Assembly: GCF_028689295.1 (NCBI RefSeq)
Contig: NZ_JAQTWL010000001.1
Location: 62,001-126,000, forward strand
Source: Rhodoferax sp.
GTDB lineage: Bacteria > Pseudomonadota > Gammaproteobacteria > Burkholderiales > Burkholderiaceae_C
Length of the DNA stretch: 64,000 nucleotides
Reading direction: 5' to 3'
Position 1 is the stretch's first letter. Every line of letters starts with the position of its first letter. Both the position numbers and the translations under genes were made by a program. A model generated the notes under the pieces. That model did no database searches, was not told where the DNA came from, and worked only from the letters and a program-made list of their open reading frames with translations. Below, piece after piece: positions 1-64,000 of this stretch.

Positions 1-136
1 CACCATCCCTGTGGGCCGGATCCGCAAGCTGGCCATGGGGCCCGAGTATGTGGGCGCGTTCACAGTGGGTGACCAACTGCTGTGGGGCGCTGCCGAGCCG
101 CTGCGTCGCATGTTGCGTATCTTGTTGCAAACCTGA
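1..136 (+). CDS. asd: Aspartate-semialdehyde dehydrogenase, C-terminal end (partial)
   Basis: The open frame from base 2 to the TGA at 134-136 reads [15 protein letters not shown] followed by [20 protein letters not shown]. This is the very conserved C-terminus of the proteobacterial Asd family, which makes aspartate semialdehyde for lysine, threonine, methionine and diaminopimelate. Only the last 44 residues are in the window. asd directly before fimV and truA is the usual order in Comamonadaceae. Confidence 0.9.
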
Positions 137-280
137 TACGCCGGGAGCCGCAAGGCCAGCGTTTGTTTCATTCAAGGCATGATTTGGGCAATGGATCGTC
201 CGGTTTCACCATATAGAATCATCAGCTGTCAGCAGCCTTGCCGTCTGATGCCACGATGGCGGATCAGTACGAATTGATTG

Positions 281-2569
281 ATGGCATGGGTGCAAGGGTG
301 CGTTCCTGTTTTTTGCAGGTTGAAAACTGGAGTCAGAAAATTGATTGCAAAGTCTTATCGACGTGAACTCACCGCTGTGGCATTTGCTGCGCTCCTGGCT
401 TTAGGAGGCACCAATGCACAGGCGCTTTCGCTGGGGCGGATTACCGTTCAATCTGCCCTGGGCGAGCCCTTGCGCGCAGAAATCGACATCCCGGAAATCA
501 ATGCCGATGAGGCCGCCACGCTGAATGCCAAGATCGGTTCGCCGGCGGCTTTCAAATCGTCGGGCATGGAGTACAGCTCGGTGCTGCCGAGTGTCCGGAT
601 AACATTACAAAAGCGTTCTGATGGACGCGCCTACCTGCGCTTGAGCGGCGAACGTTTGGTTCAGGAGCCCTTTGTCGATCTGATTCTGGAGGCCAGTTGG
701 AGCGCGGGCCGCGTGGTGCGCGACTACACCATGCTGTTTGATCCGCCCGGTCTGCGCGCGCCGGCACAACCGGTCACGGTTCCCTTGACGGAGTCCAAGG
801 CGGCTCCAATGCCACGTTCGGCACCGCGTTCCGAACCACTGTCCGCGCCGCCAGCGGCCCAGCCTGCCGCCCGCCAACGTGCCGCGGACGCTGGCGCCAA
901 AGCAGCTCCGGCGACTGCTCGCGGCAACGGACAGAAGGTGACAGTTCGACCTGGTGAAACGGCTAGCAAAATTGCCATGGCGCACAAGTTGTCCAATGTT
1001 TCATTGGACCAAATGCTGGTGGCAATGCAGCAGACCAATGCCACGGCTTTTATTGAGGGCAACGTCAACCGCATCAAGGCCGGGGCGATTCTGGCTTTGC
1101 CGACGGCGGAGCAGGCCCGGCTGATCACGCCAGTGCAGGCCAGCCAGATCATCACGGCGCAAAGCCAGGATTTCAATCGTTTCCGCCAAACGCTCGCCGG
1201 CAATTCGGCGCTTGTCAAGCAGGTGCCAGCCGAGCGCGGTATCAGCGGCACCATCCAGGCGACGGTAGAAGACAAGAAGTCTGCAGTGCCAACACCCGAC
1301 AAGCTGACCCTGTCCAAGGGCGCTGTTCAAAGCGCTTCCGATTTGGAAAAATTGGCCCTGGCGCGCAATGCCGAGGCCAGTGCCAGCCAGGCAGCCCAGA
1401 ACATCAAAAACACCGAAGACCTCAACCAATTGGCCAAAACGGCTGCATTGATGGCGGCCTCTGGCGCCGCCTCCGCCAGCGAGGCTGAATCAACTGCGCC
1501 CAATGTCCCTGCATCGGCCCCGCAGGTCGCTGTTGCTGCGCCTGCAGCCCAAAAGCCGGCTTCTGCGGATGTGGCAGCACCCCCGGTGACCGTTCCGACA
1601 CCCACATTCGGTTTTCTTGATGAACTGATTGCCGCCCCTTTGTTGCCCGCGGGTGCCGCTGCGTTGATTTTGCTGTTGGTCGGTCTGGGGTTTTATAAAG
1701 TCCGTCAGCGCAAGGAAAAAGAGCTTGCTGACAACTCCTCCTTTATGGCAAGCGGTTTGCAGGCAGAGTCATTCTTTGGCCAAAGTGGTGGGCAGGATGT
1801 TGACACTGAAGAGAGCCAGGCCCCCGGTTCTGCATTTCCGTCTCCAGCCAGTCAGTTCGGTGAGGAGGAAAATGTTGACCCGTTGGCACAGGCCGATGTT
1901 TATCTGGCTTACGGCAGGGACGTCCAGGCCGAGGAGGTTTTGAAAGGGGCACTGCTGGCCCAGCCTGGGCACCTTGCAATTCATCAAAAATTGCTAGCGA
2001 TTTATGCCAAGCGTCAGGATGCCAAAGCTTACGCGGCGTTGGCGGCCCTGGCCTATCCATTGACCCAGGGCGCTGGCCCGCAATGGTCCCAGATTTGCCG
2101 GACGGGCCTGGAACTGGAGCCGGGCAATGCTTTGTACCTTGCAGAAGCTCAGTCGGCTTCTCCGCCGGGCGTACCCCCGCAGGCGACCTTATCGACCGTT
2201 GCTTCGACCGTGCCGGCGAATGTGGGGCCGGGTGATGCCGCACGGCCTGCCGGTGACAGTGTGGTCGATTTGGACCTGGATCTGGATTTTTCCATCGATG
2301 ACTCAGCTTCCGCTGCTGCCAAGGTGCCCTCGGGCATGATGGCGTTTGACTTGGACTCTTTCTCGCTGGATCTGGGTGACGGCAGCTCGGACGGCAATGA
2401 AGTACCGTCAGGCGCGAGTGCCAATCCTCTGGAATCGAAACTGGCGCTGGCCGAAGAGTTCAAGGCAAGTGGTGATGATGACGGTGCGCGTGACCTGATC
2501 AAGCAGGTCATCGCCGAGGCTGATGGCGCCATCAAAGCCAAGGCACAACAGGCGTTGAGTCGAATCTAA
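281..2569 (+). CDS. fimV: FimV-family polar hub / peptidoglycan-binding protein
   Basis: Long inner-membrane protein of the FimV/HubP family, which organises the cell pole and supports type IV pili and chemotaxis in relatives. Seen: a signal peptide, the FimV N-terminal motif ALSLGRITVQSALGEPLRAEI, a LysM domain at about residues 215-270 for peptidoglycan binding, low-complexity Ala/Pro linkers, one transmembrane segment near residue 450 (LLPAGAAALILLLVGLGF), an acidic cytoplasmic part with a TPR-like stretch, and the C-terminal FimV helix pair ending in AKAQQALSRI. The start is uncertain: the ATG at 281 gives a long pre-signal region, while the in-frame TTG at 341, preceded by GGAG at 329-332, would give a normal signal peptide (MIAKSYRRELTAVAFAALLA). 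The 140 bases upstream of it hold no gene. Confidence 0.88.
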   Translation: MAWVQGCVPVFCRLKTGVRKLIAKSYRRELTAVAFAALLALGGTNAQALSLGRITVQSALGEPLRAEIDIPEINADEAATLNAKIGSPAAFKSSGMEYSSVLPSVRITLQKRSDGRAYLRLSGERLVQEPFVDLILEASWSAGRVVRDYTMLFDPPGLRAPAQPVTVPLTESKAAPMPRSAPRSEPLSAPPAAQPAARQRAADAGAKAAPATARGNGQKVTVRPGETASKIAMAHKLSNVSLDQMLVAMQQTNATAFIEGNVNRIKAGAILALPTAEQARLITPVQASQIITAQSQDFNRFRQTLAGNSALVKQVPAERGISGTIQATVEDKKSAVPTPDKLTLSKGAVQSASDLEKLALARNAEASASQAAQNIKNTEDLNQLAKTAALMAASGAASASEAESTAPNVPASAPQVAVAAPAAQKPASADVAAPPVTVPTPTFGFLDELIAAPLLPAGAAALILLLVGLGFYKVRQRKEKELADNSSFMASGLQAESFFGQSGGQDVDTEESQAPGSAFPSPASQFGEEENVDPLAQADVYLAYGRDVQAEEVLKGALLAQPGHLAIHQKLLAIYAKRQDAKAYAALAALAYPLTQGAGPQWSQICRTGLELEPGNALYLAEAQSASPPGVPPQATLSTVASTVPANVGPGDAARPAGDSVVDLDLDLDFSIDDSASAAAKVPSGMMAFDLDSFSLDLGDGSSDGNEVPSGASANPLESKLALAEEFKASGDDDGARDLIKQVIAEADGAIKAKAQQALSRI

Positions 2570-2581
2570 TGGCGTGCGCGG

Positions 2582-3388
2582 ATGGGAAGTGATCCGCAAG
2601 CACTTGTCCGTGTTGCATTAGGCATCAGTTACCACGGCGGCCATTACCAGGGTTGGCAAAGCCAGTCCTCGCGGCAGACAGTGCAGGACCAACTGGAGAA
2701 GGCCTTGGGACGCTTTGCCAACCACCGGGTCTCCACCCTGTGTGCCGGGCGCACCGACGCCGGTGTCCACGGCCTGATGCAGGTGGTGCACTTTGACACG
2801 CCGCTGGCTCGCCCTGAACCCTCCTGGGTGCGTGGCCCCAACGCCTTGCTGCCGCGCGACATCGCGGTGCAATGGGCCAAGGTGGTGCCAAAGCGATTCC
2901 ATTGCCGGGCCAGCGCCGTGTCGCGCCGGTATGTCTATGTGGTGTTGCAGTCGTCGGTGCGCCCCAGCCTGGATCAGGGCCGGGTGGGTTGGGTTTATCG
3001 CCCTTTGCGGCTTGAGCCCATGCAGCAGGCCGCGCAGCAACTCGTCGGTGAGCATGACTTCACCTCGTTTCGGGCCAGCGCCTGCCAGGCCTTGTCGCCG
3101 GTCAAGAACATGCTGCGCATCGCCATTTCCCAACGCGGTGCCTACTGGCGCTTTGAATTTGAAGCAAATGCGTTTTTGCACCACATGATTCGCAACCTCA
3201 TGGGCTGTCTGATCGCCATTGGCGACCAGCGCCACCCGCCTGAGTGGATCAACACCGTGTTGGCCGCGCGCGACCGCGATGCGGCTGCGCCCACATTTTC
3301 ACCCGATGGCTTGTATTTTTTGGGTCCGCGCTACGAGCCACATTGGGGCTTGCCGGAAGATTCTCCCTTGCTGGATGGATTGCCATGA
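2582..3388 (+). CDS. truA: tRNA pseudouridine(38-40) synthase TruA
   Basis: Makes pseudouridine at positions 38-40 of the tRNA anticodon arm. The 268-residue protein has the TruA catalytic motif CAGRTDAGVHG with the active-site Asp, followed by VVHFDT, and the C-terminal FLHHMIRNLMGCLIAIG motif. The ATG lies 12 bases after the fimV stop, and the stop codon overlaps the trpF start (ATGA), so translation is probably coupled to the trp genes. Confidence 0.96.
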   Translation: MGSDPQALVRVALGISYHGGHYQGWQSQSSRQTVQDQLEKALGRFANHRVSTLCAGRTDAGVHGLMQVVHFDTPLARPEPSWVRGPNALLPRDIAVQWAKVVPKRFHCRASAVSRRYVYVVLQSSVRPSLDQGRVGWVYRPLRLEPMQQAAQQLVGEHDFTSFRASACQALSPVKNMLRIAISQRGAYWRFEFEANAFLHHMIRNLMGCLIAIGDQRHPPEWINTVLAARDRDAAAPTFSPDGLYFLGPRYEPHWGLPEDSPLLDGLP

Positions 3389-4104
3389 CAACACAGAATG
3401 GAAAGGTTGAGCCAAGCTGGGTTCGGACCCGCATCAAGATCTGCGGCCTCACGCGCGAGGCCGATGTCGATGCGGCGGTAGCAGCGGGTGCCGATGCGAT
3501 CGGTTTTGTGCTTTACGCCAAAAGCCCGCGCCATGTCGCAGTGCAACGCGCTGCAGAACTGGCGCGACGCTTGCCGCCGTTTGTCGCGCCGGTGCTGCTG
3601 TTTGTCAATGAAGAGGCGCAAAAAATCAGCGCAGCCTGTGCCCAGGTGCCCGGCGCTGTGCTGCAGTTTCATGGGGATGAATCGCCGCAAGCCTGCTGGG
3701 CGGCCAGCGAACAAGGCCAGCGCCCGTATCTGCGCGCGGCGCGTATTCCTCTGGGAGAAGCCGGCCGCGCCTTTGATCTCGTAAAATTCGCGCAAGATTA
3801 TTCACAGGCCCAGGGCCTCCTGCTCGACGCGCAAGTGGACGGGTATGGCGGCGGCGGGCACGCCTTCAATTGGTCACTGCTACCTCCAAACGTCAACGCT
3901 CACCTCGTCTTGAGTGGTGGGCTCAGCGCTGCCAACGTGATCGACGGCATCCTGCAACTGCGACCGCGATGCACTACGCTGGCGGTTGACATCAGTTCCG
4001 GGGTCGAGGTGCCGGGGCAAAAAGGCATCAAGGACCCCGAGAAAATTCGTCAGTTTGTCGCAGCCGTCCGGCAGGCAGACCACCACATCAACAATTTGAG
4101 ATAA
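3385..4104 (+). CDS. trpF: Phosphoribosylanthranilate isomerase TrpF
   Basis: Third step of tryptophan synthesis: isomerises N-(5-phosphoribosyl)anthranilate to CdRP in the cytoplasm. The 239-residue TIM barrel shows [16 protein letters not shown] with the catalytic Cys, [25 protein letters not shown] with the catalytic Asp, and the phosphate-binding LSGGL and VDISSGVE motifs. I chose the ATG at 3385 because it overlaps the truA stop by four bases and gives the normal family length. A longer in-frame extension to 3244 would lie inside truA. The N-terminus has about 15 extra residues before the barrel. Confidence 0.95.
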
Positions 4105-4106
4105 GC

Positions 4107-5402
4107 ATGTTTGACTACCAGCAACCCGACCTGCGCGGTCACTTCGGCATCTATGGCGGCAGCTTTGCCTCCGAGACGCTGACCCACGCCATCAACGAAC
4201 TCAAGGCCGCTTACACCAAGTACCAGTTCGACCCTGAATTTGTGGCCGAATTTGAGTACGAATTGGCGCATTTTGTTGGCCGCCCGTCGCCCGTTTACCA
4301 TGCTGCGCGCATGAGCCGGGAGCAGGGTGGGGCGCAAATCTTTTTGAAGCGCGAAGACCTGAACCACACCGGCGCCCACAAGATCAACAACACCATTGGT
4401 CAGGCCATGCTGGCCAAACGCATGGGCAAGCCGCGCATCATTGCCGAAACCGGCGCCGGCCAGCACGGTGTGGCCACTGCCACCATCTGCGCCCGTTACG
4501 GCATGGAATGCATGGTTTACATGGGCAGCGAAGACGTCAAGCGTCAGAGCCCCAATGTCTATCGCATGAAACTGCTCGGCGCCACTGTGGTGCCGGTCAC
4601 CAGCGGCAGTTGCACCCTCAAGGATGCGCTCAACGAAGCCATGCGCGACTGGGTTGCCAATGTTGACAACACTTTTTACATTATCGGCACCGTCGCCGGC
4701 CCGCATCCCTACCCGATGATGGTGCGCGATTTCCAGAGCGTCATCGGCAAGGAGTGCCTGGTGCAGATGCCCGAGATGCTGCAAGCGGCGGGCTGCAAAA
4801 CCGAGCAGCCCGACGTGGTGATGGCCTGTGTCGGTGGCGGCAGCAATGCCATGGGCATTTTTCACCCTTACATTGCGTATGAAGCCACGCAACTGATTGG
4901 TGTGGAAGCAGCGGGTGAGGGCATGGACAGTGGCAAACACTCGGCCTCGATCCAGCGCGGCAGCCCCGGTGTATTGCACGGCAACCGCACCTATGTGCTG
5001 CAGGACGACAACGGCCAGGTGACGGAAACCCACAGCATCAGCGCCGGGCTGGACTACCCCGGGGTCGGCCCCGAGCACGCCTTTTTGCACGACATTGGCC
5101 GCGCGCAATACGTCGGAATTACTGACACCGAGGCGCTGTCGGCTTTTCACTACCTGTGCCGCACCGAAGGCATTATCCCGGCGCTCGAATCCAGCCACGC
5201 CGTGGCCTACGCCATGAAACTTGCCAAAACCATGCGCATTGACCAGTCGATCCTGATCAACCTGTCAGGCCGGGGTGACAAGGACATTGGCACCGTGGCC
5301 GACCTCAGTCACGCCGATTTTTACTGCCGCCCGAGTTGCCAGGGCCAGTCGGTCAAGGGTGGCCTGGCCGCTGATGAAGCCATTGTGAAGGTTGTCAAAT
5401 GA
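4107..5402 (+). CDS. trpB: Tryptophan synthase beta chain TrpB
   Basis: PLP enzyme that joins indole and serine to form tryptophan. The 431-residue protein has the PLP lysine motif [17 protein letters not shown], the GAGQHGVA loop and the phosphate-binding GGGSNAMG. It starts two bases after trpF and its stop overlaps the trpA start, so trpF-trpB-trpA form a tight operon. The C-terminus is about 20-30 residues longer than in enterobacterial TrpB ([18 protein letters not shown] and on). Confidence 0.98.
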
Positions 5403-6232
5403 GCCGCATCGCCGCCACGTTTACCCAATTAAAAGCTCAGGGCCGCAAGGCGCTGATTCCGTTTGTTACTGCCGGGTTTCCGTTTGCTGACATCACGCCT
5501 GAGCTGATGCACGCTTTTGTAGCAGGAGGCGCCGACGTGATCGAGCTCGGTGTGCCATTCTCCGACCCCAGCGCCGACGGCCCGGTGATCCAGAAAGCCG
5601 GTGACAAGGCCCTGGCTGCCGGTGTCGGCATGGTGCAGGTGCTGGCCATGGTGCGCGAGTTTCGCCAACGCAACGCCGCCACGCCGGTGGTGCTGATGGG
5701 CTACGCCAACCCGGTGGAACGCTACAACCAGAAGCACCCGCATACGAATGCCGCCGTTGCGGGCAGCAGTGCCTTTGTGCAGGATGCAGCAGCGGCCGGG
5801 GTCGATGGCGTGCTCATCGTTGACTACCCGCCCGAAGAATGCGAAGACTTTGCCGCCGAGCTCAAGGCGCACCAGATGGACCTGATCTTTTTGCTGGCCC
5901 CCACGTCCACCGACGAGCGGATGCAACAGGTCGCGCGCATTGCCAGCGGCTATGTCTATTATGTGTCGCTCAAGGGCGTCACCGGATCCGGCGCGCTGGA
6001 CACCGACGCGGTCGAGGCCATGCTGCCGCGCATTCGCCAACACGTCAGCGTGCCCGTGGGGGTGGGTTTTGGCATCCGTGATGCTGCGACCGCGCACGCC
6101 ATCAGTCGGGTGGCCGACGCGGTGGTGATTGGCAGCCGCATCATTCAGCTCATTGACGCGCAGCCGCGCGACCAGGTCGCCGCCACGGCCGAAAAGTTCT
6201 TGCGCGAAATCCGCACCGCGATCGATTCATAA
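5399..6232 (+). CDS. trpA: Tryptophan synthase alpha chain TrpA
   Basis: Splits indole-3-glycerol phosphate to indole, which is channelled to TrpB. The 277-residue TIM barrel has the catalytic Glu in [19 protein letters not shown], the catalytic Asp in [12 protein letters not shown], and the phosphate site [11 protein letters not shown]. The ATG overlaps the trpB stop (ATGA), the usual coupling for a 1:1 complex. Confidence 0.98.
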
Positions 6233-6246
6233 TCCTTTTATCGGTC

Positions 6247-6267
6247 ATGCCGGACCTGATCCGGCAT
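6247..6267. repeat. Short hairpin repeat in the trpA-accD gap
   Basis: ATGCCGGA at 6247-6254 and TCCGGCAT at 6260-6267 form a perfect 8-bp stem around CCTGA. There is no T-run, so it does not look like an intrinsic terminator. The sequence resembles widespread dispersed hairpins of the type CATGCCGGAnnTGATCCGGCAT. It sits alone in the 76-base trpA-accD gap. Confidence 0.6.
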
Positions 6268-6308
6268 CCATGCCACCGCCGACAAACGACGGCTTACGGA
6301 GAATTCAC

Positions 6309-7181
6309 ATGAGTTGGCTCGAAAAACTGCTTCCCCCGAAAATCCAGCACACCGACCCCAAAGATCGACGGGCCGTGCCTGAAGGTCTGTGGATCAAATG
6401 CCCCAGTTGCGACACGGTGCTTTACAAGACCGATCTGGAGCAAAACCAGAACGTCTGCCCGAGCTGCAGTCACCACCACCGTATCGGGGCTCGGGCGCGG
6501 CTGAATGTTTTTCTCGACAACGAAGGCCGTTATGAAATCGGCCAGGAAGTGTTGCCGGTGGACGCCCTCAAGTTCAAGGACAGCCGCAAATACCCCGAGC
6601 GCCTGAAAGAGGCGCTGGAAAACACCGGCGAAACCGACGCCTTGGTGGTGATGGGCGGCTCGGTGCTGGGCATCGGCCTGGTCGCAGCCTGTTTTGAATT
6701 TGAATTCATGGGCGGCAGCATGGGTAGCGTGGTGGGCGAGCGCTTTGTGCGCGGTGTGCACACCGCCATCGAGCAAAAAGTGCCGTTTGTCTGCTTTACC
6801 GCCACCGGCGGCGCGCGCATGCAGGAGGGTCTGCTCTCGCTGATGCAAATGGCCAAAACCAATGCCGCCTTGACGCATCTGGCCAAGAAGGGCCTGCCCT
6901 TCATCAGCGTGCTGACCGACCCCACCATGGGCGGCGTCAGCGCCGGCTTTGCTTTTTTGGGCGATGTGGTCATCGCCGAGCCCAAGGCCCTGATCGGGTT
7001 TGCCGGGCCACGCGTCATTGAATCGACGGTGCGCGTGACGCTGCCAGAGGGCTTTCAGCGCGCTGAATTCCTGCAGACCAAGGGTGCGGTGGATTTGATT
7101 TGCGACCGCCGGGAATTGCGCAAGACCATCGCCAACACGCTGGCCATGCTGACGCGTCAGAGTGCCGATGCGGTGGTTTGA
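6309..7181 (+). CDS. accD: Acetyl-CoA carboxylase carboxyltransferase beta subunit
   Basis: Beta subunit of the carboxyltransferase that makes malonyl-CoA, the first committed step of fatty acid synthesis. The 290-residue protein has the N-terminal zinc ribbon ([12 protein letters not shown], then VCPSCSHHH, at about residues 34-60) and the crotonase-like core with GGARMQEG and [13 protein letters not shown]. The ATG at 6309 follows GGAG and gives the normal N-terminus [13 protein letters not shown]. Downstream, after only 8 bases, lies the displaced end of tRNA-Arg that marks the edge of the inserted element. Confidence 0.97.
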
Positions 7182-7189
7182 GACACTGC

Positions 7190-7208
7190 TGGTCCGCCAA
7201 CAGGAATC
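7190..7208 (+). repeat. Left attachment site of the element (displaced tRNA-Arg 3' end)
   Basis: TGGTC plus CGCCAACAGGAATC matches the end of tRNA-Arg at 16498-16517 except for one missing base. The partner copy is inside the complete tRNA gene, so this is the original chromosomal tRNA end that was pushed away when the element integrated. Confidence 0.85.
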
Positions 7209-7262
7209 ATAAACCAGGCTGTAGGCCGCATGAATCCTAGCTTTTCGTCGTGAGGTGGCAAA

Positions 7263-7304
7263 ATGTACCCCTAAATGTACCCCCAACTCGCGAAGGATAC
7301 CCCC
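7263..7304 (+). repeat. Cluster of TACCCCC repeats at the left end
   Basis: ATGTACCCC at 7263-7271, ATGTACCCCC at 7275-7284 and ATACCCCC ending at 7304 lie in the same direction between the attachment site and the integrase gene. The same motif recurs at the right end (16345-16385). This placement fits arm-type binding sites of a tyrosine integrase or its excision factor. Confidence 0.6.
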
Positions 7305-7307
7305 ATC

Positions 7308-8513
7308 ATGGCCCTAACTGATGCCCAACTGCGCAACCTGACCGAACCCGGCAAACACTTCGACGGCGGGGGCCTTTATTTAGATTTGACCAAGGCGGGC
7401 GGGCGTTACTGGCGGTTGAAGTACAGATTCGGCGGAAAAGAAAAACTCTTAGCCTTTGGGACCTACCCGGCAGTTAGCCTGAAGGCAGCCCGCGACAAAG
7501 CCAACGAAGCCCGAAAGACCTTGCTCGACGGCCGCGACCCCGGCGCACAACGCAAGGCCGAAAAAGCCAAGATCGTTCACGAAACCGCGAACACCCTTGA
7601 AGCGGTTTCCCGTGACTGGCTGGCGCACCAGGCCGCCCGCTGGGCAACGATCACACACGACCGAATCGAGGCATCCCTCAAGGCGGACATTTTCCCGGCG
7701 CTGGGTGCCCGGCCTGTTGCCGGCATCAAGCCCGGCGAAATCATGGCAGCCGTCAAAAAAATCGAAGCCCGTGGCGCTGCTGAACAGGCGGACCGGGTTT
7801 TGAAACGGATCAAAGCCGTTTACCGCTGGGCAGTGACCCACGAGCGCATCGAATCAAACCCGATGGTTGACCTGATGCCGTCTGAAATCTTGAAGCCCCG
7901 GCACGTCACGCACCGGGCCGCCCTGGCTGATAGCGACCTGCCCGCGTTCCTGGCCAAACTGGCAGCCTACCAAGGCGACCCCAACACGGTTCACGCTTTG
8001 CGGCTGTTGATGCTGACAGCAACCCGGCCGGGCGAAACACGCGGGGCACGGTGGGCAGAATTTGACCTTGACGCGGCGCTTTGGATCATCCCGGCAGAGC
8101 GCATGAAAATGAAAATCGAGCACCGGGTGCCACTTTCAACCCAAGCCCTTGACGTGCTGCGCACCATGCAAACCCTGAGCGGCGGCCGTGAGCTGGTGTT
8201 CCCCAGCCCAACCTACCCCAGCAAGCCCCTGAGCGAAAACACCTTCAATTCAGCCCTGGCAAACATGGGTTTCAAAGGCACGGCAACCGCCCACGGTTTC
8301 CGGGCGCTGTTTTCCACGGTGGCCAATGAATGCAACTGGAACCCCGACGCGATAGAACGCCAGCTTGCCCACTTGGAAAAAAACGGCGTGCGGGCTGCCT
8401 ACCATCGTTCGACCTACCTTGAAGACCGCGCCAAACTGATGCAGTGGTGGGCGAACTACCTTGACGGCCGCAAGACTGGCAAGGTGTTGAAAATGAAAAA
8501 GCGGGCCGCCTGA
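7308..8513 (+). CDS. int: Tyrosine recombinase, P4-type integrase
   Basis: Integrates and excises the element at tRNA-Arg. The 401-residue protein has the N-terminal arm-binding domain of P4/SF6-type integrases (ALTDAQLRNL, then LYLDLTKAGGRYWRLKYRFGG and LAFGTYPAVSLKAARD), a core-binding SAM-like domain at about 100-200, and the catalytic domain with Arg in TATRPGETRGARW, HGFRALFST (His-x-x-Arg) and the nucleophile region AAYHRSTYLEDR. I chose the ATG at 7308, with GAAGG at 7292-7296 upstream, rather than the one at 7275, which lies within the TACCCCC repeats. The gene reads away from the nearby att site into the element. Confidence 0.93.
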   Translation: MALTDAQLRNLTEPGKHFDGGGLYLDLTKAGGRYWRLKYRFGGKEKLLAFGTYPAVSLKAARDKANEARKTLLDGRDPGAQRKAEKAKIVHETANTLEAVSRDWLAHQAARWATITHDRIEASLKADIFPALGARPVAGIKPGEIMAAVKKIEARGAAEQADRVLKRIKAVYRWAVTHERIESNPMVDLMPSEILKPRHVTHRAALADSDLPAFLAKLAAYQGDPNTVHALRLLMLTATRPGETRGARWAEFDLDAALWIIPAERMKMKIEHRVPLSTQALDVLRTMQTLSGGRELVFPSPTYPSKPLSENTFNSALANMGFKGTATAHGFRALFSTVANECNWNPDAIERQLAHLEKNGVRAAYHRSTYLEDRAKLMQWWANYLDGRKTGKVLKMKKRAA

Positions 8514-8575
8514 TGCCCACTCCCGGCACGCTTTGCCACGTTTCCAGGCTGCTGAATCCTGAAAACACTGGGACA

Positions 8576-8932
8576 CTGAGGACAAACGGCCGAAACCCAG
8601 CAACCATGCGGGTTAGCGGCCGAATGGTGACTGCGGACAAAGTGCGGACAAACTGAGGACAAAGTGAGGACACTTTTATATGATGAAAGAATTCATTCAA
8701 TCATTCATACCCTTTACCCCCTTGCCCTGCCCCCCTTTCCGGGCCGCCCTGGGCTTTGCCGGGCCGCTGCGAGCTTTTGCAAAAATGAGCGCAAAGGGTT
8801 TCCCCCTTGGAACCATCCCCGGCGGCGGTGCAGCGCCAGCAAAGGGCGGTTTTCTGTCAATCGAACGCCTGTGGATAACTTTTGCAGCGCCAGCATTCTG
8901 CCAACTGCCTAAAAAGTGGGCACAGTGGATAA
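8576..8932. other. Iteron and DnaA-box region, putative replication origin of the element
   Basis: Four head-to-tail 11-bp repeats start at 8631, 8642, 8653 and 8664 (variants of STGMGGACAAA). A fifth copy, CTGAGGACAAA, is at 8576-8586. Further on are TGTGGATAA at 8870-8878, a perfect DnaA box read on the other strand, and AGTGGATAA at 8924-8932, one base off. The 590-base gap between int and the HTH gene holds no convincing gene. Iterons plus DnaA boxes resemble a plasmid or satellite origin. The function is inferred. Confidence 0.5.
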
Positions 8933-8960
8933 GGTTTGCAAGTGCATGAAATCATTGAAT

Positions 8961-9065
8961 ATTCCCGTTAATGTGCGTAAAGTTGTTCATTTTCTCTACT
9001 TCATACGACGGGTGTTATGTTAAATAGTGTGCTTTTTTATACGTATATTGCACATTAACGGGAAT
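8961..9065. promoter_or_regulatory. Paired 16-bp inverted operators upstream of the HTH gene
   Basis: ATTCCCGTTAATGTGC at 8961-8976 and its exact reverse complement at 9050-9065 flank 73 bases of AT-rich DNA that contains TATACGTATATT. The right copy ends 40 bases before the HTH protein start. Two inverted copies around a likely promoter suggest sites for a repressor, perhaps the HTH protein itself. Confidence 0.6.
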
Positions 9066-9104
9066 AACGCTACACTCCAAACCATGCAAACAAAGGACAA
9101 GCAA

Positions 9105-9326
9105 ATGACCCTTGATGAACTGGATACCGCATTGCTGGCGCTGGGCTGGAAGGTAAGCGATTTTTGCCGGGCAACCGGCCTGCACCGAAACACCCCTAGC
9201 CGCTGGCGTAATGAAGGTGTTCCGATACCGGAATGGGTGTTCAAGCACTTGACCCTACTACTTGAAATAAAGCGCCTGAGTGCTGCCTATCTGGTCCCGC
9301 CGAAAGACAGCGCCAGCAAGGAATAA
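9105..9326 (+). CDS. Small helix-turn-helix protein
   Basis: A 73-residue protein beginning MTLDELDTALLALGWKVSDFCRATG and continuing with LHRNTPSRWRNEGVPIPEWV. This has the pattern of a Cro/C1-like helix-turn-helix (about residues 8-45). AAAGG at 9092-9096 stands 8 bases before this ATG, which decides the start; an upstream ATG at 9084 is possible. It is probably a transcription regulator of the element, acting at the 16-bp inverted sites just upstream. Confidence 0.7.
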   Translation: MTLDELDTALLALGWKVSDFCRATGLHRNTPSRWRNEGVPIPEWVFKHLTLLLEIKRLSAAYLVPPKDSASKE

Positions 9327-9428
9327 CGCGAACCCCTGGCGCGATCTGACCAGGGCAAAAAGACGGGGCCGGGCAATGGTGACACACTGCCCGACCCCTG
9401 ACCAATCACAATCACCAAAGGATTGAAA

Positions 9429-9995
9429 ATGGCTGCTGTGGAATCTACACCAAAAACACCCCGCCGGGCACGGCGTGCAAGCCCCAAGGCCAGCGAATGC
9501 ATTCCCGCCTATGGTGCGGGCGCTGGTGTGCTGTCATTCCGGCACGGGCTGCGAGTGCGTGAGCGCAACGCGATTGATAAGGCGCTGGCCATTGTGGGAC
9601 GCTGCCTGGCAACGAACCGGGCAACGTTCGCCACGCCTGACGCGGTGAAAACCTACCTTCAGTTGCAAATGTCGGGCGAACAAACCGAACGCTTCGCGGT
9701 GCTGTTTTTGGACGTACAAAACCGCTTCATTGCGTTTGAAGTCATGTTCACGGGCACGCTGTCACAAACGAGCGTTTATCCCCGTGAAGTCGTCATGCTT
9801 GCCCTGGCGCATGGTGCCACGGCCGTGATACTTGCCCACAATCACCCCAGCGGTTCGGTACAACCCAGCCGGGCCGATCACGACCTAACACAAACCCTAA
9901 AACACGCGCTGGCGCTGGTTGATGTGCGGGTGTTGGATCACGTCATAGTTGGCCCCAGTGAAGCCCTGAGCATGGCCGAACGGGGCTTGCTGTAA
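9429..9995 (+). CDS. RadC-family JAB/MPN protein
   Basis: 188 residues. The C-terminal MPN domain has the JAMM metal motif: FEVMFTG with the Glu, AHNHPSG, then Ser and SRADHDL with the Asp. RadC-like proteins are common in mobile elements and prophages. A role in DNA repair was proposed for the family but is not established. The first 35 residues are basic and Ala/Pro-rich and match no known domain to my eye. The gene stands alone, 100 bases after the HTH gene. Confidence 0.88.
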
Positions 9996-10052
9996 CCTGC
10001 AAAAGTTTTGCCACGCCTAGCCCGACGGCTGACCCCCAAGGGCGAAAAGCGG

Positions 10053-10430
10053 GACACCCACACCGCGCCCCGATCACCTAGCCTGAACTGTTGCCCGGCG
10101 TGAGTCGATGGCCAGCGACACCGCTTCGACCACCCGGCGCGTCGTGGTCAGTGTCAAAAGGTGCGAAGCCTCCACCGTGGCACCTCGACCAGGTGCACCC
10201 CCCGCATGTTGGAGCGGCGACACCCACACCGCGCCCCGATCACCTAGCCTGAACTGTTGTCCGGCGTGAGTCGATGGCCAGCGACACCGCTTCGACCGCC
10301 CGGCGTGTCGTGGTCAGTGTCAACAGGCGCAAAGCCTCCACCGTGGCACCTCGACCAGGTGCACCCCCCGCATGTTGGAGCGGCGACACCCACACCGCGC
10401 CCCGATCACCTAGCTTGAACTGTTTCCTTG
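10053..10430 (+). repeat. 166-bp tandem direct repeat, two full copies and a partial third
   Basis: A unit beginning GACACCCACACCGCGCC starts at 10053, 10219 and 10385, an exact period of 166 bp. Copies one and two differ at only a few positions. The third breaks off after about 45 bases. The unit contains a GACCAC/GTGGTC hairpin and the phrase CGGCGTGAGTCGATGGCCAGC, and related phrases recur at 15953, 16049, 16173 and 16228 near the other end of the element. The gap from radC to alpA (9996-10643) holds no other gene; AAGCGAATCC is tandemly repeated at 10531-10559. Confidence 0.9.
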
Positions 10431-10643
10431 CGTGAGTTGGTGGGCATAGAAGATCCAAAAAACCACATAAAGGGGTTTTAAGTCACAGAGATTTTTGGGA
10501 CAGTGTGATCCGGCAAGACCATGAAAGGCCAAGCGAATCCAAGCGAATCCAAGCAATCCAAGTTTGAAAAATATTCCAGCTTTTTTGCTTAAAGACTGGA
10601 CACCTCCAATTGCATCATACCGAAACCCAAACAAAGGAAACCC

Positions 10644-10874
10644 ATGAAAACCCAAGTAAACACACCCGCACGACCTCCCGAAACCCTGCTACGCCTGCCC
10701 GCTGTGGTGGCACGTGTTGGGCTTCAAAAATCCGCGATTTACGAGATGATGAATCGCACCCCGCCCGCGTTCCCGCGTGCCTTAAAAATTTCCCGTAGAG
10801 CGGTAGTTTGGCCAGCTTCGACCATAGAACGCTGGATTAGCGAACGCATGGCGGACGCGAAGGGCCAGTCATGA
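10644..10874 (+). CDS. AlpA-family transcriptional regulator
   Basis: A 76-residue protein with the AlpA/phage-regulator winged helix-turn-helix pattern: LLRLPAVVARVGLQKSAIYEMM, then FPRALKISRRAVVWPASTIERWI. AlpA proteins switch on integrase or act as excision factors in P4-like elements. An AAAGGAAA purine run precedes the ATG. The stop overlaps the start of the next gene, so it leads an operon running into the replication gene. Confidence 0.9.
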   Translation: MKTQVNTPARPPETLLRLPAVVARVGLQKSAIYEMMNRTPPAFPRALKISRRAVVWPASTIERWISERMADAKGQS

Positions 10875-11182
10875 ACCACGGTCTTGAACACCTCAAAGAA
10901 CAGGCTTTGAAAGGCGCTGTGATTCGCTTGCGTTCGGCGGCGACCTTCGCTCGGCTGCACATCAAAAACCCCCTGTTTCAAAAGCGCATGGGCACGGGTA
11001 ACACTGCCGTTTTGGTGCGGCTGGAATGGCCCGGCGTGTTGTCGGTAATCGACCCTGAAACGGGCGAACTATTGGCGGTGTCTGAACCAGGCCAGCCCGG
11101 CGATTTGCGCAAAGCCTTTGTGCCCCCTGTACCTGCCTTGGCTGGTGTTGAAAGTGGTGGCACTTCGCAAGGTGCGATCTGA
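10871..11182 (+). CDS. Element protein of unknown function
   Basis: 103 residues, beginning MNHGLEHLKEQALKGAVIRLRSA. I do not recognise the family. It is soluble, has no transmembrane segment, and the middle (LVRLEWPGVLSVIDPETGELLAVSEPG) looks like a beta-rich domain. It overlaps alpA by four bases and the next gene by three, which supports real translation as part of the alpA operon. Confidence 0.65.
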   Translation: MNHGLEHLKEQALKGAVIRLRSAATFARLHIKNPLFQKRMGTGNTAVLVRLEWPGVLSVIDPETGELLAVSEPGQPGDLRKAFVPPVPALAGVESGGTSQGAI

Positions 11183-11445
11183 TGGCGCCTCAAAACGATC
11201 TACTGGCCGCCAGCCGTGAAGCCCTGGCCAAAAGCCTGCCAACCGTGCTTGAAGCCAATGAGCGCACGTACTTTTTGCGGTTCTCTATCGTCGTGGGTTT
11301 CGTTGAAATTTTCGACACCCCGGCACCGAGCTATCCCTTGATTCAGGGGTTTTTTGACTGCCTGCCAACCGCGCCAGATGGTGCTTTGCTTTCGCAAAAC
11401 CGCACGTACCGAATCACCCCTTTGCCCCTGAAGTCCACTCGTTAA
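11182..11445 (+). CDS. Element protein of unknown function
   Basis: 87 residues, beginning MAPQNDLLAASREALAKSLP. The family is not recognised. The start overlaps the previous stop (TGATG), and the protein ends in a basic tail (PLPLKSTR). No domain or membrane segment is visible. The case for a real gene is its tight packing in the operon. Confidence 0.55.
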   Translation: MAPQNDLLAASREALAKSLPTVLEANERTYFLRFSIVVGFVEIFDTPAPSYPLIQGFFDCLPTAPDGALLSQNRTYRITPLPLKSTR

Positions 11446-11464
11446 TTTTTTAGAAAGAACCATC

Positions 11465-11968
11465 ATGTTTGACTTTTCATTCCTCACGAAATCCATTCAA
11501 AAAATCCAAGAGCAACACCGCATCCTGACCGTTGAATATCAGCAAATTCAGACTGAAATTACCCGTGAGAAAAACGCCCGAACCAACCGGAAAGATGTTT
11601 TGGCAACCGTTGGCCCCTGGGTCAAAGAATCTGCCTCGAAATTTGCGCCGGCAATGCAAGACCGCTTATTGAATCACTTCAATTTAGGCGAAATCCCGCC
11701 CTACAAAGCCGGGTTTTTAGGTGTTGTCCGGCACGAATCCGGCGACGTTGGAATCGGTCAAATGGACAGTGCCCTTTGTGCACTTTTTGGCGACCAAATT
11801 GAAAAACTCCTTGTTGAATCAATCGAGCAAATGCCCTGGCCCGAAGAAGGTTTGCCGCGTGCCGAACGGACTGCAAAAATTGATAAATTGACCGCCCGTG
11901 CCAAAGATGTTCAAGGGCAAATCCAAGCGCTGCAAAAAAGCGCCGAAGAGGCTGGCATTGAGCTTTGA
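11465..11968 (+). CDS. Coiled-coil element protein of unknown function
   Basis: 167 residues. The N-terminal 40 (KSIQKIQEQHRILTVEYQQIQTEITREKNAR) and the C-terminal 35 (RTAKIDKLTARAKDVQGQIQALQKSAEE) are predicted coiled coils around a globular middle with LLNHFNLGEIPPYKAGFLGVV. An AGAAAG purine run (11451-11456) lies upstream of the ATG. It could be an assembly or structural partner of the replication protein encoded just downstream, but no known family comes to mind. Confidence 0.6.
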   Translation: MFDFSFLTKSIQKIQEQHRILTVEYQQIQTEITREKNARTNRKDVLATVGPWVKESASKFAPAMQDRLLNHFNLGEIPPYKAGFLGVVRHESGDVGIGQMDSALCALFGDQIEKLLVESIEQMPWPEEGLPRAERTAKIDKLTARAKDVQGQIQALQKSAEEAGIEL

Positions 11969-11977
11969 ACTTTCGTG

Positions 11978-14911
11978 ATGACGACCACCATCACCCCCGA
12001 CTTGATCCGGGTCGCCCTGCAACATGTCCCGGCAAACCTTGCCCGCGATGAATGGGCACGGGTGGGCATGGCGATCAAGTCAGAATTCCCCGATGACACG
12101 GGCCGCGAACTGTTCACCGAATGGAGCGCCACAGCGGACGGTTTCGACCCAAAGGCCACGCGTTCAACCTGGCAGAGCATCAAGGCGGGCGGCGGCGTTG
12201 GCATCGGCACGCTGTTGCACCTAGCCAAATCAAACGGGTTCACCCTGCCCAAGCCTGACCAAGCGCCAGCAAAACCAGATCCCGCGACCGTGGCACGGCT
12301 GGCCAGCGAACGGGCCGCAAACCAAAAGGCCGAACAAGCCCGACAGCAAGCCGCCCACAACCACGCCAGCAACGAAGCCGCGCTACTGTGGCAGGCTGCC
12401 AGCGAAACGGGTTCAAGCCCCTACCTGACCCGCAAAGGCGTTCAAGCCTATGGCGTGCGTTTTGCGCCCGATGGCTGCCTGCTGATCCCGATGATTGACG
12501 CGCCCGGCGTGCTGTGGAACGCGCAACGCATTGCGCCAGCGAAGCCCAAAGGCGGTGGCCCTGACAAACTGTTTTTGAAGGGTGGCCGCAAATCCGGGCT
12601 GTTTCATTGGTGCGGTGAACCGGCGGCGGCATCCGTGCTGCTGGTGGCTGAAGGTTACGCCACGGCTGCCAGCGTGCACCAGGCCACGGGCCGCCCGGTG
12701 GCGGTGGCGTTTGACGCGGGCAACCTGCCCCATGTGGCAAAGGCATTGCACCAGGCGCACCCGGCCGCGCTGATCGTGATCTGTGGCGATGATGACACCG
12801 ACACCCACGCCCGCACTGGCCACAATCCCGGCCGTGACAAGGCCACGGCGGCCGCCCGTGCGGTGGCTGGCCTGGCAGTGTTCCCCGATGGCCTGCCCGC
12901 TGGTGCCAGCGACTTCAACGACAAACACGCGGCCGCCGGGCTTGACGCGGTGCGGTTGCAAATCGAGGCCGCCATTCAATCGCACCAGGCGGCAAAAGCG
13001 ACGGCGCAAACAACGGCGCAAACGGCCGCACAGTCAACGCAAGCCCCAAAGCAAGGCAACCGCACCACCCCGAAGCCAAACAAGGCCAGCGGGCCGAATG
13101 CTGGCCAGCCTGGCCACGCCCCCGGCGATGGCGGCCGGGCCTATGAACCCTTCACGGTTGACGCTGAAGGCGTGTGGTTTACGGGTGCTGATTCGGACGG
13201 CCGCCGAAAACCGCCCGAATGGATTTGCAGCCCCTTGACCGTGGAAGCCTGCACCCGTGACACGGACGGCGGCGGCTGGGGTTATCTGCTGGGCTTTGCT
13301 GATCCGCTGGGGATTCAAAAGACCTGGGCCATGCCCGCCCGGCTGCTGGCCAGCGATGGCGGCGAACTCCGAGCCACGCTGCTGAATTTGGGTTTACGAA
13401 TCTCGACCACTCCCCGCGCCCGAAACTTGTTGACCCAGTTTCTCCAAACCCGAAACCCTGAAGAATTTGCAGTTTGTAGCGATGTCATCGGGTGGCACGG
13501 CCGCGCCTTTGTGCTGCCCCGCGAAACCATTGGGGACAGTGCAGATCGTGTTGTTTTTCAGAGTGCCCACGCTATCGAAAACACGTTCCGAAGCAAGGGC
13601 ACGCCCGAACAATGGATTGAACGTGTCGGGCTGGCGTGTATTGGGAATTCCCGGCTGGTGTTTGCGGTGGCCTGCGCTTTTGGCGGGCCGCTGCTACGCC
13701 CGGCGGGCATGGAAAGCGGCGGGTTTCATATTCATGGCGATGGCAGTTCCGGCAAATCTACCGTTCAAAATGTGACCGCCAGCATCTACGGCGCACCCAG
13801 TTTTAAACGCTCTTGGAAAGCGACAGATAACGGGCTTGAAGGTGTTGCAGCCCTGCACAATGACTGCATCTTGATCCTTGACGAAATCTCGCAAGTCGAA
13901 CCACGCGTGATCGGCGATGTTGTTTACATGCTTGGAAACGGCGAGGGTAAGCAGAGATTAGGCCAAACTGCTTCACTACGCCCACTGCAACGGTGGAAGC
14001 TGATTTTTCTTAGCACTGGTGAAAAGAAACTGTCCGACATCATGGCAGAGGCGCAAAAGCGAACCAATGCCGGGCAGGAAACCCGCCTGGCGCACATTCC
14101 GGCCGATGCAGGGGCCGGGCTGGGTGTTTTTGAAAACCTGCACAGCGCCCCGAACGGTGCAGCGTTTGCGAAACACTTAAACACGCAAGCCCAAGCGGTT
14201 TACGGTGCCACGGGCCGCGCCTGGCTGCAATGGTTGACCGAACACGCGGACACCCTGAAAACCACCATCCGCACCCATGCGGACGCGATAGCCGCCCGCC
14301 TGATCCCGCCCAACGCGAGCGGGCAGGTTGAACGGGTGGGGGCACGCTTTGCGCTGGTGGGCGCTGCGGGTGAGCTGGCCACGGCGGCGGGCCTGACAGG
14401 CTGGCCAGCGGGGGAAAGCGAACGGGCGGCCGCTGTCTGCTTCAATGCCTGGCGTGCTGCCCGTGGTGGCGATGGCAACGGCGAAATTTTCGCCATGCTG
14501 CGACAAGTGCGGCGGTTTCTTGAATTGCACGCTGAAGGCCGCTTTGCCATGTGGCACCGTGGCAGTGATGACCACGCCCCCAAGACCTTGCAACGGGCAG
14601 GCGTGCGGCGCATGTTGAACGCGGACGGCGAACCCATCAAGACAAATAACCAATTTGGAACCGAGTACGGCGACCGGATGCCCGCTGCCCTTGGTGAAGG
14701 CGTGAGCTTTGAATATTTCATCCTGGCTGAAACGTTCCGGGCTGAAGTGTGCCAAGGCTTTGACTACAAGGCAGTTGCCCGCGTGCTGTTGGATCATGGC
14801 TGCCTGACCCCTGACAGCGGCCGTTCGTTTGACTGTAGGGCACGCCTGCCCGGTGTTGGCTTGTCGTGGTGCTACCGGGTAACTCCCGCTATCTTTGATC
14901 TTGATTTATGA
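11978..14911 (+). CDS. Primase/helicase-like replication protein (PriCT-2, Toprim, DUF927)
   Basis: A 977-residue multidomain protein. Residues 5-75 resemble the PriCT-2 domain (ARDEWARVGMAIKSEF, then TWQSIKAGGGVGIGTLLHLA). Residues 205-310 are Toprim-like, with LLVAEGYATAASVH, ICGDDD and FNDKHAAAG. Residues 390-720 are a DUF927 ATPase with Walker A GDGSSGKST, Walker B CILILDEISQ and LIFLSTGEK. It most likely primes and unwinds element DNA, as such proteins do in phage satellites and integrative plasmids. A GTG three bases upstream is an alternative start. It is the last gene of the alpA operon and appears full length. Confidence 0.88.
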   Translation: MTTTITPDLIRVALQHVPANLARDEWARVGMAIKSEFPDDTGRELFTEWSATADGFDPKATRSTWQSIKAGGGVGIGTLLHLAKSNGFTLPKPDQAPAKPDPATVARLASERAANQKAEQARQQAAHNHASNEAALLWQAASETGSSPYLTRKGVQAYGVRFAPDGCLLIPMIDAPGVLWNAQRIAPAKPKGGGPDKLFLKGGRKSGLFHWCGEPAAASVLLVAEGYATAASVHQATGRPVAVAFDAGNLPHVAKALHQAHPAALIVICGDDDTDTHARTGHNPGRDKATAAARAVAGLAVFPDGLPAGASDFNDKHAAAGLDAVRLQIEAAIQSHQAAKATAQTTAQTAAQSTQAPKQGNRTTPKPNKASGPNAGQPGHAPGDGGRAYEPFTVDAEGVWFTGADSDGRRKPPEWICSPLTVEACTRDTDGGGWGYLLGFADPLGIQKTWAMPARLLASDGGELRATLLNLGLRISTTPRARNLLTQFLQTRNPEEFAVCSDVIGWHGRAFVLPRETIGDSADRVVFQSAHAIENTFRSKGTPEQWIERVGLACIGNSRLVFAVACAFGGPLLRPAGMESGGFHIHGDGSSGKSTVQNVTASIYGAPSFKRSWKATDNGLEGVAALHNDCILILDEISQVEPRVIGDVVYMLGNGEGKQRLGQTASLRPLQRWKLIFLSTGEKKLSDIMAEAQKRTNAGQETRLAHIPADAGAGLGVFENLHSAPNGAAFAKHLNTQAQAVYGATGRAWLQWLTEHADTLKTTIRTHADAIAARLIPPNASGQVERVGARFALVGAAGELATAAGLTGWPAGESERAAAVCFNAWRAARGGDGNGEIFAMLRQVRRFLELHAEGRFAMWHRGSDDHAPKTLQRAGVRRMLNADGEPIKTNNQFGTEYGDRMPAALGEGVSFEYFILAETFRAEVCQGFDYKAVARVLLDHGCLTPDSGRSFDCRARLPGVGLSWCYRVTPAIFDLDL

Positions 14912-15094
14912 ACGCCTGGCCACTGCCCAACACATACCCAACGTGTGACCGCATAGCCCGCGTGAGCGTGTGCCGGGCCGCGTGTGGGCGGCGGGCGGTA
15001 GAACTCTTTTCGCGCTGCAAAAACTGGCTGAATTCAGGCACCAGACACCAGACAAGCCCCCGACTGAACGACGGCGGACGTTATCAAAAATGAG

Positions 15095-15184
15095 TGTCCC
15101 AGTTGTCCCAGTTGCAATATGCCCGACTGGGACAAAAAAACCCAATGAAATCAACGGTGTCCCAGTTGTCCCACTTGTCCCAGT
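15095..15184. repeat. TGTCCCAGT iteron-like cluster
   Basis: TGTCCCAGT occurs directly at 15095-15103, 15104-15112, 15158-15166 and 15176-15184, with a one-mismatch copy at 15167-15175 and an inverted copy (ACTGGGACA) at 15126-15134. The 9-bp period would also encode a VPVVPV peptide if a frame from 15091 were used. The inverted copy is harder to explain by coding. It lies between the replication gene and the peptidase gene and may be a second protein-binding cluster. Confidence 0.6.
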
Positions 15185-15203
15185 CAAAAAACACACCACC
15201 CGA

Positions 15204-15725
15204 ATGAAAATACAAGTCATACCCGCCCCAAATCCCAACTCATTGAAGCGCTGCTGGCCCTGGCAAACCTACCCGGCACCGCTACCCGACGTTCAAAAAC
15301 TTGCCCACCACGAGGCCGGGCATATCGTTATGTTTGAGTGGCTGGGTTTCAGTGAATCGAATGCCACTATCACCCCGACTGGTGGCCTGGCGTACTTCGG
15401 CACCAATCCCGGCCGGGCCACAGTTGGGCCGCTGGATGAATCAAGCGAAATCACAGCAATGGCCGCGAGTCTGTTCCATGGCGGTGTGATCGCCGAATTG
15501 ATCTTTGCGGGCGGCGTATGGACTGGCCCTTTGTTCTATCCATGGGCATCCGACTATCAACGCGCAAACGATATGCTTCGCGCCGACTTTGGAAACCATT
15601 CAAGTGCTGGCCATGCGTTCGCCCAACGGACGGCGCTAAACATCCTGAGCGAGCGGTGGCCACGCGTGCACGAGATAGCCAAACACCTCGTTCGTCATGG
15701 CGTTTGGCCTGCATCCACCCTGTGA
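15204..15725 (+). CDS. Small M41/FtsH-like metallopeptidase domain protein
   Basis: 173 residues with a zinc-protease signature at about residues 33-50 (LAHHEAGHIVMFEWLGF), the HEAGH form of HExxH typical of the FtsH peptidase domain. A later acidic/hydrophobic part (GGVIAELIFAGGVWTGPLF, then SDYQRANDMLR) matches the helix that supplies the third zinc ligand in FtsH (usually AExxxG...SDD). There is no AAA ATPase and no membrane segment, so it is a free-standing protease domain. The start is uncertain: no good ribosome-binding site precedes 15204, and an ATG at 15090 inside the iterons would add 38 residues. Confidence 0.7.
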   Translation: MKIQVIPAPNPNSLKRCWPWQTYPAPLPDVQKLAHHEAGHIVMFEWLGFSESNATITPTGGLAYFGTNPGRATVGPLDESSEITAMAASLFHGGVIAELIFAGGVWTGPLFYPWASDYQRANDMLRADFGNHSSAGHAFAQRTALNILSERWPRVHEIAKHLVRHGVWPASTL

Positions 15726-16456
15726 GTGAGAATCGTTCGCATTCAATAAAAGGTACTCCCAGGGGGTTTCGTACCGGGGGTGAATTCGGCGTCGAGCGCC
15801 CGCTATTTCCAGTCCTGCCCTAAGGGGTTATGAAGCCTGACCAAGTGCCGGGCTTGTCACTTGTGCCCCCAGTTATGCCGATTGATGCTCCCAAAAATGG
15901 GGGCACATGGCGCGATCCAGTGCAAACGCCTGCATCGTGGCACCACGACCGCCCGGCGTGATCTGGCCAGCGACAGCGCACCAGGTGCGAAGCCCCGGCA
16001 GGCGATCTTCACCATTTCACACGTTGGCACGTGTGCCCCATCTTGACTGCCTGGCGTGAACTGGTGGCCAGCACCATGCCCCTGATGTGAGTGGTTTGCC
16101 CCGTGTCGTTGCACTGCCCCTGCCATGACCGTGACCACCCGGCACAGTCACACCACCTCGACCCACTGCGCAGCGCCCGGCCTGAGCTGGTGGCCAGCAT
16201 GAGCGAACCAGGTGCGAAGCCCCGGCCGGCCTGATCTGGCCACTTGTACCCCCATTCACCCCGGTTCATACCCCCAAAAGTGGGGGTATATGGCGTGCTG
16301 ATTTGAAGCCCTTGCCATTGGTGAAACGGGTATCTTCAAAAATATACCCCCAAATTCAAAAAATCTACCCCCAGATGTACCCCCCGATATTGCTGGAACG
16401 TGGCATACTTACCCGAACGCTACCGAACGACAAAACGCGGTTTCCCTAGGGAAAAT
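15726..16456. other. Repeat-rich non-coding right end of the element
   Basis: No convincing gene in 730 bases. It holds diverged copies of the phrase CCCGGCGTGAnCTGGTGGCCAGC at about 15953, 16049, 16173 and 16228, and ACCAGGTGCGAAGCCCCGGC at about 15979 and 16208. Two related stem-loops are TGCCCCC/GGGGGCA (15864-15905) and TACCCCC/GGGGGTA (16247-16288). Three TACCCCC copies follow at 16345-16385. It resembles the 166-bp repeats of the left half and is probably regulatory or recombination DNA. Confidence 0.7.
16345..16385 (+). repeat. Cluster of TACCCCC repeats at the right end
   Basis: TACCCCC at 16345-16351 and 16366-16372 and ATGTACCCCCC at 16375-16385, in the same orientation as the left-end cluster (7263-7304). 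Matching clusters just inside both attachment sites fit integrase arm sites. Confidence 0.6.
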
Positions 16457-16492
16457 GAAAAAAGCCGGACGATAAAAAATCGTTCCGGCTTC
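16457..16492 (-). terminator. Intrinsic terminator after tRNA-Arg
   Basis: Read on the minus strand, AAGCCGG-AACGAT pairs with ATCGT-CCGGCTT (12 bp with one bulge) and is followed by six T. It ends the tRNA-Arg transcript. Because it lies inside the element boundary, the element supplies it. Confidence 0.75.
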
Positions 16493-16497
16493 AAATG

Positions 16498-16572
16498 TGG
16501 TCTCGCCAACAGGAATCGAACCTGTATTTCACGCTTAGGAGGCATGCGCACTATCCGTTGTGCTATGGCGAG
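16498..16572 (-). tRNA. tRNA-Arg (anticodon CCT)
   Basis: 75 bases with CCA encoded. The cloverleaf is complete: acceptor CTCGCCA/TGGCGAG, D arm GCAC/GTGC, anticodon arm CATGC-CTCCTAA-GCGTG with anticodon CCT, and T arm ACAGG-TTCGATT-CCTGT. It reads AGG arginine codons. The 3' end is the right attachment site of the element and remains functional because the element carries its own copy of the tRNA end. Confidence 0.95.
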
Positions 16573-16632
16573 AAGGCGTGATTTTAGGCGGTGAATCCAC
16601 CCGCGGTAGTCCTGATGACACCGCCGGGTTCC

Positions 16633-17061
16633 TTACTTTGAAAGCGAATCGCGAATCTGCCGCAAAAGCACAATATCCTCCGGCGTGGCCGGTGCTGGCG
16701 CAGGTGGCGTTGCTTTCTTCATGCGGTTGATCTGGCGGATCATCAGGAAAATGATGAATGCCAGGATCACAAAGTTCACGGCCACTGTGATGAAGTTTCC
16801 ATAAGCGAAGAGCGGAACGCCAGCCTTTGTCAACGCTTCATAGGTCATCGGTCCGGCGAAGGCAGCGGGCGGGTCGGAAAGCAGTACAAAGTAGTTGGAA
16901 AAATCGAGACCGCCCACGGCCTTGCCAACCAGCGGCATGATGAGATCTTTGACGATTGAATCGACAATTTTGCCGAATGCGGCACCAATGATGACACCGA
17001 CCGCAAGATCGACCACATTGCCTTTCAAGGCAAACTCTTTGAATTCAGATGTGATACTCAT
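16633..17061 (-). CDS. mscL: Large-conductance mechanosensitive channel MscL
   Basis: Inner-membrane channel that opens under osmotic downshock. 142 residues with the conserved start [37 protein letters not shown] (first transmembrane helix), a periplasmic loop, a second helix [25 protein letters not shown], and a C-terminal bundle helix. It stands alone between tRNA-Arg and tamB. Confidence 0.97.
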
Positions 17062-17206
17062 TTGAGCCTTTCGCTAAGTGAAGTGGACAACAGATTTTGT
17101 GGTAACTCATCCCAAGCGAAAGCATACACCAGAACCCGGAAGCCACCGGCTGGGCCGTCACTGCGCGCGTATCAGAAAGTGCCCGATCTGCGGATGGCGT
17201 GGATTT

Positions 17207-20200
17207 TCAGTCGTAGCGCCGAGTCCAGATCAAATCCATTGCGCTTTGCTCGCCGGTCCGGGCGCGCAATGTGAGGTTTCTGGTCAAGTCATAAAAGATG
17301 GTGAAGACGCCCATGGTGCCAGCCAGGCCGCTCTCATATGCCACGTAAAAGTCGTTGCTGAGCCGTTTGCCCAGGGTAACAGTGGCGCCAGCGGCGCTGT
17401 CGTCACCCCCATTGCCTTTCAAGCTCAACTCATCCAGGCCCAGGCTCTCCATCAGACTTGTGCTCGGCCCCTTGCCCTTGCCACCGAGCAAGGCCAGCGC
17501 CGCCTGCTGTAGCAGGGCGGCCTCGCCACCGCTGCCACTGGCTGAGCGGCCCAGCACCAACCAGGCCAGCTTTTCGGCCTCCGGCAATTCGGGTTCGGCA
17601 TAGAGCCGAATGACCGGCGACAGCGCCGTGCCGCTCACCTGGACGCCCACGCGCTGGGCGAGTTTGGGACGAATCGCCAGAATGTCGAGCATCGGGTTAT
17701 CGAACGCGCCGACAAAGTGCAGCACGCCTTGCTCGATGTCCAGGCGCTGGCCATACGCGCGGAAAGTGCCGCGCACCGTGCGAACGGTGCCGGTCAGGTT
17801 GGGCGGCTCGTTGTCGATGGCATGCAGCGACAACTCGCCTGCCAGGCGTGTGTCGAGGCCACGGCCGCGCAACTGAAAGTCTTGCCCAAGATCAAGCGTG
17901 ACCAGCAGGTCGGAAACAAGGCGGGGCGAACCAGCTGTGCCGGTCTTTTTTGCCGGCACGACCTGTGGCTGCGCGGTCGCCGTGCTGGGCAGGCCCCGCA
18001 CAACCACGTCATCGCCCAGCTGCGGGGCGCTGTCGTCGGGCAAGGTGATCAGGGCTTGGTCGGCGGCAAGCGCGCCGCGCAGGGTCAGGCGCGCATCCTT
18101 CAGTTGCGCGGAAACCTTGCCCGATACCACCACGCGCCGGTCGGAACGGCTGCTCAGGCGCAGGGCCTTGGCCTGCACCTCGAAAGCCATCGACAGGTGC
18201 GACAAAAAATCGGCTTCGGTGTTGCCGGGCAGCCAGAAGATCGACCCGCTCGTGACCAGTTGATCGCTTCCGCTGCCCTTGCCGCTTGATGCCCCCTGCA
18301 GGGTGAAATCCTCGATGTCGATCTGCTGCCCGTGCAGCCGGGCGTTCAGGGTCCCTTGGCTGAAATCAATGCCGTCCACCACCGAGCGCAGCGCCAGGTC
18401 GCGCGCCTGCAGGCGACCCGACCATTCGGGCAGATCCAGCGTTCCGCTAAGGGTGATGTCGGCATCCATGGTGCCGCGCAGACGCCAGCCGGGCGGTGCC
18501 AGCGCCGACCAGGCATCGACCGGCGGCATCTGAATCTTCAGGCTGCCGCCAATCGGCACATTCCCGGCCAGGGTCCAGCCCTGCGCCTGCGGTGCAAGCC
18601 GGGTGCTGAATGCCGCCAGCGCCTTGCCAGCTCGCGCGCTGTCCCAGCGCAGGCTGCTCGACAAGTAGCCATCGTCCAGATTGACTTCGAGCCGGGCCTC
18701 GCGCATCTCGGCCGGCAGGTCTTGCTGGAGGCTGTCGGCTGCATGCACGCGCAAGTCACCCGAGCTGCGCTCGAGCATTACGCTCAGGTGCAGGGCATCG
18801 GTCTGCTTGGCATCCCAACTCCCGCTCAAAATCAGGTCGCTGCTCAGACCCAGATCGGCCAGCGTCTTGCTGCTGATGGCATCCAGCCAGGCCAGCGGCA
18901 GGTTGATGATCTGGCCCCGGCTTTGCCATTGGGCTGGGGATGGCGTTGCTGCAGCTGTTTTGACGTGGCGCCGGGTCCACGCGACAGGCTCCCAGCTCAG
19001 GATGGCCTCACCCTTCTGCGGGCCAAGCAGCCGGGCGCTGCCCGCCGACACGGTCAGCGTGTTGCCCAAACCAGTGGACAGCCAGTCCAGCAGGATGCCT
19101 TGGCTGGACGCAGTGCCAGTTTGCAGCGACCATTGGCCGGGGCGGGCGCTGTCCTGGGCAGTGAGTTCGAGCTGGCTCAAGCGGCCTTGCCACTGGCCGG
19201 TCTGGCGCAGTCCGCCGCTGGCCTGTGCTTGCCAGTCGATTTGCCGGGTGCCGAGGTCAGCCCGGCCCCGGGTGCTGAATTCGAGCGCGGGCAGGGTGCC
19301 GGACAGTGTCACTTGCAGGTCCCGCAGACGCCCATCAACGGGCGCGCTAGCCTGTACAGCCTGACTGCTTTGGCTGTTGCGCCAGCCGAGTTGTGGTGCG
19401 CGCAAGCTGGCATCGATGCGCAGGGCGCGGCCCTGCTGCTGCCAGCCGCCCTGCCAGCGGGCTTCCAGCCGGGAACTGCCTTGCAAGCGGCGGCCTTGCA
19501 GCGCCGAGTCAACAGCAGGCCAGCGCTTGAGCCACTGGCTGGCAAGCGTGGCATCGCTGAGGTCGAGCGTCAGCGTGCCTTGTCCGTCGTTGCGTGCCAG
19601 TTGGCCGTCGATCGCGCCCTGCAAGCCGGGCAAGCTCATCGCCAGGTGACCGTCGGCAGCCTGGGTGTTGAGGTTGTAGGCCAACTGGCCTTCAACATGG
19701 GCGTCCAGCGCGTCGATGCGCAACTGCGTGAACGTCAATATGGGGGCCGCCCACACGCCTTCAGCCTGCAGGCTCTGGAGTTGCAGGGTTTGCAGGCTGT
19801 CAGGCGGCGGGCTCGATTGGCGCAGCTTGCCTTGCTTGGGCGCGTCTGCCAGTCGCGCGCTGAAACTCAGGCCTTGGGGCGTTTGCGTGGCTTTTAGCTC
19901 ACCCGCCATGGCGGCGCTGGCCAAGCGCGAGTCAAGGGCCGCCGGGTTGATGCGGTGCAGGCTGGCCTGGCCCTGCCACTGGCCGGCCTGGTATTGGCCC
20001 GCGCCGGCGATGCTGCCGCCAGCGCCGGTGGCCTGCACGGCTTGCAGCGTCCACTGGGCCTGCTCAAAAGTGACATCGGCCTGCAAGCTGTCGAGTGGCA
20101 GTCGTTGCTGGTTCCACGGGCCGGCCAGGGCGTTGGCCAGCTTGACCTTGCCCTGCCAGCCCTGGCCTGCAGGGGCTACGCTGGCTTCTCCACTGAGCTG

Positions 20201-21085
20201 TGTTTGCGGTGCTTGAGTCCAAAGCGCGGCCAGATTCAATGCCTGCCAGCGGGCGTTCGCCTGAGTCAGCGGCTGGGCTTGCCAGGGGGCAATTTGCGCC
20301 GATACATCCGCTTGCATGGCTTCAGATTGACTGCCTCGCGAGGCCGGACCAGCGGCTCTTTCGGGCTTCAAACTTGCCGTTAGCGTCAGCGTGGCATCAG
20401 GGCTGGCCAGCGCACCCGTGAGTTGCGCATCGGCTGCGACCGTCAAGGGCTGCTGACTGGACGCCAGGGTGGTCTGCACCACGCCATGAAGCTGCAGCTT
20501 CAGCGCCATCGGCGCCACGGCCTGGAGTTCAGTGTCGATTTGGTAGCTCCCCGATGCCATCCGCAGCTGGCCTTTTTCCAGGCGATGCAGATCGTTCTCA
20601 AAAATGTAGTGACCGCTGACCTCCGAGGCTTGCAGCGGCACGGCGCCGGTGGTGCGGAGGCTGGCCACCGCGAACGGCACATCCACCGTGATCGGCAGCC
20701 GCAGGCTATCGGGCGCCGTGAGTGGTGCCGTGCTGGACTGGCTGCGCTGGTCATCAATGAGCAATGATCCGACGCTGAGTTCGCTCAAGCGCAGCTGCTT
20801 GTTGAACATCGGCGCCAGTGTCCAGGCCACACCGATGTCGTTGGCTTCCACGCTGAGCTCGCCCTGGCGCCAGCGCAACCAGTCAATATGGCCGCCGGTG
20901 CGCAGCGAGCCCTGCACGCCTTTGGCCTCCAGCGTTTGCCCGGCCGGCAGAAAACGCTGCAGCCGCATCAACAGGGTGGCCAGCGAGCTGTCACTTCCGG
21001 TCCACAGCCACAACGCTCCCGTGAGCGCCATCAGGGCGATCAGTGCAGCGATCAGAAGTTTCAGGCTCAGGCGCAGGGCGTTCAT
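17207..21085 (-). CDS. tamB: Translocation and assembly module protein TamB
   Basis: Very long inner-membrane-anchored periplasmic protein (1292 residues) that works with TamA in outer-membrane protein assembly and lipid transport. Seen: an N-terminal signal anchor (LKLLIAALIALMALTGALWLW), long beta-rich AsmA/DUF490 repeats, and the conserved C-terminal DUF490 block (GTVRTVRGTFRAYGQRLDIEQGVLHF, then LGKRLSNDFYVAYESGLAG). It starts 15 bases after tamA ends, so the pair is an operon. Confidence 0.93.
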   Translation of the reverse strand: MNALRLSLKLLIAALIALMALTGALWLWTGSDSSLATLLMRLQRFLPAGQTLEAKGVQGSLRTGGHIDWLRWRQGELSVEANDIGVAWTLAPMFNKQLRLSELSVGSLLIDDQRSQSSTAPLTAPDSLRLPITVDVPFAVASLRTTGAVPLQASEVSGHYIFENDLHRLEKGQLRMASGSYQIDTELQAVAPMALKLQLHGVVQTTLASSQQPLTVAADAQLTGALASPDATLTLTASLKPERAAGPASRGSQSEAMQADVSAQIAPWQAQPLTQANARWQALNLAALWTQAPQTQLSGEASVAPAGQGWQGKVKLANALAGPWNQQRLPLDSLQADVTFEQAQWTLQAVQATGAGGSIAGAGQYQAGQWQGQASLHRINPAALDSRLASAAMAGELKATQTPQGLSFSARLADAPKQGKLRQSSPPPDSLQTLQLQSLQAEGVWAAPILTFTQLRIDALDAHVEGQLAYNLNTQAADGHLAMSLPGLQGAIDGQLARNDGQGTLTLDLSDATLASQWLKRWPAVDSALQGRRLQGSSRLEARWQGGWQQQGRALRIDASLRAPQLGWRNSQSSQAVQASAPVDGRLRDLQVTLSGTLPALEFSTRGRADLGTRQIDWQAQASGGLRQTGQWQGRLSQLELTAQDSARPGQWSLQTGTASSQGILLDWLSTGLGNTLTVSAGSARLLGPQKGEAILSWEPVAWTRRHVKTAAATPSPAQWQSRGQIINLPLAWLDAISSKTLADLGLSSDLILSGSWDAKQTDALHLSVMLERSSGDLRVHAADSLQQDLPAEMREARLEVNLDDGYLSSSLRWDSARAGKALAAFSTRLAPQAQGWTLAGNVPIGGSLKIQMPPVDAWSALAPPGWRLRGTMDADITLSGTLDLPEWSGRLQARDLALRSVVDGIDFSQGTLNARLHGQQIDIEDFTLQGASSGKGSGSDQLVTSGSIFWLPGNTEADFLSHLSMAFEVQAKALRLSSRSDRRVVVSGKVSAQLKDARLTLRGALAADQALITLPDDSAPQLGDDVVVRGLPSTATAQPQVVPAKKTGTAGSPRLVSDLLVTLDLGQDFQLRGRGLDTRLAGELSLHAIDNEPPNLTGTVRTVRGTFRAYGQRLDIEQGVLHFVGAFDNPMLDILAIRPKLAQRVGVQVSGTALSPVIRLYAEPELPEAEKLAWLVLGRSASGSGGEAALLQQAALALLGGKGKGPSTSLMESLGLDELSLKGNGGDDSAAGATVTLGKRLSNDFYVAYESGLAGTMGVFTIFYDLTRNLTLRARTGEQSAMDLIWTRRYD

Positions 21086-21100
21086 CGGTGCAACAGTTCG

Positions 21101-22906
21101 TCAGAAAGTGAAACCCAGGTTCAGGTGCAGGCGCAAGCGCTCTGTATCGATACCGTAGGCCAGGTCAACTTGCAGTGGGCCCACCGGGCTTTTCCAGCGC
21201 GCACCGACCCCCACGCCCACTTGGGCTGTGAGATCAGATGGCTTGTTGGCGACGGCGCCCGCATCGACAAACACGGTGCCTTCCCAGTCGCTCAGGTTGC
21301 CGTTGATGCGGATGGGGCGTTGCCACTCGATGCTGCCGGTGGCCAGGTAGCGGCCTGCCTCGACGCTGCCATCGGCCAGCGCGACACCGATGTCGTTCAG
21401 GCCGTAGCCACGCACGCTGTTGTCGCCACCAGCCAAAAAAAGCTGGGTGCTGGGCAGGCTGATGCCCTCCCTGGCGATGACGGCGCCGGCCGAGGCCCGC
21501 ATCGAGAAGCGGCCCGCTTGACTGTTGCCAAGCGGCAAAAAGCCCTGCCAGCGCGTCAGCAGGCGCGAGTACACCTGGTGCTGATCGCCCAGCGTGGTGC
21601 CGCCACCCATTTCCGCGCCCCAGCCCCAGCCAGCCGAGGGAAACGGCAGGGTGTCGTAGTAACGCACGGCAAAGGCATAGTTGGCGCTAAGGGATTGGGC
21701 AATCTCGGACTGGTTGGTGATTGGGTCGGAGGCGTCGGAACGGTCGTATTGCACATACATGTTGCGATCGATGCGCTGGCTGCGCTGGTTGCGCCCGCCG
21801 CGCAACTGCTGGCTGGTGACATTCTGGGTGCCCAGCAACTGGTCTTCCAGCAGCGCAGAAATCGCCCAACGCCAGTTGGCCGCGTCTGGCGGCGAGGTCA
21901 GTTCAGAGCCGATTGAGCTGTCGTCGCGCTGTAGCAGCAATTTGCTCACTGCGCGCCAGCCAATGCCGGGGACCTTGTGGTGGGTGTGCTCCGCCGACAG
22001 GCGCGCCCCGCTGTCGGTGCTGGCGCCGATGCCGAGCACCAGCTTTTGCCGCCGTGCTTCGCGCAGGTTCACCAGCAGCGGGGCTGACTCGGTGCTGGCG
22101 CTGGTGTCGAGCGTGATGAACGCCGAGTCAAAGTAGCCGCTGTCGGTGAGGCGCTGCTGGGCCGCCACCAGTTCGGCCTGGCTGTACTCGGCGCCCGGAC
22201 TCAGGCGGGCCAGTCGCTGCACCAGCTCGGTGTCATAGTTTTTCAAACCCTGAATGACCAGATCGCCCTGGCGATACAGGCGGCCCGAATCGAGCGTGAT
22301 CTGCAACTGCGCCTGGCCGGTTTCGGGGTCGATGTCGGCCAGCGAGCTGCTGATACGCCCGGTCGGATAGCGCTGGGTGGTGAGTTGGCGCAGCGCCTGC
22401 TGTTTGGCGGCATCCCAGGCGTTTTGGGTGAATCGGCTGCCGGCGCGCAGCGACCAACTGGCCTGGATCTGCGCGCGTTGGGCTGCTGCCGCCTCGTCGC
22501 TGGCGATGGCGCCAGTGAACGCGATGCTGACTTGCTGGATGCGCGTGGCTTCGCCTGGATTGACGATGATTTTGACCACCGGCCAGGGCGTGTCAGCGCT
22601 GGCGGCCTGGCGCGCCATGGTGATCTCCGGGGAAAAATAGCCCAGCGTGCCGATCAGTTGGCGCGCATCCTGATCGGCCTGTCGCATCAGGCGCGACAGC
22701 TCGTCATCGCTCAGGTCGGTGAGTTCGCGATAGCGCTGCAACTCCAGGTGGCGTGTCAGCAGTTCCTGAATGTCATCGGGCGCCTGGATGTTGATCACAA
22801 AGGCGGCTCTGGGCTGCGCCGTGCCTGGCGCTGGCGTGACAGCCTGCTGGGCCATGACCCAGGGCAAGACACCGAGCAGGACGACCGCCAGTAAGTAGCG
22901 TTTCAT
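21101..22906 (-). CDS. tamA: Translocation and assembly module outer-membrane protein TamA
   Basis: Omp85-family outer-membrane barrel, partner of TamB. 601 residues: signal peptide MKRYLLAVVLLGVLPWVMAQ, POTRA domains to about residue 290, and a C-terminal 16-strand barrel with the family motifs FLAGGDNSVRGYG (L6 loop RGY) and VFVDAGAVANKPSD. I chose the start at 22906 because it begins a clear signal peptide and overlaps the upstream gene by four bases. The open frame continues to 23248 but without sensible sequence. Confidence 0.94.
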   Translation of the reverse strand: MKRYLLAVVLLGVLPWVMAQQAVTPAPGTAQPRAAFVINIQAPDDIQELLTRHLELQRYRELTDLSDDELSRLMRQADQDARQLIGTLGYFSPEITMARQAASADTPWPVVKIIVNPGEATRIQQVSIAFTGAIASDEAAAAQRAQIQASWSLRAGSRFTQNAWDAAKQQALRQLTTQRYPTGRISSSLADIDPETGQAQLQITLDSGRLYRQGDLVIQGLKNYDTELVQRLARLSPGAEYSQAELVAAQQRLTDSGYFDSAFITLDTSASTESAPLLVNLREARRQKLVLGIGASTDSGARLSAEHTHHKVPGIGWRAVSKLLLQRDDSSIGSELTSPPDAANWRWAISALLEDQLLGTQNVTSQQLRGGRNQRSQRIDRNMYVQYDRSDASDPITNQSEIAQSLSANYAFAVRYYDTLPFPSAGWGWGAEMGGGTTLGDQHQVYSRLLTRWQGFLPLGNSQAGRFSMRASAGAVIAREGISLPSTQLFLAGGDNSVRGYGLNDIGVALADGSVEAGRYLATGSIEWQRPIRINGNLSDWEGTVFVDAGAVANKPSDLTAQVGVGVGARWKSPVGPLQVDLAYGIDTERLRLHLNLGFTF

Positions 22907-24117
22907 TTGCTCAGCAGCCGCATGGTGTCTTCGAGCCCCTTGAGAGTGAGCGGGAACATGCGCTGTTGCACGAGTTGCTGCACCAGGCTGATGCTCTGGC
23001 GGTATTGCCACACGCCTTGCGGTTCGGGGTTGATCCAGGCAAACCGGGGGAAGGCACTGGTCAGGCGCCCGAGCCATTCGACACCGGTTTCCTCGTTGTT
23101 GTATTCGACGCTGCCGCCAGGCTGCAAGATCTCGTAGGGGCTCATGGTGGCGTCGCCAATGAAGATCAGCTTGTAGTCCTTGTTGTACTTGCGGATGATG
23201 TCCCAGGTGGCAAACTTTTCGGCATAACGGCGCCGGTTGTTTTTCCACATGAAGTCATAGACGCAGTTGTGAAAATAATAGAACTCCAGGTGCTTGAACT
23301 CCGACTTGGCGGCCGAAAACATATCCTCGACCCGCGCAATGTGTTCGTCCATGGTGCCACCCACGTCCATCAGCAACAGCACCTTGACGTTGTTGTGGCG
23401 CTCGGGAATCATCTTGATGTCGAGCCAGCCGGCGTTGGCGGCGGTGGCACGGATGGTGTCTGGCAGGTCGAGCTCTTCGACATGGCCTTCGCGGGCAAAC
23501 TTGCGCAAGCGGCGCAGCGCCACCTTGATGTTGCGCGTGCCCAACTCCTGGGTATCGTCGTAGTCCTTGTAGGCGCGCTGTTCCCACACCTTGACTGCGC
23601 TTTTGTTTTTGCCGGCACCGCCGATGCGCACGCCCTGCGGGTTGTAGCCGCCATGACCAAAGGGCGACGTGCCGCCCGTGCCGATCCACTTTGAGCCGCC
23701 CTCATGGCGCTCTTTTTGTTCTTCCAGACGCTTCTTCAAGGTTTCCATGAGCTCGTCCCAGCCCATCTTTTCGATCGCCGCTTTTTCTTCGGGGCTGAGG
23801 TTAAGTTCGAGCGTTTTCTTGAGCCAGTCCAGCGGAATGTCCTGGGTGAAATCGGTCACCAGCTCAATCCCCTTGAAATAGGTGGCAAAGGCACGGTCGA
23901 ACTTGTCGTAATGCTTTTCGTCCTTGACCAGTGTGGCGCGGGAAAGAAAATAAAAGTCGTCAATTTTGTAGCCGCTGGGTGCCGCTGAGTCGTCGTCGGG
24001 CTGTGCTGTTTTGGGCCCGACCACGCCAAGCTTCAAGGCTTCGAGCAGGGTCAGGAATTCCTTGACCGAGACCGGCAGTTTGGCGGCGCGCAGGGTGTAA
24101 AAAAAGTCGATCAGCAT
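22903..24117 (-). CDS. VWA-domain protein (CoxE-like), partner of MoxR
   Basis: 404 residues: an N-terminal helical region with charged coiled coil (EKMGWDELMETLKKRLEEQKERHEGG), a glycine-rich linker, and a C-terminal von Willebrand A domain with a MIDAS-like VLLLMDVGGTMDEHI, in which the usual DxSxS is DVGGT. Such proteins pair with a MoxR AAA ATPase as a chaperone or metal-insertion machine. The moxR gene is 1.4 kb upstream on the same strand, separated by vapBC and a GNAT gene. Confidence 0.85.
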   Translation of the reverse strand: MLIDFFYTLRAAKLPVSVKEFLTLLEALKLGVVGPKTAQPDDDSAAPSGYKIDDFYFLSRATLVKDEKHYDKFDRAFATYFKGIELVTDFTQDIPLDWLKKTLELNLSPEEKAAIEKMGWDELMETLKKRLEEQKERHEGGSKWIGTGGTSPFGHGGYNPQGVRIGGAGKNKSAVKVWEQRAYKDYDDTQELGTRNIKVALRRLRKFAREGHVEELDLPDTIRATAANAGWLDIKMIPERHNNVKVLLLMDVGGTMDEHIARVEDMFSAAKSEFKHLEFYYFHNCVYDFMWKNNRRRYAEKFATWDIIRKYNKDYKLIFIGDATMSPYEILQPGGSVEYNNEETGVEWLGRLTSAFPRFAWINPEPQGVWQYRQSISLVQQLVQQRMFPLTLKGLEDTMRLLSK

Positions 24118-24135
24118 GGTATTGAGACAAGGGGC

Positions 24136-24549
24136 TCAGAGCCAGTTTTCGACCCGCAGCCCCTGGACGCGCGAGAACTCGCGCACGTTGTCGGTGACCA
24201 GCACAAGCTTATGGTGCAGGGCTTCGGCGGCAATCCAGGTGTCGTTGGGGCCAATCGGGGTGCCTGCGGCTTCGAGCTGCGCGCGCAGCTGACCGTAGCT
24301 GTCAGAGACGCGGCTGGTGATGGAGAGCACTTCCGAATGCAGGCGGATGGTGTCAATGACCGTCAGCCGCCTGGGCGTTCGGTCACCTTTGTAATAGCCC
24401 AGCTGCAATTCACCCAGCACGATGGGCGACAGGGCGATGCGACCCCGTTCCAATGCTTCAAAGCGTTTGATCAGCGCTGCACTGGAGCGACGAATCAGCG
24501 CGCTCCAGATGTTGGTGTCCAGAAGGTAGCGGTCGGTGGTGTTTGTCAT
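24136..24549 (-). CDS. vapC: VapC-type PIN-domain toxin
   Basis: A 137-residue PIN ribonuclease: YLLDTNIWSALIR with the first Asp, VLGELQLGYYKG with the Glu, and NDTWIAAEALHHKLVLVTDNVREF with the later acidic residues. All four PIN acids appear present. I chose the ATG at 24549 (MTNTTDRYLLDTN); an ATG at 24561 that overlaps the antitoxin stop would add four residues. It forms a pair with the antitoxin gene directly upstream. Confidence 0.9.
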   Translation of the reverse strand: MTNTTDRYLLDTNIWSALIRRSSAALIKRFEALERGRIALSPIVLGELQLGYYKGDRTPRRLTVIDTIRLHSEVLSITSRVSDSYGQLRAQLEAAGTPIGPNDTWIAAEALHHKLVLVTDNVREFSRVQGLRVENWL

Positions 24550-24554
24550 GGAAG

Positions 24555-24782
24555 TCACCATGCTTCGACTGGCTCTGCCGGGCCTTCGTCGCTGATGTCA
24601 GGCCAGTCTTCCACGACGGGCAGCTTGTCCAAAAACTCTTTCATGGTTTGTGGTGCTTCACGCAACACAATTTCGTCACCCCGGCGTTCGATGGTGACGC
24701 GTTTGCATTTGAGTTGAAAACCCTTGGGCAGGCGCACGGCCTGGCTGTTGCCCGACATGAAAACGGCGGCGGTGGTGGTCAT
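24555..24782 (-). CDS. vapB: VapB/VagC-type antitoxin (AbrB fold)
   Basis: 75 residues: TTTAAVFMSGNSQAVRLPKGFQLKCKRVTIERRGDEIVL is the swapped-hairpin AbrB-type DNA-binding domain of VagC antitoxins. The C-terminus (KLPVVEDWPDISDEGPAEPVEAW) would wrap the toxin. A longer start at 24803 overlaps the palindromic operator, so 24782 is preferred. Confidence 0.88.
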   Translation of the reverse strand: MTTTAAVFMSGNSQAVRLPKGFQLKCKRVTIERRGDEIVLREAPQTMKEFLDKLPVVEDWPDISDEGPAEPVEAW

Positions 24783-24802
24783 GGTGCGCTCCTGGGATTG
24801 CA

Positions 24803-24819
24803 ATATACAAATTGTATAT
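24803..24819. promoter_or_regulatory. Palindromic operator of vapBC
   Basis: ATATACAA-A-TTGTATAT is a perfect 17-bp palindrome (8-bp arms, one central base) 20 bases before the vapB start. Autorepression by the VapBC complex at such a site is normal for the family. Confidence 0.75.
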
Positions 24820-24868
24820 GGTGACTAATTTTTGTGCACGGCTGCAAGACAGGATGCGAGACAGGCGA

Positions 24869-25462
24869 TTAACGGGATTTGTCCAGCAGGTACAGTAAGT
24901 GCGCCTTGACCTCGGGCCATTCGCCGCTTCGCAGGCTGTACATCACGGTGTCGCGGATGGTGCCGTCGCGGCGCAGCGCATGGCCGCGAATGACACCGTC
25001 TTTTTTGGCACCCAGGCGCTCGATGGCTGCCTGCGATGCAAAGTTGAAGTTGTCAGTGCGCCAGCCCACCACACGGCAGCCCAGCACCTCGAACGCGTGC
25101 GTCATCATGAGCAGCTTGCAGGTGCTGTTGACATGGCTGCGCTGCGCGCTTTTGGCATACCAGGTGTAGCCAATCTCGACGCGTTTCACGGCGGGAAGAA
25201 TGTCGTGAAAACTGGTGCTGCCCAGCACTTTTCCTGAGTCGGTTTCTGTGACACAGAAGGCAAAGCGGTTACCGGCCTCGCGCATGGCCAGCGCGTCTTC
25301 GATGTATTGGCGGGTTTGCTCAGGCTCGGGCACCGATGTGACGCGGATGGTCCATAGCTCACCATCGGCTGCTGCAGCGCGCAGACCAGCTTCGTGGTCA
25401 AGGGACAGCGGCAGCAGTGTGATACCACGCGCGTTCAGGGTAGTGGGTTGAATAAAAGCCAT
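24869..25462 (-). CDS. GNAT-family N-acetyltransferase
   Basis: 197 residues of the RimJ/RimL-type GNAT fold: EIGYTWYAKSAQRSHVNSTCKLLMMTHAFE, followed by VGWRTDNFNFASQAAIERLGAKKDGVIRGHALRRDG, the sequence typical of RimL-like acetyltransferases. The substrate cannot be told. The ATG at 25462 follows a GGAGAG ribosome-binding site. It is encoded between moxR and vapBC in the same direction. Confidence 0.88.
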   Translation of the reverse strand: MAFIQPTTLNARGITLLPLSLDHEAGLRAAAADGELWTIRVTSVPEPEQTRQYIEDALAMREAGNRFAFCVTETDSGKVLGSTSFHDILPAVKRVEIGYTWYAKSAQRSHVNSTCKLLMMTHAFEVLGCRVVGWRTDNFNFASQAAIERLGAKKDGVIRGHALRRDGTIRDTVMYSLRSGEWPEVKAHLLYLLDKSR

Positions 25463-25478
25463 GGGTCTCTCCTCGGGT

Positions 25479-26333
25479 TCAGCGGTTGCGGCTCTGCATG
25501 AACACCAGTTTTTCAAACAGCGTCACGTCCTGCTCGTTTTTCAGCAGCGCGCCCACCAGCGGCGGCACGGCCACCTTGTCATCCTGGGTTTGCAGGGCGG
25601 ACAGGGGAATGTCTTGCGCCATCAGCAGCTTGAGCCAATCGAGCAGCTCGCTGGTGGAGGGTTTCTTTTTCAGGCCCGGCAGGTTGCGCACGTCAAAAAA
25701 CGTCTTCATGGCGGCACTCAGAAGTTCGGCCTTGAGACCCGGAAAGTGCACATCCACAATCTGCTTCATGGTGGCCGCGTCGGGGAACTTGATGTAGTGA
25801 AAAAAGCAGCGCCGCAAAAAGGCGTCGGGCAGTTCCTTTTCATTGTTGGACGTGATGAAGACCAGCGGCCGGTGCTTGGCCCGGATCAGCTCCCGTGTTT
25901 CATAGCAGTAGAACTCCATGCGGTCGATTTCACGCAGCAGGTCGTTGGGGAACTCGATGTCGGCCTTGTCGATTTCATCAATCAAGAGCGCCACCGGCTC
26001 GTCGGCGGTAAAGGCTTGCCACAGCACGCCCTTGACGATGTAGTTGTGGATGTTCTTGACGCGCTCGCCGCCATCGACATCGGCCAACTGCGAGTCGCGC
26101 AGGCGGCTCACCGCGTCGTATTCGTACAGGCCCTGCTGCGCCTTGGTGGTGCTTTTGATGTGCCATTGCAGCAAGGGCAAATGGAGCGCGCTGGCCACTT
26201 CTTCGGCCAGCATGGTTTTGCCGGTGCCGGGCTCGCCCTTGACCAGCAGCGGGCGCTGCAGCGTGATGGACGCGTTGACCGACAGCATCAGGTCGTCGGT
26301 GGCGATGTAGCTTTGGGTGCCTTGGAATTTCAT
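25479..26333 (-). CDS. MoxR-family AAA+ ATPase
   Basis: 284 residues with Walker A VKGEPGTGKTMLAEE, Walker B VALLIDEIDKADIEFPNDLL, sensor 1 FITSNNEKELPDAFLRRCFF and the MoxR insert. MoxR ATPases act with VWA proteins to remodel or metallate target enzymes. The likely partner is the VWA protein at 22903-24117. Confidence 0.92.
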   Translation of the reverse strand: MKFQGTQSYIATDDLMLSVNASITLQRPLLVKGEPGTGKTMLAEEVASALHLPLLQWHIKSTTKAQQGLYEYDAVSRLRDSQLADVDGGERVKNIHNYIVKGVLWQAFTADEPVALLIDEIDKADIEFPNDLLREIDRMEFYCYETRELIRAKHRPLVFITSNNEKELPDAFLRRCFFHYIKFPDAATMKQIVDVHFPGLKAELLSAAMKTFFDVRNLPGLKKKPSTSELLDWLKLLMAQDIPLSALQTQDDKVAVPPLVGALLKNEQDVTLFEKLVFMQSRNR

Positions 26334-26443
26334 GGTGATGGTCTGGAAAATGGGAGGTCAGGGGGCTTTGCAGCTTTAATTTTTTGGCGGTTCAGGGGTA
26401 AATATCGGGTTTACGCCATACGGAGAGGGTTCGCTGACTTTCT

Positions 26444-26449
26444 ATAATT
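26444..26449 (+). promoter_or_regulatory. Likely -10 box for the cytochrome gene
   Basis: TATAAT at 26444-26449 lies 52 bases before the cytochrome start in the divergent gap. No good -35 element is visible at the right distance, so the promoter is only partly supported. Confidence 0.4.
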
Positions 26450-26501
26450 CGTTTGATCTTTATCAATTCAACAAATGTCTTTTACAGATTGTCTTAGCAA
26501 A

Positions 26502-27161
26502 ATGAACAAATTTCTGTTGACCGTGTCGGCCTTGGCTTTGAGCTTTGCAAGCACCTTGAGCGCACATGCGCAAGACATCCATGGCGATGCGACAGCAGGC
26601 TCCAAAAAAAATGCGCTGTGTATCGGCTGTCATGGCATCAAAGGCTACCACATCGGGTTTCCCGAGGTGCACCAGGTGCCCAAAATTTCAGGCCAGGGTG
26701 CGGGCTATATCCGGGCGGCCCTGCATGCGTACAAGGCAGGGGAGCGCAAACATCCGTCCATGCGCACGCTGGCCGCCAGCCTGAGCGACCAGGACATTGC
26801 CGACCTGGCGGCCTACTACTCGTCAAATGGCCTCGGCGTCAGCTTGCCCGCCACTGCGGCCGAAGGCCCGGCCAAAGCGGCTGAACTGGTCACCAAAGGC
26901 GGCTGCACCTCATGCCATGGTCCTAATTTCAGCAAACCCATTGATCCGTCCTACCCCAAAATTGCGGGCCAGCACGCTGACTATCTGTATGTGGCGCTAC
27001 GCTCTTACAAAACCAACGACAAGCCGCTCATCGGCCGCGGCCACCCGATCATGGGTGGCATTGCCAAGCAGTTTTCCAATGCCGATCTGAAAGTGCTGGC
27101 CGATTACGTGGGCAGCCTGCCCAGCGAGCTGCAAACGGTGCAGCGCGCACGCATCAAATAA
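26502..27161 (+). CDS. Diheme cytochrome c
   Basis: 219 residues with a signal peptide (MNKFLLTVSALALSFASTLSAHA) and two class I heme sites, CIGCH (about residue 37) and CTSCH (about residue 136), each followed by a distal Met region. The two-domain layout matches the cytochrome c4 family, a periplasmic electron carrier to terminal oxidases. An ATG at 26475 would add nine residues before the signal peptide and is less likely. Confidence 0.92.
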   Translation: MNKFLLTVSALALSFASTLSAHAQDIHGDATAGSKKNALCIGCHGIKGYHIGFPEVHQVPKISGQGAGYIRAALHAYKAGERKHPSMRTLAASLSDQDIADLAAYYSSNGLGVSLPATAAEGPAKAAELVTKGGCTSCHGPNFSKPIDPSYPKIAGQHADYLYVALRSYKTNDKPLIGRGHPIMGGIAKQFSNADLKVLADYVGSLPSELQTVQRARIK

Positions 27162-27167
27162 TCAGCT

Positions 27168-27602
27168 TCAGTCGCGTGTGGCGTGGCGCTGCACGCTGGC
27201 CACATAACTCTGGCCGTCGGGCGGCTGGCCGCTCTGCTGGCTGTCCCAGAGCATCTGCCCCAAAGACTCCATGACCACGTGGTGCGCGTCATGCAGCGAA
27301 TCGAGCCGGTGGGTGAGCAATTCCACGGCTTGCCGGATGCCACGCGGCTGGTCGATGCTGCACTGTTCGGTGATCGACAAGTGCATCGACAAATGTAAAA
27401 AACAACTGGTCTGGCCGTCTTCTGGCTGATCCATGGCGGCCAGCGCGGCCTGCACATTGGCAAGCTCGGCGTGGTATTCGGGGTGCTCGTCGATCCACAG
27501 GCTGGCGATGGTCTCGATCGCCTCCATGGCCTGACCCGATTGGGACTTGGCATAAACAGCGCAAAAAAATCTGCGAACGTCGGCTTTGGATGGGGTGAAC
27601 AT
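27168..27602 (-). CDS. DUF1841 family protein
   Basis: 144 residues, starting MFTPSKADVRRFFCAVYAKS and ending near HVVMESLGQMLWDSQQSGQPPDGQSYVASVQRHA. This is the conserved proteobacterial DUF1841 family, whose function is unknown. The ATG at 27602 gives the normal family start; the open frame upstream overlaps the TRIC-type gene. It ends close to the convergent cytochrome gene. Confidence 0.9.
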   Translation of the reverse strand: MFTPSKADVRRFFCAVYAKSQSGQAMEAIETIASLWIDEHPEYHAELANVQAALAAMDQPEDGQTSCFLHLSMHLSITEQCSIDQPRGIRQAVELLTHRLDSLHDAHHVVMESLGQMLWDSQQSGQPPDGQSYVASVQRHATRD

Positions 27603-27630
27603 GATGACGCGAATTGTCGCCTGCGCCGGC

Positions 27631-28287
27631 TCAATCCACCTGCCAGGCCGGCAATTGCCAGTTGCGCCACACTGCCAAACCACGCAAGCCGACGGTGATC
27701 GTGACACAGGCCAGCAAAGCCAGCCAGCCCGGTGCGCCCAGTTGCCACAAGCCCACATAGGCCCAACCACCGGCAAAAGCACAGACTGCATAGGGCCGGT
27801 GGTCGCTGAAGGCGGTCGGAATCTCGTTGCAGACAATGTCGCGCAGCACGCCGCCAAAGACCCCGGTGATCAGCCCCATCAGCACGGCAACCAGGCCCGG
27901 CAGGTCGCTCGCCAAGGCCTGGTGCACGCCAGTGGCGGTAAACAGGCCCAGCCCCAGCGCATCGGGCCACTCGATGGCTTTGCGCGTCAACGCAAAATGG
28001 TGGCCGCGCATGAACAGCATGGCGACCATGCACAGGGCCAGCACGCCCCACAGCATTTCCATGTGGCGCACCCAGAAGAACGGCCGCGCATCCAGCAACA
28101 AGTCACGCAGCGTGCCGCCACCAAAGGCGGCCAAAAAACCCACCACGCACACGCCCACGGCATCCAGGCGCTTTTGCGCGGCCACCAGAACCCCCGACAG
28201 TGCGAACGCTGCCGTGCCGGCCAGTTCCACCAAAAGCCGCAGGGTTTCACCCCACTGTTGAATGTTGTCGATATTTGCGCTGTTCAT
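27631..28287 (-). CDS. TRIC-type channel family membrane protein (UPF0126)
   Basis: 218 residues with seven hydrophobic segments and the two internally repeated motifs of the family: GVCVVGFLAAFGGGTLRDLLL (with the GGGxxRD signature) and MGLITGVFGGVLRDIVCNEIP. Related to trimeric intracellular cation channels; the bacterial family has been linked to cation or glycine movement. It lies 29 bases before DUF1841 and is probably co-transcribed with it. Confidence 0.92.
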   Translation of the reverse strand: MNSANIDNIQQWGETLRLLVELAGTAAFALSGVLVAAQKRLDAVGVCVVGFLAAFGGGTLRDLLLDARPFFWVRHMEMLWGVLALCMVAMLFMRGHHFALTRKAIEWPDALGLGLFTATGVHQALASDLPGLVAVLMGLITGVFGGVLRDIVCNEIPTAFSDHRPYAVCAFAGGWAYVGLWQLGAPGWLALLACVTITVGLRGLAVWRNWQLPAWQVD

Positions 28288-28328
28288 CTCCGAATTGTCA
28301 CACCATGGTGTTGCCTGGAAACCTTCAC

Positions 28329-28490
28329 TTCATCACTGCTCCTTTTGGTGTTCTTCTGCCGATTGCACCGATTGGCGACTAGCTGGGCGTGCGGCTGGCG
28401 CGACGCATCAGCCAAGTGCTGTTTTACTGGTTCTTGTACGCCGAAATGTTGCTGACCGGGGTCAAATTGCTGGCGGATGCGCTGGGTTAA
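28329..28490 (+). pseudogene. Decayed C-terminal piece of a TauE/SafE-type permease
   Basis: The frame reads APFGVLLPIAPIGD-stop-LGVRLARRISQ, then VLFYWFLYAEMLLTGVKLLADALG-stop. This is the typical end of a TauE/SafE sulfite-exporter-like protein (normally PIG-V/W-LGVRLARRI). An in-frame TAG at 28380-28382 breaks it, and nothing upstream continues the protein. Only about 54 codons remain. Confidence 0.75.
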
Positions 28491-28772
28491 ACCAAGAAAA
28501 TCCAGTGTTTGAGACCCATCGACGAACAACTTTCGGCGTTTCGTCGTCAGGAACGCGGTGGATGCCGACATTCGAGGACGCGGTCTACTGGACTACACAT
28601 TGCACCCAGTCGTCGGACTACATCTTTGGAGTTGGGGCTGTAAACGGGCTGGGATGAAGCTGTGGTTCGCATGGCCGAAAGCGCTGCGGTTAGGAATGGA
28701 GTTTGGGAGGAATTCATGGGCGGCATTGATCGGTTCTGTCGCCTGAAATTTCAACCTCACGTAGGTTAGCTA

Positions 28773-28800
28773 TTGACAATTATTTACGTACTGCTATACT
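28773..28800 (+). promoter_or_regulatory. Sigma-70 promoter of the accessory genes
   Basis: TTGACA (28773-28778) and TATACT (28795-28800) with 16 bases between them, 38 bases before the RAMA-like gene. This is the strongest promoter match in this stretch. The preceding gap (28491-28772) holds no gene I can support. Confidence 0.75.
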
Positions 28801-28838
28801 GCGCACGTATCAGCACTAATTATCTATAGGAGCCACCT

Positions 28839-29312
28839 ATGCCACAGATCGCCATCCCTCTCGACTCAGAAATCATCGGCGAAATGTTTTTGAGGGTCGG
28901 CCCCGCTGTCGATATCAGCAACTGGATTGAAAACGTTGTACGCGGCTACTTGGAGCGCACAGCCGACGATACAGGAAAATGGTCCGATGCCTACAACGCC
29001 TATCGAGAGTCCCAAGTCGCTCCAAATGACTTCACAGCGGAATTCGGCGACCCGAAAGGCGGGTACCACTGGGCACCCTTGTTTCTCCCCAATGGCACTC
29101 TCATTCGCATGGAGTACAAGAAAAAAGTCTCCCAGGCCGCTGTCAAACACAACAAAATTGATCTAGATGGGGCAAGTTACTCGCCTTCTGAACTCGCTAG
29201 TTTCATTGCGGCAGGCACCAATCGCAATGCTTGGCGAGATCTGCTAATAAAACTTCCGGGAAGAACAGATTGGTGTTTGGCTGAGCAACTGCGCCGCCAA
29301 TTGCCCAAGTAA
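28839..29312 (+). CDS. Protein with C-terminal RAMA-like domain
   Basis: 157 residues. The second half (LFLPNGTLIRMEYKKKVSQAAVKHNKIDLDG, then ASYSPSELASFIAAGTNRNAWRDLLIKLPG) follows the RAMA/DUF2924-like pattern, a small domain found with DNA methylases and restriction proteins and thought to sense modified DNA. The N-terminal 40 residues are helical (ISNWIENVVRGYLERTADD). AGGAG at 28828-28832 supports the start. Family assignment is by eye. Confidence 0.6.
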   Translation: MPQIAIPLDSEIIGEMFLRVGPAVDISNWIENVVRGYLERTADDTGKWSDAYNAYRESQVAPNDFTAEFGDPKGGYHWAPLFLPNGTLIRMEYKKKVSQAAVKHNKIDLDGASYSPSELASFIAAGTNRNAWRDLLIKLPGRTDWCLAEQLRRQLPK

Positions 29313-29384
29313 ACACGATATTAAAACATTACCAGCCGACCCACACCCATCGCCCGCTCTTGACCGAACACCATTGGAGAATGC

Positions 29385-29960
29385 ATGAAAAACGATAGCG
29401 TTACTACCGCATTCGAGATCATCCTCGAAGAGATTGACTCGGTTGTCACTGAGGTCAACTTGCAGGGAGCTGCCTTCCTGACAAACAATGAATACCCCAA
29501 GGCCAAAGCCTCAATGGAGGTCGGCACAAAACTCAATGCATTTCATCAGAAGCTCGAACTACTGAAGAAAGAATGGCTCAGTGGCCTAGATGAGACCACC
29601 AGAAGGCAGGTGAATGTCGAAACAAGCGCTGCTACCAAAACCATTGTCTCTGGCTCAAAGGCTCCAAAGACTGTGCTCGTTGTGAAATTTGATGATGGAA
29701 CCGTGCTCTCGGGTGGTAATGCCGCAGAGACATTTTCGAAAGCATTGAAAAAGTTTGGCTTCCAGCGAGTCATCGAGTTGGATGAAAAAGTCAACTATTT
29801 ATCATTGGTATCCAAACAACGATTAGGGAAATACCACCAAACCGAAATTGATGGATACCATGTTTCGACCCATAGCAGTACCGACGATAAACGCGACAAG
29901 CTATTGAAAATTGCTGCTGCACTGCGGGAAATAATTACTGTCGATATCGTCCCTGCCTAG
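29385..29960 (+). CDS. Accessory protein of unknown function
   Basis: 191 residues. The C-terminal 85 (VLVVKFDDGTVLSGGNAAETFSKALKKFG, then VIELDEKVNYLSLVSKQR and GYHVSTHSSTDDKRDKLLKIAAAL) resemble a domain I recall at the ends of proteins near restriction and toxin genes, without a function I can name. The N-terminal 70 residues are helical. It follows the RAMA-like gene by 72 bases on the same strand. AT content is higher than in the core genes. Confidence 0.55.
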   Translation: MKNDSVTTAFEIILEEIDSVVTEVNLQGAAFLTNNEYPKAKASMEVGTKLNAFHQKLELLKKEWLSGLDETTRRQVNVETSAATKTIVSGSKAPKTVLVVKFDDGTVLSGGNAAETFSKALKKFGFQRVIELDEKVNYLSLVSKQRLGKYHQTEIDGYHVSTHSSTDDKRDKLLKIAAALREIITVDIVPA

Positions 29961-30053
29961 CAGCTGATTCCTAAAGACTATGATGGTCAAGCTTGAACGT
30001 CTTCTAGAGTCGGGGACGACGACGAAATTGAATTAGGCATCAGAGGAACTCAT

Positions 30054-30548
30054 ATGGTACGCACCCCCTTTGGTCGCAGTCTCCCCGATCCGCGTAGAAC
30101 AAGCACGTTCTTGGATTCGTGTGCGTTTGACCCGAAATACCAGCCCGAACATGAGGCTGCTCAGCGAATTCGCTCACTTCGGCAAAGTGTGAGAATCAGT
30201 ATTCTCATCGCGCACTCAAATCAGAAGGAAATTGAGCACCCAAATACGCCCGCAGACGTGAAGGTTGAAGCAACTGACATGAGTTACACCAATGAAACGG
30301 CACTGACGCCAGACGAGGTCCGTCGTCGAGCCCAGATACACGAAGCGATCACTGGCGACGGTAACCCAGCCAAATACCAAGCCGACGCATACCATGTATT
30401 CGAAGCCGGGAAGTACGGCGGCGGGTACTTCGTAACCACGGACAGGCGGATTCTTGCCCGCAAGGTTCAGCTAGAAGCCATATCCCGCGCGATTATCCTG
30501 AAACCGAGCGAATGGCTCGGCATCTATGAGGCTGAGGCTGATGCCTAA
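30054..30548 (+). CDS. PIN-like nuclease domain protein
   Basis: 164 residues. STFLDSCAFDPKYQPE places an Asp at the end of the first strand, and YQADAYHVFEAGKYGGGYFVTTDRRIL has the later acidic residues and T-T-D-R-R end typical of PIN-like ribonucleases. The stop is followed within a few bases by GCCTAAC, a possible attC fragment. It may be a stand-alone effector; no antitoxin is seen next to it. Confidence 0.55.
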   Translation: MVRTPFGRSLPDPRRTSTFLDSCAFDPKYQPEHEAAQRIRSLRQSVRISILIAHSNQKEIEHPNTPADVKVEATDMSYTNETALTPDEVRRRAQIHEAITGDGNPAKYQADAYHVFEAGKYGGGYFVTTDRRILARKVQLEAISRAIILKPSEWLGIYEAEADA

Positions 30549-30652
30549 CCCTACCGGAGTCGGCCAAGGTCACTAGTCAGCGATCAAAGCACTTGTTGAG
30601 TTGCTTTGAAAAACGATGCGAGCTTCCTTCAATTGTTAATTGGGATCAACAT

Positions 30653-30907
30653 ATGTCAGAGAATGTTTTTTGGGAATACAACGGATGGGCGGTCCTAATA
30701 ACGATTCTCGGCCCAATATATTCCATCATCCAAGCTGAGTCGAAAATGTATGGATTCCATTTACGCAGTTGGCTTCCGCTTTTCTGGTTTGTGTCAATCG
30801 TTCTCCTGTTTGTTCTAAGTAACTGGATACCTGCTGTTCTATATATCCCATGCTGGATTCTCGGCATTTTGCTGGCGTCGATAGTGAAGCACCGGGGTCT
30901 CGGCTAG
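30653..30907 (+). CDS. Small membrane protein of unknown function
   Basis: 84 residues with three hydrophobic segments (GWAVLITILGPIYSIIQA, WLPLFWFVSIVLLFVLSNWI, AVLYIPCWILGILLASIV). The family is not recognised. The ATG at 30653 starts just before the first helix; an earlier in-frame start at 30593 is possible. An attC-like site begins 44 bases after the stop, so this may be an integron cassette gene. Confidence 0.5.
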   Translation: MSENVFWEYNGWAVLITILGPIYSIIQAESKMYGFHLRSWLPLFWFVSIVLLFVLSNWIPAVLYIPCWILGILLASIVKHRGLG

Positions 30908-30950
30908 TTCTGAGCGAAAGGGTGCATGCGTGAGAATGGTACTTGGGTGT

Positions 30951-31020
30951 TGCCAACCCGTCAGTTCAAACGGACGCTGCGTGATAAAGCCGCGCAGCGC
31001 CGGTGATTTCTACGTTGAAA
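30951..31020 (+). repeat. attC-like site outside the main integron
   Basis: TGCCAAC at 30951-30957 and GTTGAAA at 31014-31020 are good matches to the inverse-core and core of attC. Between them CGGACGCTGCG and CGCAGCGCCGGTGATTTC form the imperfect arms typical of attC. The core ends in A where a pyrimidine is expected. It is followed at 31028-31061 by a sequence that also follows the last true attC at 61595-61628. Confidence 0.5.
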
Positions 31021-31155
31021 GTCTGCAGTCTGGAAATTTGAAAGTCGGCAACGGGTCTCTTGCGGTCAACTGCCATGCATTCCAAGTCTTCGCCTAAATG
31101 GGGACTACAAAAATTTCCTGGATCAACAGCATGGGAAAGCCATTTCGGGCATAAA

Positions 31156-31179
31156 AAAGGGCACCCTCAGGTGCCCTTT
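31156..31179 (-). terminator. Intrinsic terminator of rne
   Basis: AAAGGGCACC and GGTGCCCTTT form a perfect 10-bp stem around CTCA. On the minus strand the stem runs into a T-tract. It starts 18 bases after the rne stop codon. Confidence 0.88.
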
Positions 31180-31196
31180 GACTGGTTGGTCAGGAC

Positions 31197-34115
31197 TCAA
31201 GCTTCTTCGGTCTGCTCAAAAGGAAGTTTCTGCTCGCGCAGGTCGCGCTTGGTTTCCACCAGCACCAGTGGTTTTTCGTCCAGGACCGGTAGCGAGGGAC
31301 GCGAGCGCGGCACGTGGACTGGCTTGGGCGCCGCTGCAATCGTGGCTTGCACCGAAGCCACTTTGGTTGCATCCGATTGCACCCATTGCAGACCGGATTG
31401 TTCGGCGACTTGCGCCAACTCGTCCAGCGGCAGCGCAAAGGGCTGCACGGCGGGCATAGCTGCCTGCTTTGGCTCAGCCCTAACCGCAGGGGCGGGTGTG
31501 GGCGCTGGCACTGGAATCGGAGTGGCCACGGCCTGGGGTGCCGGTGTCAGGGGCTGGGCCGCCTCTGGCATCGCCTCGACGGCAGCCTCTGCCGGCGCAG
31601 TCGGTGCGGGCAGCACGGGCGCCGCTGCCACGGGTTCTGGCTGGCTGCTGGGCGCTGGCACGCTGAAGTAAGACTTGCGTACAGGTTCCTGTTCCGTGGC
31701 CGTCTCAGCTTCAGTGGCTTGGGGTTCCTGGCTTGTCAGATTGGCCGAATCGCTGCGTTCACCGCGGTCGCTGCGAGGTTTGCGGTCGCGGCCATAACGG
31801 TCACGCGAGCGTTTTTCCCTCTGGCCGTTGCCTTCCTCGCGGGGTGCGTTCTCCGCGCCGGCCTGATCGGTCATGGCGGCTGAATCTTCTGCGCTGCCTG
31901 TTGCCAGATTTGCGCCACTCTCGTCGGTGCGGAGTTCTTCCTCCGGTCGGGGTGCGCGTTCCGGACGCCGTTCATTGCGGCCGCCGCGGTCGCTGCGGGG
32001 CGGACGATCACCGCGGTCGGTATTGCGGCCACCGCGTTCGGGGCGCTGTTCTGCGCGTCCCGTTGTTTCTTGCAGGTTGGCCGAAGCCTGGTTATCAGGA
32101 CTTGCACTGCCAGCGTCAAGCGCGTTTTGTTGCTCTGACCTGTCTTTTCCGGCGCTGTTGCGGTCCGGGCGACGATTGCCGCCGCGACCTTCACCTCTGC
32201 CTTCGCCGCGACCGGTGCGGCCGTCGCGTCCTTCAGGGCGTGGGCCGCGTCCTTCGGGGCGGCCTTCGCCTCGGCCATCCGGGCGGCGGGCGCCGTCCCG
32301 GCCCGGGCGGCCTTCGCGCGGGGCGCGGGTTTCGTCTTTGGCCATTACCGGCTTGGGCGTTAAAGTCGGCGCGGGTGGCGTGCCAAACAGGTTTTTGAGC
32401 CAGCCGAAAAAGCCCGTTTCAGCCACTGCAGGAGCCGCAGGCACCGGTTTGGCTGTGTGGTGAACTGGTGCTGCCTTGGCGGGTTCCGGTTTGAGCGGGG
32501 CCACCGGTGCCGGCACATCGGGCAACACGCCCTTGATCACCGGAGTTTGCCGGTTGGTGGGCTCTTGTGAACGTCGCGTGACGGCAGTGGCCTCTTCGAT
32601 CTCGTCGGCCATTTTGTAGCTGGCTTCGATGTTGTCCAGGCGCGGGTCGTCGTGCTTCAGGCGTTCCAGCCGGTAGTTGGGCGTTTCCAGTGATTTGTTG
32701 GGCACCATGATCACGTTGATACGCTGCTTGAGCTCGATCTTGGCGATCTCGGTGCGCTTTTCATTGAGCAGGAAAGACGCGACTTCCACCGGTACCTGGC
32801 ACAAGACTGACGCCGTGCTGTCTTTCAGGGACTCCTCCTGGATGATGCGCAGAATTTGCAGCGCACTCGATTCAGTGTCACGGATGTGGCCCGAACCGCC
32901 GCAGCGCGGGCAGGGGATGGAAGCGCCTTCGGACAGCGCCGGGCGCAGCCGCTGGCGGCTCATTTCCATCAGACCGAACTTGCTGATGGTGCCAAACTGT
33001 ACGCGGGCGCGGTCTTGCCGCAGGGCTTCACGCAGGCGGTTTTCCACATCGCGGCGGTTGCGGCTTTCTTCCATGTCGATAAAGTCGATCACGATCAGAC
33101 CGCCAAGGTCGCGCAGACGCGCCTGGCGTGCCACTTCGTCAGCGGCTTCCAGGTTGGTGCGGGTGGCGGTTTCCTCGATGTCGCCGCCTTTGATGGCGCG
33201 CGCCGAGTTCACATCGACAGACACCAAAGCCTCGGTGTGGTCGATCACGATGGCGCCGCCGCTGGGAAGCGTGACAGTGCGGGCGTAGGCCGACTCGATC
33301 TGGTGCTCGATCTGGAAGCGGCTGAACAACGGGGCATCGTCGCGGTAGCGCTTGACGCGTGCCGCATGCTCGGGCATGACGTGCGCCATGAACTGCTGGG
33401 CTTGGTCATAGACGTCGTCGGTGTCGATCAGGATGTCGCCGATGTCGTGGTTGAAGTAGTCGCGAATGGCACGAATCACCAGGCTGGATTCCTGGTAAAT
33501 CAGGAACGCGCCCTTGCCGCCCTTGGCAGCGCCGTCAATGGCGGCCCACAGTTTGAGCAGGTAGTTCAAGTCCCATTGCAGCTCGGGCGCGGCGCGGCCA
33601 ATGCCGGCGGTGCGGGCAATGATGCTCATGCCGTTGGGGTATTCGAGCTGGTCGAGGGCTTCCTTGAGCTCGGCGCGGTCTTCGCCTTCGATGCGGCGCG
33701 AAACACCACCGCCGCGCGGGTTGTTGGGCATCAAGACCACGTAGCGGCCGGCCAGCGAGACGAAGGTGGTCAGCGCAGCGCCTTTGTTGCCGCGCTCTTC
33801 TTTTTCGACCTGCACCAGCAGTTCCTGGCCTTCCCTGATGGCGTCCTGGATGCGCGCCTGGCTGGCGCTGACACCGGGCTGGAAATACTGCTTGGAGATT
33901 TCCTTGAACGGCAAAAAGCCATGGCGTTCTTCGCCGTAATCGACAAAGCAGGCTTCCAGCGACGGCTCGACGCGCGTCACCACGGCTTTGTAAATGTTGC
34001 CCTTGCGCTGCTCGCAGCCTTCAATTTCGATTTCGTAGTCGAGCAGTTTTTGGCCATCGACAATGGCGAGGCGGCGTTCTTCGGCCTGCGTCGCGTTGAT
34101 CAGCATCCTTTTCAT
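31197..34115 (-). CDS. rne: Ribonuclease E
   Basis: Main endoribonuclease for mRNA decay and rRNA/tRNA processing, and scaffold of the degradosome. 972 residues. The N-terminal catalytic half has the S1 domain ([31 protein letters not shown], about 38-75), the DNase I-like active site around [14 protein letters not shown], then [12 protein letters not shown], and the zinc-link [13 protein letters not shown]. The C-terminal half is disordered: an Arg/Gly/Glu-rich RNA-binding block (about 610-790) and an Ala/Pro/Glu-rich tail. rne is divergent from rluC as in other proteobacteria. Confidence 0.97.
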
Positions 34116-34638
34116 GGGTAGCGTTCCTTCAATTCAAATATCAACAAACAAGCTCATGACGAGCATGGATACACGAACTGACGCTTTGAGCCGAGGGGAA
34201 AACAGCCGGAGAACGCAGACTCAGGTTTTGGGTCTGCGTGTAGGCGCGTGGAGGGGAGCGATCGGGATGGGTGTTAAATTTGCTATTGATCTAATAGCTG
34301 TATGCGTCCGATGAACGGGCGCTGATGCCAGATGCATGCCAAAGAACAGCGCGGTTGCGCGCTGCAGGCAGTTACACATCAGGTTTATCAACACAAACAT
34401 ATCGCTTCATTCCATTCACAGCACGGGTCTGTGAATTTTGGGTATTCCAATTTCAGGGTTTCAATGCGTCATTTTGACCCTTCACCGGTCCTGCCATGGC
34501 TGACGAGTGGTCAGTCATTTGCAGGCAAAGTGTCGGGCGGTATCGACTTTACTGGCGGGGCGGGAGGCGCGTGAACTAAACTTCACCGACTTGAAGAATT
34601 AACATTTAGTTAAATCAACCACTTACAGCGCACCACCA
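34116..34638. other. Divergent rne-rluC control region, no gene
   Basis: 523 bases without a gene. By analogy with other proteobacteria it should hold the long rne 5' leader, through which RNase E controls its own mRNA, and the rluC promoter. Close to rluC is TTAAC-ATTTA-GTTAA (34600-34614), a small palindrome. I cannot assign promoters with confidence. Confidence 0.5.
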
Positions 34639-35673
34639 GTGAAAGTCATTATAGAGGGCAAACCTTCCGCCCCCGCTCCCGAGGTGAAAACCGTTTGCAT
34701 CGATGAGGACAGCGCAGGGCAGCGGGTGGATAATTTTTTGATCCGCCACCTCAAGGGGGTGCCCAAAACCCACATTTACCGCATGATCCGTAGCGGCGAG
34801 GTGCGCGTCAACAAAGGCCGCATCAAGGCCGACACCCGGCTCAACGCTGGCGATTTGCTGCGCGTGCCACCGGTGCGCATTTCCGAGCGGGTGGCTGAAA
34901 AGGCGCAGGCGATGGCCCAGGGCAGCCTGCGCGGAGTGCCAGCGCGCGACTTTGCGGTGCTGCTCGAAGACGACTCCCTGCTGGTGATCAACAAACCTGC
35001 CGGCGTGGCGGTGCATGGCGGCTCGGGCGTGAGTTTTGGTGTGATCGAGCAATTGCGCATGGCCCGCCCGCAGGCCAGGTTCCTGGAATTGGTGCATCGG
35101 CTGGACCGTGAAACCAGCGGCATTTTGCTGGTGGCCAAAAAGCGCAGCGCCCTGAAAAACCTGCAAGACCAGTTCCGCGAGCGCCAGACCGGCAAAACCT
35201 ATCTGGCCATGGTGCGCGGTGCCTGGCCGGCCAAACTCAAGGTACTGGACAAGCCCCTGCACAAGTATTTGCTGGACAGCAAGGACAACCAGGCGGGCGA
35301 GCGCCGCGTCAAGGTGGTGGCGCGCGACGACGCCGATGGCATGCCGTCAGTCACGCTGGTCAAGGTGCGCGAACATCTGCCTGAAGGCAGCTTGCTGGAG
35401 GTGACCATCAAAACTGGCCGCACCCACCAGATCCGGGTGCATCTGGCCAGCGAAGGTCATCCGATCCTCGGCGATGACAAGTACGGCGACTTCGATCTCA
35501 ACAAGCAACTGGCCAGCGCCGGCGCGAAGCCCGGCCTCAAGCGCATGTTTTTGCATGCCTGGCGTTTGCAGTTCAGTCACCCGGCCACGGATGAGCGCCT
35601 GGAAATCCTGGCTGAGTTGCCACCCGAGCTGGCTCAATTTGCTTCACATTCTTCTTCACATTCAGCGCCATAA
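34639..35673 (+). CDS. rluC: 23S rRNA pseudouridine synthase RluC
   Basis: Makes pseudouridines 955, 2504 and 2580 of 23S rRNA in the E. coli enzyme. 344 residues: S4 RNA-binding domain (AGQRVDNFLIRHLKGVPKTHIYRMIRSGEVRVNKGRI) and the catalytic domain with LVHRLDRETSGILLVAKK (active-site Asp) and KTGRTHQIRVHLASEGHPILGD. The start is GTG; no in-frame ATG fits the family N-terminus. Confidence 0.95.
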   Translation: MKVIIEGKPSAPAPEVKTVCIDEDSAGQRVDNFLIRHLKGVPKTHIYRMIRSGEVRVNKGRIKADTRLNAGDLLRVPPVRISERVAEKAQAMAQGSLRGVPARDFAVLLEDDSLLVINKPAGVAVHGGSGVSFGVIEQLRMARPQARFLELVHRLDRETSGILLVAKKRSALKNLQDQFRERQTGKTYLAMVRGAWPAKLKVLDKPLHKYLLDSKDNQAGERRVKVVARDDADGMPSVTLVKVREHLPEGSLLEVTIKTGRTHQIRVHLASEGHPILGDDKYGDFDLNKQLASAGAKPGLKRMFLHAWRLQFSHPATDERLEILAELPPELAQFASHSSSHSAP

Positions 35674-35684
35674 CGCGCCCATTT

Positions 35685-36344
35685 ATGACTTCCCGACGTT
35701 TTGATTTGATCGCCTTCGACTGGGATGGCACCCTGTTCGATTCCACCGCCATCATTGCCCGCTGCATCCAGGCTGCCGTGCTCGACGTGGGCGGCCAAAA
35801 GCCCAGCGACGAGGCGGCTTCCTTTGTCATCGGCATGGGCTTGATGCAGGCGCTGGCCCACGCCGCCCCGGACGTGCCCAAGGAACGCTACCCGCTGCTC
35901 GGCGACCGTTACCGCCATCATTATTTTGCGATTCAGCACGAAATCAATCTGTTTGAAGGTGTGCTGCCGATGCTGGCCGAACTCAAGGCACGCGGCCATC
36001 TGCTGGTGGTTGCCACTGGCAAAAGCCGTCGCGGACTCGATGAGGCGCTGGCCAACTCGACGCTGGCGGGTACTTTTGACGCCTCGCGCACGGCCGATCA
36101 AACCGCCGGCAAGCCCGATCCGCTGATGCTGCGCGAACTGATGGCCGAGTTCGACGTGCCGACCGAGCGCACCCTGATGATCGGCGACACCACGCACGAC
36201 CTGCAAATGGCGCTCAATGCCGGCTGCGCCAGTGTTGGCGTGAGCTACGGCGCGCACGAGCCCGAGGCTTTTGTTGAGCTCAAGCCGCTGGTGGTGGCGC
36301 ATGACGTGGCGCAACTGCATGACTGGCTGCTTGTGCATGCCTGA
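35685..36344 (+). CDS. HAD-superfamily phosphatase (Gph-like)
   Basis: 219 residues with motif I FDWDGTLFDS, motif II VVATGKSRRGLDEAL, motif III Lys in GKPDPLML and motif IV MIGDTTHDLQMA. This is subfamily IA with the cap domain, close to phosphoglycolate phosphatases. The exact substrate is unknown. It follows rluC by 11 bases, probably the same transcript. Confidence 0.9.
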   Translation: MTSRRFDLIAFDWDGTLFDSTAIIARCIQAAVLDVGGQKPSDEAASFVIGMGLMQALAHAAPDVPKERYPLLGDRYRHHYFAIQHEINLFEGVLPMLAELKARGHLLVVATGKSRRGLDEALANSTLAGTFDASRTADQTAGKPDPLMLRELMAEFDVPTERTLMIGDTTHDLQMALNAGCASVGVSYGAHEPEAFVELKPLVVAHDVAQLHDWLLVHA

Positions 36345-36353
36345 ACGCCAGGT

Positions 36354-36719
36354 ATGACGACGAAGGTGATTTCCCTTTGTCATTCGGACGCGCTGCTGGA
36401 CAGCGGGCTGGCGGTGCCCTTTGAGGTGCGCTATTTCGGACATGACAACGCTGCCTTTGCGGTGCGCTACCAGGGCCAGGTATATGCCTACCTGAACCGT
36501 TGCAGCCATGTGCCGATGGAAATGGATTACCAGCCCAACCAGTTTTTTGACCAGACCGGGCACTGGCTGGTGTGCGCCACCCACGGTGCGACCTATGCAC
36601 CGCAAACAGGCCATTGCCGCATGGGGCCGTGCCGGGGTGGTTTGGTGAAAATCGAGGTGTCGGAAACGGGTGGCATGGTGTACTGGCATACTTCAAACCA
36701 TATTCAACCCGCAATTTAA
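36354..36719 (+). CDS. Rieske [2Fe-2S] ferredoxin-type protein
   Basis: 121 residues with the Rieske ligands Cys-x-His in LNRCSHVPMEMDY and Cys-x-x-His in WLVCATHGATYAPQTGHCRMGPCRGG. There is no membrane segment or oxygenase domain, so it is a small soluble electron carrier or regulator. The place between gph and sppA is common in Burkholderiales. Confidence 0.9.
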   Translation: MTTKVISLCHSDALLDSGLAVPFEVRYFGHDNAAFAVRYQGQVYAYLNRCSHVPMEMDYQPNQFFDQTGHWLVCATHGATYAPQTGHCRMGPCRGGLVKIEVSETGGMVYWHTSNHIQPAI

Positions 36720-36722
36720 TCC

Positions 36723-37712
36723 ATGAACGACCCCGTCTATGAAGGCACCGAGCCTGCCGCAGCAGCTGATGCTGCCCTGAAAGAAAACCGCAGTTGGGAG
36801 CGCGCCACGCTGGAAAAGCTCGCATTTGCCTCCTTGCATGAGCAGCGCCTGGCGCGCCGCTGGCGCACTTTTGTGCGCTTGGCTTGGCTGCTGTTTTTTG
36901 CGGCCCTGGTGTGGCTGGTTCTCAACCAGGGCGTGGCCAATCAGAATGTCTCCACCCCGCACACCGCCGTGATTGAAATCAAAGGCGAAATTGCCTCTGA
37001 CGCCGAGGCCAGTGCCGAACTCATCCTCGCCTCGGCGCGCACCGCGTTTGAAGATGCCGGCGCCCAGGCGGTGGTACTGCTGATCAATTCACCGGGCGGC
37101 AGCCCGGTGCAGGCGGGCATCATCAACGACGAGATCAAACGCCTCAAGACGCTGCACCGCAAACCGGTGTACGCCGTGGTGGAAGAGTCGGCAGCGTCGG
37201 CCGCCTACTACATTGCAGTATCGGCCGACAAGATCTTTGTTGACAAAGCCAGCATCGTGGGGAGCATTGGCGTGTTGATGGACGGTTTTGGCTTCACCGG
37301 CTTGATGGACAAGCTGGGCGTCGAGCGCCGGCTTATGACGGCGGGCGAGAACAAGGGTTTTCTGGACCCGTTCAGCCCCCAGACCGACACGCAGCGGGCG
37401 TTCGCCCAGGCCATGCTCAATCAGATTCACCAGCAGTTCATTCAAGTGGTCAAGGAAGGGCGCGGTGAGCGCCTGAAAGAAACGTCCGATACCTTCAGCG
37501 GTTTGTTCTGGAGCGGCCAACAAGCTGTGGAGATGGGCCTGGCCGACCAGTTGGGCAGCCTGGACTATGTGGCCCGTGAAGTGGTCAAGGCCGAAGAAAT
37601 CATCGACTACACCCGCCGCGACAACGTGGCCGAGCGCCTGGCCAAGCGCTTTGGGGTGGCCGTGGGTGCGGGTGCCATGCATGCCTTCCGGTCCGCCGCA
37701 ACCCTGCGTTGA
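36723..37712 (+). CDS. sppA: S49-family signal peptide peptidase, SppA-type
   Basis: 329 residues: an N-terminal cytoplasmic tail, one transmembrane helix (FVRLAWLLFFAALVWLVLNQG), and the S49 protease core with VVLLINSPGGSPVQAG, the nucleophile Ser in VEESAASAAYYIAVSADKIFVD and the Lys-containing VGSIGVLMDGFGF. It degrades cleaved signal peptides in the membrane. It is the short, single-domain form. It starts three bases after the Rieske gene. Confidence 0.93.
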   Translation: MNDPVYEGTEPAAAADAALKENRSWERATLEKLAFASLHEQRLARRWRTFVRLAWLLFFAALVWLVLNQGVANQNVSTPHTAVIEIKGEIASDAEASAELILASARTAFEDAGAQAVVLLINSPGGSPVQAGIINDEIKRLKTLHRKPVYAVVEESAASAAYYIAVSADKIFVDKASIVGSIGVLMDGFGFTGLMDKLGVERRLMTAGENKGFLDPFSPQTDTQRAFAQAMLNQIHQQFIQVVKEGRGERLKETSDTFSGLFWSGQQAVEMGLADQLGSLDYVAREVVKAEEIIDYTRRDNVAERLAKRFGVAVGAGAMHAFRSAATLR

Positions 37713-37724
37713 CGCTTTGCCCCG

Positions 37725-38480
37725 TCAACGCCCGATGGCGAACACGGCCGGCGTCGCGTTATCGAGCGGCGCGGACAGGTGCTTCCAGTTTTTGATGCTG
37801 TCGCTGGTGATGCTGGTGCCAGCCAGCGTCAGCCCGCTGCTGATGGCCAGGCGGGTGTTGAGCTGCAGGGTGTGCAGCAGCGACTGCAGCATGACCAGGT
37901 TGCGGTAGGGCGTCTCGATGAAAAGTTGGGTTTGGCCGGTCTTGAGTGCCAGCGCTTCCAACTCACGGATACGCTGCACGCGCTCCTGCGGGTCTTGCGG
38001 CAGGTAGCCGACAAAGGCGAAGTTCTGCCCGTTCAGGCCACTGGCGGCCAGCGCCAGCAGGAGCGACACTGGCCCCACCAGCGGCACCACGGTGATGCCC
38101 AGCTCGTGGGCGGCGCGCACCACCGACGAGCCGGGATCGGCCACAGCGGGCATGCCGGCCTCGCTGACCAGCCCCATGTTGTGTCCGTCAAGCGCGGGTT
38201 GCAACAGGGCTCGGGCGTCGAAGTTGCCGTTGTGGTCGCCCTTTTTGTGCACTTCGCGCGGCAGTTCCACCAGCGATTGCGCCTGAATCGGCTGGCACAG
38301 CGGCGTGATTTCGTTGACGCGCTTGAGGTAGGCGCGCGCCGACTTGGCGTTTTCGCACACCCAGTGCGCCAGGCTGGCGGCAATGGTGATGGTGCCCATG
38401 GGCATGGTGGTTTCCAACGCTGCGCTTTGGGCACAGCCAAAGTCGAGTGGTGCGGGCACCAGGTAGAGCAGGCCTTTCAT
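37725..38480 (-). CDS. RsmI-like SAM-dependent methyltransferase
   Basis: 251 residues of the tetrapyrrole-methylase fold: GLLYLVPAPLDFG, GLVSEAGMPAVADPGSSVVRAAHELGI and VVPLVGPVSLLLALAASGLNGQNFAFVGYLP. These match the RsmI/YraL group, which methylates 16S rRNA C1402. The N-terminus and overall length differ from true RsmI, so it is probably a paralogue with an unknown target. The start overlaps the maf stop by four bases. Confidence 0.85.
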   Translation of the reverse strand: MKGLLYLVPAPLDFGCAQSAALETTMPMGTITIAASLAHWVCENAKSARAYLKRVNEITPLCQPIQAQSLVELPREVHKKGDHNGNFDARALLQPALDGHNMGLVSEAGMPAVADPGSSVVRAAHELGITVVPLVGPVSLLLALAASGLNGQNFAFVGYLPQDPQERVQRIRELEALALKTGQTQLFIETPYRNLVMLQSLLHTLQLNTRLAISSGLTLAGTSITSDSIKNWKHLSAPLDNATPAVFAIGR

Positions 38481-39070
38481 AGCACCTTGAGCCCGGCGGC
38501 TTCGAGCAGACGACAGGTGCGAATCAGCGGCAAGCCAACCAGCGCGGTCGGGTCGTCGTTGTCGATGCGCGCCAGCAGGGCAATGCCCAGCCCCTCGCTT
38601 TTGGCGCTTCCGGCGCAGTCGTATGGCTTCTCGGACATCAGGTAGGCCTCGATTTGCGCGTCGGTCAAATCCCTGAATAGGACTTTGACCGGTGCCAACT
38701 CGGTTTGGGCAAACCCGGTGGCCTGGCACACCACCGCGACGGCGGTTTGAAAGACAACCGTTTGTCCGCGCATGCGCTGCAATTGCGCCACGGCGCGTGC
38801 ATGGGTGCCAGGTTTGCCCAGAGCCTGACCGTTGATATCCGCCACCTGATCGGAGCCGATGACCACGCTTTCGGGGTGTTGGGCGGCCACCGCTTGCGCC
38901 TTGGCCAACGCCAGCCTTCTTGCGAGGGACTCTGGCGATTCATGGGGCAAGGCGCCTTCATCGACGTCGGAGGCGATCACGTCAAAAGGCACGCGCAGCC
39001 GCTCCAGCAAACGGCGGCGGTAAACCGAGGTGGAAGCCAGGATCAACTGGCGGGGTAGGAATAGCGTCAT
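38477..39070 (-). CDS. maf: Maf-family nucleotide pyrophosphatase
   Basis: 197 residues with LILASTSVYRRRLLERL, then DEGALPHESPESLARRLALAKAQAV, VVIGSDQVADINGQALGKPG and the SEKPYDCAGSAKSEGLGI block. This is closest to the YceF group that hydrolyses modified nucleotides such as 7-methyl-GTP. It is divergent from yceD-rpmF, the same arrangement as in E. coli. Confidence 0.92.
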   Translation of the reverse strand: MTLFLPRQLILASTSVYRRRLLERLRVPFDVIASDVDEGALPHESPESLARRLALAKAQAVAAQHPESVVIGSDQVADINGQALGKPGTHARAVAQLQRMRGQTVVFQTAVAVVCQATGFAQTELAPVKVLFRDLTDAQIEAYLMSEKPYDCAGSAKSEGLGIALLARIDNDDPTALVGLPLIRTCRLLEAAGLKVL

Positions 39071-39095
39071 GCCCTGATTCTCTTACACTGCGCGC

Positions 39096-39641
39096 ATGAG
39101 TGAATTCCAACGCCCCCCCAAAATCGATGTCATGCAGGCCGGCCTGGCTTCGCAAGAGTTCGCCGGCCAAGATCTGCTCTTGAATTACGAGCGTTTGATG
39201 GCTGAGACCAATGGGCTTGGCGCGCAGAATGGCCTGGACTGGTCGGTGCGCGGCGCGTTGCAACCTGGCCAGACTGGGCAACCTCAGGCCTGGCTGCACC
39301 TAAGCGTGCGGGTGAGCCTGCCCTTGACATGCCAGCGCTGCCTGGGCCTGGTGGATGTTCCGCTGCAGATTGAGCGATCTTTCCGCTTTGTCGAGACCGA
39401 GGCGCAAGCCGAACTCGATGACGACGCCTCGCCCGAAGATGTACTGGTGCTGAGCCATGACTTTGACCTGGCTGCCTTGATTGAGGATGAAGTGTTGATG
39501 GACTTGCCGGTGGTGCCGCGCCACGAATCCTGTCCGTTGCCCGTCAAATTGACAGCGGTGGATGCCGATTTTGAAGAGGCCCAGCCCAAGCCCAACCCAT
39601 TTGCGGTGCTGGCCGGCCTGAAAGTTTCCAGCGAGCACTGA
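39096..39641 (+). CDS. yceD: YceD/DUF177 large ribosomal RNA accumulation protein
   Basis: 181 residues with the DUF177 core LPLTCQRCLGLVDVPLQIERSFRFV (Cys-x-x-Cys) and DFDLAALIEDEVLMDLPVVPRHESC. In other bacteria it affects 23S rRNA accumulation. It is always next to rpmF, as here, and probably shares its transcript. Confidence 0.92.
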   Translation: MSEFQRPPKIDVMQAGLASQEFAGQDLLLNYERLMAETNGLGAQNGLDWSVRGALQPGQTGQPQAWLHLSVRVSLPLTCQRCLGLVDVPLQIERSFRFVETEAQAELDDDASPEDVLVLSHDFDLAALIEDEVLMDLPVVPRHESCPLPVKLTAVDADFEEAQPKPNPFAVLAGLKVSSEH

Positions 39642-39761
39642 GGGCCCGAAAACCTGCAGTCATGGGTTATACTCTACAGCTTTTGCGCACATCGACGTGC
39701 GCTTTTTAATCATCCCCCATTCGCTGCCGCTCTGGCAGCTTATAGCTTTAAGGAGCGGAAC

Positions 39762-39944
39762 ATGGCCGTCCAACAAAACAAAAAGTCACCTTCCAAGCGC
39801 GGTATGCACCGTTCGCACAACGCTTTGGTGGTTCCCGGTATCGCTGTCGAAGCGACCACCGGCGAAACGCACCTGCGTCACCACATCAGCCCCAATGGCT
39901 TCTACCGTGGCCGTCAGGTGATCAAAAGCAAGTCTGAAGCTTAA
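39762..39944 (+). CDS. rpmF: 50S ribosomal protein L32
   Basis: 60 residues with the normal start [21 protein letters not shown] and the family end [15 protein letters not shown]. This version lacks the Cys zinc ligands, which is common in proteobacteria. AAGGAG sits 8 bases before the ATG. A strong terminator follows. Confidence 0.98.
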
Positions 39945-39960
39945 AGCCGTTCAGTCACCC

Positions 39961-40007
39961 AAGGCCCGGGGCTACCCATCGCGTAGCCCCGGGCCTTTGT
40001 TTTTTTA
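39961..40007 (+). terminator. Strong intrinsic terminator after rpmF
   Basis: AAGGCCCGGGGCTAC (39961-39975) pairs perfectly with GTAGCCCCGGGCCTT (39983-39997) around seven bases and is followed by a T-tract. It separates yceD-rpmF from plsX. Confidence 0.97.
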
Positions 40008-40060
40008 GGTCTGATTCGCGTTGGACTTGTCATTGACGTTTGTTGGGCGACCAGTTATTC

Positions 40061-41086
40061 ATGATCACTATTGCTGTTGACTGCATGGGGGGCGACCATG
40101 GTCCCGAGGTCACATTGCCTGCGTGTTCCCTGTTCCTGGATCAGCACCCCGATGTGCAATTGATCCTGGTGGGTTTGCCGCAAAGCATGGCCGGCTACGC
40201 TCATGAGCGGGCGACGGTGATGCTGGCCAGCGAGGTGGTCACCATGGACGACCCTCTGGAAGTCGCGCTGCGGCGCAAGAAAGACTCGTCGATGCGCGTG
40301 GCCATCATGCAGGTCAAGGACGGCGCTGCACAGGCAGCCGTGTCGGCGGGCAATACTGGCGCCTTGATGGCCATTTCGCGCTACCTGCTGAAAACCCTCG
40401 ATGGCATCGACCGCCCCGCCATCGCCGGACAAATTCCCAACGCCCGGGGCCATGCCACGACCGTACTCGATATGGGAGCCAATGTCGATTGCACGGCCGA
40501 ACACTTGCTGCAATTTGCGGTCATGGGGTCGGCACTGGTGTCGGTGCTCAGCGGTGAAGACAATCCCACTGTGGGCTTGCTCAACATTGGCGAAGAAGCC
40601 ATCAAAGGCAACGAAGTCATCAAGAAGGCTGGCGAGTTGCTGCGCGCAGCCGGCAAGGCGGGCGACCTGAATTTTTATGGCAACGTTGAAGGCAATGACA
40701 TCTTCAAGGGCACGGCCGACATTGTGGTGTGCGACGGTTTTGTCGGCAATGTGGCACTCAAGGCCAGTGAAGGTCTGGCTGGCATGATTGTGGATTTCCT
40801 GAAAAAAGAGTTTTCGCGCAATATCCTCACCAAAATGTCCGCCATCGCCGCCTACCCGGTGATTGCCGCGCTCAAGAAGCGCATGGACCACCGGCGTTAC
40901 AACGGTGGCGCCCTGCTGGGCCTGCGCGGCCTGGTGTTCAAGAGCCATGGTTCGGCCGACCAACTGGCTTTTGGCTTCGCACTGACGCGGGCGTATGATG
41001 CAGCCCGCAATAATCTGTTAGATCGTGTTCGGGTTCGGATCGCCCATGCCGCCCCCCTTTTGACGGCTGATGACGTGTCCATTTAA
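40061..41086 (+). CDS. plsX: Phosphate acyltransferase PlsX
   Basis: Makes acyl-phosphate from acyl-ACP, the first step in membrane phospholipid synthesis with PlsY. 341 residues, starting [18 protein letters not shown], with [17 protein letters not shown], the [10 protein letters not shown] block and [17 protein letters not shown]. The TTG at 40040 is in frame but the ATG at 40061 gives the conserved start. First gene of the fab cluster. Confidence 0.97.
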
Positions 41087-41113
41087 TCGCAGACGACTTC
41101 CTCGATTTGATCC

Positions 41114-42091
41114 ATGAAAATATATTCTCGTATTGCCGGCACCGGCAGTTATTTGCCGCCGCGACGCCTTACCAATGCCGATCTGGTCGCTGAGCTTGCC
41201 GCTCAAGGCGTCGAGTCCAGCGACGAATGGATCGTCGAGCGCACCGGTATCCGTGCCCGCCATTTTGCCGATGCTGGTGTTTTCAGCAGCGACCTGGCGC
41301 TGGTGGCGGCCCGCAATGCCTTGCAGGCGGCAGGGGTCGAGGCCAAGGACCTCGACCTGATCATCGTGGCCACCTCCACACCCGACATGGTGTTTCCCTC
41401 GACGGCTTGTATTTTGCAAAACAAACTGGGCAATCATGGGGCTCCTGCGTTCGACGTGCAGGCGGTGTGCTGTGGCTTTATTTATGCCCTGACGCTGGCC
41501 GACGCCATGATCCGCACGGGGGCGGTCAAAAAAGCCTTGGTGGTCGGCGCCGAAGTGTTTTCACGCATTCTGGACTTCAAGGACCGCACCACCTGTGTGC
41601 TGTTCGGTGACGGTGCCGGGGCGGTGGTGCTGCAGGCTTCCAGTGCGCCGGGCATTTTGGCCACCGACATCCATGCCGACGGTCAACATGCCGATATCCT
41701 GTGCGTGCCAGGGCATGTCTGCGGCGGCCAGATTTTGGGCGACCCGCTGTTGCGCATGGACGGGCAGGCGGTGTTCAAGCTGGCGGTGGGCGTGCTCGAC
41801 GAAGCCGCCCGTGCAGTGTTGGCGAAAGCGGGCATGGCGGCCACCGAAGTGGACTGGCTGGTGCCGCATCAGGCCAATATCCGCATCATGCAAAGCACCG
41901 CGCGCAAGCTCAAGTTGCCGATGGACAAAGTGGTGGTCACGGTCGACCAACATGGCAACACCTCGGCGGCGTCGGTGGGGCTGGCGCTCGACTCTGCCGT
42001 GCGCAGTGGCCAGGTGCAGCCCGGCCAAACGCTGCTGCTGGAAGCGGTGGGCGGTGGCTTCACTTGGGGCGCGGTGCTTCTCAAACTGTAG
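41114..42091 (+). CDS. fabH: 3-oxoacyl-ACP synthase III FabH
   Basis: Starts fatty acid chains by condensing acetyl-CoA with malonyl-ACP. 325 residues with catalytic Cys in [13 protein letters not shown], His in [12 protein letters not shown] and Asn in [11 protein letters not shown]. It lies 27 bases after plsX. Confidence 0.97.
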
Positions 42092-42143
42092 CTGTGATGC
42101 ATTTGGCATCTGAAAATCATTTTTATCCATTGATAACACGTTC

Positions 42144-43112
42144 ATGAAACCGTTTGCTTTTGTTTTTCCGGGCCAAGGCTCGCAGTCGGTGGCCATGCTG
42201 GCCGGCTGGGGCGACCACCCCCAGGTGCTGGCTGTTTTGCAGGAAGCCTCTGATGCGCTGGGCGAAGACCTTGGCCGCCTGATCCAGGATGGCCCCAAGG
42301 AAGCGCTGGCGCTAACTACCAACACGCAACCGGTGATGCTGGTGGCGGGTGTGGCTGCTTACCGGGTCTGGATGGCAGAGGTCGGTGTGGCCCCGCAGGC
42401 CGTGGCCGGGCATTCTCTGGGTGAGTATTCGGCACTGGTGGCCTCCGGTGTTTTGACATTGAGCCAGGCCACGCCGCTGGTGCGCTTTCGGGCCCAGGCC
42501 ATGCAGGACGCGGTGCCCGTGGGAATGGGCGCCATGGCGGCGATTCTGGGCATGGACGCGGCCAAAGTGATGGCTGGCTGCGCCGAGGTGACGGCCTCAT
42601 TCGGTGCTGGCTCTGCCGAGGTGGTGGAGGCGGTCAATTTCAATGATCCCGGCCAGACCGTGATCGCAGGCTCCAAAGTCGCCGTCGAGCAGGCCTGTGT
42701 GGCGCTCAAGGCACAGGGTGCCAAACGCGCCTTGCCGCTGCCGGTGTCGGCACCTTTTCACTCCAGCCTGATGAAGCCGGCGGCGCTCAAGCTCAAGGAA
42801 AAGCTGGCGGCCACTGAGTTTGCAGTGCCGCAAATCCCCGTCATCAACAACATCGACGTGGCTGTCGAGCAGGAGCCTGAGCGCATCCGGGATGCGCTGT
42901 TTCGTCAGGCTTTCGGCCCGGTGCGCTGGGTCGAGTGCGTGCAGGCCATTGGCGCGCGCGGTTTGTCCAACGTGGTCGAGTGCGGCCCCGGCAAGGTGCT
43001 GGCGGGCATGACCAGGCGGATCGATGCCGAGATGCAGGGCCTGCCATTGTTCGATCTCGCCAGCCTGGCTGAAGTCAAAACTTTTGTACTGGATGCAGAC
43101 CACCATGAGTGA
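42144..43112 (+). CDS. fabD: Malonyl-CoA:ACP transacylase FabD
   Basis: Loads malonyl groups on ACP. 322 residues with FVFPGQGSQSVAM, the nucleophile Ser in AGHSLGEYSALVASG, the conserved Arg in VRFRAQAMQDA and His in VSAPFHSSLM. Its end overlaps fabG by eight bases. Confidence 0.97.
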   Translation: MKPFAFVFPGQGSQSVAMLAGWGDHPQVLAVLQEASDALGEDLGRLIQDGPKEALALTTNTQPVMLVAGVAAYRVWMAEVGVAPQAVAGHSLGEYSALVASGVLTLSQATPLVRFRAQAMQDAVPVGMGAMAAILGMDAAKVMAGCAEVTASFGAGSAEVVEAVNFNDPGQTVIAGSKVAVEQACVALKAQGAKRALPLPVSAPFHSSLMKPAALKLKEKLAATEFAVPQIPVINNIDVAVEQEPERIRDALFRQAFGPVRWVECVQAIGARGLSNVVECGPGKVLAGMTRRIDAEMQGLPLFDLASLAEVKTFVLDADHHE

Positions 43113-43854
43113 AATCAAGTTTGAAGGCCAGGTGGCGCTGGTCACCGGCGCATCGCGTGGCATTGGGGCTGCCATTGCACATGAGCTGGCGCAATGCGGC
43201 CTGAAGGTAATCGGCACCGCCACCTCGGATCTAGGCGCTGGCAAAATCAGCCAGACGCTGGCAGCCTTTGCCGGTTGCAGCGGCAAAACTCTCGATGTCA
43301 ACGACGCGGCGGGGGCGCAGGCCCTGATCGACACCATCGTCAAGGAGCACGGCGGGCTGCAGATTCTGGTGAACAATGCAGGCATCACGCAGGACAACCT
43401 AGCCATGCGCATGAAGGACGAGGAGTGGGATGCCGTACTCGACACCAACCTCAAGGCCGTATTCCGCATGAGCCGCGCCGTCATGCGCACCATGATGAAA
43501 CAGCGCTACGGTCGCATCATCAACATCACCTCGGTGGTGGGCGCGTCGGGCAACCCGGGTCAGGCCAATTACGCCGCCGCCAAGGCCGGTGTGGCCGGCA
43601 TGACGCGCGCGCTGGCGCGTGAACTGGGCTCGCGCAACATCACGGTCAACTGCGTGGCCCCCGGTTTCATCGAGACCGACATGACGGCCAAACTGGCTGA
43701 CGAACAGCAAAAGGCCCTGCTCACGCAAATCCCGCTGGGCCATCTGGGCAAGCCGTCAGACATTGCGCATGCGGTGGCTTACTTGGCATCGCCACAGGCT
43801 GCTTACGTGACGGGGCAGGAATTGCACGTCAATGGTGGTATGTTCATGGCCTGA
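43105..43854 (+). CDS. fabG: 3-oxoacyl-ACP reductase FabG
   Basis: NADPH-dependent reduction in the elongation cycle. 249 residues of the SDR fold: cofactor motif VTGASRGIGAAIA, NNAGIT, and the Ser-Tyr-Lys triad in ITSVVGASGNPGQANYAAAKAG. The ATG at 43105 lies inside the end of fabD and matches the family start; earlier in-frame sequence is fabD shadow. Confidence 0.97.
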   Translation: MSEIKFEGQVALVTGASRGIGAAIAHELAQCGLKVIGTATSDLGAGKISQTLAAFAGCSGKTLDVNDAAGAQALIDTIVKEHGGLQILVNNAGITQDNLAMRMKDEEWDAVLDTNLKAVFRMSRAVMRTMMKQRYGRIINITSVVGASGNPGQANYAAAKAGVAGMTRALARELGSRNITVNCVAPGFIETDMTAKLADEQQKALLTQIPLGHLGKPSDIAHAVAYLASPQAAYVTGQELHVNGGMFMA

Positions 43855-43937
43855 GCTTGAGGCCAATTTGATGACAAAATAAAGCCGCGTTGTCCGTACG
43901 GCCGTCGGGTTTGGAAACACATTTCAGGCCCGGCTAA

Positions 43938-44213
<276 letters not shown>

Positions 44214-44358
44214 TCGCCTGCAGCGCCCTCTTGTTGGGCCTCGCAAGTTTCAGCACGGCAACCCGGTCCCTGATCAGATGTTGTGTGCTGAGTCACCCCA
44301 ATCCGGATCCCAGCCTGTGAAGGAGTGGGGTCTCATTCGGACGAACCACTGACTGCTT

Positions 44359-45612
44359 ATGAATATGCCTCGTCGTCGCGTTGTCGTTACTGGTTTGGGT
44401 TGTGTCAGTCCCGTGGGCAACACGGTTGACACCACTTGGGCCAATCTACTGGCTGGTCAGTCTGGTGTGGGTTTGATCACCAAATTCGATGCCTCCACCT
44501 TCAATTGCAAAATTGCTGGTGAAGTCAAGGGCTTTGATGTGGAGTCCTACATGAGCGCCAAAGAAGCGCGCACCATGGACACCTTCATTCACTATGGCAT
44601 TGCCGCGGCCGCCCAAGCCGTGGCTGATGCCGGTTTGCCCACGGGCGAAGCGCTGGAAGAAGAGCTGGCCACCCGCATTGGCTGCGTGATCGGCTCGGGC
44701 ATTGGCGGGCTGCCCATGATCGAGCACATGCACACAGAGTATGAGCAACGTGGCGCGCGCCGGATTTCTCCCTTTTTTGTGCCGTCCACCATCATCAACA
44801 TGATTGCCGGGCATGTCTCGATCCGGTTTGGTTTCAAGGGCCCCAACCTGGCCATCGTGACCGCCTGCACCACGGGCCTGCATTGCATCGGCCAGGCCGG
44901 CCGCATGATCGAGTACGGCGATGCCGATGTGGTGGTGGCCGGTGGCTCCGAGGCTGCGGTGTCGCCCTTGGGCGTCGGCGGCTTTGCCGCCATGCGTGCC
45001 CTCAGTACCCGCAACGATGATCCGGCCACCGCGTCTCGCCCGTGGGACAAGGACCGCGACGGTTTTGTTTTGGGCGAGGGTGCAGGTGTCATGGTGCTCG
45101 AAGAATACGAGCATGCCAAGGCGCGAGGCGCCAAGATTTATGCCGAACTGGCGGGTTTTGGCATGAGCGCCGACGCCGGCCACATGACTGCTCCCAACAT
45201 GGATGGCCCGCGGCGTGCCATCGTCAGCGCCTTGCGCAACGCCGGGGTCAATGCCGACCAGGTCAACTACGTCAATGCCCATGGCACGTCCACCCCGCTT
45301 GGCGACACCAACGAATCCAACGCCATCAAGGCGGCGCTGGGCGACCATGCCAAAAACGTGGTGGTCAATTCCACCAAGTCCATGACCGGCCATTTGCTGG
45401 GTGGCGCTGGCGGGCTGGAGTCGGTGGTCACGGTGCTGGCCCTGCACCACCAAAAGAGTCCACCAACCATCAACATCTTCAACCAGGACCCCGACTGCGA
45501 CCTTGACTACTGCGCCAACACGGCGCGCGATATGAGAATCGACCTGGCCATCAAGAACAACTTTGGCTTTGGCGGCACCAATGGCTCGCTGGTTTTCAAG
45601 CGGGCGCCCTGA
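44359..45612 (+). CDS. fabF: 3-oxoacyl-ACP synthase II FabF
   Basis: Elongating condensing enzyme. 417 residues with the nucleophile Cys in [14 protein letters not shown], the two catalytic His in [12 protein letters not shown] and [13 protein letters not shown], and the C-terminal [14 protein letters not shown]. It is the last of the fab genes; the 145 bases before it may hold its own promoter but none is clear. Confidence 0.97.
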
Positions 45613-45637
45613 CGTTTAACGCCCGTCGCCCAAGATC

Positions 45638-46105
45638 ATGTACAACGCCCCAGCGGTGACTTACCCGGTGGGGCGTTCGCGTTTTCAGACGGGCTTGACG
45701 ATGGCTATTGTGCTGGCGGGCGGCGTGGCGCAAGCCGCTTGGTGGCTGCTGTCGACCGCGCACAGCGCTGGTCATCTGCTGGGGCTGTCGCTTTGGCTCG
45801 TGGCCGGGAGTTGGGCGCTTTGGTGCCTCAGTCAGACGGTGCTGGCGCAACTGGTTTGGGATGGCCGGGATTGGTCGTGGTGCTCGGGCAAGACCCATCA
45901 GGTCGTGGTGCCGCAGGTCATTGTTGACACGCAGCACAGTTTGCTGCTCTGTTTGCATCCCGCAACCGGGGCCACAAAGTGGGCATGGCCCGCACAACAA
46001 GCTCAGCCTGAGCGATGGCTGGCCTTGCGCCGCGCCCTGTTTAACCCCTCTGCAGAACCGGTTGAGCCTGATCCGGCGCGCCTGACAGCGATGCCAGAAG
46101 CCTGA
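45638..46105 (+). CDS. Membrane protein of unknown function upstream of rpoE
   Basis: 155 residues with two hydrophobic segments (GLTMAIVLAGGVAQAAWWLL, then LLGLSLWLVAGSWALWCL) and a C-terminal soluble part with LVWDGRDWSW. No named family. It overlaps rpoE by one base, so it is the head of the sigma-E operon. The first 13 codons contain a 9-bp hairpin (AACGCCCCA/TGGGGCGTT, 45644-45677) that may end the fabF transcript, so an internal ATG at 45701 cannot be excluded as the start. Confidence 0.7.
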   Translation: MYNAPAVTYPVGRSRFQTGLTMAIVLAGGVAQAAWWLLSTAHSAGHLLGLSLWLVAGSWALWCLSQTVLAQLVWDGRDWSWCSGKTHQVVVPQVIVDTQHSLLLCLHPATGATKWAWPAQQAQPERWLALRRALFNPSAEPVEPDPARLTAMPEA

Positions 46106-46749
46106 TGCCGGCCGAACAAAAACCGGGGCTGGATACACAGTCGCAATCCGGCAACAGCGATGCCCTGCTGGTGGAGCGAGCCGTTGCGGGTGATCAGCGC
46201 GCCTTCGAGTTGCTGGTGATCAAGTACCAGCGCCGCATCGAGCGGCTGATCGGGCGCATGGTGCGTGATACCAATCTGGTCGAAGACATTGCTCAGGAAA
46301 CCTTTATTCGGGCTTACCGGGCGCTGCACCAGTTTCGCGGCGATGCCCAGTTCTACACCTGGCTCTACCGTATTGCCGTCAATACCGCCAAGCGCTTTCT
46401 GCTCACGCTCAAGAACGATCCTGCCGTTTTTCACAGCAGCCTGCAATCCAGTGACGAAGATGATGAAACTTTTCAGCGCAGAAGTGAACCAAGCACAGAT
46501 GAAACACCCGAGTCGGTGCTGGCGGCCAAGGAAATTGGTCAAGCTGTGAATGCCGCGCTGGAGGCACTGCCTGACGACCTGAAACAGGCGCTGACGCTGC
46601 GCGAAATAGATGGATTGAGCTACGAGGAAATTGCTGACGTGATGAATTGCCCATTGGGAACCGTGCGCTCGCGCATTTTCAGAGCACGCGAAGCCGTCTC
46701 CACCAAGATCAAACCCATGCTGGACAAACAAGGCGGCAAGCGCTGGTAG
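46105..46749 (+). CDS. rpoE: RNA polymerase sigma factor RpoE (sigma-E)
   Basis: Extracytoplasmic-function sigma factor for envelope stress. 214 residues: region 2 (FELLVIKYQRRIERLIGRMVRD, then EDIAQETFIRAYRALHQFRGDAQFYTWLYRIAVNTAKRFL) and region 4 (ALEALPDDLKQALTLREIDGLSYEEIADVMNCPLGTVRSRIFRAREA). It is followed by rseA-rseB-mucD, its regulators and a main target. Confidence 0.96.
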   Translation: MPAEQKPGLDTQSQSGNSDALLVERAVAGDQRAFELLVIKYQRRIERLIGRMVRDTNLVEDIAQETFIRAYRALHQFRGDAQFYTWLYRIAVNTAKRFLLTLKNDPAVFHSSLQSSDEDDETFQRRSEPSTDETPESVLAAKEIGQAVNAALEALPDDLKQALTLREIDGLSYEEIADVMNCPLGTVRSRIFRAREAVSTKIKPMLDKQGGKRW

Positions 46750-46799
46750 TTATTGCTATTTTCAATCAGCAGCGAACCAATCAAGAGGCGAGGACAAAC

Positions 46800-47420
46800 A
46801 TGACTGACAAATCAATGGCAAACACCGAGCTGCTTTCGGCGCTGGTCGATGGCCAGTTGAGTGGTGATGAATTTGTCCGGGCGATGGCGCTTCTGGAACG
46901 CAGCAGCGAGGCACGCCAGAGCTGGTACGCCTACCATGTGGTGGGTGATGCCCTGCGCACCGGGCAGGCCGATGTGAGCGCGCATGAGGCTGATTTTGTG
47001 CTTGGACTGCGCGCCAGGCTGCAACAGGAGACGTTGCCATCGCGCCTGCAAGCTGCACCAGATTCAATGATTCCAGATGCCGCCCTGCCAGGTGCCAGAG
47101 ACCGACAGGGCGAGCAACGGCCCAGCGCCAATGACCGCTACTGGCGGCTGGTCGTCGGGCTGGCTTCGGTGGCCATGGTCGGGGTGATTGCGTGGCAGGG
47201 TTTTCAGGGTTCCGGCTCGACGCGGGCACAACTGGCCTCTGCGCCCGTTGCGACGCCTGCAAGCACCCCGCAACTGGCCGTGAGTCCGGCGCCCGTCATG
47301 CTGCGTGATCCGCAACTCGATGCTTTGCTGGCGGCGCATCGACAGTTCGGCGGCACCTCGGCGTTGCAAATGCCAACAGGATTCTTGCGCAATGCCACGT
47401 TTGAGGAGGGTGCACGTTGA
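46800..47420 (+). CDS. rseA: Anti-sigma-E factor RseA/MucA
   Basis: Inner-membrane protein that holds sigma-E until stress proteases cut it. 206 residues: the N-terminal RseA domain (LLSALVDGQLSGDEFVRAMALLER, then WYAYHVVGDALRTG), one transmembrane helix (LVVGLASVAMVGVIAWQGF) and a periplasmic Ala/Pro-rich part. The ATG at 46800 follows GAGGCGAGG. The stop overlaps the rseB start. Confidence 0.92.
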   Translation: MTDKSMANTELLSALVDGQLSGDEFVRAMALLERSSEARQSWYAYHVVGDALRTGQADVSAHEADFVLGLRARLQQETLPSRLQAAPDSMIPDAALPGARDRQGEQRPSANDRYWRLVVGLASVAMVGVIAWQGFQGSGSTRAQLASAPVATPASTPQLAVSPAPVMLRDPQLDALLAAHRQFGGTSALQMPTGFLRNATFEEGAR

Positions 47421-48445
47421 GACGCTTGCTGACTGGCGTGCTGAGTTTGGGCTTGCTGGTCTGCGCCAATGCGGCTTGGGCGCAAAGCGCAGGCAATCTG
47501 GCCGCAAACAGGGCGCAGTCCCCCCATGAAGGCGCGTCGATCAGTCACTGGCTGCTACGTCTGCACGACGCTGCCCGGTCGCGCTCCTATGTGGGCACCT
47601 TCGTGGTAACCACCGCCGACAGCATGTCGTCGTCGCGCATCTGGCATGTGTGTGACGGCCAGCAGCAAATCGAGCGGGTTGATGCCTTGACCGGAGCAGC
47701 GCGCAGCACATTTCGTCACAATGACAAGGTGATGACGTTTTTGCCGGAACGCCGTGTGGTGATCTCTGAAACCCGTGACGCGCTCGGGTTGTTTCCCAAT
47801 TTGCTGAGCCGGGCCGACTCGTCGATTGCGCAGCAATACAGATTGAAAGTCTTGGGGCGTCAGCGTGTCGCGGGCCTCGACTCGGATGTGGTGCAATTGG
47901 TGCCGGTGGATGCGCTGCGTTTTGGCTACCGGGTCTGGACCGAGCGTGAAACCGGTGTGGTGGTCAAATTGCAAACCCTGGACGCGGCCGAGGGCGTGCT
48001 GGAGCAGGCCGCCTTTTCAGAATTGAAACTGGGCGAACCCGTCAGCATGGCCAAGCTGGCTGCGCTGATGGACGATACCAAGGGTTACCAGGTCAAAAAA
48101 CCAGAATTGGTCAAGACCACGGCGGCTCAGGAAGGCTGGCAGTTCAAAGGTCAGGTGGTCGGCTTCAAACCCATGGCCTGCCATAAACGGGCAAATTCAG
48201 ACGCTTCAGCGCGGCAAGGCAACACCTTGCAGTGGGTTTTTTCCGACGGACTTGCTTCGGTGTCGCTGTTCATTGAGGACTTTGATGCCTCGCGGCACAG
48301 CACCATGGTGCACCACGACCGGTTTGCCATGGGCGCGACCCACATGGCGACGCGTCGTCTGGGCGCTTGGTGGATCACTGCCGTGGGTGAGGTGCCCGTG
48401 CAGACCTTGGCCATTTTTGCCCAGGGTCTTGAAAGAAAACAATAA
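47417..48445 (+). CDS. rseB: Sigma-E regulatory protein RseB/MucB
   Basis: Periplasmic lipoprotein-sensor-like protein that shields RseA. 342 residues with signal peptide RRLLTGVLSLGLLVCANAAWA, the MucB/RseB N-terminal domain (YVGTFVVTTADSMSSSRIWHVCDG) and C-terminal domain. The start is a TTG that overlaps the rseA stop (TTGA), preceded by GAGGAGGG, which clearly sets it. Confidence 0.92.
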   Translation: MRRLLTGVLSLGLLVCANAAWAQSAGNLAANRAQSPHEGASISHWLLRLHDAARSRSYVGTFVVTTADSMSSSRIWHVCDGQQQIERVDALTGAARSTFRHNDKVMTFLPERRVVISETRDALGLFPNLLSRADSSIAQQYRLKVLGRQRVAGLDSDVVQLVPVDALRFGYRVWTERETGVVVKLQTLDAAEGVLEQAAFSELKLGEPVSMAKLAALMDDTKGYQVKKPELVKTTAAQEGWQFKGQVVGFKPMACHKRANSDASARQGNTLQWVFSDGLASVSLFIEDFDASRHSTMVHHDRFAMGATHMATRRLGAWWITAVGEVPVQTLAIFAQGLERKQ

Positions 48446-48483
48446 GTCTCTATTTCTGTATCTGAATTTTTAAAAGGCCGAAG

Positions 48484-49959
48484 ATGATTCAACTTAACTT
48501 TAAAAGCTTGCATGCTGGCGTCCTCAGTGTGGCCATGGCGGTCACGGCATCCACCTTGTTGTTGCCAGTGTCGCCAGCCGTCGCCCAAGTGCGTGCCTTG
48601 CCTGACTTCACCGATCTGGTGGAGCAGGTCGGCCCCTCCGTGGTGAACATACGCACCCTTGAAAAGGTGGGTCCGCGGCAAAACCAAACGGGCCAACTGG
48701 ACCCGGATATGCTGGAGTTTTTCCGCCGCTTCGGCCTGCCCATCCCCAGCGTGCCCAACGGTCCGCGGCCAAATCTGCCACCCGGGCATGGCCAGCCCAA
48801 CCAGCAGGAGCAGCCGCGCGGCGTGGGTTCCGGCTTTATTCTGACTGCAGACGGCATGGTCATGACCAACGCCCATGTGGTCGATGGCGCCGACGAAGTC
48901 ATCGTCACCCTCACCGACAAGCGTGAGTTCAAGGCCAAAATCATTGGTGCCGACAAGCGCAGCGACGTGGCCGTGGTCAAGATCGAGGCCACCAGCCTGC
49001 CAGCAGTCAGGGTGGGCGACGTGAGTCGCCTCAAGGTGGGCGAGTGGGTGATGGCGATTGGCTCGCCATTCGGCCTGGAAAACACTGTGACGGCCGGCAT
49101 CGTGAGTGCCAAGCAGCGCGACACAGGCGACTACCTGCCCTTCATTCAGACCGACGTGGCCATCAATCCGGGCAATTCGGGTGGGCCGCTGATCAATATG
49201 CGCGGCGAAGTGGTAGGCATCAACAGCCAGATTTATTCGCGCTCGGGCGGCTCCATGGGCATTTCGTTCGCCATCCCGATGGATGAGGCGGTGCGCGTGA
49301 GCGAACAACTGCGTGCCACAGGTCGCGTCACGCGCGGGCGCATTGGCGTTCAAATCGAGCCTGTCAGCAAGGAGGTGGCCGAGTCCATCGGCCTGGGCCA
49401 GCCTTATGGGGCGCTGGTGCGGGGCGTCGAGACTGACGGCCCGGCCGACAAGGCGGGCGTCGAGGCCGGCGACGTCATTATCAAGTTTGATGGAAAAAAA
49501 GTGGAGAAATCGAGCGACCTGCCGCGCATGGTGGGCGGCACCAAGCCGGGTGCCAAGAGCGCCTTGACCGTGTTTCGCCGTGGCGCCAGCAAGGAATTGG
49601 CGGTGACTGTGGCCGAGATCGAAGCTGAAAAGGCAGTCGCCAAGGCCCCTGAAAAGGCACCTAAAGCCTCGGAGTCCAAAACGGGGCTTGCCTTGGGCCT
49701 GGACTTGATCGAGCTGACCGATGCGGTCAAAAAAGAACTGCGCATCAAAGGCGGTGTGCAGGTCAATGCCAGCAGTGGTGCTGCGGCACGCGCTGGTTTG
49801 CGCGAGGGGGATGTGATCATGTCCGTGGCCAATGTCGCTGTGAACAGCGTCGCCGGGTTCGAGAAAGTCGTCTCCGATCTGGATAAAGCCAAACCGATCA
49901 ACATCCTGTTTCGTCGCGGTGAGTGGGCTCAGTACACCGTGATCCGATTCAATTCCTGA
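48484..49959 (+). CDS. mucD: Periplasmic serine protease MucD/DegP (Do family)
   Basis: Degrades misfolded periplasmic proteins. 491 residues: signal peptide ending near VSPAVAQ, trypsin-like domain with His in MTNAHVVDGADEV, Asp in KRSDVAVVKIE and Ser in INPGNSGGPLINMRGEV, then two PDZ domains (about 290-380 and 405-485). It is last in the rpoE operon. A terminator-type hairpin follows. Confidence 0.96.
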   Translation: MIQLNFKSLHAGVLSVAMAVTASTLLLPVSPAVAQVRALPDFTDLVEQVGPSVVNIRTLEKVGPRQNQTGQLDPDMLEFFRRFGLPIPSVPNGPRPNLPPGHGQPNQQEQPRGVGSGFILTADGMVMTNAHVVDGADEVIVTLTDKREFKAKIIGADKRSDVAVVKIEATSLPAVRVGDVSRLKVGEWVMAIGSPFGLENTVTAGIVSAKQRDTGDYLPFIQTDVAINPGNSGGPLINMRGEVVGINSQIYSRSGGSMGISFAIPMDEAVRVSEQLRATGRVTRGRIGVQIEPVSKEVAESIGLGQPYGALVRGVETDGPADKAGVEAGDVIIKFDGKKVEKSSDLPRMVGGTKPGAKSALTVFRRGASKELAVTVAEIEAEKAVAKAPEKAPKASESKTGLALGLDLIELTDAVKKELRIKGGVQVNASSGAAARAGLREGDVIMSVANVAVNSVAGFEKVVSDLDKAKPINILFRRGEWAQYTVIRFNS

Positions 49960-50041
49960 CCCGCAAGGCATCTCATCTGGCGGTGCCTGACTTAATTACA
50001 ATCGGGCACTTAACTTTGGTGTAGCCCATCCGTTTGGTCCG

Positions 50042-50072
50042 GGGCGCGTCTCTTTGAAACGCGCCCTTTTTT
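50042..50072 (+). terminator. Intrinsic terminator between mucD and lepA
   Basis: GGGCGCGT (50042-50049) and ACGCGCCC (50059-50066) pair around a nine-base loop and run into TTTTTT. A TACAAT box sits 40 bases upstream (49997-50002), so this hairpin could also end a very short transcript. Confidence 0.85.
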
Positions 50073-50108
50073 CTGTGGCTCACTTACTCTTTGAATCGGT
50101 TTTCCTGG

Positions 50109-51920
50109 ATGCAACACATCAGAAATTTTTCCATCATTGCCCACATCGACCACGGCAAGTCCACGCTGGCCGACCGCCTGATCCAACGCTGTGGCGGTTT
50201 GCAGGAGCGCGAAATGGAAGCGCAGGTGCTGGATTCGATGGACATCGAAAAAGAGCGCGGCATCACCATCAAGGCGCAGACGGCGGCGCTGCACTACCAG
50301 GCGCTTGACGGCAAGGTGTACAACCTGAATCTGATCGACACGCCCGGCCATGTGGACTTTTCCTATGAGGTCAGTCGTTCCCTGTCGGCCTGCGAGGGCG
50401 CGTTGCTGGTGGTCGATGCCAGCCAGGGTGTGGAGGCGCAAACCGTGGCCAACTGCTACACCGCGCTGGATCTGGGCGTGGAAGTGGTGCCGGTGCTGAA
50501 CAAGATGGACTTGCCCAACGCTGATCCCGACAACGCTCGCTCTGAAATTGAGGACGTGATCGGGATCGATGCCTCGCATGCCATTCCCTGCTCAGCCAAG
50601 AGCGGCATGGGCATCGACGACATTCTGGAGGCCGTGGTGGCCCGCATTCCTCCACCCAAAGGCGACCCGAGCGGCCCCCTGCGTGCCATGATCATCGACA
50701 GTTGGTTTGACTCTTATGTCGGCGTGGTGATGCTGGTGCGCGTGGTCGATGGTCGCCTGGCCAAGGGAGATCGCATCAAGCTGATGGCCACCGAGACCAC
50801 CTACAACGCCGACAGCCTGGGCGTTTTTACCCCCGTCAACGAGCCTCGCAGCGCGCTGGAAGCGGGCGAGGTGGGCTACATCATTGCCGGCATTCGGGAA
50901 TTGCAGGCGGCCAAGGTGGGCGACACCATCACCCTGATCAAGCCCGGCACCGGCGGTGCTGCCTTTACGGCCACGCAGGCGCTGCCCGGCTTCAAGGAAA
51001 TTCAGCCACAGGTATTTGCCGGGCTGTATCCGACCGAGGCCAACCAGTACGAGGGGCTGCGCGACAGCCTGGAAAAACTCAAGCTCAACGATGCTTCGCT
51101 GCACTATGAACCCGAAGTTTCGCAGGCGCTGGGTTTCGGCTTCAGGTGCGGCTTTTTGGGACTGTTGCACATGGAAATCGTGCAGGAACGCCTCGAGCGC
51201 GAGTTCGACCAGGACCTGATCACCACCGCGCCCAGCGTGGTCTATCAGGTGGTGCAGGCCGATGGCACGGTCAAGATGGTGGAAAACCCCTCCAAGATGC
51301 CTGACCAGGGGCGTCTGGAAGAAGTTCGTGAGCCCATCGTGACCGTGCACCTTTACATGCCACAGGAATATGTCGGTCCGGTCATGACGTTGGCCAACCA
51401 GAAGCGCGGCGTGCAGATGAACATGGCCTACAAGGGGCGCCAGGTGGTCCTGACCTACGACATGCCACTGGGCGAAATCGTGATGGACTTCTTCGACAAG
51501 CTCAAAAGCGTGTCGCGCGGCTATGCCTCGATGGACTACGAGTTCAAGGAATACCGGACCGCCGACGTGGTCAAGGTCGATATCTTGCTTAACGGTGAGA
51601 AGGTCGATGCGTTGTCGATCATCGTGCACCGTTCCCAGTCGGTGTACCGCGGGCGTGCCGTGGTTGCCAAGATGCGCGAGGTCATTTCGCGCCAGATGTA
51701 CGACGTGGCGATCCAGGCGGCCATCGGTGCCAACGTGATTGCCCGTGAGACAATCAAGGCGCTGCGCAAGAACGTGATTGCCAAGTGCTACGGTGGCGAT
51801 ATTTCACGCAAGCGCAAGCTCCTGGAAAAGCAAAAGGAAGGTAAAAAACGCATGAAACAAATTGGCTCGGTCGAAGTGCCGCAAGAGGCCTTCCTGGCCA
51901 TTTTGAAGGTGGATGCATGA
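50109..51920 (+). CDS. lepA: Elongation factor 4 (LepA)
   Basis: Translation GTPase involved in ribosome back-translocation or biogenesis. 603 residues with the G1 motif [14 protein letters not shown], the [13 protein letters not shown]3, NKMDLP G4, and the LepA-specific C-terminus ([25 protein letters not shown]). The ATG at 50109 matches the family start [16 protein letters not shown]. The stop overlaps lepB. Confidence 0.98.
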
Positions 51921-52885
51921 TGCAGGCATTAACAGCTGTGATTCTGGCGGCTTTTGTCGCTTATGTGGGTGCCTGGTATTTTGGCGTGCTCGAGGGCAAC
52001 TTCGCCTTGCTGCTGTTTTTGGCCTCGGTGGTCACCGGCATTTATTGGCTGGCCGAGCGTTTCTACTTCTTGCCGCAGCGGCAAAAAGCGGCTGCCGCTC
52101 TGGAGGCGCAAACCAAAGCGCGCAACGCCGAACTCGGCAAAATGGGCATCAGCAAGGTGGATGGCGACATCGCCGAGGCAAAGCACCGCATCCTGGCTCA
52201 GCCCTGGTGGCTGGACTGGACGGCGGGCTTGTTCCCGGTGATCATCGGCGTCTTCATCCTGCGCTCGTTCCTGTTCGAGCCCTTCAAGATTCCGTCGGGT
52301 TCCATGATTCCGACGCTGTGGGTGGGCGACCTGATTCTGGTCAACAAATTTCATTACGGGCTGCGCCTGCCGGTGCTCAACACCAAGATCACCGAAGGCA
52401 CGCCGCCGCAGCGCGGCGATGTGATGGTGTTTCGCTATCCGCCAAAGCCCAGCCTGGACTACATCAAGCGCGTGGTGGGGGTGCCAGGCGATGAAGTGGC
52501 CTACCTGAACAAGCGCCTGACCATCAACGGACAGCCGTTGCCAACCAGCGCGCTGCCCGAGTTTTTTGACGAAGACACGATGCGCTACTTTCCCCAGTTT
52601 GACGAAACCCTGGGCGGACAACCGCACCGATTGCTCAACGACCCGGGGCGGCCCGCCTTCATTCCGGGTGCCGATGAATTTGAATTCAAGGCCAATTGCC
52701 GCTACAGTATTGAAGGCGTGGTGTGCAAGGTGCCCGATGGGCATTACTTCATGATGGGCGACAACCGTGACAACTCGCTGGATTCGCGTTACTGGGGTTT
52801 TGTGCCGGACAAAAACATCGTGGGAAAGGCCTTTTTTGTCTGGATGAATTTCGGCAATCTCAAGCGCATCGGCTCTTTTCATTGA
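51917..52885 (+). CDS. lepB: Signal peptidase I
   Basis: Removes signal peptides from exported proteins. 322 residues with two N-terminal membrane segments, the catalytic Ser in [16 protein letters not shown] and Lys in [13 protein letters not shown], and box [15 protein letters not shown]. The start overlaps lepA by four bases. Confidence 0.97.
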
Positions 52886-52898
52886 CCAGGAGACTGAC

Positions 52899-53252
52899 AT
52901 GACTTTCTCTTCCAAATCCGGCCAACGCGGCTTCACTTTGTTCGGTTTGCTTTTTGTGGGGGGGCTGGTCGCCGTAACGGGTGTGCTTGCCGCGCAGGTG
53001 GTGCCCACGGTGATTGAATACCAAACCATTCTGAAAGCGGTGAACAAAGCCAAAGATGGCAATACGGTGCCTGAAGTCCGCATGATTTTTGACCGGGCCG
53101 CGAGCATTGACGCCATCAGTTCGATTACCGCCAAAGACCTGGATGTGACCAAAGAAAACGACAAGGTGGTCGTCAGTTTTGCCTATCAGCGCGAATTCAA
53201 ACTGGTGGGCCCCGCCTTTCTGACCCTCAAGTACAGTGGCCAATCGAATTGA
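52899..53252 (+). CDS. DUF4845 membrane protein
   Basis: 117 residues. The N-terminus (KSGQRGFTLFGLLFVGGLVAVTGVLAAQVVP) looks like a pilin-type membrane anchor, followed by a small periplasmic domain. It belongs to the DUF4845 family found between lepB and rnc in beta- and gammaproteobacteria. Its role is unknown. The end overlaps rnc. Confidence 0.9.
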   Translation: MTFSSKSGQRGFTLFGLLFVGGLVAVTGVLAAQVVPTVIEYQTILKAVNKAKDGNTVPEVRMIFDRAASIDAISSITAKDLDVTKENDKVVVSFAYQREFKLVGPAFLTLKYSGQSN

Positions 53253-53955
53253 TAGTCCAGGCGAAGGTTTGAACGCGGGGCTGGTGACCCTGCAACAGCG
53301 CTTGCAACACCATTTTGCCGATGCGGGTTTGCTCAAACGCGCGCTCACGCACCGCAGCTTTTCAGTCGACCATAACGAGCGCCTGGAGTTTTTGGGCGAC
53401 TCGGTGCTGGGCGTGGTGGTGGCCGACATGCTGTACCGGCGCCTGCAGAGTCTGCCCGAAGGTGATTTATCCAGGGTGCGGGCCAACCTGGTCAAGCAGG
53501 ACACCTTGCACCAGCTGGCGGTGTCGCTGGGCTTGCCTGAGGTGATTTTGCTGGGCGAGGGCGAAATGCGCTCCGGCGGCCAGAAGCGGCCGTCCATTCT
53601 GGCCGATGCCCTTGAGGCCGTGATTGGCGCAGTCTATCTGGATGCCGGCTTTGCCGCGGCGCAAGCGCTGGTGCAGCGGCTTTACCAGGCGGTGCAGATC
53701 AACCCCGAGATGGACGCCATCGGCAAAGATCCCAAGACCGAGTTGCAGGAATGGCTGCAGGGACGCCGCCTGAAACTGCCAAGCTACCGGGTGGTGGCAA
53801 CGCTCGGTTTGGCGCACAAGCAAAGCTTCGATGTGGAATGCGAAATTCCGGAACTCAACCGCGCCGAACGCGGTATTGGCGGCTCGCGTCGGGCTGCCGA
53901 GCAGGCCGCAGCGACGGCCATGCTGCAAATTTTGAAAGCGACAGTAAACTCATGA
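53236..53955 (+). CDS. rnc: Ribonuclease III
   Basis: Double-strand-specific RNase for rRNA processing. 239 residues with the signature [19 protein letters not shown], the later acidic site [13 protein letters not shown], and a C-terminal double-stranded RNA-binding domain ([23 protein letters not shown]). GTG start at 53236 inside the DUF4845 gene; no in-frame ATG gives a full enzyme. The stop overlaps era. Confidence 0.95.
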
Positions 53956-54983
53956 CTACCCCTAAAAAGACAGCTTCCAATGCCGACGCTCCGGTGGTCG
54001 AGGTGCAATCTAACCTGGAAGACCTGTTGGCCGGCATGCGCCGCGACATGCGCCCCGCGGGGGCCGCCGAGGCGCCGGTCGCGGGTCAGCGTTGCGGCCT
54101 GATTGCCATCGTGGGCAAACCCAATGTGGGCAAATCCACGCTGCTCAATGCACTGGTGGGGCAAAAAATCAGCATCACCTCGCGCAAGGCGCAAACCACG
54201 CGCCACCGCATCACCGGCATGCACACCATGGGCGCGACCCAGTTTGTGTTTGTCGACACCCCGGGTTTCCAGACCCTGCATGGCAATGCGCTGAACAAGT
54301 CGCTCAACAAGACCGTGGTCGGTGCAGTGGCGGATGTGGACCTGATCCTGTTTGTGGTGGAAGCCGGCAGCTTCACCCCGGCTGACGCCCGCGTGCTGGC
54401 GCTGCTGGACAAAAAAATCCCGACGCTGCTGATTGCCAACAAGCTCGACAACGTGCACCGCCGCGGCGACATTGCGCCCTGGCTGCAGACCATGCAGGAA
54501 AAACACGCCTTTGCCGAGTTTGTGCCGATGTCGGCCAAGAGCGCCAAGGATGTGGAACGCCTGCTCGACATCTGCGCCAAGTACCTGCCCGAGCAAGCTT
54601 GGTGGTACGCCGCCGATGAACTCACCGACCGCAGCGAACGCTTCATGGCCGCTGAGATGGTGCGTGAGAAGCTGTTTCGCCTGACTGGCGACGAGCTGCC
54701 CTACACCTCGACCGTCATCATTGACAAGTTCGAAGAAGAACCGCCCCAGAAAAAAGGCCAGAAGCGGCTGCTGCGTATTGCCGCCACCATCGTGGTCGAG
54801 CGCGACGGCCACAAGGCCATGGTGATTGGCGACAAGGGCGAGCGCATCAAGCGCATCGGCATGGAGACCCGCGTCGAACTTGAAAAGTTGTTCGATTGCA
54901 AGGTTTTCATCGAGATGTGGGTCAAGGTGCGCTCCGGCTGGGCGGATGACGAAGCGCGCGTGCGCTCTTTTGGCTACGAGTAA
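53952..54983 (+). CDS. era: GTPase Era
   Basis: 16S rRNA-binding GTPase for 30S assembly. 343 residues with G1 [15 protein letters not shown]3 VDTPGFQ, G4 ANKLDN and a C-terminal KH domain ([18 protein letters not shown]). It has about 45 extra N-terminal residues compared with the E. coli enzyme. recO normally follows; here an integron separates the two. Confidence 0.97.
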
Positions 54984-55023
54984 GCGCTGAGCTGACGCTT
55001 TCACCATTCTCAGGTTTTGGGGT

Positions 55024-55102
55024 GGCAGGGGATGGGTTGGGGCGGCAGCCTCATACTGTCAAAGGCCCAGAAATCGGCCGCCACCCCAACCCATCCCCTG
55101 CC
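55024..55102. repeat. 19-bp perfect inverted repeat after era
   Basis: GGCAGGGGATGGGTTGGGG (55024-55042) and its exact reverse complement (55084-55102) surround 41 bases. There is no T-run. It marks the border between era and the integron. It could be a foldback element or a remnant of another repeat. Confidence 0.85.
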
Positions 55103-55187
55103 GGGGAGTGCTGGTTGAACTCGAACGGCGGAGGTCAAAAATGCAAATTTGGTGCGTCAACGCGGGTGACTGTATTGCAGCTGAGAT

Positions 55188-55829
55188 TCATGACACCAGG
55201 CTACTGAGTGCATCCAGCGGGCTGGCCGTGCCGCCCGCTGCCACCTTGAGCACATGGGTGTAAATCATGGTGGTGCTGACATCCGAGTGGCCCAGCAATT
55301 CTTGAACGGTGCGGATGTCGGTGCCAGCTTGCAATAAATGGGTGGCAAATGAGTGGCGCAAGGTATGAACCGATACCCTCCATCAGCCGCATACCCGTGC
55401 CGTACAGCAGCCGGGCCAGCAGTGCAGCGACGCCGTCCAGTTGGGCCAAAAGGCCTGCCACTTCATCCTTGGTCAACACCGAAGGAATGCGCTTGGTCTG
55501 TTGGGGGCGCCCGATGTTGCTCAGCCAAGGCAAATCGATGACCAGCACTTCGCGATACAGAAACAGCAATGCACTGAGCGCCTGGTTGTGCGTGGACGCA
55601 GACACCTTGCGCTCATTGGCAAGCATGACAAAAAAGCCTCCACATCCGTCACACCCAACTCGCGCGGATGGCGCATGCCACCAACTTGCACAGCATTCCA
55701 GCGGATGAAAAAACGTATCCAATACAGATAAGCTTTCTCGGTTTTGAGGCTATAGTGCAAATACCGAACCCGCTCTCGCACCTGATCGAGCAAGCGGGTT
55801 GACTGCAACAAGGGAGCACCGGGTTTCAT
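55188..55829 (-). pseudogene. intI: Broken integron integrase gene intI
   Basis: Read on the minus strand: [32 protein letters not shown] and [15 protein letters not shown] in one frame; [27 protein letters not shown] and [12 protein letters not shown] (box I) in a second; [29 protein letters not shown] and [17 protein letters not shown] (box II and catalytic Tyr) in a third. These are IntI sequences, not XerC/D. There is a frameshift near 55630, and about 110-120 residues are missing between box I and box II (near 55375), including the IntI-specific insert. The remaining 642 bases cannot make an active enzyme. The direction, away from the cassettes, is standard. Confidence 0.88.
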
Positions 55830-55969
55830 GGATAATTTATACCTGTGTTTGTGTACAGTGTACACATCGCAATCCCAATGTGCAAGCGACTTACAGCACG
55901 ATTTTTAAAAGATGTATCGTCAGTCCCAAGATGTATCAATCGGGGTTTGCCGTCTACATTACGTTAACC
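55830..55969 (+). other. attI region and first cassette junction
   Basis: This is the gap between the intI start and the first cassette. GTTAACC at 55963-55969 is the likely recombination core (expected GTTRRRY, one base off). The cassette then starts at 55964. A cassette promoter should lie near here or within intI, but I cannot point to one with certainty. Confidence 0.6.
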
Positions 55970-55982
55970 AAAGGAGTCCTTC

Positions 55983-56354
55983 ATGGCTGATAAGAAAGTC
56001 GTTTTCGTTGCCTTCGCAATTGAGGACGTGCGCATCCGCGACATGATCAAGGGGCAGTCTTTGCATACCGACTCGCCCTTCGAGTATGTAGACATGTCGG
56101 TCAAAGAAGCCTATGACGAGGAGTGGAAGAAGAAAGTGCGGACTCGCATTCTTCGGTCCGATGGTGTCCTTGTAATTGTCACCAAGAACTCCCTCAACTC
56201 TAGTGGGCAGAAGTGGGAGATTCAATGTGCCAAGGAAGAGAAGAAGAAAATGCGCGGCATCTGGGCTTACAAGGAGGACCGCACCGACCTCGTCGGTGTG
56301 AATACGATGGTCTGGACTTGGCCCAACATCGCAGCCTGGATTGATAGCCTCTGA
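55983..56354 (+). CDS. TIR-like signalling protein (cassette 1)
   Basis: 123 residues of the MTH538/DUF1863 TIR-like fold: [19 protein letters not shown] (strand A), [52 protein letters not shown] with Trp78-Glu79, and RGIWAYK. Proteins of this type in Thoeris systems (ThsB) sense phage and make a cyclic ADP-ribose-type signal from NAD+. AAGGAG lies 7 bases before the ATG. The stop overlaps the caspase-like gene (TGATG), so the two are made together. Function is inferred from fold and partner. Confidence 0.82.
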
Positions 56355-57340
56355 TGCGAAAAGCACTCGTCGTCGGTATCGACTACTACACCAACGTTTC
56401 GCCGCTCTATGGTTGCGTGAACGATTCGTTTGCGGTTAAGGCCATGCTTGATCGGCACGCCGATGGGTCAGTGAACTTTGGCGTGAAGCATCTAACCGCC
56501 ACTGGACCAAGTGATCCTGTTGAGCGAGACGAGCTTCGGCAGGCTATCGAAAGCCTCTTCGCCGGTGATGGTGAAGTTTCGCTCTTCTACTTTGCAGGGC
56601 ATGGTCACATCGAAGCAACTGGCGGCTACCTTTGCTCGTCCGACGTGAAGACCGGTAACGACGGCGTGCCATTGGCTGAGATCATGATCATGGCCAATCA
56701 GTCGAGGATTCAAAACCGCGTGATCATTCTCGATAGCTGTCACAGCGGCGTCGCGGGAGGAAGCGCGTTGCAGCAGAAGGTGACCGAGATCAGCGATGGG
56801 GTAACGATCCTCACAGCATCAACAGCGGAACAGTATGCAACCGAGGAAGATGGTGCCGGTGTCTTTACCAGCTTGTTAGTCGATGCGCTCGGCGGTGCTG
56901 CCGCAAACCTAGTCGGAGATGTGACGCCGGGTGGTGTCTATGCACACGTAGACCAGTCGCTCGGACCATGGGCGCAACGGCCTGTCTTTAAGACTAACGT
57001 CAAGCGGTTCGTTTCCTTGCGCAAGATACCCCCCCCCTTCGAGCTTGCTGAACTTCGCCGGATTTCAGAGTTTTTCCCGACTCCCGGCTTCCAGTTCCAA
57101 CTCGACCCCACATATGAGCCGGAGCGGCACGAATCCTGGGCCACGAACCCGCAAGGCATTCCACCCCCGGATCCTGATCACAATGCAATCTTCAAGATCC
57201 TGCAAAAGTACAACCGCTTTGGGCTTCTCGTGCCTGACGATGCTCCGCACATGTGGCATGCCGCCATGGAGGGCAAGACCATTCACCTCACAGCTCTCGG
57301 CGAGCACTACCGGCGGCTAGCAGCGAAAGGGCTCATATGA
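56354..57340 (+). CDS. Caspase-like cysteine protease (cassette 1)
   Basis: 328 residues. The N-terminal two thirds is a C14 caspase/metacaspase domain: [31 protein letters not shown], catalytic His83 in [11 protein letters not shown] and Cys129 in [15 protein letters not shown], then [14 protein letters not shown] and [11 protein letters not shown]. The C-terminal part (after about residue 215) is unlike known caspases and contains [20 protein letters not shown]; it may bind the signal made by the TIR protein. TIR plus caspase-like effector is the layout of type IV Thoeris-like immunity, in which the signal activates a protease that kills the infected cell. Confidence 0.85.
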
Positions 57341-57377
57341 GCAGCCGATTGTTTTTCAGCACTCTGAGCGGGAATTG

Positions 57378-57449
57378 GCATAACAAGTCGTTCCAGCGGA
57401 CCGTGAAAAAGCTGCGCCTTTCGCCGCCCGCTGAACTCCAACGTCGACC
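57378..57449 (+). repeat. attC site of cassette 1
   Basis: Inverse core GCATAAC (57378-57384), arms AAGTCGTTCCAGCGGACCG and CGCCGCCCGCTGAACTCCAAC, core GTCGACC (57443-57449). The arms match the common CAAGTCGTTCnAGCGGAC...GCCGCTGAACTC type of attC. The core has C instead of T at its third base, a sign of decay or a variant. Confidence 0.8.
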
Positions 57450-57476
57450 CTCATAAGAACCTAAAGAGACTCTGCT

Positions 57477-58343
57477 ATGCCATTTGAAGCCAAAGCGTAT
57501 CGCGTGTTGATTGCCTCGCCAGGCGATGTTGGTGATGAGCGACTAGTCATTCCAGAGGTAATAAACGAATGGAACGCCGTATCCGCGTTTCGTGCAAAGT
57601 CGATATTGATGCCCGTTCGGTGGGAAACCCACACTTACCCAGCAATGGGGGACCGACCGCAAGCGATCATCAACGAGCAGATCGTCAAAGACTGCGATCT
57701 CTTAGTGGGCATATTTTGGACGCGTATCGGCACTCAAACAGGCGTCTCAGTTAGTGGGACGGCGGAAGAGATAGAGCAATTCGTTGCGCAGAAAAAACCA
57801 GTAATGCTTTACTTTTCGCAGACTCCAGTAGACCCTGAAAAACTTGATATTGACCAATTTAAAGTCATGCGGGAATTCCGCGACAAAATGCGCCGTAGCG
57901 GGCTTACAGAGTCTTACGCTGGAACGGCTGACTTCCGACAGAAGTTTGTCCGCCAGCTAAGCTTCAATGTTGATAACCTGCTCAGCTTAGCTCAGAAACC
58001 CACTCGTCCGGCATCCCGTCCATCGTCTGATGCCAAGGCTGGACCCGCTGCTCTATCCCCTTCAGCGGCATTTCTCGGAAAAGAGGCCATTGCGACGAGG
58101 GATCAGGTCTCAGACTATGTTGTTAAAGCTATTCAGAGTACAGCGGCTGAGGACGGCTGGGCAAACATTGCTGCAGTGGGCCAGTATCTGAGCACATACA
58201 CACCTATAAAGTACAAGTTACTCGGCTACGAGACGCTCAAGTCATTCTTGGTTTCCACCAAACTCGTTGAGCTCAAGGCAGAAAAGAAGTCTCCTCGTGC
58301 CCAGACTTTGGACTCGGCCTCAGTCCGGCTAATCGTCAAGTAA
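57477..58343 (+). CDS. DUF4062/TIR-like protein with OST-HTH (LOTUS) domain (cassette 2)
   Basis: 288 residues. The N-terminal 120 (YRVLIASPGDVGDERLVIPEVINEWN, then KDCDLLVGIFWTRIGTQTG and KKPVMLYFSQTPVD) form a DUF4062-type domain related to TIR and nucleoside-deoxyribosyltransferase folds, frequent in bacterial immune proteins. After a Ser/Pro-rich linker, residues 215-288 (WANIAAVGQYLSTYTPIKYKLLGYETLKSFLVS) match OST-HTH/LOTUS, an RNA- or quadruplex-binding domain. The pairing suggests an effector or signal enzyme guided by nucleic acid. Function is inferred. Confidence 0.75.
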   Translation: MPFEAKAYRVLIASPGDVGDERLVIPEVINEWNAVSAFRAKSILMPVRWETHTYPAMGDRPQAIINEQIVKDCDLLVGIFWTRIGTQTGVSVSGTAEEIEQFVAQKKPVMLYFSQTPVDPEKLDIDQFKVMREFRDKMRRSGLTESYAGTADFRQKFVRQLSFNVDNLLSLAQKPTRPASRPSSDAKAGPAALSPSAAFLGKEAIATRDQVSDYVVKAIQSTAAEDGWANIAAVGQYLSTYTPIKYKLLGYETLKSFLVSTKLVELKAEKKSPRAQTLDSASVRLIVK

Positions 58344-58364
58344 TACTGATGCTGTCTAAGTGAG

Positions 58365-58451
58365 GGTTAACAGGTTGCTCGTCGCGGACACACAGCAGCA
58401 GAATGCCGCTCCGCGGCGAGTGCTGCGTGCCGGACAGCGCCAACGTTGGGC
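58365..58451 (+). repeat. attC site of cassette 2
   Basis: The core GTTGGGC at 58445-58451 is perfect. The inverse core is less clear (GGTTAAC at 58365-58371). Inner arms CTCGTCGCGG and CCGCGGCGAG pair well. A degenerate but recognisable attC. Confidence 0.65.
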
Positions 58452-58471
58452 AACACAAGAGCGCTTCCGAA

Positions 58472-58738
58472 ATGCTTAGCGTTGCTGTTCATTTTGCCGT
58501 CGGGTCGGGTGCTTCACTGCTCATGTTTCTGGGCTTCACTTGGTTATCGGGGGCGCGGAGCTTCTCTGCACCGTTCGCAGTCCTGTTCATCGGTTTCACA
58601 TGCGGGTTGCTCTCGCACTTCGTTTCGCCGTGGGCGACCCCTGTGGTTCTTGTCCTGTACGGCGTAGCATCGGCCATTGAGTATCGCAATGACCGCATTA
58701 CCGCAAACAAGCATGCCTCGGAGACTGCCCGCCAATGA
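58472..58738 (+). CDS. Small membrane protein (cassette 3)
   Basis: 88 residues with hydrophobic segments LSVAVHFAVGSGASLLMFLGFTWL, FAVLFIGFTCGLLSHFV and WATPVVLVLYGVASAIEY, and a charged C-terminus. The family is not recognised. The ATG at 58472 is the first in frame after the attC core; a start further upstream would lie in the recombination site. Confidence 0.55.
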   Translation: MLSVAVHFAVGSGASLLMFLGFTWLSGARSFSAPFAVLFIGFTCGLLSHFVSPWATPVVLVLYGVASAIEYRNDRITANKHASETARQ

Positions 58739-58751
58739 TTGACGTTGTGTC

Positions 58752-58841
58752 GCCCAACAGCACGCCCCACCCGGACGCGCGGGAAACACCGCACCTTGGT
58801 CAAGTAGCGCTGCCGCGCGCCGGTGGGCGTGAACGTTGGGC
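58752..58841 (+). repeat. attC site of cassette 3
   Basis: GCCCAAC (58752-58758) and GTTGGGC (58835-58841) are perfect complements. Between them CACGCCCCACCCGGACGCGCGG pairs with CCGCGCGCCGGTGGGCGTG with a few bulged bases, the expected extrahelical pattern. Confidence 0.92.
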
Positions 58842-58848
58842 CTAACCA

Positions 58849-59940
58849 ATGTCACTACCACGGATGACTAACCGCTTCCAAAGGCACTTTGCAAGTCGAA
58901 AGGCTTTGCGAAAGGCCCACCCTACAGCTCGGGGAAACAATAGCCCAAGGTTGACTATCGAGACGGTCAGTCACGTGGCTCAGATAGCCTTGGCTGTGGT
59001 TGCAATATTCGGTTACTTCTACACTGTTTTACCCGTCTATCAGAAGGAAAGACTTGCTGAACAGGTTGCCGAATACGAGGGCATTATCAAGAAGCAAGCG
59101 CCTAAGATCGCCGAAGCCGAAGGGCGTTTGGCCGAGTTGGAGCAAGAACGCTGGCGGCTGACGCAAAACCTAAAGAATATTGAAGGGCAATTGTCGATAG
59201 CGCGCGATCAGAAGAGCAAGATTGAAGGTCAGGTTCAGTACATGACCTTCCGCTATCGATTACCCGACGGGACTCCCGCAACAACTCAACAACAGGTACG
59301 GACGGCACAGACCCTTGAATTGCGGCGATCATTTTTGTCGACCCTTAATATGTCATGTACCTTGGGCTTGGGTGGTGATGTGTTCCCCTCCTATTCGCAT
59401 CTCAAGGAAGATGAGAAGAGCAAGTTCTGGCCGTTTACCGAAAAGGAACTCGGTATATGGAAGGAATATGGCCCAAAGTATCCGCTAAAGCGAGCGACTG
59501 AATGCATCGACTCTGTTGCTGCCAGCTTTTCGCAACGCTACGGGAGTGATGGCCCTACTTCGGATATCGAAGAACTTCGCAAAGAGGCTGTTCAATACGC
59601 GAACACTGCTGGATCAAAACAATGGGCACCACCATTTGAACCGGCAGACCTGTTGCAAGAATTGGGTGCCAAACGGTCCGCAATAGAGTCTGATATGAAC
59701 GCCGCACTCAATAAGGTAGAGGATGAATACGGTGATTGGGAGTCTGTCTTCGGAGAATCTCGACGCGCTATCTTTAAGCATAACTACGAGGTCAGAAAAC
59801 AAAACGCAAAAACTCAAGCCCTCAGTAGCCGCTTGTCCCTGGCATACAGCACGCAAGAAAAAGCAAACGTATTTAGAAAAGGCATTAACCAAGAAGTTAA
59901 ACGTTTGATCATCAATGAAGACAAGAGAGGTTCAAGGTAA
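58849..59940 (+). CDS. Membrane-anchored coiled-coil protein (cassette 4)
   Basis: 363 residues: a basic N-terminus, one transmembrane helix at about residues 39-60 (VSHVAQIALAVVAIFGYFYTVLPVY), a coiled coil at about 65-125 (LAEQVAEYEGIIKKQAPKIAEAEGRLAELEQERWRL), then a mostly helical domain without a match I know. It begins only eight bases after the attC core, with no visible ribosome-binding site, as is common for cassette genes. It may be a sensor or effector at the membrane, but this is a guess. Confidence 0.7.
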   Translation: MSLPRMTNRFQRHFASRKALRKAHPTARGNNSPRLTIETVSHVAQIALAVVAIFGYFYTVLPVYQKERLAEQVAEYEGIIKKQAPKIAEAEGRLAELEQERWRLTQNLKNIEGQLSIARDQKSKIEGQVQYMTFRYRLPDGTPATTQQQVRTAQTLELRRSFLSTLNMSCTLGLGGDVFPSYSHLKEDEKSKFWPFTEKELGIWKEYGPKYPLKRATECIDSVAASFSQRYGSDGPTSDIEELRKEAVQYANTAGSKQWAPPFEPADLLQELGAKRSAIESDMNAALNKVEDEYGDWESVFGESRRAIFKHNYEVRKQNAKTQALSSRLSLAYSTQEKANVFRKGINQEVKRLIINEDKRGSR

Positions 59941-59950
59941 TGAAGCTCTT

Positions 59951-60017
59951 GCCCAACCCATCATTCCACCGGACCTGTGTGAAATGCCGCGCAGTCCGGT
60001 GAATTCAAACGTTGGGC
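59951..60017 (+). repeat. attC site of cassette 4
   Basis: GCCCAAC (59951-59957) and GTTGGGC (60011-60017) are perfect complements. The arms ATTCCACCGGAC and GTCCGGTGAATTC pair almost fully. A textbook attC of 67 bp. Confidence 0.94.
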
Positions 60018-60058
60018 ATGTGTAACCCCGTGATAACGAAATCAAAGAATCGATAACT

Positions 60059-61533
60059 ATGTATTACAAGTACAGAGGCAACTCAAAATACACGGATATG
60101 ATCTTTTCCACGGGGAAAGTGCGTTTATCGACAGCGCATGCACTTAACGATCCGTTTGAATGTTCTCTCCAAGTAATTGGCGCAAATTGGATAAAAAAAA
60201 AACTCTTGAGATGAAAAGCGCCGGAATTGCTGGTTTTGTTATTGCGGTTCATAAATCTATAAAGGAAAGAACTCCATTTTTTGGGGTAAATCCAGATGAG
60301 CTTCCGCATATCCTTGAAATACTTTCCCAAAAAACCGACATAGCAAGCTCGTATGAGTATTACAAGGATGTAATGTTGAGAGTAAACGGACATCCATCTT
60401 CCAACCCTGATACGTTATTCGAAAACCTAGATGATCAGCTGAATCAGGTCGGAATATTCAGTTTGTCTTCAAGTTGCTCAGTTCAGTTGCTTTGGGCGCA
60501 CTACGCTGAAGATCACAAGGGAATTTGCATCGGGTTTTCACCAGAAGAAGGTAAGAAATTTTGTAGCACAGAAAATTTTATGAAGGTGATTTATTCGGAT
60601 GAAATACCAAGAATGTCTGATGAAGGGTTTAATGTTCAGATGAGTATGAGTGTTGATGAATCAGGCAGGCCGTACACTTCTTCTTTTAAGATCGCCTTTT
60701 CAGATAAAACGTTTCAATCTGCAATAAGAACAAAGCCAACTTGTTGGGCGTATGAAGAAGAATGGCGTTACGTTGAACCATTGGGAGGAGACTACGAATG
60801 GCCAGGCAGAATATCAGAGATTGTTTTTGGCCTAAAATGTCCTCAAAAAGTACGGGAACATTATATAAATCTAGCCACTAGAAACATTCCAAATGAAGTT
60901 CTTCTTTATGAAATGGTAAAACAAGAAGGGGGAAACAAGGTTGTACGCACCCCCTACAAAATCGAGAAAACAACACCCCCCATTTCGCTCGCAAGCGGGA
61001 AAACAGTAGATCAAGACGGAAATAAGATAAAGCAGCTGAGTGTTGAGCAATTTGCTCATGAAGTAATGAGACTGCTAGAAAAACGTGATTTCGAAGAGGC
61101 TTTGTATCAACTTGACTCCAATTCAAGTGATTCACCTGATTCACCACACCTTCTAAATTTAAAAGCAATGGCCTTGGGGATGAGTGGAGACCATGAAGGC
61201 GCTCTTGATGTGTTTAGCAAATTAAATAATATGTTCCCCGATCAACCAGATATTTTATATCAACAAAGTTGCGCTTTAAGCGCGCTGCTTAGAAACTCTG
61301 AGGCTATTGAACTGCTCAAAAAGGCTAACGAATTAGATCACAATGATCCAAGCATTCCTTTCAACCTCGGCGTAGAGATAATTAGGGGCGGTGGCGATAT
61401 TGAATATGCGAAAGGCGTTCTTAATACTTCGAGATTAATGGGGCACCCAAGAGCGGCCTTGGTGTTAAAAAGTTTGAATGAACAAGAACTACTTAAGCCC
61501 AACAGTCAGGTCAACAAGGACGCTTCGCGCTGA
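60059..61533 (+). CDS. DUF2971-TPR protein, frame broken at an A10 tract (cassette 5)
   Basis: Two frames together make one protein. The first (60059 to about 60200) reads MYYKYRGNSKYTDMIFSTGKVRLSTAHALNDPFECSLQVIGANWIKKK, the DUF2971 N-terminus. The second (open from 60160) continues TLEMKSAGIAGFVIAVHKS, with the DUF2971 core LLWAHYAEDHKGICIGFSPEEG, then VIYSDEIPRMS and CWAYEEEWRYVEPLGGDYEW, and C-terminal TPR repeats (about 300-440). They meet at ten A bases (60193-60202); one extra A, or two fewer, restores the frame. This can be decay, phase variation, polymerase slippage or a sequencing error. The stop lies inside the final attC, normal for cassette genes. Confidence 0.75.
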
Positions 61534-61565
61534 CGCGCTCGCGCCTGTTACCTGAAACGTTAATG
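61497..61565 (+). repeat. Last attC site of the array (cassette 5)
   Basis: Inverse core GCCCAAC (61497-61503), arms CAGGTCAAC and TTACCTGAAAC, inner GC-rich stem, and core GTTAATG (61559-61565). The core departs from GTTRRRY only after the cut site, which fits the end of an array where those bases are chromosomal. Confidence 0.8.
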
Positions 61566-61675
61566 CACCAAATCCGATGAATTGGATGACCGCTGTCTGG
61601 AAATTTGGCTGTCGGCTTCGGGTCTTTTAAACTTAATCGGACCTCCAAAACCCCAAAAATGATGAATTTTTATTA

Positions 61676-62425
61676 ATGGCCACCAAGCGCATTTCTGACG
61701 AACCGGCCTATGTGCTGCATCGCTACGACTGGAGCGAAACCAGCCTGATTCTGGACGTGTTCACCCGCCACCATGGCCGCATGGCGCTGGTGGCCAAGGG
61801 CGTCAAGCGGCCCAGTTCCAGCTTTCGACCGATTTTGTTGCCATTGCAACCGTTGCACCTGGCTTTTGGTGGCGAGGCTGAAATCAAAACCCTCAAAGCT
61901 GCCGAGTGGCAGGGCGGTCACGTCATGCCGACCGGTGACGCGTTGATGTCGGGTTATTACCTCAATGAGCTGCTGATGCTGCTGCTGGCGCGTGAAGACC
62001 CACATCCGGTTTTGTTTGATGTTTATGCCAGCGTGGTGCAGATCATTGCCAGCGAGCACGGCGAGGTGCTCGAAGCAGCCCTGCGTGCCTTCGAGCTCTT
62101 GCTGCTGCGTGAAATTGGCCTGCTGCCCTTGCTCGATACCCAAACCATGACGCTGCTGGCGCTGCACCCGGATGAACATTACAGTTTGGTGCCCGAAGGC
62201 GGTTTGCGACTGGCCAACGACGCTGACCGCAGCAGCTTGAGTGGAGCCCAGTGGACGGCGCTGCAACTAGCCCTGGGGGACCGCGTGTCCCTCACGACAG
62301 TGTTGCGCGCTTGTGCTGAAGTGGCCAGCGCGCTCAAGCCCCAATTGCGCACCCTGCTCAATTACCATTGCGGGGTGCCCACCCTGCGCACCCGGCAAAT
62401 GATGATTGATCTGCAAAGCTTATGA
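61676..62425 (+). CDS. recO: DNA repair protein RecO
   Basis: Loads RecA with RecR in recombinational repair. 249 residues: N-terminal OB fold ([50 protein letters not shown]) and the helical C-terminal domain ([16 protein letters not shown]). In this betaproteobacterial form the zinc-binding Cys residues are absent. It normally follows era directly; the integron lies between. The stop overlaps pdxJ. Confidence 0.95.
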
Positions 62426-63180
62426 ACACTACTTCCTTGTCTGTCAACCTCAACAAGGTTGCGCTGGTGCGCAACACCCGGCACCTGGGCATCCCCAGTG
62501 TTACTCGCGCGGCCACGCTGTGCCTGCAAGCCGGTGCCAACGGCATCACCGTGCACCCGCGTCCCGATGAGCGCCACATTCGCGCCAGCGATGTGCCCGA
62601 GCTGGCCAAATTGCTCAAGGACTGGCCGGACCGCGAGTTCAACATCGAGGGCAACCCCTTGCACAACCTGATGGACGTGGTGGGTGCGCTGGTGGCGCGG
62701 CAGCTGCCGGTGCACCAGGTCACGTTTGTGCCCGACGCGCAAGGCCAGTTCACCAGCGACCATGGCTGGATGTTCCCGGCCGATGCAGCGGTGCTGAAGC
62801 CCTTGATCGATCAGGCACACGCGTGGGGTTTGCGTGTCAGCCTGTTCATGGATGCCGATGCCTCCGTCATGGCGGCGGCCAAGGCCGTGGGCGCGGACCG
62901 CGTCGAGCTCTACACCGAACCCTACGCCGCCGCTTGGGGCACGCCCGGTCAGCCAGCGCAACTGGCGCGATTTGCCAAAGCCGCCCAAGCTGCGCTGGAC
63001 GTGGGGTTGGAAGTGAATGCCGGCCATGACCTGAACCGCGACAACCTGACCGCCTTTATCGCTGGCGTGCCGGGCGTGAGCGAAGTTTCGATTGGTCACG
63101 CGCTGATCGCCGATGCGCTGGAGCTGGGTTACAGCGCCACCGTCAAGGACTACCTGCGGTGCATTCGTGAAGCCGCATGA
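62422..63180 (+). CDS. pdxJ: Pyridoxine 5'-phosphate synthase PdxJ
   Basis: Last step of de novo vitamin B6 synthesis. 252 residues with [65 protein letters not shown], the [15 protein letters not shown] block, and [21 protein letters not shown]. The start overlaps recO by four bases. Confidence 0.97.
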
Positions 63181-63596
63181 TCTACGGCATTGGCACTGAC
63201 ATTTGTGACGTGCGCCGCATCCAGGCCAGCCTGGATCGCCACGGGGAACGCTTTGCGCAAAAAATCCTGAGCGATGCCGAACTCGCCACCTGGCGCCAGC
63301 GCAGCCAGCGCTGGCCCGAGCGTGGCGTGCGCTACCTGGCCACGCGTTTCAGTGCAAAGGAAGCGTTCAGCAAAGCCATCGGCCTGGGCATGCGTATGCC
63401 CATGACCTGGCGCCTGTGCGAGGTGGGCAAGCTGCCCAGCGGCCAGCCGCACATCGTGTTGCACGGCGAACTCAAAACATGGTTCGAGGCCAAAGGCCTG
63501 AGCGCCCACATCAGCGTGACCGATGAAACCGACTACGCGGCGAGCTTTTGCGTGGTGGAAGGCAAAAGCGACAATGCGCTGTCATCTTTTTCATAA
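63177..63596 (+). CDS. acpS: Holo-ACP synthase AcpS
   Basis: Attaches phosphopantetheine to the acyl carrier protein encoded at 43974. 139 residues with [34 protein letters not shown] (metal-binding Asp) and [28 protein letters not shown]. The start overlaps the pdxJ stop (ATGA). Confidence 0.97.
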
Positions 63597-63604
63597 GGTA
63601 CATC

Positions 63605-64000
63605 ATGACCCTGCACGCCCCCCTGATCATCGACATCGCCGGTTTGACCCTCAGTAAACAAGACAAGCGGCGCCTCAAGCACCCGCTGGTGGGCGGCATG
63701 ATCCTGTTTGCCCGCAACTGGCAAAGCCGTGACCAGCTCACCGCGCTGTGCCACAGCATCAAGAAGCTGCGCAAGGATTTGCTGATTTGTGTTGACCACG
63801 AGGGCGGTCGCGTGCAGCGTTTCAAGACCAATGGTTTTACCCATTTGCCGCCCATGCGCGCTCTGGGCGAACTGTGGCTGAAGGATGGCAAGGCCGGCGA
63901 GGGCAGCGGTGCCATGCGTGCCAACCGCGCCGCCACCGCTTGTGGCTACGTGCTGGGTGCCGAGCTGCGCGCCTGCGGCGTTGACCTGAGCTTTACCCCG
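63605..64000 (+). CDS. nagZ: Beta-N-acetylhexosaminidase NagZ, N-terminal part (runs off the window)
   Basis: Cleaves GlcNAc from muropeptides in cell-wall recycling. The first 132 residues show [59 protein letters not shown] and [16 protein letters not shown], all typical of glycoside hydrolase family 3 NagZ. It starts 8 bases after acpS and continues beyond the window. Confidence 0.95.

Follow-up and report, generated by a model that had tools for sequence, protein, structure and literature searches.

In the genome of a Rhodoferax sp. (assembly GCF_028689295.1), a TIR gene and a gene for a caspase-like protease lie beside the remains of an integron integrase. Do these two genes form a complete anti-phage circuit, and did they travel together as one integron cassette? 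Coordinates given below without a locus number refer to the window, i.e., the whole 64,000-nt stretch analyzed (positions 62,001 to 126,000 of contig NZ_JAQTWL010000001.1); numbers such as L060 denote loci used for comparison.

Two overlapping genes encode a ThsB-like TIR protein and a caspase-like protease

The original prediction described a TIR ORF overlapping a caspase-like ORF, and both were recovered at the coordinates it gave, with an overlap of 1 base (TGATG).

55983..56354, + strand: TIR protein (ThsB type), 123 aa, putative NAD+-using signal synthase (family, fold, and Glu79 conservation)
56354..57340, + strand: caspase-like protease, 328 aa (family, fold, and conservation of His83 and Cys129)
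57029..57337, + strand: caspase residues 226 to 328, a conserved C-terminal part outside the caspase fold and candidate signal receptor (outside the PDB matches listed)

At the sequence level, the family match of the TIR protein is weak: it matched Pfam ThsB_TIR with an E value of 8e-5 (23.4 bits; cut-off, 21.2), scored 22.4 bits with TIR_2 (below the cut-off of 28), and gave no match in a PDB sequence search at E values up to 1. PADLOC ThsB models also matched it (best, 5.7e-6), and in structure comparison its predicted fold resembled those of the Bacillus cereus TIR protein 8fz9 and ThsB 6lhy, to which it is 16 to 19% identical. Glu79 (codon at 56217-56219) was unchanged in 53 of 53 aligned TIR proteins of the window's class.

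The caspase was matched by Pfam Peptidase_C14 (6.8e-14; 52.5 bits against a cut-off of 21.4) and by the PADLOC caspase model (1.3e-18), and its predicted fold resembled MALT1 and metacaspases over approximately residues 1 to 228; a structure search among viral models returned mainly caspase-like proteins of large DNA viruses. With NCBIfam NF047832 (EACC1-associated caspases), it scored 89.4 bits, below the curated membership cut-off of 140; those proteins have a related bacterial caspase domain, whereas the partner of the window caspase is a TIR protein. Both His83 (codon at 56600-56602) and Cys129 (56738-56740) were conserved in all 77 aligned caspases. Thus, the profile and structure comparisons support the likeness of the TIR protein to ThsB (Pfam, PADLOC, and 6lhy) and that of the caspase to MALT1 and metacaspases, and the three catalytic residues sit where they had been predicted and are invariant in the aligned relatives.

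In contrast to metacaspases and MALT1, the window caspase has an extra conserved region, residues 226 to 328, which lies outside the listed matches. Sixteen of its 103 positions were invariant, the block means of pLDDT in the model were at least 92 from residue 271 on, and VIA-align with the whole caspase as the query listed no match covering the region. We infer that it probably holds the signal-binding site.

Against four relatives (L060, L061, L062, and L070), pN/pS was 0.118 to 0.132 for the TIR gene and 0.099 to 0.131 for the caspase gene; against L060, the nearest relative, it was 0.13. These values, 0.10 to 0.13 overall, indicate that both genes have been kept under purifying selection. 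A scan of positions 55150 to 57600 for a sigma-70-like promoter found none.

Both genes lie within one integron cassette

55964..57443, + strand: integron cassette 1, containing both genes, 1,480 bp, reaching from the attI junction (G/TT) through the G in the right box of attC (attI junction and DNA homology to L060 and L061)
55830..55963, no strand assigned: attI region separating the start of intI from the cassette (alignment with congeners having full-length intI)
57378..57449, + strand: attC1, attC-like site GCATAAC ... GTCGACC, arms GTTCCAGCGG and CCGCTGAAC, one extra-helical base (score, 27.6)

On the left, the intI-attI sequences of two congeners (L037 and L038) match the window up to ...TTGCCGT-TA-ATTACGTT and diverge from it at 55963/55964, the place at which the L040 contig ends. 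On the right, attC1 has the two-box layout typical of attC sites, with a degenerate right box (GTCGACC), and its score corresponds to a p value of 0.019 against 5,000 random stretches, which alone is not significant at 1%. The strongest evidence for the cassette limits is comparative: DNA homology to a Thiobacillus metagenome-assembled genome (L060) covers 55964-57444 (94.5% over 1,482 bp) and so ends within one base of the attI and attC boundaries, and homology to L061 likewise starts at 55964. The L060 unit has GTTATGC at its left flank and, at its right, an attC-like site with a GTTAGGC box, the counterpart of attC1 (p = 0.0016). The left end of cassette 1 is without approximately seven bases (TTATGCC) that are found in L060. 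Hence the attI junction, the attC-like site, and the coextensive L060 homology uphold the proposal that the whole pair occupies a single cassette, and this homology shows that cassette 1 moved as a unit in the past. A neighboring 1,039-aa ORF in L060 resembles, by eye, HsdR of a type I restriction system.

The adjacent integrase is a pseudogene

55194..55829, - strand: intI pseudogene of an integron integrase, with a frame change and approximately 120 codons gone inside (residues ~154 to 273; compared with full-length relatives)

The original prediction did not mention that this integrase gene is a pseudogene. Full-length relatives of this IntI (335 aa) are present in L037, L038, and L040. A search of the window's own assembly (3.49 Mb, 72 contigs, 96.8% complete) found no intact IntI; it yielded the pseudogene pieces and one 61-residue fragment on contig C23. 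Contigs C43 and C23 also have more distant IntI matches within longer open frames, and these matches we take to be other tyrosine recombinases. Because intI is a pseudogene and no intact IntI was found, the cassette should not move by itself now, and present movement would need an integrase supplied in trans. The predicted mobility of the pair as a unit is therefore supported for the past, by the L060 homology, but not for the present. In Marinobacter sp. AC-23 (L098, 4940-5990), a truncated IntI fragment lies divergently beside a TIR-caspase pair, which is a second case of the pair next to a decayed integrase.

Array and genomic setting

The integron sits between era and recO, and its array comprises five cassettes. 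Among eight relatives' loci examined, the end of era was present in four; recO followed it at approximately 0, 150, and 1,070 bases in three of these (L024, L025, and L026) and was not found within the 1.5 kb covered in L022. Four further cassettes follow cassette 1, each closed by an attC-like site, of which attC2 is weak.

57444..58445, + strand: cassette 2, DUF4062 plus OST-HTH/LOTUS protein, 288 aa (57477-58343); weak attC-like site at 58365-58451 (p = 0.058)
58446..58835, + strand: cassette 3, short ORF that looks hydrophobic by eye and matches no family above the cut-off; attC-like site at 58752-58841
58836..60011, + strand: cassette 4, 363-aa ORF (58849-59940) with weak coiled-coil matches below the cut-offs; attC-like site at 59951-60017
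60012..61559, + strand: cassette 5, DUF2971 plus TPR protein (60160-61533); attC-like site at 61497-61565

The cassette 2 protein scored 23.6 bits with DUF4062, just below the cut-off of 24.7, and above the cut-off with OST-HTH. DUF4062 is described as the TIR-like NADase family of the Swarozyc defense system (PMC13174449, in part), and the main text of that paper does not mention LOTUS or OST-HTH. With a TIR domain in cassette 1 and DUF4062 in cassette 2, both cassettes look like NAD-consuming defenses. The cassette 5 protein matched the PADLOC candidate family PDC-S31 (1.2e-31).

In L037 and L038, full-length IntI proteins of the same family lie, by eye, beside genes other than era and recO; these differing neighbors suggest that the integron platform has moved within the genus. 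A palindromic element of approximately 85 bp follows era (55022-55105), and many such repeats occur in congeneric genomes. Rfam microRNA matches to this element were below the gathering scores and were rejected, the element being a palindromic repeat, and an origin of the integron from flanking MITEs was unsupported since no palindromic copy was found at its other side.

The pair is a conserved operon

In a profile-guided scan of 84,980 species, each represented by one genome, at least 460 relatives were confirmed. The best 80 of these were kept; they come from many bacterial phyla and include three archaeal-labelled records (L077, L087, and L105), for which misbinning is possible. Together with 7 loci from a viral collection, 13 from plasmid and phage collections, and the window, they make up the 101 loci compared here. 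By tblastn, the caspase matched 71 of 72,556 plasmid records, 40 of these 71 being typed as conjugative, and 2 of 50,697 phage-collection records; the TIR protein was matched in 49 plasmid records. Among 148 related genomes, the caspase was found only in the window's own, a sporadic occurrence.

A TIR gene lies directly upstream of the caspase gene in 94 of the 101 loci, a share that need not hold further out because the loci are mostly the closest relatives. These TIR proteins fall into three classes, of 69, 13, and 12 members. In seven loci (L051, L077, L082, L097, L101, L102, and L123), the search recognized no TIR gene: five of them have no suitable upstream ORF, and two have an ORF with no match. 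The TIR-caspase pair is thus a conserved operon, and its recurrence in many phyla, together with the pN/pS values given above, argues against a chance ORF call. In Sinorhizobium chiapasense (L027, 4945-6765), two more TIR domain genes follow the pair.

Different TIR classes precede closely related caspases

Five loci (L004, L005, L046, L066, and L075) have a caspase 82 to 91% identical to that of the window, preceded by a TIR protein of another class. On a caspase tree of 87 of the 94 TIR-bearing loci, from which identical caspases had been dropped, the three classes required at least 15 changes, against a possible minimum of 2 and a mean of 23.7 for shuffled classes. Besides, in nucleotide comparisons of the window with each of these five loci, homology begins at base 1 or 2 of the caspase gene. 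These results are most simply read as replacement of the gene upstream of the caspase, with the break at the border between the genes. Exchange of TIR proteins on one caspase predicts that they share one common signal.

Cassette carriage in other loci

Scripts were used for attC detection because MAFFT aligned the loops of ten attC-like sites poorly for a covariance model; two early scans overlooked attC1, attC2, and attC5 of the window. The first flank scorer gave p values of <0.01 in 3 of 101 downstream and 3 of 94 upstream flanks. The second, which allowed an extra-helical base and was introduced after L070 had been seen to be missed, did so in 7 of 101 downstream flanks (L060, L065, L070, L031, L105, L095, and L119) and 2 of 94 upstream flanks (L031 and L132), with approximately one of each expected by chance. 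Twelve sites judged to be array attC sites, including attC1, all reached p values of <0.06, and seven of them reached <0.01. The attC-like sites after the caspase in L060, L065, L070, L031, and L105 look sound; L031 is plasmid pTBH13 (13.5 kb), which has several attC-like sites. Those in L095 and L119 look doubtful, given the poor agreement of their left boxes with the consensus, and the upstream site in L132 looks doubtful as well.

Fully complementary left and right boxes (7/7) were found in 4 of 93 loci (L031, L070, L106, and L107), a number reached in none of 2,000 permutations (mean, 0.43), but these are not four independent events, since L031, L106, and L107 lie near one another on the caspase tree, and the L107 flank is not convincing. 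The window, with TTATGCC missing from its left end, does not pass this test, and L060 is off by one mismatch. In L061 and L062, GTTATGC occurs shortly before the TIR gene. From these sequence signs, several operon lineages, which between them include two or more TIR classes, seem to have once been cassettes; the remaining loci of the 101 gave no clear cassette sign in the attC and box tests.

A RyR-like third gene follows the caspase in some loci

In 39 of the 101 loci, a protein of approximately 90 aa is encoded immediately after the caspase (e.g., L006, 5995-6270; also L028, L029, L030, and L033, among others). It was found only with the window's TIR class (39 of 69 loci versus none of the 25 loci with either of the other classes; p = 1e-7, uncorrected for relatedness). 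The two members tested matched Pfam RyR weakly, with E values of 2.7e-4 (21.6 bits) and 0.015 (16 bits), both scores being under the cut-off of 27.4. A His-x-x-Trp motif and an Asp residue were invariant in 39 of 39 of these proteins, and no counterpart of His100 was seen in them. Assigned as ligand residues by motif spacing, this His, Trp, and Asp would be expected to touch a cADPR ligand.

A phage sponge against TIR-caspase immunity was reportedly described by Chen in 2026. Phage RyR domain proteins are reported, in the accessible part of the source, to bind or degrade cADPR signals; six of eight RyR homologues tested in that report bound the signals and the homologues did not degrade them, and N7-cADPR goes unmentioned in that part. 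It is a reasonable idea that the third protein may be an off switch or a sponge for the system's own signal.

In the window, tblastn found no third gene, and a short ORF past the caspase (57337-57456) has by eye no likeness to the third protein. The gene was present in none of 11 cassette-like loci (the window, L031, L060 to L063, L065, L070, L098, L105, and L106) versus 39 of the 90 others (Fisher p = 0.006), a contrast that is suggestive only because the 11 were chosen post hoc and seven of them belong to one clade.

Function and alternative explanations

Taking these lines together, the pair is very probably an operon for abortive infection by a TIR protein and a caspase, of the type IV Thoeris kind, that was captured as one integron cassette, so that the functional interpretation in the original prediction seems, by analogy, mostly right. 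Phage infection would activate the TIR protein, which would use Glu79 to make a cyclic ADP-ribose signal from NAD+; in the published system, this signal is N7-cADPR. The molecule would bind the caspase, probably at its conserved C-terminal region, and the His83-Cys129 protease would then switch on and degrade cell proteins, sacrificing the cell to halt phage growth.

Type IV Thoeris (Rousset et al. 2025, Science 387:510), as described in PMC12847820 (in part), combines a TIR NADase that makes N7-cADPR and a caspase-like protease in one operon, and the protease degrades cell proteins. Another source (PMC13373217, in part) reports 12 type IV Thoeris operons situated after capK-capS. The window has an adjacent TIR gene and caspase gene in one operon, with the Glu residue and the His/Cys dyad present, but its copy is packed as an integron cassette; the likeness is to the published description, not to the published sequences. 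Type I Thoeris differs in that its effector is the SIR2 NADase ThsA, whereas that of the window system is a caspase. As an integron cassette, the unit has an attI left end, an attC-like right end, and the same unit elsewhere (L060), but no functional integrase nearby, which a cassette requires for present movement and not for being a cassette. Integron-borne anti-phage cassettes (Darracq 2025, Kieffer 2025, and Getz 2025; PMC12409362 and PMC12444791, in part) are likewise small defense systems with an attC site, whereas the window array is short (five cassettes), has a dead integrase, and lies between era and recO. The TIR-caspase pair is not among the cassettes named in the available parts of PMC12409362 and PMC12444791, and that of PMC12926258 describes no TIR-caspase cassette. 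A full-text literature search for integron cassettes with a caspase and a TIR domain gave no match, which does not imply absence from print.

Toxin-antitoxin pairs are often carried by integron cassettes, and caspase-like proteins have non-immune roles too. On this background, a toxin-antitoxin or housekeeping protease pair with no anti-phage role could be proposed; we regard it as highly improbable, since the TIR protein resembles ThsB in sequence and fold and retains its conserved catalytic Glu, and since mobile plasmids carry the pair repeatedly. A closer rival is a defense that resembles type IV Thoeris without belonging to it, with a signal other than N7-cADPR (e.g., 2'cADPR, 3'cADPR, or His-ADPR) or with direct contact between the TIR protein and the caspase. 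Signal chemistry cannot be read from sequence, and three dissimilar TIR classes with related caspases would also fit another shared signal. Nevertheless, the gene order and parts agree with the published description of type IV Thoeris (PMC12847820, in part), and a shared small-molecule signal would explain the exchange of dissimilar TIR proteins more simply than three protein contacts, which makes this rival unlikely.

It is also conceivable, with a somewhat better though still low chance, that the pair is a decaying or silent passenger, i.e., a former defense cassette that is no longer expressed or mobile, its integron being dead. The intI pseudogene, the altered cassette boxes, and the lack of a promoter match would fit such a fate, whereas both ORFs are intact, the active sites are invariant, pN/pS is low even against the nearest relative, and the first integron position is reported to be highly expressed where the promoter works (PMC12409362, in part).

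Implications

The pair itself belongs to known kinds, and it is the TIR exchange, the RyR-like third gene, and the cassette spread that carry most interest. A tentative model, on which we would place slightly less than even chances, is that of a plug-in immune cartridge in which the caspase stays constant as the core: TIR proteins of three classes with scant sequence similarity, swapped repeatedly at the caspase start codon, would detect different phage cues and make one signal, integron cassettes would be one vehicle of the two-gene form between distant bacteria, and the RyR-like third gene, which the cassette form would be without, would encode an off switch of the system itself, acting by binding or breaking the signal.

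This locus links TIR-caspase immunity with the role of integrons as reservoirs of anti-phage genes, both of them recent findings, and its DNA boundaries show that a complete two-protein, putative suicide-immunity circuit travelled as a single cassette. Besides, the family comparison raises the questions of whether dissimilar TIR proteins make one interchangeable signal and whether the RyR-like third protein switches the alarm off, as phage RyR proteins reportedly do with related signals.
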